The position numbers were made by a program, and so were the translations under genes. A stretch of 64,000 bases of DNA from Formosa sp. Hel1_33_131 (GTDB lineage: Bacteria; Bacteroidota; Bacteroidia; Flavobacteriales; Flavobacteriaceae), in assembly GCA_949499105.1 (NCBI GenBank), contig CATEFX010000062.1, positions 1 to 64,000 on the forward strand, written 5' to 3'. The notes beneath the pieces were generated by a model. The model saw only the letters and a program-made list of their open reading frames with translations, was not told the DNA's origin and did not search any database. This document shows, piece after piece, positions 1-64,000 of the stretch. Position 1 is the stretch's first letter. Every line of letters begins with the position of its first letter.

Positions 1-35
1 AGGTCAATGACCTCTTTAAATACTTTTGGTATCAT
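1..35 (-). CDS. pnp: Polynucleotide phosphorylase, N-terminal fragment (partial)
   Basis: Only the first 11 codons lie in the window; the gene runs off the left edge. The fragment reads MIPKVFKEVID from an ATG, which resembles the conserved N-terminus of flavobacterial PNPase, the phosphorolytic 3'-5' exoribonuclease of mRNA turnover. It lies directly downstream of rpsO, the classic rpsO-pnp order. The strong terminator after rpsO suggests pnp also has its own transcription start in the A/C-rich leader. The call rests on a very short peptide plus context. Confidence 0.7.
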   Translation of the reverse strand, partial: MIPKVFKEVID

Positions 36-151
36 AATTTTTTGTTCTAATTAAACATTGGTGTTGTGTTGTTGTCGTTGTGTGGTGTGACCAATGAAAA
101 ACTCTAATTAGCTTCTTCTATTATTTATGAACTGTAAAAGTTTTAAAACTT
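36..151 (-). other. Leader region of pnp, CA-rich on the transcribed strand
   Basis: This gap between the rpsO terminator and pnp contains no gene. On the minus strand it carries a run of about 35 bases made almost only of A and C (roughly positions 60-93) just before the pnp start. Such a stretch would be largely unstructured RNA. In E. coli pnp mRNA is autoregulated through its 5' leader; whether that applies here is inference. I found no TAnnTTTG element in it. Confidence 0.4.
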
Positions 152-176
152 AAAAAAACCACGCATAAAGCGTGGT
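152..176 (-). terminator. Rho-independent terminator after rpsO
   Basis: A perfect 7-bp stem (ACCACGC / GCGTGGT) with a 5-base loop is followed on the minus strand by seven T residues. It begins nine bases after the rpsO stop codon and should end most rpsO transcripts before pnp. Confidence 0.9.
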
Positions 177-184
177 CTGTACTA

Positions 185-454
185 TTATTTTCTTAATCCT
201 AATTCTTTAACGATTGCACGATATCTTAAGATGTCTGACTTCATTAGATAATCTAACAATGAGCGACGTTTTCCAACGAGTTTAACTAACGAGCGTTCCG
301 TGTTGTAATCTTTACGATTTTGTTTTAAATGCTCAGTTAAATGGTTGATTCTTTCTGTGAATAAGGCAATTTGTCCTTCCGAAGATCCCGTGTCTTTGGC
401 ATCTTTTCCGTGTTTTTTAAAGAGTTTTTCTTTAGCTTCTTTTGTTAAATACAT
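185..454 (-). CDS. rpsO: 30S ribosomal protein S15
   Basis: An 89-residue S15 that binds the central domain of 16S rRNA early in assembly of the small subunit. The sequence shows the family core: DTGSSEGQIALFTERINHLT, then HLKQNRKDYNTERSL and GKRRSLLDYL, ending ELGLRK. The open frame extends 20 codons further upstream, but MYLTKEAKEKLFKKHGKD is the normal start of this family and gives the usual length, so the inner ATG was chosen. The gene is followed by a strong terminator and then pnp. Confidence 0.95.
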   Translation of the reverse strand: MYLTKEAKEKLFKKHGKDAKDTGSSEGQIALFTERINHLTEHLKQNRKDYNTERSLVKLVGKRRSLLDYLMKSDILRYRAIVKELGLRK

Positions 455-593
455 TCCAATATTATTTAAATAATTTTTATGCGATTGATTACGTCGTTCG
501 TAACCAGTTGGCAAATATAATGATTTTTAGGGATCTAATGGGTCTAGTTTTCTATTTTATTTTGAAGCAGAATCTGCCTAAATTTGAGAATTA

Positions 594-633
594 AGCACAA
601 AAAAAAGAGCTAAAAGGCTCTTTTTTTTGTGCT
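594..633 (-). terminator. Bidirectional-looking terminator after the small lipoprotein gene
   Basis: A long perfect inverted repeat: AGCAC, an A-run and GAGC, then a six-base loop, then GCTC, a T-run and GTGCT. The T-run is present on both strands, so it could stop transcription either way. It lies 14 bases past the stop of the minus-strand lipoprotein gene, and only that gene clearly uses it. It insulates rpsO from upstream transcription. Confidence 0.85.
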
Positions 634-647
634 GTCAAAGGTTGTTA

Positions 648-1175
648 TTACAATACATTAACGGTTACGGTAGTATCTAATGTAAGGACGATATCAAAGT
701 TTGCCGGAGTGCTATCCACAGTTCCAGATAAGGTCACTGTAATTAGTGTGGCTTCTTGTAATTCGTCAGCAATCGCATTTAATTGTGTAGTATCGCCAAC
801 AGAGTATATGGTACTATTGTTATCGGATTCCTCAAGGTTGATGTCGTTAAGGGTGATAGTAGTGTCTCCAAAACTCATAGTAGCTTCTGAGACTGTAGCC
901 CCTTCAGCTCCTATAAAGTTGTCGATTTTAAAGGTTAATGAGTTGATGTTAACATCTTTAATTAAGTCTAATTTTTCTTTAATTAGATCGTCCGATGCCA
1001 GATCGAAGGTTGCTACCTCGTTCAAAGTTTCAGGACTTCCTTCAGAGATACTAACATTAATCGTCGTCGTAAATCCTTGAGTGATGTCAAGGTCTGCTAA
1101 TTCTTCTAATTTGTCACACGAGATGACAGCTATCATTGTTAAAAGTAACACACTAATTTTTGAAATAATTTTCAT
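648..1175 (-). CDS. Small lipoprotein of unknown function
   Basis: A 175-residue protein with a clear lipoprotein signal: a basic start, a hydrophobic stretch and a lipobox VISC, with the lipidated cysteine at residue 20. The mature part is acidic, rich in Thr, Val, Asp and Ile, and looks like an all-beta domain with alternating hydrophobic strands; the tail is TLDTTVTVNVL. I recognise no family. It has its own terminator and no operon partner. The absence of basic residues after the Cys is compatible with the outer membrane or the cell surface, but the surface-export signal was not examined quantitatively. Confidence 0.8.
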   Translation of the reverse strand: MKIISKISVLLLTMIAVISCDKLEELADLDITQGFTTTINVSISEGSPETLNEVATFDLASDDLIKEKLDLIKDVNINSLTFKIDNFIGAEGATVSEATMSFGDTTITLNDINLEESDNNSTIYSVGDTTQLNAIADELQEATLITVTLSGTVDSTPANFDIVLTLDTTVTVNVL

Positions 1176-1251
1176 AGTATTTGTTTTATTGGTTAATTTA
1201 TTTAAAGTTAGAAACCAAAAGTTTTGAATTTAAATGGTTTCATATTTAGGA

Positions 1252-2109
1252 TTAGTTTCTTAATGGTTCGTTTTTGATGAGATCAAGGTACAAATTTATT
1301 TTATTTTTTAGTTCACTACGATGTGTTATAAAATCTAAAAAACCATGCTCTTTCACGAATTCAGCCGTTTGAAACCCTTCCGGTAATTCTTTACCGGTCG
1401 TATCTCTAACCACTCGAGGCCCTGCAAATCCAATCAGTGCTCCAGGTTCGCTAATATTGATATCTCCTAACATTGCAAATGAAGCCGTCGTACCACCAGT
1501 TGTGGGGTCTGTACAGAGCGAGATGTAAGGAATTCCAGCGTCTGCTAATTGCGCTAACTTCACTGAAGTTTTGGCGAGTTGCATTAACGACAAGGCTGCT
1601 TCCATCATTCGTGCACCACCAGATTTAGAGATGATCATGAACGGGGTGTTGTTTTCAATGGCATAATCGGCAGCACGCGCAATTTTTTCTCCAACAACAG
1701 AACCCATAGAGCCCCCAATAAAACTGAAGTCCATACAGGCGATGACAAGATCCTTTCCTTTGGATTTTCCAACAGCAGTTCGTACGGCATCTTTTAAATT
1801 TGTTTTGGATTGCGCAGCCTTCAAACGATCGGTGTAAGCTTTGTTGTCCACAAATTTTAAAGGGTCCTTGGAAGTGATGTTTGGATGTAGCTCTTTGTAT
1901 AAATTGTCATCAAAAAGCATTTTAAAGTATTCATCGCTGCCCACACGAACATGATAGCCATCTTCAGGACTTACGTAGTAATTCCTTTCGAGTTCCTCTG
2001 TTTCTACAACCTTTCCTGTAGGAGATTTGTACCAAAGTCCTTTAGGAGTGTCGCGTTTCGCCTCTGTAGGTGTTTGTATTCCTTTGTCTTTTCTTTTGAA
2101 CCAAGCCAT
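1252..2109 (-). CDS. accD: Acetyl-CoA carboxylase carboxyltransferase subunit beta, zinc ligands absent
   Basis: The beta half of the carboxyltransferase that moves CO2 from carboxybiotin to acetyl-CoA, the first step of fatty acid synthesis. The crotonase-fold core is intact: [34 protein letters not shown] and [17 protein letters not shown]. The N-terminal zinc ribbon that E. coli AccD carries keeps its framing ([10 protein letters not shown], then [12 protein letters not shown]), but all four cysteines are replaced, and the first Cys in the protein is at about residue 125. I recall the same in other flavobacterial AccD proteins. At 285 residues it is slightly short. It follows fbaA by 48 bases and is probably co-transcribed with it. 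Confidence 0.94.
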
Positions 2110-2157
2110 GTAATAAGTGTCTAAAAGGTAAAATTAAAGTACAAATCTACACAAATT

Positions 2158-3225
2158 TTATAATGTATCGACATTATTTAAATCTTCAAATGCTTTTTTA
2201 AGTCTTGAGATGAATGCTTTTTCACCTTCACGTAACCAACGTCTTGGATCATAGTATTTTTTGTTAGGAACATCTGATCCGTCAGGATTGCCAATTTGAG
2301 CGGCTAAATACGCTTCATTGGTTTTAAAATCATCACGAATTCCAGTCATAAAGGCATATTGCATATCTGTATCGATATTCATTTTGATCACTCCGTAAGA
2401 AATTCCTTCTCTAATTTCTTCTACTGTTGAACCCGATCCACCATGAAATACAAAATCAATATGGTTTTCAGAAACAGTGTATTTTTTAGTGACAAATTCT
2501 TGAGAATTCTTAAGAATTTTCGGCGTCAATTTAACGTTACCCGGTTTGTAAACGCCATGAACATTTCCAAAAGCAGCTGCAATTGTAAACTGATCACTTA
2601 CTTTACTAAGCTCTTCATAAGCATAAGCAACCTCTTCAGGTTGCGTGTATAATTTTGAAACATCAACATCACTATTGTCAACACCATCTTCTTCACCACC
2701 AGTGATCCCTAATTCAATTTCTAGCGTCATTCCCATTTTGGACATGCGTTCTAAATAGGTTTTACAAATAGCGATATTTTCTTCAATAGGCTCTTCAGAT
2801 AAATCAATCATGTGAGAGCTATATAACGACTTTCCAGTTTGAGCAAAATGAACCTCACTTGCGTCTAACAATCCGTCAATCCAAGGTAATAATTTTTTTG
2901 AACAGTGATCGGTGTGTAAAATCACAGGCACGCCATAAGCCAACGCCATTTCGTGAATGTGTTTTGCCCCTGCGATAGACCCTGCAATTGCTGCTTTTTG
3001 ACCCTCGTTAGAAAGTCCTTTTCCTGCATTAAATTGTCCGCCTCCATTTGAAAACTGAATAATTACTGGAGCATTTAATTCCTTAGCAGTCTCAAGCACT
3101 CCGTTTATTGTGTTTGAGCCAATGACATTCACCGCTGGAAGGGCGAATCCTTTTTCTTTAGCAAGTTTGAAAATTTCTTGAACTTCACGTCCTGTAGCAA
3201 CGCCTGGTTTGATGTTATGACTCAT
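2158..3225 (-). CDS. fbaA: Class II fructose-bisphosphate aldolase
   Basis: Zinc-dependent aldolase that splits and forms fructose 1,6-bisphosphate in glycolysis and gluconeogenesis. The 355-residue length fits the FbaA (class IIa) type. Visible motifs are the zinc site VPVILHTDHCSKKLLPWIDG, the acidic segment LEIELGITGGEEDGVDNSD, the second zinc His in AAFGNVHGVYKPG, the glycine loop FHGGSGST and the phosphate-binding KMNIDTDMQYA. The start ATG gives MSHNIKPGVATG, normal for the family. accD follows closely, so carbon flow into glycolysis and lipid synthesis may share one transcript. Confidence 0.95.
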   Translation of the reverse strand: MSHNIKPGVATGREVQEIFKLAKEKGFALPAVNVIGSNTINGVLETAKELNAPVIIQFSNGGGQFNAGKGLSNEGQKAAIAGSIAGAKHIHEMALAYGVPVILHTDHCSKKLLPWIDGLLDASEVHFAQTGKSLYSSHMIDLSEEPIEENIAICKTYLERMSKMGMTLEIELGITGGEEDGVDNSDVDVSKLYTQPEEVAYAYEELSKVSDQFTIAAAFGNVHGVYKPGNVKLTPKILKNSQEFVTKKYTVSENHIDFVFHGGSGSTVEEIREGISYGVIKMNIDTDMQYAFMTGIRDDFKTNEAYLAAQIGNPDGSDVPNKKYYDPRRWLREGEKAFISRLKKAFEDLNNVDTL

Positions 3226-3338
3226 TTTGTTGGTTTTTATAATCGCTGTAAAAGTAATGATTATATATAATTTTGGACCCTAAATCGGTCGTGATTAATG
3301 GATTATTATACGAAAACGATATCGTTATTGCGAACTCT
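3226..3338. other. Gap between fbaA and tamL with a 12-bp palindrome
   Basis: No gene is seen in this gap. It contains the perfect palindrome AACGATATCGTT at 3315-3326, just past the tamL stop, and A/T-rich sequence before fbaA. No T-run follows the palindrome and no TAnnTTTG element was found, so I cannot assign it a role. Confidence 0.3.
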
Positions 3339-5894
3339 CTAAAATGGATAATTAATTCCAATATTGTAAACGGCATTACTAAAATTGAAATCATTTAACC
3401 AACGATTTTGATCTCCATAGGCGGGATCATAGGCTTTAAACCCTGTATCTAATCTAAATATGAAATAATCAAAATCGTAGCGCAATCCTAGACCAGCTCC
3501 AATCGCAATATCTTCAAACGATTGAAATCGATCAAAAGTGGCCCTTTTGTCGGTCACATCATCTAGTGCATTCCAAATATTCCCAGCATCCACAAAGAAG
3601 GCGCCATTAAGATTTCCAAATAAATTATAACGATGTTCTATGCTGAATGCAATTTTCAGATTCGCTTCGTTAAATTCATTATTATTCCCCGAACTTCCAG
3701 GTCCTAAATCATAAGCGGTCCAGGCTCTGTTGTCATTGGAACCGCCTGCAAAAAAACTTTTAGAGAACGGAATGCTTGATGCATTACCCACTGGAATTGC
3801 AATTCCAAAAAAACTTCGCAATGCAAGCACATTACTCCGGCCTAAATCCCAAAGTCTAATGTGATCAATTTCAGTCTTAATATATTGAGAAAACGGAACA
3901 CCATTGACTTCAAAAGCATTTTCAGAATTGCTTTTTAAATTTAATAACTTAGATGCACTGTAGAGTAGGTTTCCTGCAAGTTCCAACTTAAATCTAAATA
4001 TTGAAAAATCGCTATCCAAAGAATTTTCGCGACTATTTCTTAAGTAATTAAAGTTGCTAGCCAAAATAAAGTTATCTTGAATTAATCTGTTTTTACGTTC
4101 TTTGATATTTCTAACGGTCTGATAATCATTTGGATTTGAGCTTTGAAATAAATCATCGGTCGTTACCAAGTTTATGAAATCATCAGCTCTAGACACGATA
4201 AGTTCTGTTTGCCCATTGCTAGTGGTGTTTAGGTATTCTGTTGGAGTCTCGTAGCTTTGAGTCGCTATGTTGTCTAAACGATTGAACGAGTTTTGATACA
4301 CACTGAAAAAATTGTTTGGATTCAAATTTCTTACATACTGCATGTTTACCAAATCCAATGTATTGGTTACTTTTTCGGAAGGTAACCAGCGGTATCCAAA
4401 GGTCCCATTGATAGTTTGTTTGTCTAACCCAATATTTGTTTGACCTGTAAACCCAGTACTAATTTGCGTACTAGGCGACATGTATTTGGGGATGATTTTT
4501 TTGGTGTTAAATGGGAAAAACAAACGAGGGAGATTCAGCTTTATATCGGCTCCTAATTCATTAATATCAAAAAATTTAGCATCGGTTTTCGCTCCGTCTT
4601 TTGAGGCTCCAATAGCGCCTAAAACAGAAACTTGAAGCGTTTCAGCGCCTTTAAAAATATTTCTAATTACAACACCACTACTAAAAGAAACGCCCACCTT
4701 TTGAATGTTGCTTTGAGATAAATTCACATCAAACCCTAAGCCATATTTTTTCTTTGGAGTCAAGTAAATATTAGCGGTTAGTGTCGTGTCGGCAACGTTT
4801 TCAATAAATTCAATATTAGGATATTTAAATGTTTTTAATTCATTCAAATAGCGGTACGTTCGACTGCGGTCGATATCTCTAAAAATAGATCCTTTTGAAA
4901 TAAGTACCGCTTTGGTTAACGCCTTTGGTAAATAATTCATATCGTTATAACTGTAGAGGTTATAATTGTCATAGGATATGGAGTCTTGAACACTTTTTGA
5001 GCGGTTTTCAAACGTTGCATCCGTATAGATATTGACGTCTTTGATGCGGAAAATTTTAAATGGAACCCGTGTTATTGAATCTTCATTTCTGATAATTCTG
5101 TTTTGAATTTGAACCGATACGTTTACGTTTTTTTGGGTCCCAATAGTATCGTTTTCGAATCGAATATAATCTTGAGAAAAATGAAAGACTCCCGAATTCC
5201 TAAAAGCATTGGTGAGTCGGGATCGCTCTTTTTCAAAATTTGAAGTCTTAAATTGTGTTCCTTTAATTAGATGTGAACTAATGGCTAGCTTGTTGTAGAG
5301 TGTATCAATTATTGGACTGTCAATACGACTCGAAATACTATCTAAATGATACGCATCTCCAGTGGTAATTTTGTAGTCAACCTTCGCCTTTTTTTCAGAA
5401 AGAACTTCAACGTCATAGTCAATAGTTCGATCAAACCATCCGTTGGAAAAATAGTAGCGCTCTAGGTTTTTTTTTGTTTTTTTTATTTTCATCGAATCCA
5501 ACACCACAGGAGCTTCGCCGATTTTTTTGAGCCAGCTATTAAACCCTAATGCTGAGTTTTTTAATTGATTGAGTTGTTTCTCTGATAATTTTGAAATTAA
5601 ACGTTGTTTTCGTTTGGGGTTCTTTTTTAACCAAGCTTCAAAAATAGAATCTCTGTTTGGGCGTGCTAAATTATATAAATGTAAGCCAATTGGATAGCCT
5701 GCTAAAGCTGTATTTGTTTTTTGAAATGATAAATTTGTAAGTAATTCAGAACCCTTCATCTCCCCGTTGATGTAAAAGTTATTTTCTTTTAATAGATGAT
5801 CTGTAGACGCAACTCGTTTTACCATATCACAGCCTGTGAATATATGGGTTATTAGAACTAATAAAATTATTTTTGTTAGTGTTTGTCTCAACAA
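3339..5894 (-). CDS. tamL: TamL-type BamA-family outer membrane lipoprotein
   Basis: An 851-residue Omp85-family protein. It begins with a lipoprotein signal (IFTGC, Cys at residue 22), continues with POTRA-like repeats in the first 400 residues, and ends in a C-terminal beta-barrel (KKKYGLGFDVNLSQS through AGLGLRYDFDYFIFRLDTG, ending in YNIGINYPF with a terminal Phe). A lipid-anchored Omp85 protein of this layout is the Bacteroidota TamL, thought to work with TamB in outer membrane assembly. TamB is not in the window. The only in-frame starts are two adjacent TTG codons directly after a stop; no ATG is available. A TACTTTTG promoter element lies upstream. BamA itself would normally lack the lipobox. 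Confidence 0.82.
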   Translation of the reverse strand: MLRQTLTKIILLVLITHIFTGCDMVKRVASTDHLLKENNFYINGEMKGSELLTNLSFQKTNTALAGYPIGLHLYNLARPNRDSIFEAWLKKNPKRKQRLISKLSEKQLNQLKNSALGFNSWLKKIGEAPVVLDSMKIKKTKKNLERYYFSNGWFDRTIDYDVEVLSEKKAKVDYKITTGDAYHLDSISSRIDSPIIDTLYNKLAISSHLIKGTQFKTSNFEKERSRLTNAFRNSGVFHFSQDYIRFENDTIGTQKNVNVSVQIQNRIIRNEDSITRVPFKIFRIKDVNIYTDATFENRSKSVQDSISYDNYNLYSYNDMNYLPKALTKAVLISKGSIFRDIDRSRTYRYLNELKTFKYPNIEFIENVADTTLTANIYLTPKKKYGLGFDVNLSQSNIQKVGVSFSSGVVIRNIFKGAETLQVSVLGAIGASKDGAKTDAKFFDINELGADIKLNLPRLFFPFNTKKIIPKYMSPSTQISTGFTGQTNIGLDKQTINGTFGYRWLPSEKVTNTLDLVNMQYVRNLNPNNFFSVYQNSFNRLDNIATQSYETPTEYLNTTSNGQTELIVSRADDFINLVTTDDLFQSSNPNDYQTVRNIKERKNRLIQDNFILASNFNYLRNSRENSLDSDFSIFRFKLELAGNLLYSASKLLNLKSNSENAFEVNGVPFSQYIKTEIDHIRLWDLGRSNVLALRSFFGIAIPVGNASSIPFSKSFFAGGSNDNRAWTAYDLGPGSSGNNNEFNEANLKIAFSIEHRYNLFGNLNGAFFVDAGNIWNALDDVTDKRATFDRFQSFEDIAIGAGLGLRYDFDYFIFRLDTGFKAYDPAYGDQNRWLNDFNFSNAVYNIGINYPF

Positions 5895-5937
5895 TCAATA
5901 AATAAAATTTAGATTTACATTCTAAATTATTAATAAT

Positions 5938-5945
5938 CAAAAGTA
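5938..5945 (-). promoter_or_regulatory. Promoter -7 element for tamL
   Basis: TACTTTTG on the minus strand fits the Bacteroidetes TAnnTTTG element. It lies 44 bases before the TTG start in the short divergent gap shared with the methyltransferase gene. No clear -33 element was seen. Confidence 0.5.
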
Positions 5946-5955
5946 CATTTTTTAG

Positions 5956-6687
5956 ATGTTAACTAAAAACCAAATAAAGTTAATCACGAGTCTTAAGCAA
6001 AAAAAGTTTAGACAGCAGCACCAGTTGTTTGTGGTAGAAGGGGTCAAAGTCGTACAAGAGTTTTTAAACTCTGACTATGAATTAGTTGAAATTTTCGCAG
6101 TAGATAACCGATATGTGTCCCATAATCAAAAATTTACAGAAGTCAGTTCAAAAGAACTTTCAAAAATTAGTGGATTTAGTTCTCCCAACAATGTGTTGGC
6201 CACGTTTAAAATTCCAGCACAAAAACCAATTCATTGGTCTGGTCTTGTCGTGGCCCTTGATGATGTAAATGACCCGGGAAATCTAGGGACTATTATTCGT
6301 TTATGCGATTGGTTTGGTATTCAAGATTTGGTGTGTAGCGAAGCCACGGTAGACTGCTACAATCCAAAAGTTGTGCAATCCGGTATGGGGTCCCATTCGC
6401 GTGTGAATATCAGTTATGCAGACCTTAAAGAGGCGTTGCTTTCAGCTCCTAATTGCATGGGAGCTTTTATGGATGGTTCCTCTATATACAAGGAAAAATT
6501 GCCAACTTCCGGAGTTCTTGTTCTTGGAAACGAAGCTAACGGAATTTCTCAAGAGCTTGAGGCTTTAGTTACAAAACGACTTTCGATACCAAGATTTGGA
6601 AAACTTAAGCAGACAGAAAGCTTAAACGTAGCCAATGCAACGGCGATTATTCTGAGTGAGTTTAAGAGAAACCTTATTGAAACGTAA
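5956..6687 (+). CDS. TrmH/SpoU-family RNA 2'-O-methyltransferase
   Basis: A 243-residue SPOUT methyltransferase of the TrmH/RlmB type, which 2'-O-methylates ribose in tRNA or rRNA using SAM. An N-terminal substrate-binding domain (QKKFRQQHQLFVVEGVKVV) precedes the knotted catalytic domain with motif 1 (DDVNDPGNLGTIIRLCDWFG), motif 2 (VLVLGNEANGIS) and motif 3 (SLNVANATAIILSEF). The target nucleotide cannot be read from the sequence. The gene is divergent from tamL and its last 14 bases overlap the end of porT on the other strand. Confidence 0.88.
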   Translation: MLTKNQIKLITSLKQKKFRQQHQLFVVEGVKVVQEFLNSDYELVEIFAVDNRYVSHNQKFTEVSSKELSKISGFSSPNNVLATFKIPAQKPIHWSGLVVALDDVNDPGNLGTIIRLCDWFGIQDLVCSEATVDCYNPKVVQSGMGSHSRVNISYADLKEALLSAPNCMGAFMDGSSIYKEKLPTSGVLVLGNEANGISQELEALVTKRLSIPRFGKLKQTESLNVANATAIILSEFKRNLIET

Positions 6688-7387
6688 AATTGATAAACAA
6701 GCCTCTTGTTTGCATTTGGGAAATATTACTTGTCCAAGGGCTGTTTGGGTCGATGTCTTTTACTAATTCATCTTTCATAGAAAATACACCTCGAATTGAA
6801 GGAGTGAATTTGAACCATTCTAAAAAAAGATCAATTCCAATCCCGAGTTCATAATACAAATTATTTTTTTTAAGTCGAAAAATTCGATTGCTATTGTCGT
6901 CGGGGTTGTCTTGTTGGCTCGATAGGTTTAAGGCAGTTGAAATCCCGCCAACAATAAATGGTTTAATATTATTGAGTCGCTTTGTAGATAACTTGATTAG
7001 TAAGGGAATATGAATAAAAGTCGAACGAATTTCACGCGTCAGATCTTTATCCTCAAAGCCAATTCCATTAAAATAACTAGAGTCATAGTTTAAAATCCGA
7101 CTCGAAATCACCAAGCCTGGCTCTAAACGAATATCAATGTAGTCGTTTATTCGTAAGTTCCCCAAAAGACCGACATTAAACCCAGTAGATGTCGTCACTT
7201 GAATGTCTTTATGGTCTTGAAAGTAGTCTAAATTAAAATCGTAGGAATTAAACCCAAGGTAATATCCATATGAAATCGTCTTTTTATCAAAGTTTTCATT
7301 GTTTATCACCTTTTCTTTACTGAACCATTGCGCTTCAGTAAACTGAACGGTCATTAAAGTCAATAGGATTAATAAAACGTACTTCAT
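6674..7387 (-). CDS. porT: PorT/SprT-like type IX secretion system protein
   Basis: A 237-residue secreted or outer membrane protein with a cleavable signal peptide (MKYVLLILLTLMTVQFTEAQ) and an outer-membrane beta-barrel pattern: YGYYLGFNSYDFNLDY, GFNVGLLGNLRINDYIDIR, KPFIVGGISTALNL, ELGIGIDLFLEWFKFTPSIR, and a terminal Phe-x pattern (GLFINFTFQ). PorT (SprT in gliding flavobacteria) is needed for T9SS secretion and typically lies just after ubiE, as here with a 5-base gap. The ubiE neighbour is the main reason for choosing PorT over a generic beta-barrel protein. Its 3' end overlaps the convergent methyltransferase gene by 14 bases. Confidence 0.8.
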   Translation of the reverse strand: MKYVLLILLTLMTVQFTEAQWFSKEKVINNENFDKKTISYGYYLGFNSYDFNLDYFQDHKDIQVTTSTGFNVGLLGNLRINDYIDIRLEPGLVISSRILNYDSSYFNGIGFEDKDLTREIRSTFIHIPLLIKLSTKRLNNIKPFIVGGISTALNLSSQQDNPDDNSNRIFRLKKNNLYYELGIGIDLFLEWFKFTPSIRGVFSMKDELVKDIDPNSPWTSNISQMQTRGLFINFTFQ

Positions 7388-7392
7388 TGGTG

Positions 7393-8121
7393 TTATTTTG
7401 TAGCAGTATATATAGTGGCCACTCCAAATGTTTGTGGGAAGGCTTTTGAAGAAGTAAACCCTGTTTTATCCAAAATATTGTTGAAAGCATTTCCATAAGG
7501 GAATTTTGAAGCTGATTCACTTAAATAACTGTAAGCGACTTTATCTTTAGAGAATAGTTTTCCAACAAGCGGAAGGACCATTTTATTATGCAGATAATAC
7601 CCTTGTTTGAAAGGGAATTTCGTTGGAACTGACGTTTCTAAAACCACAAATATTCCGCCAGGCTTTAAAACTCTTAGAATTTCCGCTAAGCCAACTTCCA
7701 GGTTTTCAAAATTTCGAACTCCAAAGGCCACTGTAATAGCATCAAATGTGTCAGCATCAAAAGGAAGGTTTTCAGAATCTCCAACCACCATGTCTATGGT
7801 TTTATGAAGTTGTTTTTTCAATATTTTTTTACGACCGACTTCTAGCATGCCTTCACTAATATCCAACCCTATAATTTGGGTCGCTTTTGTTCGGGTTAAA
7901 TTAATGGCTAAATCGCCAGTACCCGTCGCAATGTCAAGAATGTTTTCTGGATTTTTTTCCGCTACAATTTGTACAACTTTGTTGCGCCATTTGATGTCAA
8001 TTCCAAAAGAGATGACCCGATTTAAATCATCATATTCATTTGAAATGGTATCAAACATTTGAGCGATTTGTTGTTTTTTACCAAGTTCGCTATTTTTATA
8101 AGGCGTTATTTTTTCAGACAT
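7393..8121 (-). CDS. ubiE: Demethylmenaquinone methyltransferase
   Basis: A SAM-dependent C-methyltransferase that makes menaquinone from demethylmenaquinone. At 242 residues it has the normal length. Motifs are the N-terminal IAQMFDTISNEYDDLNRVIS, the SAM-binding ILDIATGTGDLAINL, GDSENLPFDADTFDAITVAF and LRVLKPGGIFVVLE. Flavobacteria use menaquinone only, so the menaquinone reaction is the relevant one (menG is a synonym). The product quinone is the electron acceptor of the NQR complex encoded 10 kb downstream. porT follows after 5 bases. Confidence 0.93.
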   Translation of the reverse strand: MSEKITPYKNSELGKKQQIAQMFDTISNEYDDLNRVISFGIDIKWRNKVVQIVAEKNPENILDIATGTGDLAINLTRTKATQIIGLDISEGMLEVGRKKILKKQLHKTIDMVVGDSENLPFDADTFDAITVAFGVRNFENLEVGLAEILRVLKPGGIFVVLETSVPTKFPFKQGYYLHNKMVLPLVGKLFSKDKVAYSYLSESASKFPYGNAFNNILDKTGFTSSKAFPQTFGVATIYTATK

Positions 8122-8194
8122 ATGTAGTGAGACCTATTCATTAATATTTCAATGCAAAGAAATACAATTCGTAATCAAATCCCTAAAAATAACG

Positions 8195-8202
8195 TATATT
8201 TG
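8195..8202 (+). promoter_or_regulatory. Promoter -7 element for trkA-trkH
   Basis: TATATTTG matches the Bacteroidetes TAnnTTTG element exactly. Its last base is 24 bases before the trkA ATG, which predicts a leader of roughly 18 nt. Confidence 0.7.
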
Positions 8203-8225
8203 CGCATCTTTTTAATTGATAATTA

Positions 8226-9572
8226 ATGAAAATTATTATAGCCGGCGCTGGAGAAGTCGGGTTTCATTTAGCGAAGCTTTTATCTTACGAATCACAAGAA
8301 ATTACGCTTATAGATCTAGATAAAGAAAGTCTCGTTTACGCAGACACGCATCTGGATATAAAAGTAATTAAAGGCGATGCCACCTCTATTTCTGTATTGA
8401 AAGAAGCTCGGATTCTAAATTCGGATCTATTTATTTCCGTGACCTCTTCTGAAACGTCTAATATTACATCTTGTGTATTAGCCAAACAGCTGGGCGCAAA
8501 ACGCACCATAGCAAGAATTTCTAATCCCGAATTTATAAATCATAAGGACGAAGTTGGCTTTACCAAATTTGGTATAGATGAGCTTATTTCTCCGGAGTCA
8601 TTGGCAGCTGCTGAAATTGAGTTATTATTGAGTCAGTCGGTATTTAATGACACCTATGAGTTTGAAGAAGGTGCGTTAACCATGCTTGGACTGTCCCTTT
8701 CCAAAGACGCCAAAATCATTAATAAATCAGTTAAAGTTGCAGCACAATTGTTATCTGACATCCATTTTATTCCGATCGCAATTCAGCGTATCGGTTCTCC
8801 TTTAACTATTATTCCTAGAGGAGATACCGTTTTCAAAGAAGGCGATCGCGTCGTTTTTATCACTTCTAAAGGGGGTGATGAGGAATTGTGTCGACTCACA
8901 GGTAAGAAAAAAACTGAAATTAAAGATGTGATGATTTTAGGAGGAGGCAAAATTGGTTTTAAAACAGCTTGTGATCTTTCCAAAAACTTCAACATTAAAC
9001 TTGTTGAAAAACTAAAAGACAGAGCTTTTGATCTAGCTGAACAGCTTCCTGACACCCTAGTAATTAATGGTGATGGAAGAAATGTGGAGCTATTAGATGA
9101 AGAAAATATTAATGATATGGATGCTTTTATTTCCGTGACTGGAAATTCAGAAACCAATATCATGTCTTGTTTAGTTGCCAAATCTAAGGGGGTCAAAAAA
9201 ACAATCGCTTTGGTTGAAAACATGGATTATTATAAATTGTCTCATTCTATTGGAGTAGACACCTTAATTAACAAAAAACTACTTGCGGCCAATAGTATTT
9301 TTAGATACATCCGTAGGGGCGAGGTGGTTGCAATGACTAAGTTGAGCAATATGGAAGCGGAGCTGCTTGAATTTGTCGTAAAACCAACCTCAAAAATATG
9401 CAATAAATTCATTAAGGAAATCGCTTTTCCCCTTTCTGCAATTATTGGTGGAGTCATCCGAGATGAAGAAGGATTTATTGCTTTAGGCGATTTTAAAATT
9501 GTTTCCGGTGATCGAGTCGTTGTGTGTTGTTTGCCACAATCCATTAAAAAAGTAGAGAGTTACTTTTACTAA
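8226..9572 (+). CDS. trkA: Trk potassium uptake regulatory subunit TrkA
   Basis: The cytoplasmic gating subunit of the Trk K+ transporter. At 448 residues it has the full two-repeat layout: a first RCK nucleotide-binding domain (GAGEVG at residues 7-12, acidic LIDLD near 30), an RCK-C domain, then a second Rossmann domain (GGGKIG at about 239-244) and a final RCK-C domain ending GDRVVVCCLPQS. Nucleotide binding to these domains gates the partner channel TrkH, which is encoded 12 bases downstream. A good TATATTTG promoter element precedes it, so trkAH is a simple two-gene operon. Confidence 0.94.
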   Translation: MKIIIAGAGEVGFHLAKLLSYESQEITLIDLDKESLVYADTHLDIKVIKGDATSISVLKEARILNSDLFISVTSSETSNITSCVLAKQLGAKRTIARISNPEFINHKDEVGFTKFGIDELISPESLAAAEIELLLSQSVFNDTYEFEEGALTMLGLSLSKDAKIINKSVKVAAQLLSDIHFIPIAIQRIGSPLTIIPRGDTVFKEGDRVVFITSKGGDEELCRLTGKKKTEIKDVMILGGGKIGFKTACDLSKNFNIKLVEKLKDRAFDLAEQLPDTLVINGDGRNVELLDEENINDMDAFISVTGNSETNIMSCLVAKSKGVKKTIALVENMDYYKLSHSIGVDTLINKKLLAANSIFRYIRRGEVVAMTKLSNMEAELLEFVVKPTSKICNKFIKEIAFPLSAIIGGVIRDEEGFIALGDFKIVSGDRVVVCCLPQSIKKVESYFY

Positions 9573-9584
9573 TCTTACCTTGTG

Positions 9585-11081
9585 ATGAAACTTAACTATA
9601 AAATCATATTTCACTTTTTTGGACTCTTATTATTGTTCAACGGAGGTTTTATGTTGTTAGCGGCTCTGCTGAGTTTTTTTTATAAAGATGGCGCAACCTT
9701 TGATCTATTTTTAGCGGGTATTTCGGTCTTAGCTTTTGGAGTGATGTCCATGCTTTGTACTAAAAACCACACCAAAGAAATGAACAAGCGCGAAGGCTAT
9801 TTGGTCGTCGCTTTTGGCTGGATTGTCATGACGATGTCAGGGACACTTCCGTATCTATTTACTGGGGCCATTCCAGATTTTTCAAATGCGTTTTTCGAAA
9901 CAATTTCGGGCTATACCACTACTGGGTCTACTATATTAAATGATATTGAGTCTCTACCAGAAGGGGTCTTGTTTTGGAGAAGTTTGACGCATTGGATAGG
10001 TGGGATGGGGATCATCGTATTAGCAATTGCTATTTTGCCGCTTTTAGGCATCGGAGGGATGCAACTTTTTGCTGCCGAAGCGCCCGGGCCAAGTGCCGAT
10101 AAATTACACCCTAGAATCACCGATACGGCCAAACGATTATGGCTTATTTATTTTGGATATACTGCGGCTGAAACCCTGTTTTTATCTTTAGCGGGGATGT
10201 CCTTTTTTGATGCACTAAACCATTCGATGAGTACGTTGTCTACAGGAGGTTTTTCAACTAAAAATGCCAGTATAGCGCATTGGAATGACAGACCGTTGAT
10301 TCAGTATATAATTATTTTGTTTATGTTTTTAGCAGGTACCAATTTTGTATTGAGTTACTTTGCATTTAAAGGAAAATTAAGTAAAATAGTACAGGACGAA
10401 GAGTTCAAACTCTATTTTAAATTCATTCTAATTTTCACATTGATAGCAGCAAGTGTTATCTATTACTATTCCTATATGGATGCTGCTTCCGTGTTCGATC
10501 ATCCTCTGGTTTGGGGCATTGGCGAAGGGTCTTTCAGACATGCACTTTTTCAAGTAGTGGCGATTGTAACTACTACTGGATTTGTTTCTGCCGATTATAC
10601 ATTATGGGCGCCATTTTTACTTGTGTTTTTCTTTGGGTTGATGTTTCTAGGAGGCTCCGCAGGAAGTACATCAGGCGGTGTGAAACTTGTTCGTCATCTG
10701 ATCCTCTTGAAAAACGGCTTTTTAGAATTTAAACGCAGTTTACATCCGAGTGCAGTTTTACCGGTTCGCTATAACAATAAATCGGTTTCAGGTGAAATTG
10801 TATTTAATGTCCTTGGTTTTTTTATTCTCTATATGTTGTCCTTTATTGTTGGGGCTTTGGGGTTTGCAATTCTTGGACTCGACTTTGAATCGGCCATTGG
10901 AGTGGCTGCCTCTAGCTTAGGAAATGTAGGGCCCGCTCTCGGTGAGTTTGGACCCTCCAATAACTTTTTTGAGATGCCTACTGCTGGCAAATGGTGGGCT
11001 GCTTTCTTAATGCTAATCGGGCGACTAGAATTATTTACAGTCCTTATTTTGTTTACCCCTTTCTTCTGGAGAAATCGATAA
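9585..11081 (+). CDS. trkH: Trk potassium uptake channel subunit TrkH
   Basis: The integral membrane pore of the Trk K+ system, 498 residues with about ten hydrophobic segments. The four pore loops are recognisable: YTTTGSTIL, STLSTGGFSTKN, VTTTGFVSADY and SSLGNVGPALG; each carries the filter glycine. A conserved cytoplasmic stretch GSAGSTSGGVKLVRHLILLK sits between the third and fourth repeats. The reading frame also offers a GTG one codon earlier; the ATG was preferred. It is immediately downstream of trkA. The protein ends with PFFWRNR, typical of the family. Confidence 0.94.
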   Translation: MKLNYKIIFHFFGLLLLFNGGFMLLAALLSFFYKDGATFDLFLAGISVLAFGVMSMLCTKNHTKEMNKREGYLVVAFGWIVMTMSGTLPYLFTGAIPDFSNAFFETISGYTTTGSTILNDIESLPEGVLFWRSLTHWIGGMGIIVLAIAILPLLGIGGMQLFAAEAPGPSADKLHPRITDTAKRLWLIYFGYTAAETLFLSLAGMSFFDALNHSMSTLSTGGFSTKNASIAHWNDRPLIQYIIILFMFLAGTNFVLSYFAFKGKLSKIVQDEEFKLYFKFILIFTLIAASVIYYYSYMDAASVFDHPLVWGIGEGSFRHALFQVVAIVTTTGFVSADYTLWAPFLLVFFFGLMFLGGSAGSTSGGVKLVRHLILLKNGFLEFKRSLHPSAVLPVRYNNKSVSGEIVFNVLGFFILYMLSFIVGALGFAILGLDFESAIGVAASSLGNVGPALGEFGPSNNFFEMPTAGKWWAAFLMLIGRLELFTVLILFTPFFWRNR

Positions 11082-11090
11082 GACTAAAAT

Positions 11091-12278
11091 CTAACTAACC
11101 GCTTTTTTGATACGTTCAATAGCTTCAACAATCTGATCTTGAGAAGCCGCATACGATATACGAATACAGTTAGGGTTCCCAAAGGCATCGCCAGTCACGG
11201 TCGCAACCAAAGCAGCTTCCAATAGATACAACGAAAAGTCAGTCGCGTTCTTAATAAGCGTTCCGTTAAATGTTTTGCCAAAAAAGGCAGTCACATCAGG
11301 AAATACATAAAAAGCACCTTCAGGGGTGTTACAAGTAAACCCGTCGATATCTTTTAATAAACCAAGAATCAAATCTCGACGCACCTTAAATTCATCAATC
11401 ATATACTGAACCTTTGTAGGTGAGGCTTCTAAGGCTGTAATAACGGCACGTTGCGCAATACAATTTGCGCCACTTGTAATTTGTCCTTGCATTTTATTAC
11501 AAGCACGGGCAATCGCTACAGGCGCTCCTAAGAACCCAATACGCCATCCCGTCATTGCAAAGGCTTTTGACACTCCGTTAATAGTAATGGTTCTATCGTA
11601 CATATCTTCAAATTCAGCCATGCTTGCATGACCTCCAACAAAATTAATATGCTCATATATTTCATCGGAAACGATGTAAATATTTGGATAATTTTTTAAC
11701 ACGTCGGCAAGGGCTCTTAGTTCAGATTTACTGTAAACAGAGCCACTTGGATTACAAGGGGAACTAAACCAAATCATTTTTGTTTTTGGTGTAATTGCGG
11801 CTTCTAATTGTTGAGGAGTCATTTTAAAGTCCGTCTCAATGGATGTTACCACTTCGACTGGTACGCCATCAGATAACTTCACAATATCGGCATAGCTTAC
11901 CCAATATGGGCAAGGTAAAATAACTTCATCTCCTTTATTGAGTAGGACCAAAGCGACATTGGCTAAACATTGCTTTGCCCCTGTGGAAACTACAATTTGA
12001 GCAGGTTCGTAACTAATCTTGTTGTCGCGCTTAAACTTCGTAATAATGGCTTGCTTCAATTCAGCATACCCATCTACTGGTGTGTAGGAGTTGTAGTTTT
12101 CATCAATGGCTGTTTTGGCAGCGTCTTTAATAAAATCGGGAGTATTAAAGTCTGGCTCTCCCAAACTTAGTCCTATAATATCTTTGCCTTCGGCTTTTAA
12201 TTCTCTTGCTTTGGCCGCCATCGCTAAGGTCGCTGATGTGGCCATATTTAAAATTCTTTCAGAAAGTAATTGGCTCAT
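11091..12278 (-). CDS. Class I aspartate/prephenate-type aminotransferase
   Basis: A fold-type I PLP aminotransferase of 395 residues, most like bacterial aspartate aminotransferase of the Thermus type, acting on aspartate and glutamate keto-acid pairs. Seen are the N-terminal GLSLGEPDFNTPDFI, the substrate-phosphate segment SSPCNPSGS with N176, SDEIYEH with D205, the Schiff-base lysine K238 in NGVSKAFAMTGWRIG, and the C-terminal substrate Arg in CIRISYAAS. It lies 9 bases after the fatty acid desaturase gene and probably shares its transcript. The exact substrate is uncertain. Confidence 0.88.
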   Translation of the reverse strand: MSQLLSERILNMATSATLAMAAKARELKAEGKDIIGLSLGEPDFNTPDFIKDAAKTAIDENYNSYTPVDGYAELKQAIITKFKRDNKISYEPAQIVVSTGAKQCLANVALVLLNKGDEVILPCPYWVSYADIVKLSDGVPVEVVTSIETDFKMTPQQLEAAITPKTKMIWFSSPCNPSGSVYSKSELRALADVLKNYPNIYIVSDEIYEHINFVGGHASMAEFEDMYDRTITINGVSKAFAMTGWRIGFLGAPVAIARACNKMQGQITSGANCIAQRAVITALEASPTKVQYMIDEFKVRRDLILGLLKDIDGFTCNTPEGAFYVFPDVTAFFGKTFNGTLIKNATDFSLYLLEAALVATVTGDAFGNPNCIRISYAASQDQIVEAIERIKKAVS

Positions 12279-12287
12279 GTATTGGTT

Positions 12288-13388
12288 TTATGCTGGTATT
12301 GCTGGTTTGACTCCCATTTCTTTTAAATATCTAAAATGGGCTTTAATGGCTTTTCGTGTCGTTTCAAATTCGTTGTATGGTAAGTTAAACTCCAAAGCGG
12401 TTTTCTTTACGATTTCAGCAATTTTACCATAATGGATATGCGAAATATTTGGAAAAATATGATGTTCAACTTGATGATTCAAGCCGCCTGTAAACCAGTT
12501 AACTAACTTGTTTTTTGGAGAAAAATTCACCGTTGTTAAAAGTTGATGAATGGCCCAGGTGTTTTTCATAGTGCCACTCGCTTCTGGCATTGGCATTTCT
12601 GCTTCCTCCATGATATGTGCCAATTGAAATACCATACTAAGAATGAGTCCAGCTGTGTAGTGCATGACAAAAAATCCTAATAAAACTTTGTACCATGACA
12701 TGTCTAAAATTAACATAGGAAGTACAATCCATAAGCTTAAATAGATCACTTTAGAAACCACTAACGTACTCCAGTTTAAGAATGGATTTGGAAATTTTCC
12801 GTATGAAAGTTTACGTTTCATATAGCGTTTCATTTGTAGGAAATCAGTGGTAATAGCCCAGTTGATCGTCAAGAGTCCATACAACAATATAGAGTAGATG
12901 TGTTGAAATTTATGGTGTCGTTTCCATTCGGTCTGTTTTGTGAATCGTAGAACACGACCTGCGTCTAAATCTTCGTCATGACCAGGAATGTTTGTATAGG
13001 TATGGTGCAATACATTGTGTTGAACTTTCCAATTATAAACATTACCAGCAAGAATATAAATACTGCCCCCCATGATATTATTAACCCATGTTTTGTTTGA
13101 AAATGATCCGTGATTCCCATCGTGCATTACATTCATTCCAACGCCCGCCATTCCAACGCCCATTACAATTGTAAATAAAAGTTGCAGCCACCCTGGCATA
13201 TCGATTGTAAGGATTAAAAAATAAGGCACTAAGAAAATCGAAAACATTACAATTGTTTTGACCCAAAGTTGCCAGTTTCCAGAGCGGTTAATTTTGTTGT
13301 CTTTAAAATATGCGTTGACTCTGCTGTTTAATGTTTTGAAAAATTTCGCGGAATCTGTTCGTGAAAATGTAATTGTTGGCTTTGTCAT
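12288..13388 (-). CDS. Membrane fatty acid (acyl-CoA/acyl-lipid) desaturase
   Basis: A 366-residue diiron desaturase that introduces a cis double bond in acyl chains. It has at least four membrane segments and three histidine boxes: HDGNH (residues 89-93), HNVLHH (about 124-129) and QVEHH (about 305-310). The Gln-initiated third box is typical of front-end (delta-5/delta-6-like) desaturases, but the fused cytochrome b5 domain of the eukaryotic members is absent, so electrons must come from a separate ferredoxin or cytochrome. A role in keeping membranes fluid in the cold is likely. Regiospecificity cannot be read from the sequence. Confidence 0.9.
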   Translation of the reverse strand: MTKPTITFSRTDSAKFFKTLNSRVNAYFKDNKINRSGNWQLWVKTIVMFSIFLVPYFLILTIDMPGWLQLLFTIVMGVGMAGVGMNVMHDGNHGSFSNKTWVNNIMGGSIYILAGNVYNWKVQHNVLHHTYTNIPGHDEDLDAGRVLRFTKQTEWKRHHKFQHIYSILLYGLLTINWAITTDFLQMKRYMKRKLSYGKFPNPFLNWSTLVVSKVIYLSLWIVLPMLILDMSWYKVLLGFFVMHYTAGLILSMVFQLAHIMEEAEMPMPEASGTMKNTWAIHQLLTTVNFSPKNKLVNWFTGGLNHQVEHHIFPNISHIHYGKIAEIVKKTALEFNLPYNEFETTRKAIKAHFRYLKEMGVKPAIPA

Positions 13389-13424
13389 GAGTTGTGTTTG
13401 TTATCTCTGATGAAAAATATTAAT

Positions 13425-13432
13425 CAAATATA
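13425..13432 (-). promoter_or_regulatory. Promoter -7 element for the desaturase-aminotransferase operon
   Basis: TATATTTG on the minus strand is an exact TAnnTTTG match 37 bases before the desaturase ATG. It lies back to back with the rsmG promoter about 55 bases away. Confidence 0.65.
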
Positions 13433-13486
13433 AATAATAAAAAAGTTTAGACCGTGAGGTTTTACAATATTTAACAGATTTATGGC

Positions 13487-13494
13487 TATTTTTG
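13487..13494 (+). promoter_or_regulatory. Promoter -7 element for rsmG
   Basis: TATTTTTG fits TAnnTTTG and ends 19 bases before the rsmG ATG. It overlaps an upstream in-frame TTG, which therefore cannot be the translation start because it would lie upstream of the mRNA 5' end. This decides the start of rsmG. Confidence 0.65.
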
Positions 13495-13512
13495 CTAAAA
13501 ATTGACAAAAGC

Positions 13513-14142
13513 ATGCATTTAATCCAAAAATACTTCCCTAATTTATCAGATGTTCAATTAAAACAATTTGAAGCATTACAGGGACTTTATGAAGGTTGGA
13601 ACTCGAAAATAAATGTTATTTCACGAAAAGATATTGAATCACTCTATCGTCATCATGTACTTCATTCTCTGTCGATTGCAAAGTTAGTAACGTTTAAAGA
13701 GGGTTCAAAAATTTTAGATATTGGGACTGGAGGTGGGTTTCCTGGAGTGCCTTTGGCGATCCTATTTCCGGAGGTTAAATTTCATCTAGTAGACAGTATT
13801 AACAAAAAGTTAAAAGTCGTGAATGGCGTTGCAGAGAGTTTGGGTTTGGAAAACATTCGAACCACCCACGCACGCGCCGAGTCAATTAAAGGGCACTACG
13901 ATTTTATTATTAGCCGTGCGGTCACAACCATGCCCGATTTTGTGGGGTGGATCAAAAATAGAGTGGCTAAAAAAAGTGTGCACCCGATCAAAAACGGAAT
14001 TCTCTATCTAAAAGGAGGGGATTTAACAGAAGAATTAAAAATCTATTCAAAAGCATCACTCTATGATTTAAGTGATTATTTTGAAGACCCCTTTTTTGAG
14101 ACCAAAAAAATCGTCCACCTACCGCTTAAGTACAAAGGTTAA
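13513..14142 (+). CDS. rsmG: 16S rRNA (guanine527-N7)-methyltransferase
   Basis: RsmG (GidB) uses SAM to methylate G527 of 16S rRNA in the decoding site region. The 209-residue protein shows FEALQGLYEGWNSKINVISR, HHVLHSLSIAK, the SAM motif ILDIGTGGGFPGVPLAILFP, and FIISRAVTTMPDFVGWI. The start MHLIQKYFPNLSD matches the family; an in-frame TTG seven codons upstream was rejected because it falls within the promoter element. Single gene, convergent with pruA, with a shared terminator hairpin between them. Confidence 0.93.
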   Translation: MHLIQKYFPNLSDVQLKQFEALQGLYEGWNSKINVISRKDIESLYRHHVLHSLSIAKLVTFKEGSKILDIGTGGGFPGVPLAILFPEVKFHLVDSINKKLKVVNGVAESLGLENIRTTHARAESIKGHYDFIISRAVTTMPDFVGWIKNRVAKKSVHPIKNGILYLKGGDLTEELKIYSKASLYDLSDYFEDPFFETKKIVHLPLKYKG

Positions 14143-14195
14143 TTTTTACCCAAATGCATGCAGTTGTAAGTTCAATATTTCACATGTTTGAGCAT

Positions 14196-14237
14196 AAAAA
14201 AAGGTCGCCTAAAAATCACTTTTTAGACCACCTTTTT
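14196..14237. terminator. Hairpin between convergent rsmG and pruA
   Basis: An imperfect inverted repeat of about 18 bases per arm (AAAAAGGT... / ...ACCTTTTT) with two internal mismatches and a four-base loop, flanked by A and T runs. It lies between two converging genes and can serve both strands. Confidence 0.75.
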
Positions 14238-14252
14238 AAGTGACTGCTATTT

Positions 14253-15884
14253 TTATGAATCGCCTAAAAAAGGGTAGCGATAATCTGTTGGCGTTACAAA
14301 CGTCTCTTTGATCATTCGAGGTGAAATCCAACGTAGTAAATTCTGAGCAGAACCCGCTTTGTCATTGGTTCCCGACGCACGAGCCCCTCCAAAAGGTTGC
14401 TGACCAACAACAGCGCCAGAAGGTTTGTCATTAATGTAAAAGTTTCCAGCCGCATTTTCTAAGGCTCTCGTCGCCACATTAGCAGCATAGCGGTCTGTTG
14501 AAAAGATTGCACCTGTAAGCGCATATTCGCTCGTCTCATCCACTAATTTTAAAGTGGCCTCAAAAGCGTCATCTTCATACACATAAACTGTCATCACAGG
14601 GCCGAATAATTCGGTGCTCATAGTTGCATACTTTGGGTTGGTGGTTTCAATAAGGGTTGGTTCAATAAAATAACCTTTACTCTTGTCGTAGTTCCCACCA
14701 GCAAGGATGGTCGCATCCGCATCTTGTTTTGCACGGTCAATAAAACCTGCAAGTTTGTCAAAAGAACCTTCGTGAATCACCGCCGTAATAAAATTACTTA
14801 AATCCTCTGGAGATCCCATTTTAAATGTTTTCATTTCTGCAATCATAAAGGCTTTAATTTCTGGCCACAAATTTTGTGGAATATAAGATCTTGAAGCGGC
14901 ACTACATTTTTGCCCTTGAAATTCAAAAGCACCTCGTAGCATTCCGGTTGCAACTTGCTTGGCATTTGCCGAAGGATGCGCCACAATAAAGTCTTTACCA
15001 CCCGTTTCGCCAACAATGCGTGGATAGGTTTTATAGTTGTGAATATTATTTCCGATTTGTTTCCATAGTTCCTTAAATATATGGGTAGAGCCTGTAAAGT
15101 GAAGTCCAGAAAAATCAGGACTTGCCAAAACCGTATCCGTAATCATGACGGGATCTCCAAAAACCACATTAATGACCCCTGGAGGCACGCCGGCTTCTTC
15201 AAAAACATCCATAATAACTTTGGCAGAATAGACTTGGCTATCACTCGGTTTCCAGACCACTACATTACCCATCAGCGCCATACAGGCTGCAAGGTTTCCG
15301 GCAATAGACGTAAAGTTAAAAGGCGATACTGCATAGGTAAACCCTTCCAAAGGACGGTATTCAATACGGTTCCATGCGGCATTCGTACTTTGTGGTTGAT
15401 CTTTGTAGATGTCGGTCATGAATTGAACGTTGAACCTCAAAAAATCGATAAATTCACAAGCAGCATCAATTTCAGCTTGATACACTGTTTTGGACTGCGC
15501 AATCATGGTCGATGCGTTTATTTTTGCACGGTAAGGGCCTGCGATTAATTCGGCCGCTCTTAGAAAAATTCCGGCACGTTGTTCCCAAGGCAATTGTGAC
15601 CAAGACTTTCGCGCTTCTAAGGCTGTTGAAATAGCTGTTTCTACATGTACTTTTTGAGCCGTGTGATACGATCCAAGTATGTGTTTGTGATCATGTGGAG
15701 GACTCATAGTCTCGGTCGTTCCTGACTTCACGTCTTCTCCGTTTATATACATTGGAACTTCGATGGAGTCCGCCAGCATTGTCTTATAAGTTGATAGTAC
15801 TTCTTCACGTTCCGCAGAACCTGGTTTGTATGATTTGACAGGCTCATTAATTGCTTCTGGAACCTTAAAAAATCCTTTTCCCAT
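14253..15884 (-). CDS. pruA: L-glutamate gamma-semialdehyde (delta1-pyrroline-5-carboxylate) dehydrogenase
   Basis: Oxidises glutamate semialdehyde to glutamate with NAD+, the second step of proline catabolism. At 543 residues it matches the monofunctional P5CDH (eukaryote-like TIGR01236 type) rather than the fused PutA. Visible are AVSPFNFTSIAGNLAACMAL, the NAD loop FTGSTHIFKELW, the catalytic Glu in VGETGGKDF, the nucleophile in FQGQKCSAASR, and ELFGPVMTVYVYED. Proline dehydrogenase is not in the window. The gene has a long leader (about 73 nt after the predicted start site) with a perfect palindrome, suggesting regulation. Confidence 0.94.
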   Translation of the reverse strand: MGKGFFKVPEAINEPVKSYKPGSAEREEVLSTYKTMLADSIEVPMYINGEDVKSGTTETMSPPHDHKHILGSYHTAQKVHVETAISTALEARKSWSQLPWEQRAGIFLRAAELIAGPYRAKINASTMIAQSKTVYQAEIDAACEFIDFLRFNVQFMTDIYKDQPQSTNAAWNRIEYRPLEGFTYAVSPFNFTSIAGNLAACMALMGNVVVWKPSDSQVYSAKVIMDVFEEAGVPPGVINVVFGDPVMITDTVLASPDFSGLHFTGSTHIFKELWKQIGNNIHNYKTYPRIVGETGGKDFIVAHPSANAKQVATGMLRGAFEFQGQKCSAASRSYIPQNLWPEIKAFMIAEMKTFKMGSPEDLSNFITAVIHEGSFDKLAGFIDRAKQDADATILAGGNYDKSKGYFIEPTLIETTNPKYATMSTELFGPVMTVYVYEDDAFEATLKLVDETSEYALTGAIFSTDRYAANVATRALENAAGNFYINDKPSGAVVGQQPFGGARASGTNDKAGSAQNLLRWISPRMIKETFVTPTDYRYPFLGDS

Positions 15885-15921
15885 GATATTAGTTTTTTAG
15901 TGTGTGTATTTAGTGTGTATA

Positions 15922-15945
15922 ATAAAGTGTGAAATTACACTTTAT
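15922..15945 (-). promoter_or_regulatory. Perfect 9-bp inverted repeat in the pruA leader
   Basis: ATAAAGTGT and ACACTTTAT separated by six bases form a perfect dyad between the predicted promoter and the pruA ATG. It is preceded toward the gene by repeated TAGTGTGT units (around 15898-15920). It could be an operator downstream of the start site or an RNA hairpin in the leader; there is no T-run after it as a terminator would need. Function is inferred only from position. Confidence 0.5.
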
Positions 15946-15962
15946 AGTCGGTGTTTAAGTTG

Positions 15963-15970
15963 CAAATGTA
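15963..15970 (-). promoter_or_regulatory. Promoter -7 element for pruA
   Basis: TACATTTG on the minus strand fits TAnnTTTG; it lies 79 bases before the pruA ATG, leaving a leader long enough to contain the inverted repeat. It overlaps the region just after the apaG stop codon. Confidence 0.55.
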
Positions 15971-15972
15971 GT

Positions 15973-16359
15973 TTAATTTTGTGCAAATGAAGCACTTAAC
16001 TTGAACGTTGGGATGGTAACTTTGAATTTAGTTGAGTTGGAATGATTGATCATTAAATAGGACCCTTTCATAGCGCCAAATGGCGATTTTAAAACACATC
16101 CAGAACTATAAGTATGACGATCTCCAGGGATTAAAATGGGCTTTTCACCTACAACGCCTTCGCCAGAAACAATTTCGACATCATTGAGGGCATCTTTAAT
16201 GTCCCACCGTCTTGCCAACAGTTGAGCAGTTTCATGGCTCTGGTTCTCAATCGTAATTTCATAACTAAACGCATAATGAATACTGTCATCTTTGTAGAAG
16301 GTCCCTTCAAATTCAGTTTCAATCGAAATTTTTATGCCTTTGGTTATTTGTTCAATCAT
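15973..16359 (-). CDS. apaG: ApaG-domain protein
   Basis: A 128-residue single ApaG/F-box-A-like beta-sandwich protein. It shows the family pattern: YAFSYEITIENQSHETAQLL, RRWDIKDALNDVEIVSGEGV, the glycine loop GVVGEKPILIPGDRHTYSSG and PFGAMKGSYLMI. ApaG is associated with Co2+/Mg2+ efflux phenotypes in Enterobacteria but its biochemistry is not settled. It lies 82 bases downstream of the T9SS Plug-like gene on the same strand. No substrate can be deduced from the sequence. Confidence 0.9.
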   Translation of the reverse strand: MIEQITKGIKISIETEFEGTFYKDDSIHYAFSYEITIENQSHETAQLLARRWDIKDALNDVEIVSGEGVVGEKPILIPGDRHTYSSGCVLKSPFGAMKGSYLMINHSNSTKFKVTIPTFKLSASFAQN

Positions 16360-16441
16360 AGCGTATAAGAATAGTGAATTAACTTAAATTAAAAAATTAA
16401 TTCACAAAAAGCGATGGTTTTATTTGAAATTTTAAAATGGA

Positions 16442-17683
16442 TTAATTGCTGATTTTTGTGGAGTTGCCCTCGCCAACCCCTATAATTCGGTCGTATCGAG
16501 CGCCTAAATCTCTGTAGTAGACGAGTACTTTGTAATTGTTTTCGGTTTCGTAAAAATTGCCGCTAATGGCACCTTCTTCCAGTTCGTTCAAATCATTCAC
16601 AATCACATATTTATAGTTATAAAACCCTTGTTTGAGTTTCATTGTAAGTTCATAGGATCTGCTTTGAGGGTTGTACGTCATCTGATTCGCTTCGCTTAGG
16701 CTATAGTTATTATAATTGCCATACACATGGATGGACGAATTGGTTAATTTTGGGTAAAACAAAGAAAAATGAACTTCGGTATAATCGGCTTCAATTGAAG
16801 GGTTTTCGCGATCTAAAACCGTAATTTTAAAATTCCCATTCACATCTGGATTGTAAGTATAACTACTCTTTGAACGATCGACATCTAAATATAAATAACT
16901 GTGATAGATCTCTTCTAAATCTGTAAATTGAACGCCCAAATTGGAGCCCCTTACATCTTTATTTTCAAAATATAAATATTCGTTTCCACCCCAAAAGGTG
17001 GAGGCCGATTGGTAGCGATAAATTAATTCATTTCCTAAAATATATTGCGGTTTAAGTCCAGAAATAGCCGTCTTCAAATTGTTGTTTTGAAGGATCACCG
17101 TGTTGATGGTCTGTTTTGGATTGATCACCCGGAAATTAGAAGTATTAACGACAAAATCAACCGATTGTTTGGTGTCGATGTGCGCCACATCTCTAGATCT
17201 TTTTAAAGTGACTCCCACATTAGCTAGATTCTCATACACCATGAATTTTCTACTAAACACAAGATCATCGTATTCATCAAAAATTTTAATTAAATAATTA
17301 CCAGACACTTTTAGTCGCGTTTGTTTGTTTGGGATTTGAAGGCGGTAATTTGAATAAATCTGATAGGTATTGAAAGAGTTTTCATAATTCACAATCCGTA
17401 AGTTATCGAGCCCCTGAAGATATTCCGATTTCATTAAGGTTGATTTGGTCCAGTCAAAATTATAATGCTCTATGACATAATAAAAATCCTCTTCGTCAGC
17501 ATTAAGCGCGTCAAATTCTAAATACAAGCGTTCATTAAGACTTAAAATAGGGAGTTCAGATTGATTGGTATTACTTTTGAAAGTAATGGTTTTAATAAAA
17601 TCTTCAGGCTCCATTTCTTTAACTTGTGAAAAGCCAGTCAATGACCCCAAAAAAAATGAGAGTATGTACAGATGTTTAAGCAT
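16442..17683 (-). CDS. Type IX secretion Plug-like protein (DUF5103 family)
   Basis: A 413-residue secreted beta-rich protein with a signal peptide (MLKHLYILSFFLGSLTGFSQ). It matches my recollection of the DUF5103 family, which includes the Plug protein that closes the periplasmic side of the giant SprA translocon in the T9SS of Flavobacterium. Family-like features are SLNERLYLEFDALNADEEDF near residues 48-67, YVIEHYNFDW, and a C-terminal domain with VHFSLFYPKLTNSSIHVYGN and YNYKYVIVND. There is no lipobox. With PorT at 7 kb, it is one of two likely T9SS parts in the window; neither sits with the main porKLMN-type cluster. Confidence 0.78.
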   Translation of the reverse strand: MLKHLYILSFFLGSLTGFSQVKEMEPEDFIKTITFKSNTNQSELPILSLNERLYLEFDALNADEEDFYYVIEHYNFDWTKSTLMKSEYLQGLDNLRIVNYENSFNTYQIYSNYRLQIPNKQTRLKVSGNYLIKIFDEYDDLVFSRKFMVYENLANVGVTLKRSRDVAHIDTKQSVDFVVNTSNFRVINPKQTINTVILQNNNLKTAISGLKPQYILGNELIYRYQSASTFWGGNEYLYFENKDVRGSNLGVQFTDLEEIYHSYLYLDVDRSKSSYTYNPDVNGNFKITVLDRENPSIEADYTEVHFSLFYPKLTNSSIHVYGNYNNYSLSEANQMTYNPQSRSYELTMKLKQGFYNYKYVIVNDLNELEEGAISGNFYETENNYKVLVYYRDLGARYDRIIGVGEGNSTKISN

Positions 17684-17797
17684 TCGAATAGGATAAAATA
17701 CAAGGTAAATATAAACAAATTTTATACCTAAAATAAATTGATGGCTTTAATTGAAAAAAATGTGTTAAATTATTGTGTAAATCGAACATTTAATTCG

Positions 17798-17805
17798 TAA
17801 ATTTG
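17798..17805 (+). promoter_or_regulatory. Promoter -7 element for the nqr operon
   Basis: TAAATTTG is an exact TAnnTTTG match, 38 bases before the nqrA ATG. A TTG at 17773-17775, 22 bases upstream, is a candidate -33 element. Confidence 0.65.
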
Positions 17806-17842
17806 CAGCGTTTTTTAGATCACAATTCCAATAAGAATACCT

Positions 17843-19198
17843 ATGTCAAACAACATCCGAATAAAAAAAGGTTTAGATATAAAGTTAGTTGGAGAGGCTG
17901 CCTTAACCAAAAGTGAAGCCATCAAAAGTAACTTTTATAGTATCAAACCCGAAGATTTTCACGGACTTACTCCCAAACTATTAGTCAAAGCTGGCGCGAA
18001 AGTAAAAGCTGGTGAGCCTATTTTTTATGACAAATCCAACGAAGCGATTCAGTTTGTTTCTCCTGTTTCAGGGGAATTAGTTGAAATCATCCGAGGAGAG
18101 AAACGTCGTATTTTAGAAATTAAAATACAAGCAGAAAAAACGCAGACGTTTTTAGAGCATCAAAAAATTGAAGTTAAAAGTGCCAAAGCAGAAGACATTA
18201 AAGCAACGCTTCTTGCTTCTGGTTGCTGGCCATTTATCATGCAGCGTCCCTATGATGTCATTGCAAACCCAAACAAGACACCGAAAGGAATTTTTGTTTC
18301 GGCCTATGCCTCCGCACCCCTAGCAGCAGATTATGATTTTGTGCTAACGGGGAAGCAAGCAGAATTACAAGCGGCAGTTACTGCGCTTTCAAAACTAACA
18401 ACTGGAGAAATCCACGTGAGTGTTTCCAAAGATTCACATTCACCATTTACCAATTTAGAAGATGTTGTAACGCACACTGTGTCTGGGCCACATCCTTCTG
18501 GGAATGTTGGAACACTCATCAACAAAATTGATCCGATCAATAAAGGGGAGGTTGTTTGGACCGTTTCTCCACAAGATTTAGTGATCATCGGCGAATTGCT
18601 TTTAACAGGTAAATTCAATGCCGAAAGAATCGTAGCTCTTGCAGGATCTGGAATCAAAGAACCTCGTTATTTAGTTACCAAAATTGGAAGCGAGATCGCT
18701 ACCATGGTGTATGATCGTGGAATCGAAAAAGAGGCCAATGTTCGAATTATATCGGGCACTGTTTTAAGTGGAAAAGAAATAAAACCAGACGGCTATTTAG
18801 GATACTACTCTAATGTAGTGACGGTCATTCCCGAAGGCGATGATTATGAGTTTTTTGGATGGACCAAACCTGTATTTGATAAAGTGTCAACTTCAAGAGC
18901 ACTAACATTTTCTTGGTTAACACCTAATAAAAAATTCGATTTAAATACCAATACCAACGGAGAACATAGAGCCTTTGTAATTACAGGGTCCTATGAAGAA
19001 GTATTTCCATTGGATATTTTTCCAATGCAGATTTTAAAAGCGTGTATGTATCAAGATCTTGATGAAATGGAAGCGCTCGGAATGTATGAAATCGCTCCAG
19101 AAGATTTTGCATTGACTGAATTTGTATGTGTTTCTAAACAACCACATCAAAAAATAATAAGAGAAGGACTAGACTTAATGCTTAAAGAAATAGGATAA
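17843..19198 (+). CDS. nqrA: Na+-translocating NADH:quinone reductase subunit A
   Basis: The peripheral cytoplasmic subunit of the Na+-pumping NADH:quinone oxidoreductase. It is 451 residues and starts IRIKKGLDIKLVGEA, the normal family N-terminus, with a lipoyl-like beta-sandwich region (ETVSPVSGELVEIIRGEK type sequence near residues 70-95: QFVSPVSGELVEIIRGEKRR). The middle carries the SVSKDSHSPF and THTVSGPHPSGNVGTLI segments typical of NqrA. First gene of nqrABCDEF, separated by 2 bases from nqrB. NqrA contributes to quinone binding. Confidence 0.96.
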   Translation: MSNNIRIKKGLDIKLVGEAALTKSEAIKSNFYSIKPEDFHGLTPKLLVKAGAKVKAGEPIFYDKSNEAIQFVSPVSGELVEIIRGEKRRILEIKIQAEKTQTFLEHQKIEVKSAKAEDIKATLLASGCWPFIMQRPYDVIANPNKTPKGIFVSAYASAPLAADYDFVLTGKQAELQAAVTALSKLTTGEIHVSVSKDSHSPFTNLEDVVTHTVSGPHPSGNVGTLINKIDPINKGEVVWTVSPQDLVIIGELLLTGKFNAERIVALAGSGIKEPRYLVTKIGSEIATMVYDRGIEKEANVRIISGTVLSGKEIKPDGYLGYYSNVVTVIPEGDDYEFFGWTKPVFDKVSTSRALTFSWLTPNKKFDLNTNTNGEHRAFVITGSYEEVFPLDIFPMQILKACMYQDLDEMEALGMYEIAPEDFALTEFVCVSKQPHQKIIREGLDLMLKEIG

Positions 19199-19200
19199 AA

Positions 19201-20406
19201 ATGAGTTTAAAAAGTAATTTACACACCCTTAAAGAAAAGTACAAAGGCACTAAAATGGCTCCAGCCTTTAATGCCCTGCATACTTTTTTGTATTTACCAA
19301 ACGAAATCACGCACAATGGCACCCACATTAAAGCAGCTGATGATTTAAAACGGACCATGAATACCGTCATTTTGGCGATGGTTCCTTGTTTAATTTTCGG
19401 AATGTTTAATGCAGGCTATCAACACCATTTGGCCTTAGGAACTATTGAGTCCGCTCAAGGGTTTTTAGGTGCATCGTTTTGGACATGGAGTAATTTAGTC
19501 GTCGGAATGTGGAAAGTACTGCCACTAGTGGTGGTGTCTTACGGCGTTGGATTGGCCATTGAGTTCCTGTTTGCAGTGATTAAAGGTCATGAAGTGGAAG
19601 AAGGCTACCTGGTGACAGGAATGTTGGTTCCGCTTATTGTTCCTATTGATTTACCACTTTGGATGCTTGCAGTTGCAGTTGCATTTGGAGTCGTTATCGG
19701 GAAAGAAGTTTTTGGAGGAACAGGAATGAATATTCTGAATCCTGCACTTACCATTCGTGCCTTTTTGTTCTTTGCCTATCCAACTTGGATGAGTGGCGAT
19801 AAAGTATGGGTCCATGGCGCAGTGGAACGTGCTGGGACGGCTGATGCAATCTCAGGAGAAACCATCTTAGGAAGTTATGCTCAAAGTCAAGAAGTCGTCT
19901 ATAGCTATGCAGATATGTTCTTTGGAATTATCCCCGGATCTATCGGAGAAACCTCAAAATTATTAATTATTCTTGGCGCATTGTTCTTGATATTTACAAA
20001 AATAGGAAGCTGGAGAATTATTGTAAGTACCCTTATTGGAGCCCTTACAATGGGACTTGTTTTTAATGGCGTCGTGGATGCCGGATGGATTTCAAGTTCT
20101 AGTAAATTTTTCGGATTAATGAGTGTGCCTTTCTGGCAACACTTAATTATAGGAAGTATCTTGTTTGGAGCCGTCTTTATGGCCACCGATCCAGTGACTG
20201 CCGCACAAACCAATAAAGGGAAATGGATTTATGGGTTTTTGATTGGATTTATCTCCATTATGATCCGTGTGTTTAATCCAGCCTATCCAGAAGGGGTCTT
20301 TTTAGCCATCCTTCTAATGAATGTGTTCGCACCAACCATTGATCATTACGTGGTTCAAGGAAATGTCAAAAAACGATTGAAACGTCTTAAAGTTAAAACT
20401 ACATAA
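19201..20406 (+). CDS. nqrB: Na+-translocating NADH:quinone reductase subunit B
   Basis: Integral membrane subunit of the NQR complex, 401 residues with about ten hydrophobic segments. It carries a covalently bound FMN and takes part in Na+ transport. The FMN-attachment threonine is visible in GSIGETS (T251). VIGKEVFGGTGMNILNPALT and FMATDPVTAAQTNKGKWIYG are family signatures. The N-terminal about 50 residues are cytoplasmic and hydrophilic, as in other NqrB proteins. It depends on ApbE, encoded at the other end of the cluster, for flavin attachment. Confidence 0.96.
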   Translation: MSLKSNLHTLKEKYKGTKMAPAFNALHTFLYLPNEITHNGTHIKAADDLKRTMNTVILAMVPCLIFGMFNAGYQHHLALGTIESAQGFLGASFWTWSNLVVGMWKVLPLVVVSYGVGLAIEFLFAVIKGHEVEEGYLVTGMLVPLIVPIDLPLWMLAVAVAFGVVIGKEVFGGTGMNILNPALTIRAFLFFAYPTWMSGDKVWVHGAVERAGTADAISGETILGSYAQSQEVVYSYADMFFGIIPGSIGETSKLLIILGALFLIFTKIGSWRIIVSTLIGALTMGLVFNGVVDAGWISSSSKFFGLMSVPFWQHLIIGSILFGAVFMATDPVTAAQTNKGKWIYGFLIGFISIMIRVFNPAYPEGVFLAILLMNVFAPTIDHYVVQGNVKKRLKRLKVKTT

Positions 20407-20408
20407 TT

Positions 20409-21167
20409 ATGAGTACGAATACAGACACAAATAAATATACGATTCTCTTTGCCATTGGTATGGTGGTGATCGTAGGATCCTTATTAGCGTTTACAGCCTC
20501 TACTCTTAAACCAAACATTCAAGAGAATGAGCGTATGGAAACCCAACAAAATATTTTGTACACAATGGGGATCAACGAAAATGGAGCGACAGACATTAAG
20601 TTTATTGGAACCGATAAAGTTGCTGGTGAATTTTCTAAATACATCTCAAAACAATTGATTATTAATAAGGACGGTAGTTCTGAAGAGAATTCAGAAGCCT
20701 ACCTTATTGATGTTAAAAAAGAACAAGCCAAAGCCAAAAATGGGGGTACAAGACAGTTGCCGTTGTTTGTAGGTCAAAAAGATGGGCAAGCATTTTATAT
20801 TGTACCCATTAGAGGAAAAGGACTATGGGATGCGATCTGGGGGTATGTAGCACTTGATGAAGATATGGTGGTTCAAGGCGCCTTTTTTGATCATGCAGGG
20901 GAAACACCGGGTTTAGGAGCGAATATCAAACAACGTTACTTTATGGACGATTTTGTTGGTGAAAAATTATTAACTGCTTCTGGAGACTTCAAAGGAATCA
21001 CGGTTGCCAAAGGAAATAATGACCCAAAGAATCTTACGAAAGATGATTATGAAGTAGATGCATTAGCCGGAGCGACCATTACAGGCGACGGCGTGTCTGC
21101 AATGATAAAGAGCGATCTAAAATTGTATTTACCGTACTTTAAAAATTTAAAAACTCAATTGAATTAA
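20409..21167 (+). CDS. nqrC: Na+-translocating NADH:quinone reductase subunit C
   Basis: A 252-residue subunit with one N-terminal membrane segment (about residues 8-30) and a periplasmic FMN-binding domain. The flavinylation site is DALAGAT with T223 as the attachment residue. The usual recognition motif has Ser or Thr four residues before the attachment site's end (S/T-G-A-T), while here that position is Ala; I believe this variant occurs in related bacteria. Other conserved parts are PIRGKGLWDAIWGYVAL and DHAGETPGLGANI. It is 2 bases after nqrB. Confidence 0.95.
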   Translation: MSTNTDTNKYTILFAIGMVVIVGSLLAFTASTLKPNIQENERMETQQNILYTMGINENGATDIKFIGTDKVAGEFSKYISKQLIINKDGSSEENSEAYLIDVKKEQAKAKNGGTRQLPLFVGQKDGQAFYIVPIRGKGLWDAIWGYVALDEDMVVQGAFFDHAGETPGLGANIKQRYFMDDFVGEKLLTASGDFKGITVAKGNNDPKNLTKDDYEVDALAGATITGDGVSAMIKSDLKLYLPYFKNLKTQLN

Positions 21168-21168
21168 C

Positions 21169-21813
21169 ATGGGACTACTTTCAAAAAAAGATGCCAAATT
21201 AATAACGGATCCGTTAGCCGATAATAACCCAATTACAATTCAAGTTTTGGGGATTTGTTCTGCTTTAGCGATCACGGCCGAACTCAAAGCGTCTCTAGTG
21301 ATGGGGATTGCAGTACTTTTCGTTTTAGGAATTGGAAACGTGGTCATTTCGTTAATGCGAAATATCATCCCTTCAAAAATTAGAATTATCGTGCAACTGA
21401 TTGTGGTAGCGTCCTTAGTAATTATTGTCGATCAAGTACTTAAAGCCTATGCTTATGAACTCAGTAAAACGCTCTCTGTATTTGTAGGGTTGATAATTAC
21501 CAACTGTATTATTATGGGAAGATTTGAAGCTTTTGCGCTTGGAAATGGCCCATGGAAAGCCTTTTTAGATGGGATTGGAAATGCTCTTGGATATGCAGTG
21601 ATCCTGCTTATTGTTGGGTTTTTTAGAGAACTTTTAGGATCAGGAACTCTTTTTGGAATTCCAGTTCTTGGCGATCCAATCGAAAAAACTGGACTTTACT
21701 CTACTGGCTATGAAAACAATGGGTTTATGCTCATGCCTCCAATGGCTTTGATTATTGTAGGACTCATTATTTGGGTACAACGTAGTAGAAACACATCACT
21801 AATTGAACATTAA
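21169..21813 (+). CDS. nqrD: Na+-translocating NADH:quinone reductase subunit D
   Basis: A 214-residue membrane protein with six hydrophobic segments, the NqrD half of the NqrD/NqrE pair that forms the Na+ path and holds an intramembrane iron site. The conserved Cys residues are present: one in LGICSALAITAELK and one in IITNCIIMGRFEAFA. The C-terminal LMPPMALIIVGLIIWVQRS is typical. One base separates it from nqrC, so translation is likely coupled. Confidence 0.95.
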   Translation: MGLLSKKDAKLITDPLADNNPITIQVLGICSALAITAELKASLVMGIAVLFVLGIGNVVISLMRNIIPSKIRIIVQLIVVASLVIIVDQVLKAYAYELSKTLSVFVGLIITNCIIMGRFEAFALGNGPWKAFLDGIGNALGYAVILLIVGFFRELLGSGTLFGIPVLGDPIEKTGLYSTGYENNGFMLMPPMALIIVGLIIWVQRSRNTSLIEH

Positions 21814-21844
21814 TTTCTCTAGTAAGAATTTAAAATAAAAGACA

Positions 21845-22561
21845 ATGATAGAACATATCGAATTATTTTTTAAGTCCATTTTTATTGATAATATGGTGTT
21901 TGCGGTTTTCTTGGGCATGTGCTCATATTTAGCCGTCTCTAAAAAAGTAGCAACAGCGGTTGGATTAGGAGCCGCCGTGATTTTTGTACTGGCCATCACC
22001 GTGCCTTTAAACTGGTTGTTAGACCAATATTTATTACAACCCGGTGCACTCGTTTGGTTAGGTCCAGAATTTGCAGAGTATGACCTTAGTTTCTTATCGT
22101 TCATCATGTTTATTGCAACGATTGCAACCATGGTTCAACTTGTAGAAATTGTGGTTGAAAAATTTTCACCATCCTTATACAATTCATTAGGAATTTTCTT
22201 ACCCTTAATTGCGGTAAACTGTGCCATCTTAGGTGGGTCTTTGTTCATGCAATCGCGTGAGATCGAAACTTTAGGATTGGCTGTTAATTACGGAATTTCA
22301 TCTGGAATAGGTTGGTTTTTAGCTATTTTGGCCATTGCAGCCATTCGCGAAAAAATTCGATATTCAAACGTGCCTGCCCCCTTAAGAGGTTTAGGAATTA
22401 CATTTATTGTCACTGGACTCATGGGCATTGGTTTCTTGAGCTTTGGAGGCATGCTTACAGGTGGAGATGAAGAAGTAAAAGAAGCACCAAAAGAAGTCGT
22501 TGTAGAAACGATCGCAATTGAAAAAGAAGAAGTATCAAACCAAACACAAATAGTTAACTAA
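21845..22561 (+). CDS. nqrE: Na+-translocating NADH:quinone reductase subunit E, with an acidic C-terminal tail
   Basis: The partner of NqrD, an inverted six-helix membrane protein. The conserved cysteines appear in FLGMCSYLAVSKK and AVNCAILGGSLFM. The family core ends near residue 203 (FLSFGGMLTGG). The protein then continues about 33 residues with a charged tail rich in Glu, Lys and Val (DEEVKEAPKEVV and onward), making it 238 residues against about 200 in Vibrio. The tail is a plain continuation of the frame, not a fusion. nqrF begins one base after its stop. Confidence 0.95.
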   Translation: MIEHIELFFKSIFIDNMVFAVFLGMCSYLAVSKKVATAVGLGAAVIFVLAITVPLNWLLDQYLLQPGALVWLGPEFAEYDLSFLSFIMFIATIATMVQLVEIVVEKFSPSLYNSLGIFLPLIAVNCAILGGSLFMQSREIETLGLAVNYGISSGIGWFLAILAIAAIREKIRYSNVPAPLRGLGITFIVTGLMGIGFLSFGGMLTGGDEEVKEAPKEVVVETIAIEKEEVSNQTQIVN

Positions 22562-22562
22562 T

Positions 22563-23870
22563 ATGATTTTAGCCGCTGGAACAACCGGAACCATTTTAGC
22601 TACCGTTGTAGCATTTTTAGTGACCTCGTTACTACTCATTAGTGTGCTCCTTTTTGTAAAACAAAAACTATCACCTTCAGGACCTGTAAAGATCCTAATC
22701 AATGGTGAACGAGAAATTGAAGTAGCCTCAGGTGCTACTTTATTATCCACATTAAGTGGAAACAAAATATTTTTACCCTCTGCTTGTGGAGGCGGAGGAA
22801 CCTGTATTCAATGTGAGTGTCACGTCCTCTCTGGAGGTGGTGAAGCCTTGCCAACAGAAACCCCGCATTTCTCAAGGAAAGAGCTAAAACATGGCGCCCG
22901 TTTATCGTGTCAGGTGAAGGTAAAGCAAGATATGGAAATCACCATTCCAGAAGAAGTGTTTGGAATCAAAAAATGGGAAGCGACTGTGGTGCGTAATTAC
23001 AATGTTGCCTCATTTATTAAAGAATTTGTAGTGGAAATCCCTGAAGATATGGGGTATAAAGCAGGTGGATATATCCAGATTGAAATTCCAGAATGTGAAA
23101 TCAATTTTAAAGATATTGATATTACTGCGCATCCAGAAGAACATGAAACACCCGATAAGTTTCAAGCAGAATGGGATAAGTTCGGTCTTTGGCCCTTAAC
23201 CATGAAAAACAATGAAACCGTAGAGCGTGCTTATTCAATGGCATCCTATCCTGCGGAAGGTCGTGAGGTGATGTTAAACGTTCGTATTGCAACGCCACCA
23301 TGGGACCGTGCGAATAACGGTTGGATGGATGTGAATCCAGGGGTTGCATCGTCGTATATTTTTGCTCAAAAACCAGGCGACAAAGTTACCATTTCTGGAC
23401 CTTACGGAGAATTCTTCATAAATGAAAGCGAGTCAGAAATGCTATATGTTGGTGGAGGTGCTGGAATGGCGCCCATGCGTTCGCATTTATACCATCTATT
23501 CAGAACTCTTAAAACAGGCCGTAAAGTATCTTACTGGTACGGAGGGCGTTCTAAACGTGAGTTATTTTATTTAGAACATTTTGAAGCTTTAGAAAGAGAT
23601 TTCCCTAACTTCAAATTTCATTTAGCACTCTCTGAACCAATGGAAGAGGATAATTGGAAAGTCAAAGAAAATATTGATGCCGATGGCGATGGTTTTATTG
23701 GATTTATTCATAACTGTGTGATCGATAATTATTTAAGTCATCATGAGTCCCCAGAAGATATCGAACTCTATTTCTGTGGACCACCATTAATGAACCAAGC
23801 GGTTCAAAAAATGGGTGAAGATTTTGGAATTCCAGATGAACACATTCGATTTGATGATTTTGGAGGGTAA
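22563..23870 (+). CDS. nqrF: Na+-translocating NADH:quinone reductase subunit F
   Basis: The NADH-oxidising input subunit, 435 residues. An N-terminal membrane helix (residues 5-30) anchors a ferredoxin domain with [2Fe-2S] ligands C75, C81, C84 and C116. Next come an FAD domain (RAYSMASYP) and an NADH domain (VGGGAGMAPMRSH, YGGRSKRELFY, FCGPPLMNQAV) ending in DDFGG. It is about 25 residues longer than the Vibrio protein, with extra sequence around EEHETPDKFQAEWDKFGL before the FAD motif. Last of the six nqr genes and followed by a terminator. Confidence 0.96.
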   Translation: MILAAGTTGTILATVVAFLVTSLLLISVLLFVKQKLSPSGPVKILINGEREIEVASGATLLSTLSGNKIFLPSACGGGGTCIQCECHVLSGGGEALPTETPHFSRKELKHGARLSCQVKVKQDMEITIPEEVFGIKKWEATVVRNYNVASFIKEFVVEIPEDMGYKAGGYIQIEIPECEINFKDIDITAHPEEHETPDKFQAEWDKFGLWPLTMKNNETVERAYSMASYPAEGREVMLNVRIATPPWDRANNGWMDVNPGVASSYIFAQKPGDKVTISGPYGEFFINESESEMLYVGGGAGMAPMRSHLYHLFRTLKTGRKVSYWYGGRSKRELFYLEHFEALERDFPNFKFHLALSEPMEEDNWKVKENIDADGDGFIGFIHNCVIDNYLSHHESPEDIELYFCGPPLMNQAVQKMGEDFGIPDEHIRFDDFGG

Positions 23871-23894
23871 TCAATCCTAAATTTTTTATTAATG

Positions 23895-23922
23895 AAGCCC
23901 AGCACTTGTGTTGGGCTTTTTG
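23895..23922 (+). terminator. Terminator after nqrF
   Basis: AAGCCCAGCA pairs with TGTTGGGCTT (one G-T wobble) around a short loop, followed by a T-rich run. The run merges with the promoter element of the next gene. Confidence 0.75.
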
Positions 23923-23930
23923 TATTTTTG
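23923..23930 (+). promoter_or_regulatory. Promoter -7 element for the 125-residue protein gene, very close to its ATG
   Basis: TATTTTTG fits TAnnTTTG. Its last base is only five bases before the ATG (TTTGTAGTATG), so the transcript would start at or next to the start codon. The element also uses the T-run of the nqrF terminator. Confidence 0.6.
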
Positions 23931-23934
23931 TAGT

Positions 23935-24312
23935 ATGAGTAAAGCACTTTCAAAACAAGAGATGCACAATCTGGCAATGAACCATGTCGGAAAAGACCTA
24001 GAATCCCGAGGTTTTGAGTTTGTCGCTATCAATAGTAAACTCAAAAAACATCCTCAATTTGTGTGTATTGATAAAAACAGTCAATACTTTTTTGTCATAG
24101 TTCGGGTGGTTAAATTACCAGACAATCCAAATAATTATGATGTGGTTTGGATGGAAACCTTTAAAAATCATGCACAAGAAAAAGATGCCAAAGTATTATA
24201 CGCAGGTGTAGGAATTTCGAACCCCAAAGGAGAAGACCTTCCCGTTTATCTGAACGAAGAATACCTTATTGAATACAACGGTATTCAAGTCATTGAAACG
24301 AATCTTAATTAA
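23935..24312 (+). CDS. Small cytoplasmic protein of unknown function between nqrF and apbE
   Basis: A 125-residue soluble protein with no signal, no membrane segment and one Cys. It begins with a helix (SKQEMHNLAMNHVGKDLESR), followed by alternating beta strands (GFEFVAINSK, PQFVCIDKNSQYFFVIVRVV), a helix containing MET FKNHAQ-type residues, and a strand-loop VLYAGVGISNPKG. I believe close homologues sit in this position in other flavobacteria and are sometimes mislabelled as NQR subunit F, but it has no ferredoxin or flavin motif. The layout loosely recalls a PD-(D/E)XK nuclease fold without catalytic residues; that is speculation. The ATG was chosen over an upstream TTG that lies in the terminator. 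Confidence 0.8.
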   Translation: MSKALSKQEMHNLAMNHVGKDLESRGFEFVAINSKLKKHPQFVCIDKNSQYFFVIVRVVKLPDNPNNYDVVWMETFKNHAQEKDAKVLYAGVGISNPKGEDLPVYLNEEYLIEYNGIQVIETNLN

Positions 24313-24319
24313 AAATAGA

Positions 24320-25294
24320 ATGATTAAAAACCTGCTTTTTATAATCTGTTTTACGTTTGTGTCGTGTTCGAATTCACCTAAACAATTGCGTGCTTCCGGG
24401 CCTATATTTGGCACCACCTTTTCTATAATTTATGATAGTAGTGAAAATTTAGAATCTGAATTTGACAGTTTGTTTTTTGAAATCAATCAGTCGATGTCGA
24501 CTTATATCCCGACCTCAGACATCTCTAAAGTTAATTCAAATATTGATGTGACAGTAGATTCTCATTTTGAATCGGTTTTCAACGCTTCAAAAGCTATTTA
24601 TACTGCAACAGAAGGTAAATTCGACCCTACAATAGGCGCTGTGGTCAATGCATGGGATTTTGGGCCTGAAGGTAAAATAGAATCCTTAGACAGTCTTAAA
24701 ATTCATGAATTGATGCTATCCGTGGGATTGGATAAAGTTATATTGAATAATGGTCGTATCTCAAAACCACTTCCAACACGATTGGATTTTAATGCCATTG
24801 CCAAAGGCTATGGCGTGGACGTGATTGGTCAATTTTTAGAATCTCAAAACATTCAAAATTATTTAATCGAAATAGGGGGCGAAATTCGTGCGAGCGGTTT
24901 TAATTCTTCTAAAAAAGCAGCATGGAAAGTTGGTATTCAACATCCAGATTTAAGTGGCGATCAACCTTACATCAATACATTAGCGCTTCAAAATGAGTCC
25001 ATGGCAACTTCGGGCACGTATCGTAAGTTTAAAATCGATTCCAATGGAAATCGTTATACCCATATCATTGATACCAAAACGGGTTATCCAAGTCGTACTA
25101 ATATATTAAGTGTGTCTGTGGTCACTAGTGATTGCATGACTGCCGATGCCTATGCCACGGCGCTTCAAGCGATGGGAGTAGAAGGCGTTAGATTGTTTCT
25201 AAAAACACATACAGAACTAAAAGTGCTTATTGTTTTTGTGACCGATGCAAACGAGCTGCAAACCGAAGTATTTAATGGGTTTCCATTAAATTAG
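24320..25294 (+). CDS. apbE: FAD:protein FMN transferase (lipoprotein)
   Basis: ApbE uses FAD to attach FMN covalently to threonines, here most likely T251 of NqrB and T223 of NqrC. The 324-residue protein has a lipoprotein signal (MIKNLLFIICFTFVSC, Cys 16) and so works outside the cytoplasmic membrane, where the NqrC flavin domain is. Motifs are GPIFGTTFSI, the metal/FAD segment DFNAIAKGYGVDVI, IGGEIRASG, THIIDTKTGYPS and SDCMTADAYATALQAMG. An upstream in-frame start would overlap the previous gene and bury the signal peptide, so the inner ATG was used. Its stop overlaps the convergent methyltransferase gene by 4 bases. Confidence 0.95.
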   Translation: MIKNLLFIICFTFVSCSNSPKQLRASGPIFGTTFSIIYDSSENLESEFDSLFFEINQSMSTYIPTSDISKVNSNIDVTVDSHFESVFNASKAIYTATEGKFDPTIGAVVNAWDFGPEGKIESLDSLKIHELMLSVGLDKVILNNGRISKPLPTRLDFNAIAKGYGVDVIGQFLESQNIQNYLIEIGGEIRASGFNSSKKAAWKVGIQHPDLSGDQPYINTLALQNESMATSGTYRKFKIDSNGNRYTHIIDTKTGYPSRTNILSVSVVTSDCMTADAYATALQAMGVEGVRLFLKTHTELKVLIVFVTDANELQTEVFNGFPLN

Positions 25295-26058
25295 GATTTA
25301 TAAACCACAGGAATAATTTCGCCTTTGGCCAATCGGTATTCGTCAATTTCTTGATTTGATAAGGTCGCGGTATAATCAACTTCATCCACTTTAAAACCAA
25401 TTTCCCTTAGCTTATCAAAGTAATCACGTCCATAAATACGCACATGGTCATATTGTCCAAAAATTTTGGCACGTTCTTTTTCATCGGTAATCGTATGGTC
25501 TTCAAAAGTAAGGGCGCGATTTAGATCTTGTGGGATTTGAAAGATTCCCAACCCTCCAGGACGCATCACTCTATAAAGTTCGTGCATGGCCTTGGTGTCC
25601 TCTAAAATATGTTCGAGGACATGGTTGCATAGAATCACATCAAAACTATCGGAATCAAAAGGCAGATTACAAATATCGGCTTTGACCATCGCAATGGGCG
25701 AATTCAAATCGGTTGTCACATAGTCCAAATGCTTTAGTTTTTTGAAACGTTTATAGAACGCTTGTTCAGGCGCAAAATGGAGCACCTTTTTTGGGGTGTT
25801 GAAAAAGTCAGTTTGATTTTTTAAATACAACCATAGTAACCGGTGACGTTCGAGTGAAAGGGTAGAAGGAGAGAGTACATTTTCCCGTTGTTTTTCATAG
25901 CCATAAGGCAAAAATTTTCGAAAACGTTTCCCATCAATGGGATCTGTATAAGTCGTTCCTTTTAAAAATAAAACCAATAAGGGTTGTGCCAAATAACTCA
26001 ATTTAATGAGAATTGGACGTGGAATAAACTTTAAGACAAACTTGAAAAGAGTTTTCAA
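25291..26058 (-). CDS. Class I SAM-dependent methyltransferase, substrate unknown
   Basis: A 255-residue Rossmann methyltransferase of the Methyltransf_11 type. A basic, hydrophobic N-terminus (KFVLKFIPRPILIKLSYLAQ) suggests peripheral membrane contact. Then follow VLHFAPEQAFYKRF, the acidic D-L-N in VTTDLNSP, ADICNLPFDSDSFDVILCNH and VLEHI, and YRVMRPGGLGIFQIP. No ATG is available: the frame upstream of the first TTG is closed by the stop of the DUF3050 gene, so translation must start at TTG. The gene follows DUF3050 by 3 bases in the map operon. Substrate cannot be inferred. Confidence 0.82.
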   Translation of the reverse strand: MKTLFKFVLKFIPRPILIKLSYLAQPLLVLFLKGTTYTDPIDGKRFRKFLPYGYEKQRENVLSPSTLSLERHRLLWLYLKNQTDFFNTPKKVLHFAPEQAFYKRFKKLKHLDYVTTDLNSPIAMVKADICNLPFDSDSFDVILCNHVLEHILEDTKAMHELYRVMRPGGLGIFQIPQDLNRALTFEDHTITDEKERAKIFGQYDHVRIYGRDYFDKLREIGFKVDEVDYTATLSNQEIDEYRLAKGEIIPVVYKS

Positions 26059-26061
26059 AAT

Positions 26062-26859
26062 TTAAGCGTTTTGCACTTCTAAGATATTCATTTTTAAAAT
26101 AGAGTCCGTAATATGATCCCATAATTTAAGACGGCACTCTAAGGCTCCTTTTGCGGTTACTAAAACGTCGTTCCATTTATTAGAATCATCTCCACACAAT
26201 TCTTGTACCATTTTTAATGAAATTGGGCCATGCTCGTCGCCATCTAATTCGATATGACGATTTAAATAGTAGAGTAATTTACCATAGGTTTTATCATCCT
26301 CTTTGGTCTCAGACTGACTTACAATTTCTAAAAACATATCTGGAATCACATCTTCTCTACCAAACGTAAATGCGGACGCAATACAGTGAGGTTTGTTGGT
26401 ATTAATGACGTCCATAGTGAATTGTATAAACTCTAAAATAGGCGTCTCTAAATTAATTTTTTTAGCAGCGGCCTCAATGCTGTCACCAGCTTCAATAGCC
26501 GTAACAAATGCCCCAATCGCATGCGTGTCTGCTTTTACTTGATGCATCGCATCAATATACATTTCGTAGTGGCTCATGGCTTCTCCCAATTCATTGACAT
26601 CACTTTCTTCGGCCATCACGATCTCATTGATAAACCGAGCGGTTGCGCCTTTTCCTTTTGGAGTCCATGGAACATGAACATTCGTCAAATGATTTTGGAG
26701 TGCTTTTAGTAACGACATAAAATCCCAGACTGCAAACACATGTTTTTCCATAAACACAGCGACATCTTCTAGGTTTGAAAGTGTACTATAAAGTGGGTGT
26801 GATTTTAGTTCATTCCGAAGGGGATCTAGTTGTAATTCAATATCTTGGATGCGACTCAT
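26062..26859 (-). CDS. DUF3050 (heme-oxygenase-like fold) protein
   Basis: A 265-residue, mostly helical protein that I recognise as DUF3050. Signature stretches are LEDVAVFMEKHVFAVWDFMS, LTNVHVPWTPKGKGATARFI, FTFGREDVIPDMF and LNRHIELDGDEHGPISLKMV. The repeated His and Glu residues (MEKH, NRHIELDGDEHG) are laid out as in four-helix diiron or heme-oxygenase-like proteins, so a metal site is plausible but unproven. It sits between map and a methyltransferase with gaps of 11 and 3 bases, so the three genes form an operon. Confidence 0.82.
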   Translation of the reverse strand: MSRIQDIELQLDPLRNELKSHPLYSTLSNLEDVAVFMEKHVFAVWDFMSLLKALQNHLTNVHVPWTPKGKGATARFINEIVMAEESDVNELGEAMSHYEMYIDAMHQVKADTHAIGAFVTAIEAGDSIEAAAKKINLETPILEFIQFTMDVINTNKPHCIASAFTFGREDVIPDMFLEIVSQSETKEDDKTYGKLLYYLNRHIELDGDEHGPISLKMVQELCGDDSNKWNDVLVTAKGALECRLKLWDHITDSILKMNILEVQNA

Positions 26860-26870
26860 TTATTGGTTAA

Positions 26871-27689
26871 TTATAGTGTTAAAGGATCGATTCTTAATCC
26901 TTCTTCTTCATTACTTTTTATGCCAAGTGCTTCATACACATACGCAAAGGTTGATAACAACTCGGGTTGCCCATCAACAAGTGCAACATTGTGTTCAAAA
27001 TGGGCACTGGGTTTATGGTCTTTTGTGGTAATGGTCCAACCATCATTGTGATGATGGATTCGATGAGTTCCCATATTAATCATCGGTTCAATTGCAACGA
27101 CCATCCCCTCAAGGAATTTTTTTCCACGGCCTCGTTTTCCATAATTCGGCATTTCGGGTTCTTCATGCATCACGCGTCCAATACCATGGCCGATGAGCTC
27201 TCTGACAACCCCGTAACCATTAGATTCGCAGTAATTTTGAATGGCAAATCCAACGTCACCAACACGATTATTATGTTTAAACGCTCGAATACCTTCATAA
27301 AGAGAAGCTTTAGAAACGTCGAGTAATTTTTGAGTTTCAGCATCAATCTCACCCACAGCAAAGGTGTAAGCATGATCGCCATAAAATTCATTTTTTAAGG
27401 CACCACAATCAATCGAAATTATATCGCCTTCTTCTAAAGGGGTGTTGTTTGGAATCCCATGCACGACTTGATCGTTTGGGCTCATACAAAGTGTATTTGG
27501 AAAATCGTACATGCCTAGAAATCCAGGAATGGCTCCATGATCTCTAATAAAGGTTTCGGCAAGTGCGTCTAGATGTAGCGTTGTAACGCCAGGTTTGACT
27601 TCACTGGCAAGCATTCCTAATGTTTTAGAAACAATAAGGGCGCTTTCGCGAATGAGTTCAATTTCTTCTTTTGATTTAAGCGTGAGCAT
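26871..27689 (-). CDS. map: Methionine aminopeptidase type I
   Basis: Removes the initiator methionine from new proteins. The 272-residue type Ia enzyme carries the metal ligands in IISIDCGALKNEFYGDHAYT (two Asp), the His in GHGIGRVMHEEPEMPNYG and the two Glu in MVVAIEPMIN and a late HNVALVDGQPELL. The start MLTLKSKEEIELIRESA is normal. First gene of the map-DUF3050-methyltransferase operon, with its own promoter element. Confidence 0.95.
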   Translation of the reverse strand: MLTLKSKEEIELIRESALIVSKTLGMLASEVKPGVTTLHLDALAETFIRDHGAIPGFLGMYDFPNTLCMSPNDQVVHGIPNNTPLEEGDIISIDCGALKNEFYGDHAYTFAVGEIDAETQKLLDVSKASLYEGIRAFKHNNRVGDVGFAIQNYCESNGYGVVRELIGHGIGRVMHEEPEMPNYGKRGRGKKFLEGMVVAIEPMINMGTHRIHHHNDGWTITTKDHKPSAHFEHNVALVDGQPELLSTFAYVYEALGIKSNEEEGLRIDPLTL

Positions 27690-27706
27690 AGTTAGAAAAT
27701 TATGCC

Positions 27707-27714
27707 CAAAGGTA
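27707..27714 (-). promoter_or_regulatory. Promoter -7 element for the map operon
   Basis: TACCTTTG on the minus strand fits TAnnTTTG, 18 bases before the map ATG. Confidence 0.6.
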
Positions 27715-27777
27715 CTTAATTAAAGCGTTTTTTGATCGATTTTACAGCCTTGATTTTGTTAGAGTTATCCTAAAGTT

Positions 27778-28188
27778 TTAAGACTTAAAGAATCCAAAAA
27801 ATCTTTTTTTCTTAGGGAGCGATAAAGGGTTGTCATTATCAGATAAAAACTGATAAATTTCACCCCATCCATAAAAGCCGCCAATGTTTCTATCATCGAT
27901 AAAAAGGTCGGCATTTATTTTTCTACTTTTTTTGGGGTCGTAGTCTTCATTTGGAAAACTACTGTTAACCGCATAGAATTCAATGCCATTTTTTTTACAA
28001 AATTCAACAGCCTCTTCTAGCGTTTTTCCATAACGATAGGTCCAAAGAATCAAACGATGGCCGTCTTTTTGTAGATTTTTTAAGGTTTCGAAAGCAAATG
28101 TTTTTGGCTTTCCAATTTTTGGATAAGCATCTTCGACGATTGTCCCGTCAAAATCAATTGCTAAAGTCAGCGTTTGGGTTAAGTCCAT
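27778..28188 (-). CDS. HAD-like hydrolase, BT0820-type, small
   Basis: A 136-residue minimal HAD-superfamily protein. Motif I is AIDFDGTIVEDAYPKIG (the nucleophile Asp and the acid Asp), motif II is LILWTYRYGK, and motif IV is the acidic INADLFIDDRNIGG. There is no cap domain, as in the BT0820 group from Bacteroides, whose substrate is not known to me. It follows gpmI by 11 bases and should be translated from the same mRNA. A phosphatase role linked to glycolysis is only an inference from the neighbour. Confidence 0.82.
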   Translation of the reverse strand: MDLTQTLTLAIDFDGTIVEDAYPKIGKPKTFAFETLKNLQKDGHRLILWTYRYGKTLEEAVEFCKKNGIEFYAVNSSFPNEDYDPKKSRKINADLFIDDRNIGGFYGWGEIYQFLSDNDNPLSLPKKKRFFGFFKS

Positions 28189-28199
28189 TTATTGATAAT

Positions 28200-29717
28200 T
28201 TAGATAAGGCTACTTTGGGTCATCACTTCGGGTTTTTCAATCCCAATAAGTTTTAAAATAGTGGGGGCAATATCGCCAAGAACGCCGTCCTTTATTGTTG
28301 TTAATTCGTGGTCAATTAAAATAATTGGAACGGGATTGGTTGTATGAGCTGTATTGGGGGAGCCATCAGGATTGATCATGGTTTCACAATTCCCGTGATC
28401 GGCAATTAATAAGGTTGTATAGTTGTGTTTTAAAGCAGTATTGATAACGGCTTCTACACAAGTATCTACAGCTTCACAAGCTTTGATAGCGGCACCCATA
28501 TCTCCTGTATGTCCAACCATATCGCCATTGGCAAAATTTAAACACACAAAATCAAGCGTTTCTTTTTCTAGTGAGTCCACAAGAGCATCCTTAAGTTCAA
28601 ACGCACTCATTTCGGGTTGGAGGTCATAGGTGGCTACTTTTGGTGAGTTTTTCATAATACGCTCTTCGCCCTTAAAGGGCTTTTCACGTCCTCCAGAAAA
28701 GAAAAAAGTCACATGTGGATATTTCTCTGTTTCTGCAATTCTTAATTGTGTTTTTCCATGAGACTCAAGCACTTCTCCTAGCGTGTTTGAGACGTTATCT
28801 TTATTAAAAATAACTTGAATATTTTTAAAGTTATCATCGTAATTTGTCAAGGTGACGTAATGCAAGTCTAGCTTGTGCATATTAAACTCATGCTTGTCAT
28901 TTTGACTTAGTACCTCGGTAAGTTCTCTACCACGATCGGTTCTAAAGTTAAAAAATAAGACGACATCTCCTTCTTCAATTTTAGCCACAGGCGCTTGATT
29001 TTTATCCACCATAATAATCGGTTTTAAAAACTCATCGGTGAGGCCTTCTTTATAATTGGATTCAATGGATTCGGTAGCATTACTCGAGTGAATCCCTTCA
29101 CTATTTACCAATGCATCATAAGCAATTTTTATGCGCTCCCAACGATGATCACGATCCATCGCATAATAGCGCCCTGTGATGGTTGCAAGTTGTGCAGAGG
29201 AAGTTTCTAGGCGTGTTTCTAGCTCCGAAATAAATCCATATCCCGATTTTGGGTCTACATCACGTCCATCGGTAAAAGCATGAATATACGATTTCTCAAT
29301 CCCATGATCATCAATGATATCGAGTAAACCATATAAATGATTTAAATGCGAGTGCACACCGCCGTCACTTACCAACCCCAAAAGGTGAATTGCCTTTTGA
29401 TTGGTTTTAGCATATTGTAAAGCCTCTTTTAAAACAGCTTCATCCTTAAGCGTGTTATTAGTGACTGCTAAATTTATTTTAGCAAGATCTTGATACACTA
29501 TCCGTCCGGCTCCAAGATTAATATGACCAACTTCACTGTTGCCCATTTGGCCTTCGGGAAGTCCCACATGTAAGCCATCTGTACGGAGGCTGGCATGGCT
29601 ATATTTCGTATATAAAGAATCGATAAATTCCGTATTTGCATTATCAATAGCAGATACTTTAGGATCAGGAGATTTCCCCCATCCATCTAAAATCATTAAA
29701 ATAACTTTCTTGTTCAT
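28200..29717 (-). CDS. gpmI: 2,3-bisphosphoglycerate-independent phosphoglycerate mutase
   Basis: Interconverts 3- and 2-phosphoglycerate in glycolysis using two Mn2+ ions. At 505 residues it has full length. Visible are the first metal Asp in LMILDGWGKS, the phosphorylated Ser in GQMGNSEVGHINLGAGRI (S61), the substrate-binding HAFTDGRDVDPKSG and GRYYAMDRDHRWER, and the second-half metal residues in NFANGDMVGHTGD and LLIADHGNCE. It has a TATCTTTG promoter element and heads a two-gene operon with a HAD protein. Confidence 0.96.
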   Translation of the reverse strand: MNKKVILMILDGWGKSPDPKVSAIDNANTEFIDSLYTKYSHASLRTDGLHVGLPEGQMGNSEVGHINLGAGRIVYQDLAKINLAVTNNTLKDEAVLKEALQYAKTNQKAIHLLGLVSDGGVHSHLNHLYGLLDIIDDHGIEKSYIHAFTDGRDVDPKSGYGFISELETRLETSSAQLATITGRYYAMDRDHRWERIKIAYDALVNSEGIHSSNATESIESNYKEGLTDEFLKPIIMVDKNQAPVAKIEEGDVVLFFNFRTDRGRELTEVLSQNDKHEFNMHKLDLHYVTLTNYDDNFKNIQVIFNKDNVSNTLGEVLESHGKTQLRIAETEKYPHVTFFFSGGREKPFKGEERIMKNSPKVATYDLQPEMSAFELKDALVDSLEKETLDFVCLNFANGDMVGHTGDMGAAIKACEAVDTCVEAVINTALKHNYTTLLIADHGNCETMINPDGSPNTAHTTNPVPIILIDHELTTIKDGVLGDIAPTILKLIGIEKPEVMTQSSLI

Positions 29718-29739
29718 GTGTTCGCTGTTAAAACGCCTT

Positions 29740-29747
29740 CAAAGATA
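29740..29747 (-). promoter_or_regulatory. Promoter -7 element for gpmI
   Basis: TATCTTTG on the minus strand fits TAnnTTTG, 23 bases before the gpmI ATG; it is divergent from the GNAT-gene promoter about 60 bases away. Confidence 0.65.
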
Positions 29748-29804
29748 AGAAGATTTATACAAAATTCAGTTTTCAAAACTGATTTAGATGCTAAATAATA
29801 GTTG

Positions 29805-29812
29805 TATTTTTG
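29805..29812 (+). promoter_or_regulatory. Promoter -7 element for the GNAT gene
   Basis: TATTTTTG fits TAnnTTTG, 20 bases before the ATG. Confidence 0.6.
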
Positions 29813-29831
29813 AATTATAAATGATAAGTCT

Positions 29832-30257
29832 ATGCCATTCGAATTTAAAATAATTCCTGAAAATCAGATAGAAACCGTTGTTCCGCTGGTTTTAAAAATG
29901 TCCAAACCTTCGATTACTGATGCTGTTTTGCTGGAACGTTTTAAAGAAATGGTCACTCAAAATTATGAGTGTGTTGGCGTCTATGATGATGGGGTTTTAA
30001 TTGGGGTTTCTGGGCTGTGGTTTTGTACAAGACATTACTCAGGTCGAAGTGTCGAATTGGATCATGTATTTATTGAGGAATCGTACAGAAATAATGGGCT
30101 AGGGACTCAGTTTTTAACTTGGATTCAAAACTATGTCAAATCCAAAGGCTGTGAAATGATAGAACTTAATGCTTATATAGAAAATGTGCCTTCACAAAAT
30201 TTTTATGAAAAAGACGGGTTTATTAAACCTGGATTTCATCTTATAAAACCTTTATAA
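29832..30257 (+). CDS. GNAT-family N-acetyltransferase
   Basis: A 141-residue acetyl-CoA-dependent acyltransferase. The acetyl-CoA loop is seen in SYRNNGLGTQFLTWIQNYV (Q/RxxGxG/A type), preceded by the strand VELDHVFIEE and followed by CEMIELNAYIENVPSQNFYE, where the Tyr of the family acts as general acid. The acceptor substrate is unknown. Single gene with its own promoter; it ends one base before the convergent pepE. Confidence 0.85.
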   Translation: MPFEFKIIPENQIETVVPLVLKMSKPSITDAVLLERFKEMVTQNYECVGVYDDGVLIGVSGLWFCTRHYSGRSVELDHVFIEESYRNNGLGTQFLTWIQNYVKSKGCEMIELNAYIENVPSQNFYEKDGFIKPGFHLIKPL

Positions 30258-30258
30258 T

Positions 30259-30966
30259 TTAATTCAAATTAGATACATCTGCTCCTGAATGAAGCTCATA
30301 AGGCGTCTTGTTTTTTTCAAATACACGCGCGGATAAAGGCCCTTTTAATGTAATTTTTGACCCTAAAATTTCTAAATAACTTCCTTCCCTTAGCCCCATG
30401 ACGGGTTGCGAGTTAAAGTGGTGAAATTCTTGAATTCGAGTTTCGCGGGTCTCTCCCATATGCGTACTGTTTGGTTCAGGATCTAAATAATGCGGATTGA
30501 TATTAAATGGAAAAACACCCAGTGTTTGGAAGCTAGGTGGATAGGCAATCGGCATGTCATTGGAACTCCCAATCGTAAGGCCACAGATGTTACTACCGGC
30601 ACTTGTTCCTAAATAAGGAATGCCCGAATCTATAGCGGTTTTTAATTCATCATTTAAATCTTGTTTGTAGAGCTGATCCACTAAAACAAACGTATTTCCG
30701 CCGCCAATAAATAGGGCTTCAGCTGTTTTGATGGCTTTTTTTGGGTTGTCAAATTCGTGGAGACCGATGACGGTTTTGTCAATTTTAGAAAACGCTAATT
30801 TGACAATTTCGGTATAGGCTTCATGAGTCATCCCTCCAGGCCGCGCGTAGGGCACAAAGAGAATCGTTTCAACGGAATTGAAATGAATTTTTAAAGCGTC
30901 CATTAGATATTCTAAATAGCCACTTCCATGCACTGTTGAGGTGCTTGCAATTAGGAGTTTTTTCAT
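30259..30966 (-). CDS. pepE: Dipeptidase E (alpha-aspartyl dipeptidase)
   Basis: A serine peptidase of family S51 that splits Asp-X dipeptides. The 235-residue length is normal. The nucleophile elbow is YLGTSAGSNICG (S122), with the family stretch ALFIGGGNTFVLVDQLY before it and FPFNINPHYLDPEP carrying the catalytic His. N-terminus LLIASTSTVHGSGYLE is typical. No signal peptide, so it is cytoplasmic. Not obviously in an operon. Confidence 0.92.
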   Translation of the reverse strand: MKKLLIASTSTVHGSGYLEYLMDALKIHFNSVETILFVPYARPGGMTHEAYTEIVKLAFSKIDKTVIGLHEFDNPKKAIKTAEALFIGGGNTFVLVDQLYKQDLNDELKTAIDSGIPYLGTSAGSNICGLTIGSSNDMPIAYPPSFQTLGVFPFNINPHYLDPEPNSTHMGETRETRIQEFHHFNSQPVMGLREGSYLEILGSKITLKGPLSARVFEKNKTPYELHSGADVSNLN

Positions 30967-31059
30967 TTCTTATAATTTGTTTAACGTGTTTTTAGCGTCT
31001 GTTTTTGTAAATTTATTAATATATTTAAATCTGTGTCTAATTAAAGTCTACTTTTTTTA

Positions 31060-31848
31060 ATGAAATTATTTTTTTCTTTACTTCTCTTAAGTTTCATGAC
31101 TTTAGTAACCATTCAGGCACAACAAATTGAACTTTCAGGTCAGATTATTGCCAATGGAGACCTTGAGGGCATTCATGTGATCAATAAATCGGCGTATAGG
31201 TATTCTACTACAGATCAAAACGGGTTTTTTACTATTGAGGTAGGATTGTCAGATTCACTCTATTTTTCATCCATTCAATACATTCCAAAAACAATCGTAT
31301 TAAGTGCGCAAAATATCAGCACTAAATCTATTACCGTGACGCTATCTGAATCTATTAATGCCTTAGATGAAGTCCTGATTGGAACGCTGTTAACTGGGGA
31401 TTTGAATTCTGATATTGGTAATTCGGACGCCAAACGCCCCATCGATTTTTATGACTTAGGGATTCCTGGTTATACAGGACCACGTATGAATTTAACCGAA
31501 CGACGCCTTTTTGAAGCGGATAATGGTCCCTTAATTCCTTTAAGGATACCACCAAGTATTAATTTTTATAAACTTTTAAATATGATTACGGGTCGGACGA
31601 AGGTGCTGAAAAAGCAGGCAAAACTAGATTATGATAAGCAAACCATCCGCCGTATAAAAGAGGTTATTGCCCCTCTATTTTTTATTAATCACGAGTTAGA
31701 AAAAGAGAAGCGTATGGAGTTTTATTATTTCTGCGCCGATGCTCCCGATTTTCAAGAACGCTGTAGAGAAAAAAGCGATGTAGAGATTTTAGAATTTCTC
31801 GAGGTGCAATTGGAAGCCTTCAATAGTGCTAATTTATCTCAAAATTAA
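31060..31848 (+). CDS. Secreted protein with carboxypeptidase-regulatory-like N-terminal domain
   Basis: A 262-residue exported protein with a signal peptide (up to LVTIQAQQ). Residues about 22-110 form a CarboxypepD_reg-like beta-sandwich: ELSGQIIANGDLEGIHVIN, YSTTDQNGFFTIEVGLSD, SITVTLSESINALDEVLIG. This is the N-terminal module seen in SusC-type receptors, but no TonB plug or barrel follows. The rest is helical and basic with PRMNLTERRLFEAD and a C-terminus rich in Glu and Phe. I believe similar stand-alone proteins are common in flavobacteria; their function is unknown. Confidence 0.8.
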   Translation: MKLFFSLLLLSFMTLVTIQAQQIELSGQIIANGDLEGIHVINKSAYRYSTTDQNGFFTIEVGLSDSLYFSSIQYIPKTIVLSAQNISTKSITVTLSESINALDEVLIGTLLTGDLNSDIGNSDAKRPIDFYDLGIPGYTGPRMNLTERRLFEADNGPLIPLRIPPSINFYKLLNMITGRTKVLKKQAKLDYDKQTIRRIKEVIAPLFFINHELEKEKRMEFYYFCADAPDFQERCREKSDVEILEFLEVQLEAFNSANLSQN

Positions 31849-31881
31849 TGAAGCTTTTAAAAGAAATATCAGTAGACTTGT

Positions 31882-31889
31882 TATATTTG
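31882..31889 (+). promoter_or_regulatory. Promoter -7 element for tatA, very close to its ATG
   Basis: TATATTTG fits TAnnTTTG exactly and ends five bases before the ATG (TTTGTAGTATG), which predicts a leaderless mRNA. Confidence 0.6.
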
Positions 31890-31893
31890 TAGT

Positions 31894-32178
31894 ATGATTC
31901 ACACTAGCTTTTTATTTATTAGTGGTACAGAAATTACGTTTATCTTATTTATCGTGATTCTGGTCTTTGGTGCAGATAAAATTCCTGGCATCGCTAAAGG
32001 TCTTGGCAAAGGCATGCGAACACTCAAAGATGCGACCAATGATATTAAAGGTGAAATTCAAAAGAGCGCCGATAAAAATGGCATCGACACCTCTATCTCA
32101 AAAGATGTAAATGAAGAGATTAACAAAGTAAAAGACGGGCTTAAAGACTTTACAGGGTCTGTACGTCGTAATTTATAA
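31894..32178 (+). CDS. tatA: Twin-arginine translocase subunit TatA/E
   Basis: A 94-residue TatA-type protein: a short N-terminal membrane helix (FLFISGTEITFILFIVILVF), the hinge GADKIPGIAKGLGKGM, an amphipathic helix (RTLKDATNDIKGEIQKSAD) and a polar tail. TatA forms the pore element of the Tat export path for folded proteins. TatC is not in the window. It has a polar Glu in the membrane helix (TEI), which is usual in TatA. Single gene, convergent with the O-methyltransferase of the kynurenine operon, with 3 bases between stops. Confidence 0.93.
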   Translation: MIHTSFLFISGTEITFILFIVILVFGADKIPGIAKGLGKGMRTLKDATNDIKGEIQKSADKNGIDTSISKDVNEEINKVKDGLKDFTGSVRRNL

Positions 32179-32181
32179 GTC

Positions 32182-32823
32182 TTATTTTTTTATACTTACC
32201 GTGAGGCCATCTCTGATAGGGAGCAAGACGGTTTCTAAACGTGGATCTTCTTTTAATAACGTATTGTATTCTAACACGATTTTTGTAGAAATGTCTGATG
32301 GATCGACTGCTTCAATGACTTTTCCACTCCATAACACATTATCAGAAAGAATCACGCCACCAGGGTTTAGTTTGTCAATAATTTGATGAAAATAGTTGAT
32401 GTAGTTAGATTTGTCGGCATCCATAAACACCAAATCAAATGAGGTGTCTAGAGTTGGGATGATATCCAAAGCCGCACCTAAATGTTGTATGATTTGAGAT
32501 CCATAACCAGATTTATCAAAATAGGTTCTTTGAAACGCTACCAGTTCTTCATTGATATCAATGGTGTGTAAAACGCCTTTTTTATCTAATCCTTCTGCCA
32601 AGCAAAGGGCAGAATAGCCCGTAAATGTCCCTAATTCTAATATCGCTTTTGGGCGTATGAGTTTAGATAAAACACTTAAGACTCGACCTTGATAATGTCC
32701 ACTCAGCATTCGGGGTTGCAGTATTTTTTGATACGTTTCTCTGGTAAGTGCTTTTAAAAGTGCGGGTTCATCTTCAGAATGTCTTACGACGTAGTCATCC
32801 AATTTTTCTGGAATAAAATGCAT
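32182..32823 (-). CDS. Class I SAM-dependent O-methyltransferase (catechol/caffeoyl-CoA type), last gene of the kynurenine operon
   Basis: A 213-residue Mg2+-dependent O-methyltransferase of the CCoAOMT/COMT group. SAM motif ILELGTFTGYSALCLAEGL, acidic LHTIDINEELVAF, then the metal ligands in LVFMDADKSNYINYF and GVILSDNVLWSGKV. Members of this family methylate adjacent hydroxyl (or hydroxyl plus amino) groups on aromatic rings. It begins exactly where the ACMSD-like gene ends, so it is surely co-transcribed with the kynurenine genes. 3-hydroxykynurenine or 3-hydroxyanthranilate are possible substrates, but this is inference. Confidence 0.88.
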   Translation of the reverse strand: MHFIPEKLDDYVVRHSEDEPALLKALTRETYQKILQPRMLSGHYQGRVLSVLSKLIRPKAILELGTFTGYSALCLAEGLDKKGVLHTIDINEELVAFQRTYFDKSGYGSQIIQHLGAALDIIPTLDTSFDLVFMDADKSNYINYFHQIIDKLNPGGVILSDNVLWSGKVIEAVDPSDISTKIVLEYNTLLKEDPRLETVLLPIRDGLTVSIKK

Positions 32824-33906
32824 TTAGGATAAAATTTTATGAATCAGTTTTTCTGCTTCTACTTTGTCATTCCCAAACAACCATCTTAGGGTATTGTCTT
32901 CCCAAATTTCATCGTATTGGGTTTGAGAAATCAAGTTTCGATCAATGGCAAGGTCTAATAGTTTCCCAGGATAGGAGGATTGGGCTTCACTTTCCATTTC
33001 ACCTAAAGGATAGGGGTCGTCTAAGCCCATAATAATTTGACTGCTCCCTTGGCGTTTCAACATCAAATTTAAGGAATCTGTGTCATGAACAAGTGTGTCA
33101 AAATAGATGTTTTCATGGCCTACTGCTTTTCGAGGGTGTGTTTTTCCTTCAAATAAATCTGGCCGACCATCAAATCCTTGAATTCGACGTCCAAGATTCA
33201 TTTGAGCCATTTGACCGCCATGTGCAAAACAAGTTCGGATGTTAGGATAGCGTTCTTGCATCCCGTTTAAGGTGTAAAAGTGATACGCATCCCCACATTG
33301 TGCAAGCATCCAAATTAAATGAAAACGCCATGAGGTGTTTTCTAGTTTGATCATTTTTTCACCATCATAAGGGTGTACTTCAATCGCTAGGTTATATTCA
33401 TTTGCCAATTCAAAAATGGGGTCATTTTCTTTATCAAACACACTACGCCATTGCCCAATACTGTCCATAAAGTGGGTGGGTAGGCAGAGGACTTTTAAAT
33501 CTAATTCTTTGACACAGCGTTCCATTTCCCATAAAGCACCTTGAATAAAACCGGGGTGTACCACAAATCCACATGTAAATTTTGAAGCATTATCGAGTTG
33601 TACTTTGGCGTTAAAATCATTTTGAAAACGCAATGCTTTTTTCATTTCCTCTAAGCGTAATCCGTTTCCATAGAGTTGAGATAAATTTAAAACCACCGCA
33701 TGGTCAATTTTATTTTCATCCATCCATTCCAGCTTTTCATCTAAGAAAAAACTTGAATGGGTGACCGGCCGACTCCAGCCTTTTTGAAGCATATGTTTTC
33801 GTTCGTCATCCACCCAAAAAATTTCCTTATCTTTCATAAACTGAGGAATTTCTTCTGGATAAGGCAATAAATGCGAGTGTCCATTAATACGAAGTTTACG
33901 TTTCAT
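32824..33906 (-). CDS. 2-amino-3-carboxymuconate-6-semialdehyde decarboxylase-like amidohydrolase
   Basis: A 360-residue metal-dependent decarboxylase of the ACMSD/amidohydrolase-2 family. ACMSD removes CO2 from the unstable product of 3-hydroxyanthranilate dioxygenase and steers the pathway away from quinolinate and NAD. The metal site motif is INGHSHLLPY (H10, H12), with later His in AIEVHPYDGE and FAHGG and the Asp in IIMGLDDPYPLGE. The frame stays open 61 codons upstream, inside the dioxygenase gene; the inner ATG starting MKRKLRINGHSH fits the family and leaves a 4-base gap. Context with HAO supports the ACMSD reaction. Confidence 0.88.
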   Translation of the reverse strand: MKRKLRINGHSHLLPYPEEIPQFMKDKEIFWVDDERKHMLQKGWSRPVTHSSFFLDEKLEWMDENKIDHAVVLNLSQLYGNGLRLEEMKKALRFQNDFNAKVQLDNASKFTCGFVVHPGFIQGALWEMERCVKELDLKVLCLPTHFMDSIGQWRSVFDKENDPIFELANEYNLAIEVHPYDGEKMIKLENTSWRFHLIWMLAQCGDAYHFYTLNGMQERYPNIRTCFAHGGQMAQMNLGRRIQGFDGRPDLFEGKTHPRKAVGHENIYFDTLVHDTDSLNLMLKRQGSSQIIMGLDDPYPLGEMESEAQSSYPGKLLDLAIDRNLISQTQYDEIWEDNTLRWLFGNDKVEAEKLIHKILS

Positions 33907-33910
33907 ATGC

Positions 33911-34435
33911 TTAAATTTTGTTTGGTGCTTCCATTTTGGAACCACATTTAGAACACGTACGTGTTTCTTCATTTGAATAATAGTGGTCAAATATAACCGG
34001 CATATCCGTTTCAATATTATGAAGCACAAAGGGCGCTCTGAACAGTTGGTGGTTGCAATTTTCGCAATACCATTCCAAAGCATCTTCAACGCCTTCGGGA
34101 CGTGGGTATTCTATGACGATCCCAACCGTATTGGGACCACGTTGTGGAGAATGCGGCACTTTTGAAGGTAATAAATAGATGTCACCTTCTTTTATATGAA
34201 CATCTTTAGGAACTCCTTTGTCTATTATTTTTAATATAATATCCCCCTCCAATTGATAGAAAAATTCAGGGGTTTCGTTATAATGATAATCCTTTCTGTT
34301 GTTGGGACCTCCGACGACCATCACAATAAATTCACCATCATTCCAAACACATTTGTTTCCAACTGGGGGTTTTAATAACGCTCTATTTTCTTCAATCCAG
34401 GCTTTAATATTTAATGGAGATACTAGTTTGCTCAT
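33911..34435 (-). CDS. nbaC: 3-hydroxyanthranilate 3,4-dioxygenase
   Basis: Opens the ring of 3-hydroxyanthranilate with O2 to give 2-amino-3-carboxymuconate semialdehyde. The 174-residue cupin has the Fe ligands H51, E57 and H95 (in KDYHYNETPEFF and LLPSKVPHSPQRG), the same positions as in the Cupriavidus enzyme, and a C-terminal rubredoxin-like iron site with C124, C127, C161 and C164 (CENC and CSKC). The four cysteines are kept here, unlike in two other proteins of the window. It lies 4 bases before the next gene of its pathway. Confidence 0.95.
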   Translation of the reverse strand: MSKLVSPLNIKAWIEENRALLKPPVGNKCVWNDGEFIVMVVGGPNNRKDYHYNETPEFFYQLEGDIILKIIDKGVPKDVHIKEGDIYLLPSKVPHSPQRGPNTVGIVIEYPRPEGVEDALEWYCENCNHQLFRAPFVLHNIETDMPVIFDHYYSNEETRTCSKCGSKMEAPNKI

Positions 34436-34464
34436 CGTTTTTTTTTAGGATTAGATTTATAAAG

Positions 34465-35247
34465 TTACAAAGATTTTGTGCGACCGCCGTCAACTGGTAT
34501 GTTTACCCCGTTTATGTAGCTGGCAGCCTCACTTGCCAAAAACACAATTGCATGGGCCGTTTCTTCTGGTTTTGCAAACCGTTTTGCAGGACTGTAGTTT
34601 TTCATAATCGCTGTCATTTGCTCTAGACTCGTTTGTGCCTGATGGGCTTTAATTTTAATTATCTCATTCAGACGTTCTGTTTCTGTAAACCCTGGCAACA
34701 CATTATTAACCGTAATCCCAAAGCTCCCTAATTCAAAAGAAAGCGTTTTACTCCAATTTCCAACCGCATTTCGAATGGTATTACTAACCCCTAAACCTTC
34801 AATGGGTTCTTTTACTGAAGTCGAGATGATATTAATGATTCGGCCATAGGATTCCTGTTTCATAAAGGGCACTAGCAATTGAGCAAGTACATGGTTACAT
34901 TTTAGATGTTGTGTAAAGGCATTTTCAAATTCTTCAAGGCTTGCATCAATGATGGCACCACTTCTTGGGCCTCCCGTGTTATTGACAAGAATATGGAAAC
35001 TATGATGCTTAAGGATGTAATCTTCTACCTTCAATTTTAAATCCAATGGGTTCATAAAATCTGCAACGATATAATTGTGTTGATCGGTATTTGGTAGTGA
35101 AGCAACGACGTCCTTTAATTTGGTCTCATTTCTAGCCACTAAAGTGACTTTTACGCCTTCAGTTGCTAAGGCGAAAGCAGTGGCTTTTCCAATACCCTGA
35201 GTACTTCCGCATACAAGGGCATTTTTATGTTCTAAGTTTAATTTCAT
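34465..35247 (-). CDS. SDR-like protein lacking the catalytic Tyr and Lys, in the kynurenine operon
   Basis: A 260-residue short-chain dehydrogenase/reductase fold. The nucleotide loop is CGSTQGIGKATA, NNTGGP replaces the usual NNAG, and N118 and S142 of the tetrad are present. At the expected YxxxK place (13 and 17 residues after S142) there are S155 and R159 in GLGVSNTIRNAVGNW, so the classical proton relay is missing. I recall an SDR-like subgroup (BKR-like) that departs from the tetrad in this way. Its place between kmo and the dioxygenase gene implies a role in tryptophan breakdown, but no step of the known path needs an SDR. Possible roles: non-classical enzyme, or binding protein. Confidence 0.85.
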   Translation of the reverse strand: MKLNLEHKNALVCGSTQGIGKATAFALATEGVKVTLVARNETKLKDVVASLPNTDQHNYIVADFMNPLDLKLKVEDYILKHHSFHILVNNTGGPRSGAIIDASLEEFENAFTQHLKCNHVLAQLLVPFMKQESYGRIINIISTSVKEPIEGLGVSNTIRNAVGNWSKTLSFELGSFGITVNNVLPGFTETERLNEIIKIKAHQAQTSLEQMTAIMKNYSPAKRFAKPEETAHAIVFLASEAASYINGVNIPVDGGRTKSL

Positions 35248-35264
35248 GAGTTTATAATTCCGAA

Positions 35265-36668
35265 TTAGTAGTCTAATGTTTTTGCAATTGTGTCTTCCCT
35301 AAGAATTTCGCTTGTTTCTTTTTGTACTTTTTTAAGAAGCTCATTTAAATTTTCAGAGGCATCAATTTTACGGGCAGATAACAGACTTAAGATCGCTTTA
35401 TCTTGTGCACGACCAATGGTCATGGCTTCGTTATAGCCAATCGTTTCTTTGAAGGTTACCAAGGAGTATTTTGAATAATATTCATATGGAAATTCGCTTT
35501 CTAAAGCCATTTCTATTTTTCGTTTCTCTTGAAATAGAGGGTTGGCGATATGATCTTTCATTTCGTGGAAGTTATCAATTGCTAAATCTGCAATTGCATC
35601 GGTATCTACTTTTCGATGTGCTTCAAAAGCTTTTAAGGTTGTTTCCCAATCGCCATTATGAAGGTCTAAAAACCGATCAAATTCTACAACATCTTCAAAC
35701 GAGGCATTCATGCCTTGCCCATAAAATGGAACAATTGCGTGTGCAGAATCTCCCAACAACAGACTGTGACCTTTATACTGCCATGGAAAACACTTGACCG
35801 TTCCTAATGGGGCTGTTGGGTTTTCGAAAAACTCATCTGTCAAATTGGGCATTAAGTTCAGCGCGTCTGGGAATTCTTTCTGAAAAAATTCAGTGACAAT
35901 TTCAGGCGTTGTTAGGTTGTTGAAATTGTATTCGCCGGTCTCATAACTCAGAAACAGGGTTACGGTGAAACTCCCATCCAAATTGGGCAAGGCTATGATC
36001 ATAAAATCACCTCTTGGCCAAATATGAAGCGCATTTTTATAGGCCTTAAAATCGCCATTTTCTTTAGGCTGAATGGTTAATTCTTTATAACCATGCGTAA
36101 GGTAATTTTGAGAAAAACTAAATAAAAATTTACGGTCGTTAAAATAACTTTTTCTCAAGGAAGAACCTGCGCCGTCAGTCCCAAAGATGAGGTCGGCAGA
36201 GACCCTAAAAGCAGCCCCTGAAACGGAGTCTTCAAAACAGCCAACTTTGGCTTCAAAATCGACTTTAGTACAGCGTTTTTCAAACTCAATAGTCACAGTG
36301 TCAAGTGCTTCTGCTTCGTCCAGCAAGAGTGCTGTTAGCAATTCTCTAGAAATAGAATTAATAGACTCATTTTCGCGTCCACTATAGTTTGATAGAAATG
36401 TATGTCCTTCAGTATCGTGTATCATTCGGCCGTTCATTGGGATGCATAAGGACGCCACTTTTGATTCTAACCCTACGAGTTTAATCGCTTTGAGTCCACG
36501 GTTTGAAAACGCCAAATTAATGGAGCGTCCCGCACTAATATCGACCGTTCGTAAATCGGGGCGCATTTCTATGACTCGCACTTTATACCCCCGCTGACCA
36601 AGTCTTAGCGCTAATAAAGATCCACAGAGACCCGCTCCAATAATTAAGATATTTTCTTGTTTAGGCAT
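35265..36668 (-). CDS. kmo: Kynurenine 3-monooxygenase
   Basis: FAD- and NADPH-dependent hydroxylase that turns kynurenine into 3-hydroxykynurenine. The 467-residue protein has the FAD Rossmann motif (IIGAGLCGSLLALRLGQRGY), the conserved AGRSINLAFSNRGLKAI, the DG motif LIFGTDGAGSSLRK, and the FAD/ribityl motif HSLLLGDSAHAIVPFYGQGM. A C-terminal region without a clear membrane helix suggests a soluble enzyme, unlike the mitochondrial form. Its start overlaps the end of kynU by 8 bases. Confidence 0.95.
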   Translation of the reverse strand: MPKQENILIIGAGLCGSLLALRLGQRGYKVRVIEMRPDLRTVDISAGRSINLAFSNRGLKAIKLVGLESKVASLCIPMNGRMIHDTEGHTFLSNYSGRENESINSISRELLTALLLDEAEALDTVTIEFEKRCTKVDFEAKVGCFEDSVSGAAFRVSADLIFGTDGAGSSLRKSYFNDRKFLFSFSQNYLTHGYKELTIQPKENGDFKAYKNALHIWPRGDFMIIALPNLDGSFTVTLFLSYETGEYNFNNLTTPEIVTEFFQKEFPDALNLMPNLTDEFFENPTAPLGTVKCFPWQYKGHSLLLGDSAHAIVPFYGQGMNASFEDVVEFDRFLDLHNGDWETTLKAFEAHRKVDTDAIADLAIDNFHEMKDHIANPLFQEKRKIEMALESEFPYEYYSKYSLVTFKETIGYNEAMTIGRAQDKAILSLLSARKIDASENLNELLKKVQKETSEILREDTIAKTLDY

Positions 36669-37935
36669 TCAGGATTAGTTTTAAGAGTTCAACCATTTTA
36701 TAAACATCTTCAAATGAGTTGTAAAAAGGGGTTGGAGCGCAACGAATCACATCAGGGGTTCGCCAATCTGTGATCACATGCGCGGCTGTGAGTTTTTCAT
36801 GTAACGATTTATCAGCATTTTTTACTTGGATCGATAGCTGACACCCTCTTTGATTAGGGTCTTTTGGGGTGATAATAGAAATGCGGTCATTCTTTAATTC
36901 TAAGATGAGGTATTCTAAATAGCCCGTGAGTTGTATTGATTTTTTTCGTAGAGCATCCATTCCGACTTCATTAAAGAGTTCCAGAGACGCTTTAATTGCG
37001 GCCATTGATAAAATGGGGGGGTTGCTTAGCTGCCAGCCTTCGGCGCCTGGAATGATGTCTAAGGGTTGACGCATGTCAAAACGGGTGGCTTTATTTTGAC
37101 TCCACCAGCCTGCAAATCGTTTTAAGGAGGTGTCATGTGCATAGCGTTCGTGCACAAAAATGCCCCCCAAACTTCCAGGGCCAGAATTCATGTATTTATA
37201 AGTACACCAAGCTGCAAAATCGACTCCAGAATCATGAAGGTTCGGTTGAATGTTTCCGACGCCATGTGCCAAATCAATGCCAACTTTACATCCTTTTTGA
37301 TGCCCCAGCTCCGCAATTTTCTTCAAATCTAAAGATTGCCCTGTATAGTAATTGACGCCGCCTATTAATAATAAAGCAATTTCATCGCCCTGCGTTTCTA
37401 AAAGAGACTCTAAATCATCTATATTTAAAAGTGTTTCCCCTTTTCGAGGCAACCATTCAATTAGTGATTTAGCAGGATCAAACCCATGAAATTGTAATTG
37501 CGTTTCAACCGCATATCGATCCGATGGAAATGCATCACTTTCAATGACAATTTTAAACTTAGTTTTGGTGGGTTGATAAAAGGAAACCATCATTAAATGA
37601 AGGTTCGTGGTAAGCGTGTTCATAATGACCACTTCAATGGGTTTTGCACCCACAATTTCCGCCATACTTTCTGTAAGAAATTCATGGTAAGGCATCCACG
37701 GGTTTTTGGCTTCAAAATGGCCTTCTACCCCCAAGTTGGCCCAATCATCTAACTCTTGCTGTATGTGATTTTTGGTCTGTTTTGGTTGCAGTCCCAATGA
37801 GTTTCCTGTAAAATATAACCACTCCTCTCCATCGGCGTTTTTTGGAATATGAAATTTATTCCGGAAGTGTGCTAAGGGATCTTTTTGATCTTGTTCTTTA
37901 GCACATTCGATTCCTGGGGTGTAGCTTGTCAACAT
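36661..37935 (-). CDS. kynU: Kynureninase
   Basis: PLP enzyme that cleaves kynurenine or 3-hydroxykynurenine to (3-hydroxy)anthranilate and alanine. It has 424 residues. Visible are FTGNSLGLQPKQ, the substrate segment ESDAFPSDRYAVETQ, the PLP Asp in GIDLAHGVGNIQ (D221), the Schiff-base lysine K247 in AAWCTYKYMNSGPGS, and RFAGWWSQ. First gene of the six-gene kynurenine operon, preceded by a TATTTTTG element. Tryptophan dioxygenase and formamidase, needed upstream, are not in the window. Confidence 0.96.
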   Translation of the reverse strand: MLTSYTPGIECAKEQDQKDPLAHFRNKFHIPKNADGEEWLYFTGNSLGLQPKQTKNHIQQELDDWANLGVEGHFEAKNPWMPYHEFLTESMAEIVGAKPIEVVIMNTLTTNLHLMMVSFYQPTKTKFKIVIESDAFPSDRYAVETQLQFHGFDPAKSLIEWLPRKGETLLNIDDLESLLETQGDEIALLLIGGVNYYTGQSLDLKKIAELGHQKGCKVGIDLAHGVGNIQPNLHDSGVDFAAWCTYKYMNSGPGSLGGIFVHERYAHDTSLKRFAGWWSQNKATRFDMRQPLDIIPGAEGWQLSNPPILSMAAIKASLELFNEVGMDALRKKSIQLTGYLEYLILELKNDRISIITPKDPNQRGCQLSIQVKNADKSLHEKLTAAHVITDWRTPDVIRCAPTPFYNSFEDVYKMVELLKLILNA

Positions 37936-37954
37936 TTTGCAGTTTGAATTCTCT

Positions 37955-37962
37955 CAAAAATA
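37955..37962 (-). promoter_or_regulatory. Promoter -7 element for the kynurenine operon
   Basis: TATTTTTG on the minus strand fits TAnnTTTG, 20 bases before the kynU ATG. No clear -33 TTG was seen. Confidence 0.6.
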
Positions 37963-38004
37963 GACATTTTTGATTTAAAATAAAATGGAATCGGTGCTTT
38001 AAAA

Positions 38005-38667
38005 TTAATGCGTCGATTTAAGTAAGTGTGGGAATTTATTTTGAAATTTTCGCAATCGGGGAATAGATACATTTCGGATATAAGAGTTGTTCGGATGAAG
38101 GCGCTCATAATTTTGATGATAGTCTTCGCCAATCCAGAATTTTTGGAACGGATAGACTTCTGCGGCAACGGTTACATTTAGCTGCGAAGAAAGGGCTTCT
38201 TTTTTCTGAACTATAATTGTTTTTTGGTCTTCATTTTGATAAAAAATAATCGATCGGTATTGGGAGCCTCTGTCTGGGCCTTGTCCATTAACTTGAGTCA
38301 TGTTTTGGGACCCAAAATAAACGTCCACTAGTGTTTTAAAACTCACAATGGTTGGATTATATATGACTTCGACCGCTTCAGCGTGACCTGTTCTTCCGGT
38401 ATTACTTTTTTGATAGGTTGGATTCTCACTGTGGCCACCTGCATAGCCATTGATGACTTCAGAAACGCCGTTGACACTTTCATAGACAGCCTCTACACAC
38501 CAGAAACATCCACTTGCAAAATAAGCTTTTGCCATTCCGTTTTCTAATGGGACTTCGATTGGAGGGGTCGTAACTTGAGTATGCTGCGAGCTAGTCTTAT
38601 TTTTGTTTGTTTGACAGCTAGTAACGCTAATGGTTAAGCAAATCAGTAAAGTAGTAAGATGTTTCAT
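38005..38667 (-). CDS. msrA: Peptide-methionine (S)-S-oxide reductase, lipoprotein form
   Basis: Repairs oxidised methionine in proteins. The 220-residue protein begins with a lipoprotein signal (lipidated Cys 18 in SVTSCQ), so it acts in the cell envelope. The MsrA core follows: KAYFASGCFWCVEAVYE with the catalytic C54, GYAGGHSENPTYQ, GHAEAVEVIYNP, GSQYRSIIFY. The tail has no extra MsrB domain. It lies 69 bases before kynU on the same strand, but kynU has its own promoter element, so they are probably separate units. Confidence 0.94.
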   Translation of the reverse strand: MKHLTTLLICLTISVTSCQTNKNKTSSQHTQVTTPPIEVPLENGMAKAYFASGCFWCVEAVYESVNGVSEVINGYAGGHSENPTYQKSNTGRTGHAEAVEVIYNPTIVSFKTLVDVYFGSQNMTQVNGQGPDRGSQYRSIIFYQNEDQKTIIVQKKEALSSQLNVTVAAEVYPFQKFWIGEDYHQNYERLHPNNSYIRNVSIPRLRKFQNKFPHLLKSTH

Positions 38668-38733
38668 GGGCGTAATTTTTATTAGTTAAAATTACAAAGG
38701 CTATTTTATAATAGTGTGAAAATTATATTAAAT

Positions 38734-38763
38734 AAAAAAGCCCTCATTAAAAATGAAGGCTTT
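38734..38763 (-). terminator. Terminator after the coiled-coil ribbon-family gene
   Basis: AAAGCCTTCATT pairs with AATGAGGGCTTT (one mismatch) around a short A/T loop, read on the minus strand, and is followed by a run of six T. It lies 21 bases past the stop of the upstream minus-strand gene. Confidence 0.85.
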
Positions 38764-38784
38764 GAAATTTTCGAAGTGAAAAAA

Positions 38785-39564
38785 TTACAGTTTAGTAAAC
38801 AATTTTTCCATTTTTTCTTTTTGTTCTTCAGCCAAAGCCGCATCTACTAAAATTCGACCACTGTGTTCATCAGTGATAATTTTTTTACGAGATGCAATTT
38901 CCATTTGTACTTGTGGTGGAATCGTAAAATAAGACCCTCCAGAAGCACCTCTTTCGATCGGTACAATGGCTAAACCATTTTTAACGTTCGTGCGTATTTT
39001 ACTGTATGCTTTTACAAGACGCTCCTCTATATTCTTTTTATAATCTTCAGATTTTGCTAGTAAAAGTGTTTCTTCTTTTTCAGTTTCAGCAAGAATGGCA
39101 TCAAGATCCGCCTTTTTGTGCTTCAAATGTACTTCGCGTTCTTCCAAACGTTCTTTTGTAGAAGTAATCACTACATTTTTTTGTTCGATTTGAGCGCTAA
39201 ATTCTTTGATGTGTTTGTCCGCCAACTGAATTTCTAGTTCTTGAAATTCAACTTCTTTAGTTAATGAATTAAACTCGCGATTGTTACGCACATTTTTTTG
39301 TTGTTCAGTATATTTTTTAATTAAGCCAGTCGCTTCTTCAATAAGAATCTTTTTAGATTTTATTTGATTGTCAATTTCAGCGAGGCTATCCTCCAGTTTC
39401 TGAACTCTATTTTTGAATCCTTCAACATCATCTTCTAAATCTCTAACTTCTAAAGGAAGCTCTCCTCTTACATTTCTAATTTCGTCAACTCTTGAGTCGA
39501 TTAATTGTAAATCATAAAGCGCTCTTAAGCGTTCTTCTACGGTTAGTTCTTTCTTTTTAGCCAT
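38785..39564 (-). CDS. Coiled-coil protein of the C4 zinc-ribbon (zf-RING_7) family with all four cysteines lost
   Basis: A 259-residue protein: about 190 residues of coiled-coil hairpin (EVRDLEDDVEGFKNRVQKLE and onward), then the C-terminal ribbon region VPIERGASGGSYFTIPPQVQ and ITDEHSGRILVD. In the typical family the ribbon reads CxGC...CxxCGRIL; here S208, S211, D232 and S235 stand at the four ligand places, and the whole protein has no cysteine. The sequence around them is otherwise well kept, so the fold is probably retained without zinc. It follows the Nif3 gene by 2 bases. Function of the family is poorly known; I recall links to RNA or nucleic acid binding only loosely. Confidence 0.85.
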   Translation of the reverse strand: MAKKKELTVEERLRALYDLQLIDSRVDEIRNVRGELPLEVRDLEDDVEGFKNRVQKLEDSLAEIDNQIKSKKILIEEATGLIKKYTEQQKNVRNNREFNSLTKEVEFQELEIQLADKHIKEFSAQIEQKNVVITSTKERLEEREVHLKHKKADLDAILAETEKEETLLLAKSEDYKKNIEERLVKAYSKIRTNVKNGLAIVPIERGASGGSYFTIPPQVQMEIASRKKIITDEHSGRILVDAALAEEQKEKMEKLFTKL

Positions 39565-39566
39565 GC

Positions 39567-40661
39567 TTATATATACTTTACGGGATTTGTGTTTGTCTTT
39601 GATAAAAGGACTGCAAAATTAGTAATTTTTTTCTTAAGATAAGCAACTAAAATATTTTTTATGTGCGCTTCGCTTTCATAGTGGCCTATATCGGCCAATA
39701 ATAGGTCATTTTCTGCTCTGAAAAAATCATGATATTTTAAATCTGAGGAGATAAACGCATCAGCACCAGCAGCTTTAGCAGCTTCTATGGCAAAGCTTCC
39801 GGACCCTCCTAAAACCGCCACTTTTTGAATTGGGCTGTCTAATAATTTCGAATGGCGTATCACGGAACAATTTAGACGGATTTTTACAAATTCTAAGAAA
39901 GAAACTTCATTCATCGGTTGTTCTAACTGCCCAATCATTCCCATACCAATATGTTGATTTTTATTTTCAAGGGGGATAATTTCATAAGCAACCTCTTCAT
40001 AAGGGTGGTTATTCAAGAGTGCTTTCAAAATCCTTTTCTCCAGATGTTTTTCAAAACTGACCGTAATTTTTGTTTCGCTAACGTTTTGTAATGTGTTTTT
40101 CTCCCCGATGACAGGGTTCGAATTCTCATTTCCTTTATACGTTCCAGTTCCAGAACTATTAAAACTACAGTGGTCATAATTCCCAAGACTTCCTGCACCA
40201 CTTTCAAATAAAGCGGTTCTTATTGTTTCCGCGTCGTTTTCTGGCACATAAGTGGTTAATTGTTTGATGGTGCCGGCTTGCGGAATTAAGATCACTTTGT
40301 GTTGAAGTTCCAAAATTTCACAAAGACCTGCGTTAGAACCTTCAAAAACATTATCAAGAGCTGTATGAATGGCATAAATCGCGATTTTATGTTCGATGGC
40401 CTTTATTAAAACACGCTCAACATAAGAGTTTCCAGTGATTTTTTTAAGCCCTTTGAAAATAATGGGATGAAAACTCACAATCAAATTACAGTGGGTTTCA
40501 ATGGCTTCATCCACGACCGCTTCAAGCGTATCTAATGTGACCAAAATCCCTGTTACTTTGGTTGTTTTATCGCCGACTAAAAGTCCTACGTTGTCAAACT
40601 CTTCTGCGTATGCAAGCGGGGCTAAGGCCTCTAAATGCGTGATCACATCCTGAACTATCAT
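39567..40661 (-). CDS. Nif3-like dinuclear metal-centre protein (YbgI/YqfO family)
   Basis: A 364-residue Nif3-family protein. Metal-binding motifs are NLIVSFHPIIFKGLKKI, IYAIHTALDNV and the late DIGHYESEAH. The middle (about residues 130-235, TTYVPENDAETIRTALFESG to NNHPYEEVAYEIIPL) is the PII/CutA-like insertion found in the longer members such as B. subtilis YqfO. It is often annotated as GTP cyclohydrolase 1 type 2, but the function is not certain. First gene of an operon with the coiled-coil ribbon-family gene; divergent from lpxK. Confidence 0.9.
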   Translation of the reverse strand: MIVQDVITHLEALAPLAYAEEFDNVGLLVGDKTTKVTGILVTLDTLEAVVDEAIETHCNLIVSFHPIIFKGLKKITGNSYVERVLIKAIEHKIAIYAIHTALDNVFEGSNAGLCEILELQHKVILIPQAGTIKQLTTYVPENDAETIRTALFESGAGSLGNYDHCSFNSSGTGTYKGNENSNPVIGEKNTLQNVSETKITVSFEKHLEKRILKALLNNHPYEEVAYEIIPLENKNQHIGMGMIGQLEQPMNEVSFLEFVKIRLNCSVIRHSKLLDSPIQKVAVLGGSGSFAIEAAKAAGADAFISSDLKYHDFFRAENDLLLADIGHYESEAHIKNILVAYLKKKITNFAVLLSKTNTNPVKYI

Positions 40662-40678
40662 AAGTTTTTGTTTAACTT

Positions 40679-40686
40679 CAAAGATA
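40679..40686 (-). promoter_or_regulatory. Promoter -7 element for the Nif3 operon
   Basis: TATCTTTG on the minus strand fits TAnnTTTG, 18 bases before the ATG. It is back to back with a weaker plus-strand element for lpxK (TACTTTCG, 40694-40701), which ends six bases before the lpxK GTG. Confidence 0.6.
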
Positions 40687-40706
40687 AAATAATTACTTTC
40701 GTTGCG

Positions 40707-41711
40707 GTGAAGCTTTTTAGAAAAATATTATATCCCTTTGTACCCCTTTATTATGTGGCGGTATTTTTTAGAAATAAATTCTATGATTGGTCGATTTTCT
40801 CATCCAAATCCTATGAGTTTCCATTGATTTGTGTCGGCAATTTATCGACGGGCGGGACAGGAAAAACGCCGATGATTGAATATTTAATATCAGTCTTAAC
40901 TCCCAAGTTTCAAATCGCCACTCTAAGTCGTGGGTATGGTCGAGACTCTAAAGGGTTTTTGATTGCCGGACCCCAATCCACTTCCAAAGATCTTGGCGAT
41001 GAGCCATTCCAAATCTATAATAAATTTAAAAATATTACGGTTTCGGTTGATGCCGATCGCCAACATGGATTAAATCGTCTAATAGAAAAAGACCCTTTGT
41101 TAGAGGTTGTTTTACTCGATGACGCCTTTCAGCATCGAAAAGTCACAGCAGGCCTTAATATTCTGTTAACCGCGTTCGATCAACTGTATTGTGATGATTT
41201 TGTACTCCCTACTGGTAATTTGAGAGAACCTAAATCGGGTGCTAAACGAGCAGACGTCATTGTGGTGACCAAATGCCCAATAGATTTGAGCAATGAGCTA
41301 AAAACGGAGATTACCAATCGTTTGAAACTAGAATCCACTCAATTGGTATTTTTTAGTAGTATTGAGTATGGTGATGCGATTATCTCTTCAAATTCAAATC
41401 GAGAGCTAATGGATTTAAAAGGGACTCATTTTACATTGGTGACTGGGATTGCAAACCCAGCTCCGTTAGTGTCCTATTTGACTACAATGGGGCTTGATTT
41501 TGAGCATTTAAACTATAAAGATCACCATGAGTTTTCTAAATCTGAATTGGAGCTCATTCATTCCAAATCCATCGTTGTGACTACCGAAAAAGATTTTTCA
41601 AGATTAAATAAGGATGCCAATGATTCTATATTTTACTTACCGATTCAACTTAAAATTGATAAAGCCTCGGAATTTGAGCATTTGGTAGTGACATATGTTG
41701 GAAGTTTTTAG
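40707..41711 (+). CDS. lpxK: Tetraacyldisaccharide 4'-kinase
   Basis: Phosphorylates the lipid A disaccharide precursor at the 4' position on the inner face of the cytoplasmic membrane. From the GTG start the protein is 334 residues: an N-terminal membrane-associated helix (MKLFRKILYPFVPLYYVAVF), the unusual P-loop VGNLSTGGTGKTPMIEYL (residues about 44-54), the RGYGRDSKG loop and VVLLDDAFQHRKV. An in-frame ATG 24 codons upstream lies within the antisense nif3 start and adds a non-family N-terminus, so GTG was chosen. Downstream lie a GNAT and a VOC gene on the same strand. Confidence 0.92.
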   Translation: MKLFRKILYPFVPLYYVAVFFRNKFYDWSIFSSKSYEFPLICVGNLSTGGTGKTPMIEYLISVLTPKFQIATLSRGYGRDSKGFLIAGPQSTSKDLGDEPFQIYNKFKNITVSVDADRQHGLNRLIEKDPLLEVVLLDDAFQHRKVTAGLNILLTAFDQLYCDDFVLPTGNLREPKSGAKRADVIVVTKCPIDLSNELKTEITNRLKLESTQLVFFSSIEYGDAIISSNSNRELMDLKGTHFTLVTGIANPAPLVSYLTTMGLDFEHLNYKDHHEFSKSELELIHSKSIVVTTEKDFSRLNKDANDSIFYLPIQLKIDKASEFEHLVVTYVGSF

Positions 41712-41725
41712 AATACTCAAACAAC

Positions 41726-42184
41726 ATGATCAGAAAATACACCACAAAAGATAAATCAAGAGTCTTCGAATTATTTCGACTAAACACGCCTAACTATTTT
41801 GATGCCACTGAACAAAGCGATTTGGAGAATTATCTTAAAAATCAATTAGAGGATTATTTTGTTTACATAGAAAACTCTAAAATTATAGGAGTAGGAGGGA
41901 TCAATTATTCTTTTGAAGAAAAGGTGGCCTGTATTTCTTGGGATATCATAGACCCTAAATGGCAAGGAAGGGGCATCGGTAAAAAATTAATACAGTTCAG
42001 AATTAATCATATCAATGAAAACCCAAAGATTGAAATCATTAGAGTCAGAACGAGTCAGTATGCCTTTCAATTTTATGGAAAAATGGGTTTTGAGTTAGAT
42101 AAAATAGAAAAAAATTATTGGGCTAAAAACTTTGATTTGTATTTAATGCAGATGAAGAATAGTCTCAGCAATAACTCCGTATAA
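41726..42184 (+). CDS. GNAT-family N-acetyltransferase
   Basis: A 152-residue acetyltransferase. The N-terminus IRKYTTKDKSRVFELFRLNT is typical. Strand pair KIIGVGGINYSFEEKVACIS precedes the acetyl-CoA loop PKWQGRGIGKKLIQFRI; later come RVRTSQYAFQFYGKMGFE with the family Tyr residues. It lies 14 bases after lpxK and is likely read from the same transcript. The substrate is unknown. Confidence 0.86.
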   Translation: MIRKYTTKDKSRVFELFRLNTPNYFDATEQSDLENYLKNQLEDYFVYIENSKIIGVGGINYSFEEKVACISWDIIDPKWQGRGIGKKLIQFRINHINENPKIEIIRVRTSQYAFQFYGKMGFELDKIEKNYWAKNFDLYLMQMKNSLSNNSV

Positions 42185-42264
42185 AATTAATCGACCAAAT
42201 CCTCTACAGATTTTCTATTTAACTTTTATTTTCTAAATTAGCTGTGCAAAACACACAACCAATC

Positions 42265-42687
42265 ATGGAACAACGATTGACAATGATAACTTTAGGGGTT
42301 TCGGATTTAAATAAATCAACTGATTTTTATGAGTCAAAATTTGGTTGGAAAAAATCTAAATCGAGTCATGAATACATTTCATTCTTCACTCTCAATGGAA
42401 TTCAACTTGCTATTTACGAAAGAAATGAACTTGCGAATGACGCAACGGTCAACTCTGATGGAAATGGTTTTAAAGGATTTACGATTTCCTACAATGTAAG
42501 ATCTGAAAAAGCAGTTAATTCCTTGATTGAAAAATTAAGAACAAATGGAGTTAATATCATTAAGGAACCTCAAAAGGTAACTTGGGGCGGTTACAGTAGC
42601 TATATCTCAGATTTAGATGGAAATTTATGGGAAATTGCCTTTAATCCTTTTCTTGAATTGGATAAAAATGGAAGTGTGAGGAACTAA
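42265..42687 (+). CDS. VOC (glyoxalase/bleomycin-resistance-like) superfamily protein
   Basis: A 140-residue vicinal oxygen chelate fold with two beta-alpha-beta-beta-beta repeats: RLTMITLGVSDLNKSTDFYE and FFTLNGIQLAIYERNELA, then FTISYNVRSEKAVNSLIEKL and SYISDLDGNLWEIAFNP. Glu in the last motif is a usual metal ligand, but the first repeat offers no clear His ligand, so catalytic activity is uncertain. An in-frame GTG seven codons upstream is possible; the ATG gives the typical MEQRLTMITLGV start. Confidence 0.85.
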   Translation: MEQRLTMITLGVSDLNKSTDFYESKFGWKKSKSSHEYISFFTLNGIQLAIYERNELANDATVNSDGNGFKGFTISYNVRSEKAVNSLIEKLRTNGVNIIKEPQKVTWGGYSSYISDLDGNLWEIAFNPFLELDKNGSVRN

Positions 42688-42707
42688 ATCTAATTTTCAT
42701 TTCAGAT

Positions 42708-43703
42708 TTAATTAACCTTCAACCTATAAATCAAATCGACAATACGACTTGAATAACCAGTCTCATTATCGTACCATCCAATAATTTTCACCATCGTACC
42801 AATCACGGATGTCATTTCGGCATCAAAAATACAGGAATGCGTATTACCGACAATATCAATGGATACAATAGGGTCTTCAGTATATTCGACAATCCCTTTA
42901 AGCGATGTCTCAGCAGCCGCTTTAAACGCTTGATTAATGGCCTCAACAGAGGTTTCCCTTTTTACATTAAATGTAATGTCGGTTAGCGAACCATTAATCA
43001 CTGGAACGCGAATGCCACAGCCACCGATACAGTTGGCCAACTCTGGAAAAATCTTAGTTAATGCTTTTGCCGCGCCCGTCGTTGTGGGAACAATGGACTG
43101 ACCCGCCGCACGGGCACGTCTTAAATCTTTATGCGGTTGATCGTGTAAACTTTGATCGGTTGTATAGGAATGTACCGTTGTAATATATGCCTGGTTGATG
43201 CCACAAAGCGCATTGATAATAGAGAGCATTGGTGCCGCATTGTTGGTGGTACAGGAGGCGTTCGAAATGACTAAATCAGTTTCATCTAACAAATCGTCAT
43301 TCACACCTATAACGATAGTTTTTAGACTGTCATCCGTAGGAGGGACGCTCAAAATGACTTTTGAGGCGCCATTATTAATATGATGAACTAAGTCGCTTTT
43401 TGTTTTAAATTTCCCAGTAGCTTCAATGACGATATCTACATCATAAGGAATCCAATTGAGGTCTCTAGGATGGTTTTCGTTTAATAATGGAATCGCAGTG
43501 CCATCAAAAAGAAGGTACGTATCGTTGCTAGAAACAGATCGCTTTAAGCGGCCGTGAATGCTATCGTATTTGAGTAGATGTGCCAAGGTTTTGGCGTCTG
43601 CCAGATCATTTATAGCAACCACCTGAATGGTCGGATGCTCTAATAAAAGTCTAAATACGCGTCGACCAATACGCCCAAAGCCGTTGATAGCAACCCGTAC
43701 CAT
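42708..43703 (-). CDS. gap: Glyceraldehyde-3-phosphate dehydrogenase, type I
   Basis: NAD(P)-dependent glycolytic dehydrogenase, 331 residues. NAD motif VAINGFGRIGRRVFRLL, catalytic C151 in ISNASCTTNNAAPM, the His in TTVHSYTTDQSLHDQPHKDL, and WYDNETGYSSR at the C-terminus. The residue after the second NAD strand is Asn (AINDLAD), as in NAD-preferring forms. It follows lipA by 2 bases, an unusual partner for a glycolytic gene. Many flavobacteria have more than one gap; this may be a secondary copy. Confidence 0.95.
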   Translation of the reverse strand: MVRVAINGFGRIGRRVFRLLLEHPTIQVVAINDLADAKTLAHLLKYDSIHGRLKRSVSSNDTYLLFDGTAIPLLNENHPRDLNWIPYDVDIVIEATGKFKTKSDLVHHINNGASKVILSVPPTDDSLKTIVIGVNDDLLDETDLVISNASCTTNNAAPMLSIINALCGINQAYITTVHSYTTDQSLHDQPHKDLRRARAAGQSIVPTTTGAAKALTKIFPELANCIGGCGIRVPVINGSLTDITFNVKRETSVEAINQAFKAAAETSLKGIVEYTEDPIVSIDIVGNTHSCIFDAEMTSVIGTMVKIIGWYDNETGYSSRIVDLIYRLKVN

Positions 43704-43705
43704 GG

Positions 43706-44581
43706 TTAGTTGATGTGTTTTTGAGCTTTATAAGAAGATCTTACTAAGGCACTACTTTCTACATGGCGAAAGCCAAGTTCTAAACCAATTGTTTCGTATT
43801 CTTTGAATTGATCGGGGGTGATGAATTGCTTTACGGGTAAATGTTTTTTACTCGGTTGCAGGTATTGACCAATGGTCACTACATCTACATTTGCATTTCT
43901 TATGTCGTGAAGTGTTTCAATCACTTCATCGCGCGTTTCGCCGAGTCCCAACATGAGTCCTGTTTTGGTTCGGCGTTGTCCTTGGTCTTTTAGGTATTTT
44001 AAAACCCCTAAACTTTTATCATATTTTGCTTGAATGCGAACTTCTCGCGTTAAGCGTCTAACGGTTTCCATGTTGTGAGAAACAACTTCTGGCGCCACGT
44101 TAATAATCCTATCAATATGTTTTTCAATCCCTTGAAAATCGGGGATTAATGTCTCCATGGTTATGTTTGGATTCATGCGTCTCACCGCTTTAACGGTTTC
44201 AGCCCACATAATACTCCCCATGTCTTTTAGGTCATCTCTATCGACACTCGTTAGTACGGCGTGTTTAATGTCCATGATTTTAATGGAACGGGCCACTTTT
44301 TCAGGCTCATCCCAATCCACAGTTTCTGGACGTCCAGTTTTAACACCGCAAAACCCACAAGATCGAGTACAAATATTACCTAAAATCATAAAAGTAGCCG
44401 TGCCTTCACCCCAGCATTCACCCATATTAGGGCAGCTTCCTGAAGCACAGATTGTGTTAAGGTTATATTTATCAACAAGCCCTCTTAGTTCAGTGTATTT
44501 TTTGCCAGTTGGCAGTTTGACACGAAGCCATTTTGGTTTAGGTTGACGTACAATTGGGTCTGAAAGGATTTCTACAGCCAT
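43706..44581 (-). CDS. lipA: Lipoyl synthase
   Basis: Radical SAM enzyme that inserts two sulfurs into protein-bound octanoyl groups to make lipoate. The 291-residue protein has both clusters: the auxiliary site C45, C50, C56 (CASGSCPNMGEC) and the radical SAM site C71, C75, C78 (NICTRSCGFC), plus the C-terminal RSSY motif (ALVRSSYKA). It has its own TATCTTTG promoter element and is followed by gap with a 2-base gap, so the pair is an operon. Confidence 0.96.
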   Translation of the reverse strand: MAVEILSDPIVRQPKPKWLRVKLPTGKKYTELRGLVDKYNLNTICASGSCPNMGECWGEGTATFMILGNICTRSCGFCGVKTGRPETVDWDEPEKVARSIKIMDIKHAVLTSVDRDDLKDMGSIMWAETVKAVRRMNPNITMETLIPDFQGIEKHIDRIINVAPEVVSHNMETVRRLTREVRIQAKYDKSLGVLKYLKDQGQRRTKTGLMLGLGETRDEVIETLHDIRNANVDVVTIGQYLQPSKKHLPVKQFITPDQFKEYETIGLELGFRHVESSALVRSSYKAQKHIN

Positions 44582-44599
44582 GCGTTCATTTTGATGTTA

Positions 44600-44607
44600 C
44601 AAAGATA
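44600..44607 (-). promoter_or_regulatory. Promoter -7 element for lipA-gap
   Basis: TATCTTTG on the minus strand fits TAnnTTTG, 19 bases before the lipA ATG, just after the stop of the Nramp-like gene. Confidence 0.65.
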
Positions 44608-44628
44608 CAAAGTATTCTTATAAATTAA

Positions 44629-45846
44629 TCATAAAAGAGTAAGATACCACACGCTAAAACCAATTAAAAATACAATGCCAAAACAGCTCATAAGATGCAT
44701 CAATTTGGAGGGGTGCCACGCCGTTGGTGTGTGTTTGCTTGAAATTAAAATATAGTTTACCACTGCATAAAAGGGTGCTGTTAAAAATGACAGTACCGTA
44801 GCAGTTTTAATGAGGGTTCCCATATCTGAAAGGAAGAAAAAATAAATACTAAGTGTTCCTGAAATTAGAATGAGACTCCAAATTAAATAGCCTCTTTCGA
44901 AAGTTTTTTTAAATAATAACTCAGTTGTTTTATGCATTGAACGCGGAGACGCATCTAGAGCTGTTAGGGTGGTGCTAAACAGGGTCGTAAACGCCGCAAT
45001 TCCAATAATTACATAAGCCCATTGTCCCAAGCTTTGGGTATACATTTCAATAAGTTGTACAGAAAATGTTCCGGCGCTATTACTAAAGCTTGCGCCCGTC
45101 GGATACATGATTAAAGCACCTAATGCTACAAAACTAACCCCTAAAATAATCGTTCCTAAATAGCCGATGTTAAAGTCTAATAATGCTGTTTTTGGATTTC
45201 TTTTTTCGATACTTATTTTTTGCTTTTCGGTGGTCCATAAGGAATGCCACACCGAGACATCTAAGGGTGCTGGCATCCAGCCCATAAACGCAATTAAAAA
45301 TGTAATTTCGAGACTTCCTTTGGGGAGAGTCTGTGTAAATGTGAATGGGTAGTTTGAAGTATTGATCGCCATTACTGTCGCCGCCAAAGTGGTAAAAGTT
45401 AAAGTGATAATTATAATTTTCATCATCACATCCAAAAAACGATATTTCCCAATGTTTAACAGGATAAAACAAATGCTAAGAATTACAATGGTCCAGATTT
45501 TTACGCTAATAAAATCTCCAAACAATGAAGTCGCTATTCCTGCTGTTACGATGGTCACAGCGGCTTGAATGGTAAACATAGTTAAGAATGTTATTAGGCC
45601 GTATAAAACCAAAACGCCGTCTCCTAATTTTTGATAGCCTTCTAGCAAGCTTTCGCCTGTAGCACTTGCATAGCGTGGACCATATTGAAAAAATGGATAT
45701 TTTACCAAATGAATGAGGAGTAAAGCCCAAATCAAACCAAAGCCAAAATCGGCACCTGCCCGCGTCGATTGTACCAGATGAGAAACGCCGATAGCCGCGC
45801 CAGCAAACAAAAGACCTGGGCCTAGTTTTTGAAAAAAACGTTTCAT
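44629..45846 (-). CDS. Nramp-family membrane transporter without the canonical metal motifs
   Basis: A 405-residue, eleven-helix LeuT-fold protein of the Nramp family. The start KLGPGLLFAGAAIGVSHLVQ and RAGADFGFGLIWALL clearly match Nramp helix 1, but the DPGN metal site is replaced by G20-V21-S22-H23. Helix 6, normally with MPH, reads GWMPAPLDVSVWHS (M191, A193). The Asp and Asn that bind Mn2+/Fe2+ are therefore missing, and the substrate must be different or the site reorganised. The ATG overlaps the stop of the sigma factor gene by 4 bases, implying coupled translation. Confidence 0.85.
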   Translation of the reverse strand: MKRFFQKLGPGLLFAGAAIGVSHLVQSTRAGADFGFGLIWALLLIHLVKYPFFQYGPRYASATGESLLEGYQKLGDGVLVLYGLITFLTMFTIQAAVTIVTAGIATSLFGDFISVKIWTIVILSICFILLNIGKYRFLDVMMKIIIITLTFTTLAATVMAINTSNYPFTFTQTLPKGSLEITFLIAFMGWMPAPLDVSVWHSLWTTEKQKISIEKRNPKTALLDFNIGYLGTIILGVSFVALGALIMYPTGASFSNSAGTFSVQLIEMYTQSLGQWAYVIIGIAAFTTLFSTTLTALDASPRSMHKTTELLFKKTFERGYLIWSLILISGTLSIYFFFLSDMGTLIKTATVLSFLTAPFYAVVNYILISSKHTPTAWHPSKLMHLMSCFGIVFLIGFSVWYLTLL

Positions 45847-46394
45847 TTTTTTGTTAATATAATTTCAGCTAAAAGCTTTTTGGCTCTTAAGAGTTTGATT
45901 TTTACATTATTTAAAGGGATTTGAATTTCCTTTGAAATTTCGTCATAAGACAACTCTTGAAAATAGCGCAAATTAATCACTTGTTGATAGTGCGGTTTTA
46001 ACTTTTTGATATCTTTAAGTAAAGCCGCCAAATTTTGTTCTGTGATGAGTTTGTCTTCTGGTGAGGGGGATCCGTCCTGAATTTTATACACTCGTTTTTC
46101 ATCTTCTTCAGATGTTTGGTTGCTGAGCGTTGTTTTTTGTTTTCTTAAACGATCAGAATGGGTATTTTTTGCAATGGTGATGAGCCATGTTTTGAATTTA
46201 AATTTCTCATCAAAGGATTCAATCTTTTCAAAGGCTTTGGAAAACGTCTCAATAGTAATGTCCTCTGCATCATTTTCATTTTGAGTGCGTTTAATCAAAA
46301 ATCCATAAACATCATTCCAAAACGTATGCAGTAAGGTATTGAATGCAATTTGATCATTTTGTTTTGCTTTTTGAATGAGGTCGTTTACTTCCAA
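45843..46394 (-). CDS. ECF-type RNA polymerase sigma factor
   Basis: A 183-residue group 4 sigma factor with region 2 (DAEDITIETFSKAFEKIESF and FKTWLITIAKNTHSDRLRK) and region 4 (LKPHYQQVINLRYFQELSYD and LLRAKKLLAEI). It recognises promoters of its own regulon. No anti-sigma gene is adjacent: the next gene, overlapping by 4 bases (ATGA), encodes the Nramp-like transporter. No ATG or GTG is available before the conserved region; upstream in-frame codons reach a stop, so it starts at TTG with EVNDLIQKAKQND. The weak start may keep its level low. Confidence 0.9.
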   Translation of the reverse strand: MEVNDLIQKAKQNDQIAFNTLLHTFWNDVYGFLIKRTQNENDAEDITIETFSKAFEKIESFDEKFKFKTWLITIAKNTHSDRLRKQKTTLSNQTSEEDEKRVYKIQDGSPSPEDKLITEQNLAALLKDIKKLKPHYQQVINLRYFQELSYDEISKEIQIPLNNVKIKLLRAKKLLAEIILTKK

Positions 46395-46475
46395 TGAAAA
46401 TGATTTGACTTATTAGTGAAGATAAATATACTAAATTGAACCATAACAATTTCCTTTATTTAAAATGAAAATGTA

Positions 46476-46682
46476 CTACGCATGTTCAGGTTCAGAGCAA
46501 TCTTTGTATTCGTCAGGAGTTTTGCCGCAAAAACCACAGGCTTCTCCATCTTTATTAATCATGGGGTTTTGACTGGCACAAGTTCCTGCAAATTCACCAT
46601 CTTTTTTTGCCCACAATTTTATGGAAATTCCTCCAACAGCAATTCCTAAAAGCACTAATGTAATTAAAAATAGAGTCATCAT
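46476..46682 (-). CDS. Small membrane-anchored Cys-containing protein
   Basis: About 68 residues: one N-terminal membrane helix (TLFLITLVLLGIAVGGISI), then a short polar domain KLWAKKDGEFAGTCASQNP and ACGFCGKTPDEYKDCSEPE. Four cysteines (one in GTCAS, the CGFC pair and one in KDCS) could bind a metal or form disulfides outside the membrane. I recall similar small proteins in flavobacteria without known function. Two adjacent ATG codons are possible starts; an upstream in-frame ATG would lie in the promoter. Confidence 0.75.
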   Translation of the reverse strand: MMTLFLITLVLLGIAVGGISIKLWAKKDGEFAGTCASQNPMINKDGEACGFCGKTPDEYKDCSEPEHA

Positions 46683-46692
46683 GAATTTTTTA

Positions 46693-46700
46693 CAAAGATA
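46693..46700 (-). promoter_or_regulatory. Promoter -7 element for the small Cys-containing membrane protein
   Basis: TATCTTTG on the minus strand fits TAnnTTTG, 11 bases before the first ATG of the ATGATG pair, so the leader would be only about 5 nt. Confidence 0.5.
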
Positions 46701-46795
46701 CACTTTTCAATAATATGTGAAAGTAGATTTTATAAGCGTTATGTGACTTTTTTTTATTTCTGTGTCCTATATGAAAACCTAAAAAATTGATTATT

Positions 46796-47482
46796 ATGAA
46801 AAAATTATTTGCAGAATTTTTCGGAACCTTTTGGCTCGTTTTTGGCGGATGTGGGAGTGCAATTTTTGCTGCAGGATATCCTGAGTTAGGCATTGGATTT
46901 GTTGGCGTCGCTCTTGCGTTTGGATTGACTGTTATGACGATGGCATTTGCCGTAGGTGCAATTTCTGGAGCACATTTTAATCCAGCCGTTACCCTTGGAT
47001 TATGGGCGGGTGGTCGTTTCGAAACAAAAGATATATTAGGCTATATTATATCTCAAGTTCTTGGAGGTGTTGTTGCAGCCGCTACTTTATTTTTAATTGT
47101 TTCTGGAAAATCTGACTTTGTTTCTGTTGGAAGTTTTGCAGCCAATGGGTATGGAGACCTGTCTCCAGGTGGCTATTCGATGAGTTCTGTCCTTATCACT
47201 GAATTTGTAACCACCGCTTTTTTTGTCATTATCATTCTTGGGAGTACGGGTCGAAAGGCGACCAGAAAATTTGCGCCAATTTCTATTGGGTTAGCCCTCA
47301 CCTTAATTCATTTGATTAGCATTCCTATTTCAAATACCTCTGTAAACCCAGCACGATCTACAGGCCAAGTATTGTTTGCTCAGGGCGATTATTCTAGTCA
47401 ATTATGGCTATTTTGGTTGGCACCGATAGCAGGCGCTATTGTTGCGGGTCTTGTTTGTAGACTAAGTAAAAAATCAGGTTAA
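46796..47482 (+). CDS. aqpZ: Aquaporin Z-type water channel
   Basis: A 228-residue six-helix channel of the MIP family. The two NPA loops are [13 protein letters not shown] and [12 protein letters not shown]. His in [10 protein letters not shown] and Arg in NPARS, with a Phe on helix 2 expected, make the narrow aromatic/arginine filter of water-specific channels rather than glycerol channels. The inner ATG ([20 protein letters not shown]) is normal for AqpZ; an in-frame TTG three codons upstream is unlikely. Relevant to osmotic control alongside Trk. Confidence 0.93.
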
Positions 47483-47507
47483 ATTTATCTATTATAAATA
47501 AATAACG

Positions 47508-47527
47508 GCGCACTAAAGTGCGCTTTT
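47508..47527. terminator. Hairpin between convergent aqpZ and murB
   Basis: A perfect stem GCGCACT / AGTGCGC with a tiny two-base centre is followed on the plus strand by four T. It lies in the 43-base gap between aqpZ and the end of murB and can serve both. Confidence 0.7.
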
Positions 47528-48536
47528 ACAGGATATTGACTTCTGATTCTAAATCAATATCAAAAATAAGTTTCACTGCTTTTTGAATTTGAATAGAGAG
47601 GTTTAAAATGTTTTCTCCAGAAGCACCTCCATAGTTGACCAAAACTAAGGCTTGTTTGTTGTGCACCCCATAATTGCCAAAAGTCTTTCCTTTAAATCCA
47701 GTCGTTTCAATCAACCATCCTGCAGGAACTTTAACGTCTACTTCAGATACTTTATAGTGCGGAATTAGTGGAAATTGAGATTTTAAAACTTCAAATTTAG
47801 AATAAGAAATCATTGGATTTTTAAAAAAACTACCACTATTTCCAAGAATTTTAGGGTCGGGAAGTTTAGTGTTCCTAATCGAAATCACTGCTTTTGACAC
47901 CTCTTGAATGGATGGATTATTTATGCCATTTTTTTGAAGTTCAGATTCAATAGCACCGTAATTTATTTTAATAGAGTGGTTCTCGGTACTTAACTCAAAC
48001 ACTACTGAAGTGATTATGTATTCTCCTTTTAATGCATGTTTGAAAATTGAATTTCGGTAGCCAAATTCGCATTCATCTTTGGAGAAAATTTTGAGTTCTT
48101 TTGTTTGGATATTTATGGCTTCACAGCTTACAAATCTATCTTTTAGCTCTACGCCATAGGCTCCAATATTTTGAATAGGAGCCGTCCCTACATTTCCAGG
48201 GATTAACGATAAATTTTCGAGCCCTCCAAAATCTTTGCTCAGACACCAACTCACAAATTCGTGCCAGCTTTCACCTGCGCTAACCTGAACTTTTACTCGT
48301 TCGTTAGATGTTGAAATCACCGAAATCCCTTTGAGATTTATATGCAGTACTAAGGCATCAATATCTTTGGTGAGTAACATATTACTCCCACCTCCAAGTA
48401 TAAATAAGTGAGATGGATTTGTGTTTAAAACGTCTATTAAACCTTTCAGAGAGTCAATCGATACAAATTCTTGAGCATTCACATTCATTCCAAACGTATT
48501 GAAAGACTGAAGCGATATGTTTTTTTTAATATCCAT
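47526..48536 (-). CDS. murB: UDP-N-acetylenolpyruvoylglucosamine reductase
   Basis: FAD enzyme that reduces the enolpyruvyl group to make UDP-MurNAc for peptidoglycan. The 336-residue type I protein has FNTFGMNVNAQEF, the FAD-binding LFILGGGSNMLLT, SLIPGNVGTAPIQNIGAYGV, the catalytic Ser region ILGNSGSFFKNP and the C-terminal HNKQALVLVNYGGASG. Its start shares one base with the stop of the upstream aminotransferase gene (TAATG), so translation is coupled. Confidence 0.95.
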   Translation of the reverse strand: MDIKKNISLQSFNTFGMNVNAQEFVSIDSLKGLIDVLNTNPSHLFILGGGSNMLLTKDIDALVLHINLKGISVISTSNERVKVQVSAGESWHEFVSWCLSKDFGGLENLSLIPGNVGTAPIQNIGAYGVELKDRFVSCEAINIQTKELKIFSKDECEFGYRNSIFKHALKGEYIITSVVFELSTENHSIKINYGAIESELQKNGINNPSIQEVSKAVISIRNTKLPDPKILGNSGSFFKNPMISYSKFEVLKSQFPLIPHYKVSEVDVKVPAGWLIETTGFKGKTFGNYGVHNKQALVLVNYGGASGENILNLSIQIQKAVKLIFDIDLESEVNIL

Positions 48537-49726
48537 TAGGAGTTATACTGAATGAGTGCAGCTTTCAAAATAGCGACGGAGGTTCTAAGGTCTTCTTTTT
48601 TGAGTACGTACGCAATGCGCACTTGGTTTTTTCCGAGGCCTTTTGTTGAATAAAAACCTGCCGCAGGAGCGACCATAATGGTTTCATTATTTAGTCTAAA
48701 GTCTTCTAATAACCACTGTGCAAATACATCAGAATCTGATACAGGTAATTCTACGATACAGTAAAAAGCACCCTTAGGTTTGGCAACTTTAACCCCTTCA
48801 ATTTTTTCAAGTTCTTCAACTAAAACATTTCTTCGTTCAACATATTCAGAAATAACGTCATCAAAATAACTATCTGGAGTTTCTAATGCGGCCTCACTGG
48901 CAATCAGTGCATAACTAGGAGGCGATAAGCGTGCTTGTGCAAATTTAAGAGCGGTATCAAGTACCAATTTATTTTTGGTCACAATACACCCAATTCGAGC
49001 GCCACACATGCTGTATCGCTTCGAGACAGAGTCAATTATGATGGCATTCGATTCGAGTCCTTCTTCTTGCATGATGGAGTAATGTTCGTGACCATCATAG
49101 GTGAATTCGCGATAAACTTCGTCTGCAATCAAAAATAAATCATGTTTTTTAACAAGGATAGCGAGTTGTTTAATTTCAGCTTTACTGTATAAATAGCCTG
49201 TAGGATTCCCTGGGTTACAAATTAAAATTGCTTTTGTTTTTGGTGTAATCAATGCTTCAAAGTCGGCAATAGGCGGTAAGGCAAAATTTGAATCTATGCT
49301 AGAAACAACTGGCACAACATTCACCCCTTGAGCCGTTGAAAACCCGTTGTAATTCGCATAAAATGGTTCTGGGATAATCACTTCGTCCTCGGGGTCCATA
49401 ATACTCCCAAACGTAAAAAAGAGGGCTTCACTTCCCCCAGTGGTGATAATGATATTATCGAAACTGACATGGATGTCATTTTTTTTATAATAGGCGGCCA
49501 ATTTTGTGCGATACGTTTCTGATCCTTCCGATCGACTGTAAGTCAAGACCTCTAAAGTGTTATTTTTTACAGCATTTAGTGCGATTTCGGGTGTTTTAAC
49601 GTCAGGTTGTCCAATATTCAAATGATAGACTTTGACCCCTTCTTTTTTTGCATGTTCAGCGAAAGGCACTAATTTTCTAATAGGCGATTGTGGCATTTTG
49701 GCCCCTTTCTGAGAGATTTTTGGCAT
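48536..49726 (-). CDS. Class I/II PLP aminotransferase
   Basis: A 396-residue fold-type I aminotransferase. It has VYHLNIGQPDVKTPE, TTGGSEALFFTFGS, LICNPGNPTGYLYSKAE, IADEVYREFTYDG and the Schiff-base lysine K236 in DSVSKRYSMCGARIG; the C-terminal substrate Arg lies in VRIAYVLK. It differs clearly from the other aminotransferase at 11-12 kb, with an N-terminal SQKGAKMPQSPIRKLVPF. It heads an operon with murB. The substrate is unknown; aromatic or branched amino acids, or an amino donor step, are all possible. Confidence 0.88.
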   Translation of the reverse strand: MPKISQKGAKMPQSPIRKLVPFAEHAKKEGVKVYHLNIGQPDVKTPEIALNAVKNNTLEVLTYSRSEGSETYRTKLAAYYKKNDIHVSFDNIIITTGGSEALFFTFGSIMDPEDEVIIPEPFYANYNGFSTAQGVNVVPVVSSIDSNFALPPIADFEALITPKTKAILICNPGNPTGYLYSKAEIKQLAILVKKHDLFLIADEVYREFTYDGHEHYSIMQEEGLESNAIIIDSVSKRYSMCGARIGCIVTKNKLVLDTALKFAQARLSPPSYALIASEAALETPDSYFDDVISEYVERRNVLVEELEKIEGVKVAKPKGAFYCIVELPVSDSDVFAQWLLEDFRLNNETIMVAPAAGFYSTKGLGKNQVRIAYVLKKEDLRTSVAILKAALIQYNS

Positions 49727-49749
49727 TGTTTTGATGTATCTATTGCTTA

Positions 49750-49757
49750 CAAATTTA
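49750..49757 (-). promoter_or_regulatory. Promoter -7 element for the aminotransferase-murB operon
   Basis: TAAATTTG on the minus strand fits TAnnTTTG, 24 bases before the ATG. Confidence 0.6.
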
Positions 49758-49845
49758 TCTTAAAGTTTGTACAAAATAAAGTGCTTTATCAATTTATTTA
49801 AAAAAATCAGTCGTATATTGTAATATAACCCAAATTGCCTACAAC

Positions 49846-51192
49846 ATGAGCCTATACAAATCCCATTGTATGCTTATTTTTATTTGTTTAAATTTAAGCG
49901 TATTTCCTCAACAAAATTTTGAACTTCAAAACGTAAAAAGCACTAAGATACATTTTCGATTAGTAAATAATCTTATTGTCCTCCCTGTAACAATTAATGG
50001 TGTCCCTTTGTCATTTTTATTAGATACGGGCGTTTCAAGACCAATTATCTTTAATTTTTTCAACTTAAAAGACCAGCTATCTATCCACCAAACAGAATTA
50101 AACCAAATTCAAGGCTTAGGAACCAATGCGACGATTGAAGTTTTGCGATCCACCAATAATACAATTATAATTGGAGATGCGATACATAAAAGCCATGATT
50201 TGTTCGCAATTACCGACGCCTCCATTAACTTCGCTCCTAGTTTAGGGTTTGAAATTCATGGGATTATAGGATATGATGTTTTTAAAGATTTTGTGGTTGA
50301 AGTCAATTACAGTCAAAAGTTTATTAAACTTCATGATCCCAAGTTTTATACTCCAAAATTTTCAAATAAATGGCGGCAGTTACCCTTGAGGTTCTACAAT
50401 AAAAAACCAATCATTGAAGCTGCTGTGTCCATAGAAGGTCAGGAAATCCCCGTGAATCTATTAATTGATACCGGAGGAAGTGATGCGATATGGCTGTTTG
50501 AAGATTCAACGCAATCAATCTCAATTCCAGAAAACTCCTTTGACGATTTTTTAGGCAAAGGTCTTAGTGGAGCCATTTTCGGGAAACGAGCGGAACTAGA
50601 GTCGTTTCGACTGTCAGATTTTAAGTTAAGAAATGTAAATGTTGCATTCCCAGAATCTTCATCGGTCCACAAAGAAAGGATATATACGTTACGAAATGGG
50701 AGTTTAATGGGGGAGGCCTTGCATCATTTCAACTGGGTTTTTAATTATAAGTCACAATGGGTCGCATTTAAGAAAAATAGCGACTTCAACGATCCTTTTA
50801 AGTATAATAAAAGTGGAATTGTGATGCAATATTCAGGGGTTCAATTGGTTAAAAAGACATCATGGGTCCCCGATAAGACGTCTGGCAACTCGTCTTCTCA
50901 AAGTTCAAAGACTATTAAATACTCACCTTCCTACGGGATTGAAGTTGTCCCAGAATTAGTTATTTCAGAAATAAGACCATCTTCCCCAGCTGCGATTGCA
51001 GGCCTTAAAATTGACGATGTTGTGATTTCCATCAATTCTCAAAAATTAAGTTCATTGACACTACAAAAAGCGATTGAACAATTTTATGGGGCGGATGGGA
51101 AGCGCATCAAAATGATTATAGAACGCAACGGTGTTCTCATGAAATTTCAATTTAGACTCCAAGATTTATTACATAAAAAAAGCACCAATTAA
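49846..51192 (+). CDS. Retropepsin-like aspartyl protease with C-terminal PDZ domain
   Basis: A 448-residue exported protein with a signal peptide (HCMLIFICLNLSVFPQ). Two Asp-Thr-Gly motifs, LSFLLDTGVSRPII (first repeat) and NLLIDTGGSDAIWL (second repeat), give the two halves of a pepsin-like active site in one chain. Residues from about 365 on form a PDZ domain (ELVISEIRPSSPAAIAGLKI, DDVVISINSQKLSS). Gly-x-Gly flap-like and LGFEIHGIIGYDVFKDFV segments support the aspartic fold. It probably acts in the periplasm or on the surface. The substrate is unknown. Its stop codon lies inside a hairpin used by the opposite gene. Confidence 0.88.
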   Translation: MSLYKSHCMLIFICLNLSVFPQQNFELQNVKSTKIHFRLVNNLIVLPVTINGVPLSFLLDTGVSRPIIFNFFNLKDQLSIHQTELNQIQGLGTNATIEVLRSTNNTIIIGDAIHKSHDLFAITDASINFAPSLGFEIHGIIGYDVFKDFVVEVNYSQKFIKLHDPKFYTPKFSNKWRQLPLRFYNKKPIIEAAVSIEGQEIPVNLLIDTGGSDAIWLFEDSTQSISIPENSFDDFLGKGLSGAIFGKRAELESFRLSDFKLRNVNVAFPESSSVHKERIYTLRNGSLMGEALHHFNWVFNYKSQWVAFKKNSDFNDPFKYNKSGIVMQYSGVQLVKKTSWVPDKTSGNSSSQSSKTIKYSPSYGIEVVPELVISEIRPSSPAAIAGLKIDDVVISINSQKLSSLTLQKAIEQFYGADGKRIKMIIERNGVLMKFQFRLQDLLHKKSTN

Positions 51193-51200
51193 GGTGCTTT
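51175..51200 (-). terminator. Terminator of the DUF1573 gene, spanning the stop codon of the opposite gene
   Basis: AAAGCACC / GGTGCTTT with a six-base loop, with an A-run on the plus strand that gives a T-run on the minus strand. It lies 25 bases past the stop of the minus-strand gene. The loop holds the TAA of the plus-strand protease gene. Confidence 0.8.
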
Positions 51201-51224
51201 AGTTTAGGAGTGAAGGTTTTGAGC

Positions 51225-51650
51225 TTATTGCTCTATAACACTTTTGTCTTTATCTCCAATGACACTAGACTTGCTAGAATCAATGACCGTTCCTTTGATT
51301 TTTAAAGCAACTGTAGGCGTATCTGCATTAGAAGTAACGGTAATCGTTTTTCGAATTGGATTCACTCTTTTAGTATCGTACTTGACTTCAATCTCACCGT
51401 TTTCTCCAGGTAAAATAGGCGCTGTAGGTTTTTTAGGCACAGTACAACCACAACTTGATTTAACTGCAGAAACAATTAAGGGCGCATTCCCTGTGTTTTT
51501 AAATTTGAAGACACGTACGCCATCGGATCCTTTTTCAATGGTTCCATAATCAATTGTTTCCGATTCAAATTCAATTTTAGCTATTTTGTCTTGTGCATAT
51601 ATCCCTAAATTAAAGAGGAAAATTAATGCTAGTGTAAAAATCTTTTTCAT
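51225..51650 (-). CDS. DUF1573 secreted protein
   Basis: A 141-residue exported protein with a signal peptide (KKIFTLALIFLFNLGIYAQ). The DUF1573 (ASH/MSP-like beta-sandwich) domain follows: ETIDYGTIEKGSDGVRVFKF, NTGNAPLIVSAVKSSCGCTV, PGENGEIEVKYDTKR and GKIKGTV-type end (ALKIKGTVID). The CGC pair is conserved in the family. Function is unknown; it may be a periplasmic binding or scaffold module. Single gene with its own terminator. Confidence 0.9.
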   Translation of the reverse strand: MKKIFTLALIFLFNLGIYAQDKIAKIEFESETIDYGTIEKGSDGVRVFKFKNTGNAPLIVSAVKSSCGCTVPKKPTAPILPGENGEIEVKYDTKRVNPIRKTITVTSNADTPTVALKIKGTVIDSSKSSVIGDKDKSVIEQ

Positions 51651-51752
51651 ATTGTGATGTTTGTTAATGTAAATTTAGTCACTTTTTATTCAAACTGCAA
51701 AAATGCACTCATATAAATTCAATTATTAATTCTAAAGAAAATAAAATATAAG

Positions 51753-51760
51753 TACTTTTG
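51753..51760 (+). promoter_or_regulatory. Promoter -7 element for valS
   Basis: TACTTTTG fits TAnnTTTG, 31 bases before the valS ATG. Confidence 0.6.
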
Positions 51761-51790
51761 TAAATTAACATTCAAAAACTATTCTAAAGT

Positions 51791-54421
51791 ATGTCAATTC
51801 CTTCCAAATATGATGCAGCAGCTGTTGAAAACAAGTGGTATGACTATTGGATGACCAATAAGTATTTTCATTCGACTCCCGATTCTAGAGAGCCCTATAC
51901 GATTGTCATCCCACCACCAAACGTCACCGGTATTTTACATATGGGTCATATGCTGAATAATACGATTCAAGATGTGTTAGTACGTCGGGCACGTTTGCAG
52001 GGAAAAAATGCCTGTTGGGTCCCTGGAACGGACCATGCTTCTATTGCGACAGAAGCCAAGGTTGTAGCCAAACTTAAAGAACAAGGGATTGATAAAAATG
52101 ACCTTTCTCGAGAAGCGTTTATGAAACACGCTTGGGATTGGACCGACGAATATGGCGGCGTTATTCTCGAGCAATTAAAAAAACTAGGGTGTTCTTGTGA
52201 TTGGGATCGTACAAAATTCACCATGGATGATGATATGAGTGAATCTGTGATTAAAGTCTTTATTGATTTATTTAATAAAGGAATGATTTACAGAGGGTTT
52301 AGAATGGTCAATTGGGATCCTCAAGCCCAAACAACCTTGTCTGACGAAGAAGTGATTTATGAAGAACGACAAGGGAATTTATATTATTTAAATTATAAGA
52401 TTCAAGATAGTGATGAGGTCATCACAATTGCAACCACACGCCCTGAAACCATTTTAGGAGATGCTGCAATATGTATCAATCCAAACGATGAACGTTATAC
52501 ACATCTAAAAGGAAAAAAAGCGATTGTACCCTTATGTGGTCGGGTGATTCCGATTATTGAAGATGAGTATGTCGATATTGAATTTGGAACAGGCTGTCTA
52601 AAAGTGACGCCAGCTCACGATATTAACGATAAGGCCCTTGGAGAAAAATACCAGCTAGAAGTCATCGATATTTTTAATGCCGATGCAACACTCAATAGTT
52701 TTGGACTCCATTATGAAGGAAAAGATCGATTTGTCGTTCGAAAAGAAATTGCTACAGAGTTAGAATCCAAAGGGTATCTCATTAAAACCGAACCACATGT
52801 TCATAAAGTTGGAACTTCGGAACGTACAAAAGAAGTGATTGAACCTCGACTTTCTGATCAGTGGTTTTTAAAAATGGAAACGCTCGCAAAACCAGCAATC
52901 AAAGCAGTTTTAGAAGATCAAACCATCAACTTATTTCCAAAAAAGTTTGAAAACACCTATCGCCACTGGATGGAAAATATTCGTGATTGGAATATTTCAA
53001 GACAATTATTTTGGGGTCAACAGATACCAGCGTATTTTTATGGTGATGGTAAAGATGACTTTGTAGTCGCCGAATCTATTGAAAAAGCGTTAGAATTAGC
53101 AAAAGTCAAATCTGGAAACACCCAATTAAGTATTCAAAATTTAAAACAAGATAAGGATGTTTTAGATACTTGGTTTTCGTCTTGGCTATGGCCTATGTCC
53201 GTGTTTGATGGGATCCGAAATCCAGAAAATGAAGACATCAAGTATTACTATCCAACCAATGACTTAGTTACGGGGCCAGATATTTTATTTTTCTGGGTCG
53301 CGCGTATGATTGTTGCTGGCCACGAATATAAAGATCAAAAGCCTTTTACCAATGTTTACTTTACGGGGCTTGTGCGTGATAAACAACGCCGTAAAATGAG
53401 CAAATCTTTGGGGAATTCTCCAGATGCTTTAAAACTTATCGAAAACTTTGGTGCCGATGGCGTTCGAGTGGGATTGTTATTGAGTTCTGCAGCGGGCAAT
53501 GACCTGATGTTTGATGAAGCATTATGTCAACAAGGAAAAGCATTTGGAAATAAAATATGGAATGCTTTCCGACTCATTGAAGGGTGGGAGGTTGCAGACA
53601 TTGCTCAGCCAGCACATGCAAGCACAGCCATTGAGTGGTATCAAGCTAAATTTCAAAAAACATTAGTAGAAATTGAAGATCATTTTAGTAAGTATCGATT
53701 AAGTGATGCGTTGATGACGACTTATAAGTTAATTTGGGATGATTTCTGCTCTTGGTTGTTAGAGATGGTCAAGCCAGCTTATGAAGCACCCATTGACAAA
53801 AAAACTTACGCGGCTGTTGTTGAAATATTAGAATCAAATCTAAAAATATTACACCCTTTTATGCCATTTCTTACGGAGGAAATTTGGCAGTTTTTAACCA
53901 AAAGGACGCCTGAACAAGCCCTAATTGTTGCGTCCTGGCCAGAAATCATGCCTTATGATCCCATAATATTAGAAGGATTTGATTTTGCTTCAGATGTGGT
54001 TTCAGGAATCCGTACCATTCGAAAAGAAAAAAATATTGCATTTAAAAACACCATTGAATTTTTGGTTTTAAATAAGGAATCCCAAACGAAAGATTTTGAT
54101 GCGATTATTTCAAAATTAGGTAATATATCTAAGCTGACTTATACCAATGAAACGGTAGAAAATGCATTATCTTTTAGAGTGAAATCGAATGAATATTTTA
54201 TTCCAGCGAATGACACGATCGATGTGGACGCTGAAATTTTAAAATTAGAAGACGAGCTTAAGTACACCGAAGGGTTTTTGAAGTCGGTTCAAAAGAAGTT
54301 GTCTAATGAGCGTTTTGTTTCGGGAGCTCCTGAGCAAGTGGTGGCAAGTGAAAAGAAAAAAGAAGCGGATGCTATTGCTAAAATTGACACACTTAATGCA
54401 AGTCTTAAAAACTTAAAATAA
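51791..54421 (+). CDS. valS: Valine--tRNA ligase
   Basis: Charges tRNA-Val with valine. The 876-residue class I synthetase has the HIGH motif in PPPNVTGILHMGHM (residues 41-54), the editing domain with TTRPETILGDAAICI, the KMSKS motif in RRKMSKSLGNSPDAL (about 535), an anticodon-binding helical domain, and a C-terminal coiled coil (LKLEDELKYTEGFLKSVQKK) that contacts tRNA. It is a single gene that ends 2 bases before the convergent ACBP gene. Confidence 0.97.
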   Translation: MSIPSKYDAAAVENKWYDYWMTNKYFHSTPDSREPYTIVIPPPNVTGILHMGHMLNNTIQDVLVRRARLQGKNACWVPGTDHASIATEAKVVAKLKEQGIDKNDLSREAFMKHAWDWTDEYGGVILEQLKKLGCSCDWDRTKFTMDDDMSESVIKVFIDLFNKGMIYRGFRMVNWDPQAQTTLSDEEVIYEERQGNLYYLNYKIQDSDEVITIATTRPETILGDAAICINPNDERYTHLKGKKAIVPLCGRVIPIIEDEYVDIEFGTGCLKVTPAHDINDKALGEKYQLEVIDIFNADATLNSFGLHYEGKDRFVVRKEIATELESKGYLIKTEPHVHKVGTSERTKEVIEPRLSDQWFLKMETLAKPAIKAVLEDQTINLFPKKFENTYRHWMENIRDWNISRQLFWGQQIPAYFYGDGKDDFVVAESIEKALELAKVKSGNTQLSIQNLKQDKDVLDTWFSSWLWPMSVFDGIRNPENEDIKYYYPTNDLVTGPDILFFWVARMIVAGHEYKDQKPFTNVYFTGLVRDKQRRKMSKSLGNSPDALKLIENFGADGVRVGLLLSSAAGNDLMFDEALCQQGKAFGNKIWNAFRLIEGWEVADIAQPAHASTAIEWYQAKFQKTLVEIEDHFSKYRLSDALMTTYKLIWDDFCSWLLEMVKPAYEAPIDKKTYAAVVEILESNLKILHPFMPFLTEEIWQFLTKRTPEQALIVASWPEIMPYDPIILEGFDFASDVVSGIRTIRKEKNIAFKNTIEFLVLNKESQTKDFDAIISKLGNISKLTYTNETVENALSFRVKSNEYFIPANDTIDVDAEILKLEDELKYTEGFLKSVQKKLSNERFVSGAPEQVVASEKKKEADAIAKIDTLNASLKNLK

Positions 54422-54423
54422 GC

Positions 54424-54690
54424 TTATTTCCTGTATAACAAGTAGTTGTTTGCTAGGTCGATGTAGCGTTGTTTTGCTTGGTCTTGGGTAAGGTCCTCAA
54501 CCTGAAAGAGTGCATTGGTTTTAAATGCATTTATGATGGCCTTGCTACTACTTGGTCGATTGTAGTCGTTTGTAGATTTTTTGTAGTAAGCATAGAGTTT
54601 TAAGAGGGTGTCAGCAGGAAATGGCTGGTCATGACTGTTGATGCTATCAACAGCTTCTCTAAATTCTATTTCTAAGGCCTCTGAATTCAT
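54424..54690 (-). CDS. Acyl-CoA-binding protein (ACBP)
   Basis: An 88-residue four-helix ACBP: LEIEFREAVDSINSHDQPFP, DTLLKLYAYYKKSTNDYNRP, then FKTNALFQVEDLTQDQAKQR and YIDLANNYLL. The conserved Tyr and Lys of the family (YAYYKKST, KQRYIDL) that hold acyl-CoA are present. ACBPs are common in eukaryotes and scattered in bacteria. It is the last gene of a lipid operon after psd (1-base gap), fitting a role in moving acyl-CoA to or from phospholipids. The inner ATG was chosen; a longer frame would overlap psd. Confidence 0.88.
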   Translation of the reverse strand: MNSEALEIEFREAVDSINSHDQPFPADTLLKLYAYYKKSTNDYNRPSSSKAIINAFKTNALFQVEDLTQDQAKQRYIDLANNYLLYRK

Positions 54691-54691
54691 A

Positions 54692-55339
54692 CTATGCTTT
54701 GGCGATGATACACTCACCACCTTTCACTTTTTGATTTAGTTTGACTTTAATATTTGTATCCAAAGGTAAAAATAAATCAACTCTAGATCCAAATTTAATA
54801 AAACCAGCATCGGAACCTTGTTCAACTGTTTGACCTTCTTTAGCGTAATTTACGATACGTCGCGCTAATGCACCTGCAATTTGACGATACAATACTTTAC
54901 CATAAGTTTGATTTTCTACAACAATGGTAGTACGTTCGTTATCGGTACTCGCTTTTGGGTGCCAAGCAACCAAATATTTACCGGGGTGATATTTACTAAA
55001 TAGTATAGATCCGCTGATTGGATAGCGGGTTACATGGACATTGATAGGCGACATGAAAATACTAACTTGTAACCGTTTTTCTTTGAAGTATTCTGTTTCT
55101 TCAACTTCTTCAATCACCACGACTTTTCCATCAACGGGAGCAATCACATGATGGTCGTTTTGATCGGTATTGCGTTTTGGGTTTCGGAAAAATTGTAGGA
55201 TCAATAGGAGTATCCCCAATAAGCTAATTTGAATCGCTTTTACGAGCCAGGGTATCTGGATAGTACCAGTTAATAGAAATATAGCGACTACAATGACGAG
55301 TGCTATAAAAATTATTTTTTGACCTTCTTTATGAAACAT
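54692..55339 (-). CDS. psd: Phosphatidylserine decarboxylase proenzyme
   Basis: Turns phosphatidylserine into phosphatidylethanolamine, the main flavobacterial phospholipid. The 215-residue short (archaeal/Psd-B) type has two N-terminal membrane helices (residues about 10-45), VIAPVDGKVVVIEEVEETEY, FMSPINVHVTRYPISG and the self-cleavage site FIKFGSRVDLFLP, where the Ser becomes the pyruvoyl group. It overlaps the end of cdsA by 11 bases. The phosphatidylserine synthase gene is not in the window. Confidence 0.94.
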   Translation of the reverse strand: MFHKEGQKIIFIALVIVVAIFLLTGTIQIPWLVKAIQISLLGILLLILQFFRNPKRNTDQNDHHVIAPVDGKVVVIEEVEETEYFKEKRLQVSIFMSPINVHVTRYPISGSILFSKYHPGKYLVAWHPKASTDNERTTIVVENQTYGKVLYRQIAGALARRIVNYAKEGQTVEQGSDAGFIKFGSRVDLFLPLDTNIKVKLNQKVKGGECIIAKA

Positions 55340-56150
55340 AATTTAATATTCTTAAAAATAAATAGATAAATGGCGCTGCAAATATAACACTATCTAAACG
55401 ATCTAACAGGCCTCCATGCCCAGGCATTATTTTTCCGCTATCTTTTACAGAAGCCTGCCGTTTGTATTTAGATTCTACTAAGTCGCCTAAAGTTCCAAAA
55501 ACCCCTACAATCACACTGATAATTAGCCAACTAGTAAAGCTTAATGAATCTGTGTAATTTGCTATAACATAACTTCCCAAGGCGGCAAAAAAGACACCAC
55601 CTAAAAAACCTTCGACTGTTTTTTTAGGAGAAATGCTTTCAAATAGTTTCTGTTTCCCAAAATTCTTCCCAACGATGTATGCAAAAGTATCATTAATCCA
55701 AATTAAAATGAATATGAACATAATGATTTCAGGGCTATAGTTTCCGAAATTCAGTGCGATTAATAGTAAAAACACAAAACCACTACTCACATAAAAGGTG
55801 GTATTGATAAACTGATTTGATAGTAAAGCAGGGAGGCTTTTTGAAGAAAATAAATCTCGAATTAAAAATAAATTTACAAACAGGCAAATCACTAATAATA
55901 TTTGTGATATGTCAGACAGACTTTCTTGGGGTATAAATAGCTGGCCCCAAAATGCTACTGCTAAAAACATGATCATAAAAATAATGTAGGAAGCCCTGTT
56001 TCTTTGACGAATTAATTTATTGAATTCTCCCAAACAAATAAATCCAAATATGAAAAATATAGCAATACAAGAATATTTAAATTGGAGTGAACCAATTAAA
56101 ATAACGGCAAATAATAGTCCTGATAAAGCTCTTGTGGTTAGTTCTTTCAA
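55329..56150 (-). CDS. cdsA: Phosphatidate cytidylyltransferase
   Basis: Makes CDP-diacylglycerol from phosphatidate and CTP, the branch point of phospholipid synthesis. The 273-residue membrane protein has about seven hydrophobic segments and the C-terminal family signature KYKRQASVKDSG followed by MPGHGGLLDRLDS. No ATG is available: the frame is closed by a stop two codons upstream, so translation starts at TTG (KELTTRALSGLL). It follows the LUD gene by 8 bases and overlaps psd. Confidence 0.94.
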   Translation of the reverse strand: MKELTTRALSGLLFAVILIGSLQFKYSCIAIFFIFGFICLGEFNKLIRQRNRASYIIFMIMFLAVAFWGQLFIPQESLSDISQILLVICLFVNLFLIRDLFSSKSLPALLSNQFINTTFYVSSGFVFLLLIALNFGNYSPEIIMFIFILIWINDTFAYIVGKNFGKQKLFESISPKKTVEGFLGGVFFAALGSYVIANYTDSLSFTSWLIISVIVGVFGTLGDLVESKYKRQASVKDSGKIMPGHGGLLDRLDSVIFAAPFIYLFLRILNYVS

Positions 56151-56158
56151 TAGTTATA

Positions 56159-56767
56159 TTATAAATCTTCCAATAATAGCAAATATAGGTTTTTTGAGCT
56201 ACTTCCATAACTTAGGAAATCATTGTTCTCATTTGCTTTAAAATGTTTGATAGTAGTGATGTTGGAGGGGATTTTTGTTTTGCTCTTTGATTTTATACTC
56301 TGTAGGCCTTCGCTGATAGTTGTTACAAATTGACTTGTTGTCGCAAAGACCACGAAATTTTCAGGTAATTCTATTAATTTCTTTTCAGCAATTTGATTGG
56401 ACGATATAAGTATCGATCCGTCACTAGCAATAAGAGATTCACAGGTGGTAAATAGGAAGTCAGCATCTTCCATTTTTTGTGTTGAATTGAATTTAAAACG
56501 TTTAAACTTATCTTTTAATTGTTTGTTGTGTACGACTGTGTTATTGTGATTCCAATTATTTTCTTCAATAATATCATGAAGATAATTCTGAACTTCGTTG
56601 AAAGTTTCGGCATACAAAAACTTGCCGCCATTTTTATTGAATTTGACTGTGAAAGCTTCGTCTATCGGTAAATTATCAGCTTCTATGAACTGACTCTGAT
56701 CATTGTTTTCAGGGCTGCTCTTTGAAGTATCAGGTTTTGAACCAAATATTTTACGAAATACACTCAT
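56159..56767 (-). CDS. LUD (LutC/YkgG)-domain protein
   Basis: A 202-residue protein of the LUD family, related to LutC of lactate utilisation. Signature parts are MEDADFLFTTCESLIASDGS, ISSNQIAEKKLIELPENFVV and VFATTSQFVTTISEGLQSI. LutA and LutB are not here, so lactate oxidation is not indicated. Its position between ftsH and cdsA is shared, as I recall, by other flavobacteria. The N-terminal 30 residues are polar and probably disordered. Function unknown. Confidence 0.85.
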   Translation of the reverse strand: MSVFRKIFGSKPDTSKSSPENNDQSQFIEADNLPIDEAFTVKFNKNGGKFLYAETFNEVQNYLHDIIEENNWNHNNTVVHNKQLKDKFKRFKFNSTQKMEDADFLFTTCESLIASDGSILISSNQIAEKKLIELPENFVVFATTSQFVTTISEGLQSIKSKSKTKIPSNITTIKHFKANENNDFLSYGSSSKNLYLLLLEDL

Positions 56768-56847
56768 TTTGATTAGAGATATAAGGTTTTTTGCTTATAC
56801 TCTTTCAAATATAAAAAATTAAGATATAATAAAAGTTGTTTTTGAAT

Positions 56848-58842
56848 TTATTCTTCCTCTTCTAATTCGTTCTTTACAACTTCCTCTTCTTTGATCTCCT
56901 CTTTTTTTATTGGAGTAGAACTGACAGCTTCTTCTACGATAAATGGGCGTTTCCCAAAAATAGTTTCTAAATTGTCCTTAAAAATTACCTCTTTTTTCAA
57001 CAGGACTTCTGCGAGTTCGGTTAATTTATCTTTGTTTTCTTCAAGCAGCTTTATCGCGCGATCATATTGAGTTTCAATGATTCTCGAAATCTCTTGATCA
57101 ATTAATTCAGCAGTTCGTTCACTGTAAGGCTTCGAAAATCCATAGTCATTTTCGCCCGAAGAATCATAATACGTTAAGTTTCCAATTTTATCACTTAAAC
57201 CATAAACCGTCACCATGGCTCTTGCTTGCTTTGTGACTTTTTCTAAATCACTTAAAGCACCAGTAGATATTTTATCAAAAATGACTTTTTCAGCGGCTCT
57301 ACCTCCTAAGGCAGCACACATTTCATCTAGCATTTGTTCGGGTCTAACGATTAGTCGTTCTTCAGGAAGGTACCACGCAGCCCCTAAGGAACGTCCTCTA
57401 GGTACAATCGTTACTTTGACTAACGGCGCAGCATGTTCTAACATCCAACTTACAGTGGCATGACCAGCTTCGTGAAACGCAACAGCTCTTTTTTCACTTG
57501 GTGTGATGATTTTATTTTTCTTTTCGAGCCCACCAATAATTCGATCTACAGCATCCAAGAAATCTTGTTTCTCGACGGCCTTTTTATTGTTTCGAGCGGC
57601 AATAAGGGCTGCTTCATTACAAACATTGGCAATATCGGCTCCAGAAAACCCAGGTGTTTGTTTTGATAAAAAGTCGGTATCTAAGTCTTTTGCCTTTTTT
57701 AAAGGTTTTAGATGCACTTCAAAAATTTCCTTCCGTTCTCTAATATCCGGTAAATCAACATAAATTTGACGGTCGAATCGACCTGCACGCATGAGTGCTT
57801 TATCTAAAACATCGGCTCTGTTAGTTGCTGCCAAAACAATCACGTTAGTGTTGGTGCCAAATCCGTCCATTTCAGTTAATAACTGATTAAGCGTATTTTC
57901 TCTTTCATCATTCGATCCAGACATGTTGTTTTTTCCTCTCGCACGACCAATCGCATCGATTTCATCTATAAAAATAATAGAAGGCGATTTTTCTTTTGCT
58001 TGTTTAAATAAGTCACGTACTCTAGAAGCACCAACACCAACAAACATTTCAACAAAATCAGATCCAGATAGAGAGAAAAATGGCGCTTTAGCTTCTCCTG
58101 CTACTGCTTTAGCTAATAAGGTTTTCCCAGTTCCTGGAGGGCCGACTAATAAGGCACCTTTGGGTATTTTGCCTCCTAAGGCCGTGTATTTGTCCGGGTG
58201 TTTAAGAAAGTCAACAATTTCTTGAATTTCTTCTTTGGCACCTTCTAAACCAGCTACATCCTGAAAGGTTGTTTTGGTTTCTAATTTTTCGTCAAATAAT
58301 TTCGCTTTCGATTTTCCAATATTAAAAATCTGTCCTCCTGGTCCGCCGCCACCGCCGCCAGACATACGTCGCATGATAAAAATCCATACACCGATGATTA
58401 AAATAAAAGGGATTAGAGAGGATAAGATATCGCCCCACGCATTCGTTTCTGTTTTAAAATCCAGTTCGGTATCAAGATCGTCTTCTTGGATGGTGTCTTC
58501 TAACTGTTTTTGGAACAATTGAACATCTCCAAATTCAAATTGATAACTCGGTCCACCAGCTGCACTAGGGAATAGTTGTTCTTTTTGAGTTTTTTTGTGG
58601 ATGTCTTTGTTGGAAGCTTTTGTAGTTAAATACACCAAAGCTTCTCGTTTATTGACGATTTCTACTTTTTTAACATCCCCATTTCTGAGGAATTTAAAAA
58701 ACTGTGAAGGGGTCGTGGAGGCTCCTGAAGAATCTCCCAAACCGCCAGAAAACACATTAAAAGCAAGGAACAACACAATTGCAATTCCATAAATCCAATA
58801 CGCATTAAACTTCGTGTTTTTAGGTTTTTTATCTTTAGACAT
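56848..58842 (-). CDS. ftsH: ATP-dependent zinc metalloprotease FtsH
   Basis: Membrane AAA+ protease that degrades misfolded and regulatory membrane proteins. The 664-residue protein has two N-terminal membrane helices (about 13-32 and 141-157), a periplasmic domain, the Gly-rich linker, the Walker A GPPGTGKT (234-241), Walker [11 protein letters not shown], the SRH segment, the zinc site HEAGH (about 455-459) and an acidic tail ([12 protein letters not shown]). In other bacteria FtsH controls lipid enzyme levels; here it is co-transcribed with cdsA and psd. Confidence 0.97.
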
Positions 58843-58852
58843 GAGTTTTTTT

Positions 58853-59224
58853 TTAGTAACTGGTTTCTATTTCGGTAATCTTCGCATCCCCCCAAAGGTT
58901 TTCGATATCGTAGTAGTCTCGAATGTGTTTTTGGAACACATGAACCACGACATTGACATAATCCATTAGCACCCATTCGGCGTTTCCACTACCTTCTATA
59001 TGCCAGGGCTTATCTTTGGTGTTTTTACTAACTTTTTTTTGTATCGAACTAACAATCGCATTTACTTGGGTGTTTGAGGTTCCATCACAAATGATGAAAT
59101 AGTCGCAAACGGTATTTTCGATAGCTCTCAAATCTAAAATAGTGATATTTTGACCCTTAACATCTTCAATCCCACTGATTGCGAAAGTGATGAGTTCGTC
59201 GGAACTAGGTATTTTTTTTGTCAT
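58853..59224 (-). CDS. rsfS: Ribosomal silencing factor RsfS
   Basis: A 123-residue RsfS/Iojap protein that binds L14 of the large ribosomal subunit and blocks subunit joining in poor nutrient conditions. Motifs are GQNITILDLRAIENTVCDYF, FIICDGTSNTQVNAIV, GSGNAEWVLMDYVNVVVHVF and the end RDYYDIENLWGDA. First gene of the operon rsfS-ftsH-LUD-cdsA-psd-ACBP, with a promoter element 18 bases upstream. Confidence 0.95.
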   Translation of the reverse strand: MTKKIPSSDELITFAISGIEDVKGQNITILDLRAIENTVCDYFIICDGTSNTQVNAIVSSIQKKVSKNTKDKPWHIEGSGNAEWVLMDYVNVVVHVFQKHIRDYYDIENLWGDAKITEIETSY

Positions 59225-59241
59225 GAAATGATTTTACTGTG

Positions 59242-59249
59242 CAAATTTA
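59242..59249 (-). promoter_or_regulatory. Promoter -7 element for the rsfS-ftsH-cdsA-psd operon
   Basis: TAAATTTG on the minus strand fits TAnnTTTG, 18 bases before the rsfS ATG. Confidence 0.65.
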
Positions 59250-59318
59250 TTACTTTTTTGGCTCTAAACCCCTTATATTGTCTTAATAATATTATAATTT
59301 AGAGGCTCAAAACGAACT

Positions 59319-60047
59319 ATGCAGTTAATCAAACTTAATGCCATTGATTCTACCAATAATTATTTAAAAAAATTACTGTTAGAAACCGTATTGGAAGATT
59401 TTTCTGTGGTGGTCACAAATCATCAAACTCAAGGCAAAGGTCAAATGGGTTCTGATTGGGTTTCTGAAAAAGGTAAGAACTTAACATTTAGTGTTTTAAA
59501 GTCAAAAACATCTCTACTTTTACATCAGCAATTTATGTTGAGTATCTTAGTTTCTTTGTCTATTTTAAAAACACTTGAAGGGTATAATATTCCTAAGTTA
59601 TCCATTAAGTGGCCGAACGACATTTTGTCAGACCATCATAAAATTTCTGGAATTTTAATCGAAAATGTAATTAAAAATCAGCAGATCGAATTTTCGGTGA
59701 TCGGGATAGGGCTTAATGTCAATCAGGAAACATTTGAAGGATTGCCAAAAGTTTGTTCTTTGAAGCATATTTTAGGATTTCCTGTCAATAAAGAGGAGTT
59801 ACTTCATAAACTCGTCAAAAATTTACAGCGTTATTTTAGGCTTTTTTCAGAAAAAGGAGCGGCTGTTTTTACCAATGAGTATGAATCGTATTTGTTTCGA
59901 AAAGACAAGCCTTCAACTTTTATGTTGCCTGATGAATCCCTTTTTACAGGAATCATTCGAGGGGTTACAGATTCTGGAAAACTACAGCTACAACTCGAAG
60001 ACGCCACAAAAGAATTTAATTTAAAAGAGTTAACGTTGATGTACTAA
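59319..60047 (+). CDS. birA: Biotin--[acetyl-CoA-carboxylase] ligase, monofunctional
   Basis: Attaches biotin to the carboxyl carrier protein of acetyl-CoA carboxylase (partner of AccD above). The 242-residue enzyme starts directly with the catalytic domain (IKLNAIDSTNNYLKKLL, TNHQTQGKGQMGSDWVSEKG, LSIKWPNDILSDHHKISGIL) and has no N-terminal DNA-binding domain, so unlike E. coli BirA it is not a repressor. Divergent from rsfS; ends exactly where the convergent SRPBCC gene ends. Confidence 0.94.
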   Translation: MQLIKLNAIDSTNNYLKKLLLETVLEDFSVVVTNHQTQGKGQMGSDWVSEKGKNLTFSVLKSKTSLLLHQQFMLSILVSLSILKTLEGYNIPKLSIKWPNDILSDHHKISGILIENVIKNQQIEFSVIGIGLNVNQETFEGLPKVCSLKHILGFPVNKEELLHKLVKNLQRYFRLFSEKGAAVFTNEYESYLFRKDKPSTFMLPDESLFTGIIRGVTDSGKLQLQLEDATKEFNLKELTLMY

Positions 60048-60443
60048 CTACACAACTTTAGGGATGTTCATCGCCAAGGTTTCAATGAACTTTGTGATTG
60101 GGCCTTTAATCATCATCGCCATCATCGGGTTAAAATCGCCTTCAAACTTAAGAAGCACCTCGCTTTTACTTTCAGAACTAGATTCAATTGTTGCCGTTAA
60201 TGAAAAGTCTAGTTTACCTCCGGCGGCCCCCAATACTATTTTGTGTGGAGGCTCCATAGATTTCTTTTTCAAAATGATTTCAGGCATTCCACTTAATGCA
60301 AATAAAAAGGTATCGGAATCCACCACTTCAAACTTACTGGTGTTCTCGGGCATTAATGTTTTAAAATTTTCAAGAGTCGTCAAACAATCAAATACTTCTT
60401 GTGCCGATTTATCAATACTTACTTTAGGTGATTCTAGTTTCAT
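60048..60443 (-). CDS. SRPBCC (START-like) fold protein
   Basis: A 131-residue protein of the SRPBCC/polyketide cyclase-like superfamily, with a deep ligand pocket expected. Visible are SPKVSIDKSAQEVFDCLTTL, FKTLMPENTSKFEVVDSDTF, the strands KIVLGAAGGKLDFSLTATIE and EVLLKFEGDFNPMMAMMIKG, and a last helix ITKFIETLAMNIPKV. The ligand is unknown. It follows pyrE by 9 bases and is probably co-transcribed; I recall the same pair in related genomes. Confidence 0.85.
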   Translation of the reverse strand: MKLESPKVSIDKSAQEVFDCLTTLENFKTLMPENTSKFEVVDSDTFLFALSGMPEIILKKKSMEPPHKIVLGAAGGKLDFSLTATIESSSESKSEVLLKFEGDFNPMMAMMIKGPITKFIETLAMNIPKVV

Positions 60444-60452
60444 AATCTAAAT

Positions 60453-61097
60453 TTATTTACCGGTCCATTCCGAAGGGTTTGAATTCCATTTGGATAAAAT
60501 AGCTGCTTCATTTTGGTCAATGAAGTTGGTATCTAAGGCTTGTTCTAACAGACTCTCGTAGTTGCTAAGTGTAAAAAGAGTCACATTATTTTTTTTAAAG
60601 TTTTCTTTAGAGATTTCAAAGCCATAGGTAAAAATTGCAACCATGCCTTTGACATTCACTTCTGCTGCTTTTAAGGCATCAACTGCCACCAAACTACTGT
60701 TACCTGTACTGATCAAATCTTCTACGACCACCACATTTTGACCTTTTTGAATATACCCTTCAATCTGATTTTGACGGCCATGTTTTTTGGCTTCTGGGCG
60801 AACATACACAAATGGAAGTCCAAGAACTTCAGCGACTAAAGCGCCGATTCCAATCGCACCAGTTGCAACCCCAGCAATCACATCGGGCTTACCAAATTCT
60901 AGTTCTATGTTTTTTGCGATTTCTTCTTTGATATAATTTCTTACCGCTGGATAGGACAACACAATGCGGTTATCACAATAGATGGGTGACTTCCATCCTG
61001 AAGCCCAAGTAAAGGGGTCTCGTGGGTTTAATTTAATAGCATTTATTTGAAGTAATACTTCTGCAGTTTTTTTGGCGGTACTTTTGTTGAAAATCAT
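60453..61097 (-). CDS. pyrE: Orotate phosphoribosyltransferase
   Basis: Joins orotate and PRPP to give OMP in pyrimidine synthesis. The 214-residue protein has INAIKLNPRDPFTWASGWKS, SPIYCDNRIVLSYP, the GVATGAIGIGALVAEVLGLP loop, FVYVRPEAKKHGRQNQIEG and the PRPP motif NVVVVEDLISTGNSSL. Divergent from the NUDIX gene, and followed by the SRPBCC gene. Confidence 0.95.
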   Translation of the reverse strand: MIFNKSTAKKTAEVLLQINAIKLNPRDPFTWASGWKSPIYCDNRIVLSYPAVRNYIKEEIAKNIELEFGKPDVIAGVATGAIGIGALVAEVLGLPFVYVRPEAKKHGRQNQIEGYIQKGQNVVVVEDLISTGNSSLVAVDALKAAEVNVKGMVAIFTYGFEISKENFKKNNVTLFTLSNYESLLEQALDTNFIDQNEAAILSKWNSNPSEWTGK

Positions 61098-61156
61098 GGT
61101 TCAAAATTAGTAAAAAATACTACTTTTACTTTCTATTAATTTGTTTTTAATTAACA

Positions 61157-61738
61157 ATGTATAAAATATTTGTTGGTAATAAGCCAATAATCTTAACGAC
61201 TAAGGTTGAAACTGAAACAAATTTCAAGAATTTCTTGATTGATTCAGTCGATATTAATAAGGTGCTTTCAAAACTAAAAAAAGACAAATACGATGCTGTA
61301 CATCTAATTGGGGCCGATAAGGACGTTCTTCTAAAAAAATTCTTATCACTCTTGCCAAATGTGATTGCAGGAGGTGGCAAGGTTTATAACCCAGATGGTG
61401 CGATATTATTTATCTTTAGAAATGGAAAATGGGACCTTCCCAAAGGTAAAGCCGAATCCAAGGAAACAATCAATCAAACCGCACTACGTGAAGTAGAGGA
61501 AGAAACTGGAATCTCGGGACTTTCTATTACAAAACCCTTAGAAATTACGTATCATATATTTAAACGAAATGATCGACATTATATTAAAGTCACCTACTGG
61601 TTTCAGATGTATTCAGAGTACGACGGGAAATTAATTCCACAAGAAAAAGAAGGCATCACAAAAGTAAAATGGATCCCCGAAACCAAACTTCAAAAAGTTT
61701 TAGATAATTCGTATGCGAATATTAAACTTCTAATTTAA
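61157..61738 (+). CDS. NUDIX hydrolase
   Basis: A 193-residue protein with a complete Nudix box at residues 97-119 (G97, E103, R111, E112, E115, E116, G118), so it should hydrolyse a nucleoside diphosphate linked to another group. The first 65 residues form a separate N-terminal part (YKIFVGNKPIILTTKVETET, YDAVHLIGADKDVLLKKFLS) that I cannot assign. The box is preceded by GGGKVYNPDGAILFIFRNGK. Such proteins beside pyrE are frequent in flavobacteria as far as I recall. The substrate is unknown. Confidence 0.88.
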   Translation: MYKIFVGNKPIILTTKVETETNFKNFLIDSVDINKVLSKLKKDKYDAVHLIGADKDVLLKKFLSLLPNVIAGGGKVYNPDGAILFIFRNGKWDLPKGKAESKETINQTALREVEEETGISGLSITKPLEITYHIFKRNDRHYIKVTYWFQMYSEYDGKLIPQEKEGITKVKWIPETKLQKVLDNSYANIKLLI

Positions 61739-61813
61739 CATCGGATCAAAGCTCATTTTTATATTTATCTTCAAATAAAACCCATTTACGGTTGCTATCG
61801 CTCTCAATAAGTT

Positions 61814-61821
61814 TATTTTTG
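61814..61821 (+). promoter_or_regulatory. Promoter -7 element for the SulP transporter gene
   Basis: TATTTTTG fits TAnnTTTG, 21 bases before the ATG. Confidence 0.6.
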
Positions 61822-61841
61822 CCCTGCAAAATTGAAACAAA

Positions 61842-63464
61842 ATGATGGAGTTTATAAGCAAACGTTCTAGTAACGTAAAAAATGATATTTTAAGTGGCTT
61901 AACAGTCGCTTTGGCCTTAGTGCCGGAAGCAGTTGCGTTTGCATTTGTTGCGGGCGTTGATCCTTTAGTTGGGCTGTATGCGGCATTTATGATTGGATTA
62001 ATCACCTCTATTTTTGGGGGTCGACCAGGAATGATTAGTGGCGCTACGGGAGCGTTAGCGGTAGTGATGGTCAGTCTGGTTGCACGAGGAAATGCTATGG
62101 GCGCCGAAGGCGATGAGTTAGGACTATACTATTTGTTTATGACCGTCATTTTAATGGGCGTTATTCAGGTTATGGCGGGTGTTTTTAAGCTCGGTAAATT
62201 TGTGCGTTTGATTCCACATCCTGTCATGATGGGATTTGTAAATGGATTAGCGATTGTTATTTTTCTTTCGCAATTAAGTATGTTCATGACTTCCGAAAAT
62301 GGTGAGATGGTGTGGATGCAAGGGGCTTCATTATGGACGATGGTTGGGCTTGTGGGCTTAACAATAGCCATTATGTTTGGTTTGCCACAAATTACCAAAA
62401 AATTACCAGAAGCATTGGTGGCTATTTTGGTGGTTTCTGCAATAGTTATTTTTGGAGATTTAGACGTTGCCACGGTTGGAAGTTTTATTAGAGATGGTGG
62501 AGGAGACGGCCTAAAAGGCGGATTACCACTTCCGCAATGGGCTATTTTTGAAAAAATCCCTCTTAGTTTTGAAACCTTAAAATTCATAGGGCCCTATGCA
62601 TTAATTCTTGCAGCGATTGGACTGATTGAATCTTTAATGACTCTTAATTTAATTGATGAACTCATCGAAACCCGAGGAAATTCAAATAGAGAATGTATGG
62701 CTCAAGGTGGTGCAAACATTATCACCGGACTGTTTGGTGGGATGGGTGGATGTGCCATGATTGGCCAATCGATTATTAATATTAAAGGGGGTGGTAGAGG
62801 TCGCCTTTCAGGGATTGTTGCAGCACTGGCGCTTTTAGCATTTATTTTATTTGCTTCTGGGCTTATCGAACAAGTGCCAATTGCCGCATTGGTAGGTGTG
62901 ATGTTTATGGTGGTCATTGGAACGTTTGCATGGTCTAGTTTTAGAATTATCAATAAAATTCCAAAAACAGATGTGTTTGTGTTGATATTGGTTTCATCGA
63001 TGACGGTCTTTTTCGATTTAGCAATCGCTGTTATTTCTGGTGTGATTGTAAGTGCACTCGTGTTTTCATGGGAAAACGCAAAGCGAATTCGGGCTCGAAA
63101 ACGTATCAAAGACGATGGCACCAAAGTATACGAAATATGGGGCCCACTATTTTTTGGAAGTATAACGGCTTTTAACGATAAGTTTGATGTAAAAAACGAT
63201 CCTGAATCTGTTGAAATTGATTTTGTAGAATCACGAATAAGTGACCATTCGGCGATCGAAGCGATTTCTAATCTCGTAAAAAAATATAAAGATGAAGGCA
63301 AAGCAATTCACCTAAAACACCTTAGTGAAGACTGTAAGATTTTGTTACATAAATCAAGTCCAATCTTTAAAGATATAATCATAGAAGCGATTGAGGATCC
63401 TCGGTATCATCTCGCCGAAAACCCAGAAGCGTTTTCTAAAGGACTTGGAGAGTATAAACTCTAA
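61842..63464 (+). CDS. SulP-family inorganic anion transporter with STAS domain
   Basis: A 540-residue anion transporter. The N-terminal membrane part has the SulP signature ALVPEAVAFAFVAGVDPLVG, GRPGMISGATGALAVVMVSL, FVNGLAIVIFLSQL, and LIDELIETRGNSNRECMAQG, then GLFGGMGGCAMIGQSIINIK. The C-terminal STAS domain starts near residue 435 (YEIWGPLFFGSITAFNDKFD) and includes EIDFVESRISDHSAIEAISN. Sulfate, bicarbonate and dicarboxylates are all possible substrates. Two ATG codons in a row are possible starts. Single gene, convergent with coaD. Confidence 0.92.
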   Translation: MMEFISKRSSNVKNDILSGLTVALALVPEAVAFAFVAGVDPLVGLYAAFMIGLITSIFGGRPGMISGATGALAVVMVSLVARGNAMGAEGDELGLYYLFMTVILMGVIQVMAGVFKLGKFVRLIPHPVMMGFVNGLAIVIFLSQLSMFMTSENGEMVWMQGASLWTMVGLVGLTIAIMFGLPQITKKLPEALVAILVVSAIVIFGDLDVATVGSFIRDGGGDGLKGGLPLPQWAIFEKIPLSFETLKFIGPYALILAAIGLIESLMTLNLIDELIETRGNSNRECMAQGGANIITGLFGGMGGCAMIGQSIINIKGGGRGRLSGIVAALALLAFILFASGLIEQVPIAALVGVMFMVVIGTFAWSSFRIINKIPKTDVFVLILVSSMTVFFDLAIAVISGVIVSALVFSWENAKRIRARKRIKDDGTKVYEIWGPLFFGSITAFNDKFDVKNDPESVEIDFVESRISDHSAIEAISNLVKKYKDEGKAIHLKHLSEDCKILLHKSSPIFKDIIIEAIEDPRYHLAENPEAFSKGLGEYKL

Positions 63465-63466
63465 GT

Positions 63467-63922
63467 TTATTGAACGCGTACCGAGTTGGGAACTAATTTT
63501 TTATAATCGCCACCATAGCGAATGATTTCTCTGACAATAGAGGAAGAGATAAACGAAGTCTGTGTTGACGTTAGTAAAAACACGGTTTCCAGGGTTGATA
63601 AATATCGATTGGTCTGAGCAATTGCTTTTTCAAATTCAAAATCTGCTGGGTTACGTAATCCTCTTAGAATAAATTCAACGCCAATTTCTTTACAAAAATC
63701 GATGGTTAAACCGCTATAAGTCATAACCGTCACTTTTGGATTGTCTTTAAACGTGTTTTCAATAAATTGTTTGCGTTCTTCGATTGTAAACATATAGTTT
63801 TTAGAAGAATTTTCGCCAATCGCTATAATCACTTCATCAAATAAGGTGACCCCTCTGTTGATGATGTCGACATGCCCAAGTGTAATTGGGTCAAAGGATC
63901 CTGGGAAAATTGCTTTTTTCAT
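63467..63922 (-). CDS. coaD: Phosphopantetheine adenylyltransferase
   Basis: Fourth step of coenzyme A synthesis, joining ATP and 4'-phosphopantetheine. The 151-residue protein has the nucleotide motif FPGSFDPITLGHVDIINRG, GENSSKNYMFTIEERKQFIE, LRGLRNPADFEFEKAIAQTN and the end STQTSFISSSIVREIIRYGG. It lies 9 bases after the end of a probable ddl gene. Confidence 0.95.
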   Translation of the reverse strand: MKKAIFPGSFDPITLGHVDIINRGVTLFDEVIIAIGENSSKNYMFTIEERKQFIENTFKDNPKVTVMTYSGLTIDFCKEIGVEFILRGLRNPADFEFEKAIAQTNRYLSTLETVFLLTSTQTSFISSSIVREIIRYGGDYKKLVPNSVRVQ

Positions 63923-63931
63923 GTGGTAAAG

Positions 63932-64000
63932 TTAAGAATTTTTCTGAAGTGCTTCTCGAATCGCATTATCAAATAAATCGGGCAATGAAATTCCTGCTTG
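63932..64000 (-). CDS. ddl: C-terminal end of a probable D-alanine--D-alanine ligase (partial)
   Basis: The last 22 codons of a gene that enters from the right edge, read QAGISLPDLFDNAIREALQK then NS and stop. This resembles the C-terminal helix of D-Ala-D-Ala ligase, which often precedes coaD in flavobacteria. The gap to coaD is 9 bases. The call rests on a short piece and context. Confidence 0.55.
   Translation of the reverse strand, partial: QAGISLPDLFDNAIREALQKNS

Follow-up and report, generated by a model that had tools for sequence, protein, structure and literature searches.

The window analysed here is a 64,000-nucleotide stretch of DNA from Formosa sp. Hel1_33_131, a member of the Flavobacteriaceae (assembly GCA_949499105.1, contig CATEFX010000062.1, positions 1 to 64,000 of the forward strand). 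On its plus strand lie the six structural genes of the Na+-NQR, nqrA, nqrB, nqrC, nqrD, nqrE and nqrF (17843..23870), all of which score above their NCBIfam cut-offs. They are followed on the same strand by an intrinsic terminator with an 11-pair stem and then a T-rich tail (23894..23919), a TAnnTTTG box inside that tail (23923..23930), an open reading frame of 125 amino acids with an ATG start (23935..24312), and apbE, encoding FAD:protein FMN transferase (24320..25294; PF02424, E 2.2e-79). We refer to the reading frame as orf and to its product as P0001. A 125-residue reading frame between nqrF and apbE had been described from the letters alone, and it is confirmed exactly as described.

Comparison of orf with 17 close relatives reveals 112 differences at first, 24 at second and 763 at third codon positions, and 708 of the 768 codons with a single difference are synonymous. 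This bias and synonymous excess indicate that P0001 is a real protein under purifying selection. The protein is hydrophilic (GRAVY -0.41, pI 6.1), and neither a cofactor motif nor a membrane segment is seen by eye, in agreement with its earlier description as soluble and free of cofactor motifs. P0001 belongs to no Pfam or NCBIfam family. The ApbE domain is absent from it in the Pfam search, PF02424 matching the next gene instead. The best Pfam E-values, 0.043 for P0001 and 0.001 for one of 34 member sequences, each concern a different unrelated family and were taken as chance. The same judgement was made for matches to PDB sequences, whether with P0001 alone (receptor fusion constructs at E 0.0028, with no single stretch passing, then maltose-binding proteins at E 1.3) or with its profile (best E 0.4, not Hjc). 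Judging from titles and the starts of abstracts, we found no paper on this gene.

The boundary between orf and the pump genes is marked by both a terminator and a promoter element. Scanning the region returned two terminator-like sites against 1.1 expected, so the count alone says little for a terminator after nqrF; its inverted repeat is the same in 16 of the 20 upstream stretches of relatives listed. A sigma-70 promoter scan was likewise uninformative (7 found, 7.1 expected), and the orf-apbE promoter was not among its hits. The TAnnTTTG box was assessed at 80 loci, the closest among 331 relatives from named genome records, which are 84-99% identical and come from Formosa, Winogradskyella, Psychroserpens and others; the analysis is confined to these close homologues. 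In 73 of these 80 loci a box is present within 60 bp upstream of the start codon, where shuffled sequences would yield 6.0, and in 64 it stops exactly 4 nt short of the ATG. Within the window, 2 of 62 greedily chosen reading frames of at least 100 amino acids carry a box at that spacing. The proposal that orf has its own promoter downstream of the nqr terminator is therefore supported.

This arrangement also predicts where the transcript begins. In a study of F. psychrophilum (PMC9723704), the TAnnTTTG box spans -12 to -5 relative to the transcript start; of the mRNAs mapped there, 5.5% are leaderless. Combined with the 4-nt spacing observed here, that position places the predicted +1 at the A of the ATG. 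Judged from this spacing, the orf-apbE mRNA is probably leaderless. The box shares sequence with the T tail of the nqr terminator, so that the end of the pump operon is also the start of the orf-apbE unit. The evidence supports orf as the first gene of a separate unit, orf-apbE, served by a -7 box of the Bacteroidota type.

The position of orf relative to its neighbours was then compared across the family, in a sample of 149 genomes. Homologues of orf occur in 128 of them (129 before a weak match in G035 was set aside), and nqrF and apbE in 146 each. In 118 of the 128 carriers, the gap between orf and apbE is -8 to 137 bp. The remaining gaps measure 338 bp (one genome), 1-2.5 kb (three) and 421 kb (one), with apbE on another contig in four genomes and not found in one. 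Similarly, of the 80 loci assessed for the box, 78 have apbE immediately 3′ of orf, the exceptions being L062 and L067. The distance from nqrF, in contrast, ranges from a minimum of 27 bp: it does not exceed 187 bp in 48 carriers and is between 578 bp and 17.4 kb in 68, while nqrF is on another contig in ten, on the opposite strand in one and not detected in one. With a tight gap to apbE and a variable distance to nqrF, the partner of orf by position is apbE. The conserved placement suggested earlier thus stands beside apbE and falls beside nqrF.

Several loci depart from the usual order. Two nqr-positive genomes, G022 and G023, retain orf away from both nqr and apbE, with other neighbours; in G023, orf, nqr and apbE are all kept though far apart. 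In the two genomes of genus g131 examined (G131 and G454), orf follows a DEAD-box helicase gene, away from nqrF and with apbE not adjacent. At these loci (L151 6004-7730 and L198 5442-7156), the helicase stop and the orf start nearly touch or overlap. Duplications also occur. Genome G124 carries tandem orf paralogues between nqrF and apbE (L112, 3450-3824 and 4504-4878), with 64% and 81% identity to P0001, and G142 has two tandem apbE-like genes after orf (L119, 2956-4994).

The association of orf with NQR and apbE is well supported. Among the 128 carriers of the family sample, 127 have nqrF. The exception, G138, is 99% complete and has orf-apbE, with neither nqrF nor nqrB detected; it is the single clear case against a strict link between orf and NQR. 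(A second genome scored as nqrF-negative, G112, is 64% complete and has nqrB; orf is absent.) The converse does not hold, since orf is missing from 19 nqrF-positive genomes in the family sample. Nine of these have nqrF and apbE 4-110 bp apart, and several of the others are fragmented or incomplete. In a phylum sample of 395 genomes, orf is present in 19 of 21 nqrF-positive members of the family and in 0 of 46 nqrF-positive genomes of other families. Consequently, NQR as such does not depend on orf, and the idea of a general NQR factor has to be given up. Half of the genomes of 2.2 Mb or less in the family sample lack orf (12 of 24, against 9 of the other 125), suggesting that streamlined genomes drop the gene, although small drafts are also less complete.

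Genus g127 offers a comparison on a finer scale. Its 199 genomes include 15 with orf and 21 with nqrF; all 15 carriers are nqrF-positive (nqrF 74-78% identity), and orf occurs in 0 of the 178 nqrF-less genomes. Six genomes (G540, G542, G554, G560, G570 and G710) have a distant nqrF (59-61% identity) and no orf, and perhaps acquired this NQR separately. Linkage by itself would account for part of the co-occurrence of orf and NQR. A tree of pruA, covering 30 genomes out of the 199 (the 15 carriers, four of the six with distant nqrF, and 11 without) requires at least four changes of the joint orf/nqr state on supported branches, and five on the best tree. In all four independent pairs orf goes with the nqrF of the carriers (p 0.125, too few for significance); if any nqrF is taken as the trait, this holds for 2 or 3 of 4. 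With about 8 kb between pruA and nqrF in several g127 genomes, pruA is not a fully independent marker.

An AF2 model of P0001, built from 34 sequences, has a pLDDT of 91.7, a pTM of 0.84 and elements in the order H-E-E-E-H-E-E, which contain the core PD-(D/E)xK fold of a helix, a three-strand sheet, a helix and a strand. VIA-align places it closest to the archaeal Holliday-junction resolvase Hjc (1gef_B, Z 10.1, 2.4 A over 95 residues, 15% identity), followed by a splicing endonuclease (2zyz_C, Z 9.1 over 87 residues, 17% identity); SPARDA, VRR-NUC and FAN1 nucleases are among the further structural neighbours. Foldseek gave no E-value below 0.001 for the model, and neither P0001 nor any of the 34 members has a Pfam match to an Hjc model. 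In size and predicted fold, P0001 resembles Hjc (1gef, 2wcw) and the tRNA-splicing endonuclease (2zyz). Those enzymes process DNA or tRNA, whereas the context of P0001 is that of respiratory pump genes.

The catalytic motif of these enzymes, however, is missing. Of 186 matches, 168 are distinct homologues of nearly full length, and residues were counted in these. In all 168, positions 40 and 41 are P and Q, where the fold usually carries Asp. A (D/E)xK motif in strand 51-60 is found in 0 of 168, and any acidic residue in that strand in 1 of 168. The four catalytic residues of Hjc presumably fall, by an approximate mapping, near M15, Q41, V56 and V58. Conservation is found elsewhere: H11, N16, N33, S34 and D69 are kept in 97-100% of the homologues, and position 57 is R or K in 91%. 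An active nuclease has the predicted fold in its favour, and was rejected on this loss of motif; we regard it as the least credible of the readings considered here. The sequence-only guess of a degenerate nuclease-like fold thus holds for the predicted fold, with Hjc nearest, and not for activity. Distant relatives occur outside the family. In five genomes of family f18, proteins of about 260 amino acids match the P0001 profile with their C-terminal half (E 1.3e-8 to 7.1e-5). The two tested, both on the minus strand (L171 1300-2085 and L173 1486-2262), belong to no Pfam or NCBIfam family. They keep the VVVRA strand, but share 20-21% identity with P0001, have an extra N-terminal half and come from genomes without detected nqrF.

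The genomic setting recalls that of known NQR maturation genes. In V. cholerae, apbE and nqrM adjoin nqr, and the portion of the source available to us names only ApbE and NqrM as additional maturation proteins (PMC12174285). The gene for P0001 similarly adjoins apbE and nqr, but its product has neither an ApbE domain nor a visible membrane helix or Cys motif, and in our samples it is limited to one family, where a separate NqrM-like gene exists. NqrM has one membrane helix and a Cys motif. Could P0001 replace this iron-delivery protein? A PF04400 search matched 0 of 76 genomes, but also 0 of 14 controls, so that the apparent lack of NqrM shows little. PF04400 is not among the Pfam matches of P0001 itself, and the best-kept Cys among the columns listed is C44, present in 91% of the 168 homologues.

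A better candidate for NqrM is encoded elsewhere. An 84-aa membrane protein (L190) lies beside apbE in family f24, and its homologues occur in 50 of 67 nqrF-positive genomes of the phylum sample, including 21 of 21 from the family of P0001. None was found in 13 nqrF-less genomes, which all belong to genus g127; the nqrF-positive genomes that lack a homologue, 17 in number, are from families f11, f12, f17 and f18. Of the 50 copies, 30 were examined, and all 30 retain three cysteines (C...CxxC). The copy in the window, a 68-aa membrane protein with a Cys...CxxC arrangement on the minus strand (46476..46682), lies about 22 kb from nqr and matches no Pfam or NCBIfam family. On its architecture, we propose it as a candidate Bacteroidota NqrM, an unlinked helper of the same pump. 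With such a Cys-containing protein in the same genomes, there is no need for P0001 as a substitute, and we consider that role very improbable.

Our preferred reading is that P0001 is a nuclease-dead, cytosolic PD-(D/E)xK pseudo-enzyme, made together with ApbE, that aids the biogenesis or control of the Flavobacteriaceae-type Na+-NQR; our confidence in this reading is evenly balanced. A protein of this fold would have lost its nuclease site, and the resulting pseudo-enzyme would be co-expressed with ApbE from a distinct unit of two genes whose mRNA is probably leaderless. The N-terminus of ApbE is, by eye, a lipoprotein-like signal (MIKNLLFIICFTFVSC), whereas no export signal is visible by eye in P0001. 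The two products should therefore lie on opposite sides of the membrane, making a direct part for P0001 in FMN transfer unlikely. Na+-NQR has large cytosolic parts, NqrA and NqrF. From these features we infer where P0001 may act, what it may bind and which step it may assist: it would work from the cytosol, where its most likely target is a subunit of NQR or an intermediate in its assembly, with ApbE attaching FMN across the membrane from it. A pump-associated pseudo-enzyme that is optional and family-specific fits a factor for assembly, stability or control. The candidacy of P0001 as a new, family-specific NQR/ApbE accessory is thus partly supported. A narrower version, in which an inactive nuclease fold was recruited as a lineage-specific NQR assembly or quality-control factor and a leaderless bicistronic mRNA couples it to ApbE, is more tentative, and we would put it at rather less than an even chance.

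The main rival is a nucleic-acid-binding regulator, in which the dead fold would bind RNA or DNA and tune apbE or nqr, for example through the leaderless orf-apbE mRNA. Its closest folds are those of Holliday-junction resolvases, tRNA-splicing endonucleases and other nucleases, the basic residue at position 57 is widely kept, and the predicted start of the orf-apbE mRNA is both unusual and conserved. The adjoining DEAD-box helicase gene in the two g131 genomes points the same way, but this neighbourhood is found in one genus only, most homologues adjoin apbE instead, and the pI of 6.1 argues against nucleic-acid binding. We judge this regulator possible but improbable. Somewhat less probable again is that orf is carried along in the apbE unit, serving a function unrelated to NQR and retained through linkage and clade history. 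This would account for G138, which keeps orf without detectable nqrF or nqrB, for the other neighbours in G022, G023 and the two g131 genomes, and for the 19 nqrF-positive family members that lack orf. Against it are the purifying selection on P0001, the absence of orf from every nqrF-less g127 genome sampled, and its retention in G022 and G023 away from both nqr and apbE.

Should P0001 indeed be an accessory of NQR, a third partner with a dead-nuclease fold, found family-wide, would be a new component in the biogenesis of a respiratory enzyme that is important in the sea. It would also give a role to a gene outside every Pfam and NCBIfam family, and provide an example of a nuclease fold put to use beyond nucleic-acid chemistry.

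Phage or plasmid origin of P0001 was considered and rejected, with no plasmid or phage matches at E 0.01. The best PHROGs match has an E-value of 0.3, and PADLOC returned none. In IMG/VR, one of 60 candidate stretches encodes a relative of P0001, a truncated copy of 85 amino acids, on a contig that also carries genes that look repressor-like by eye.
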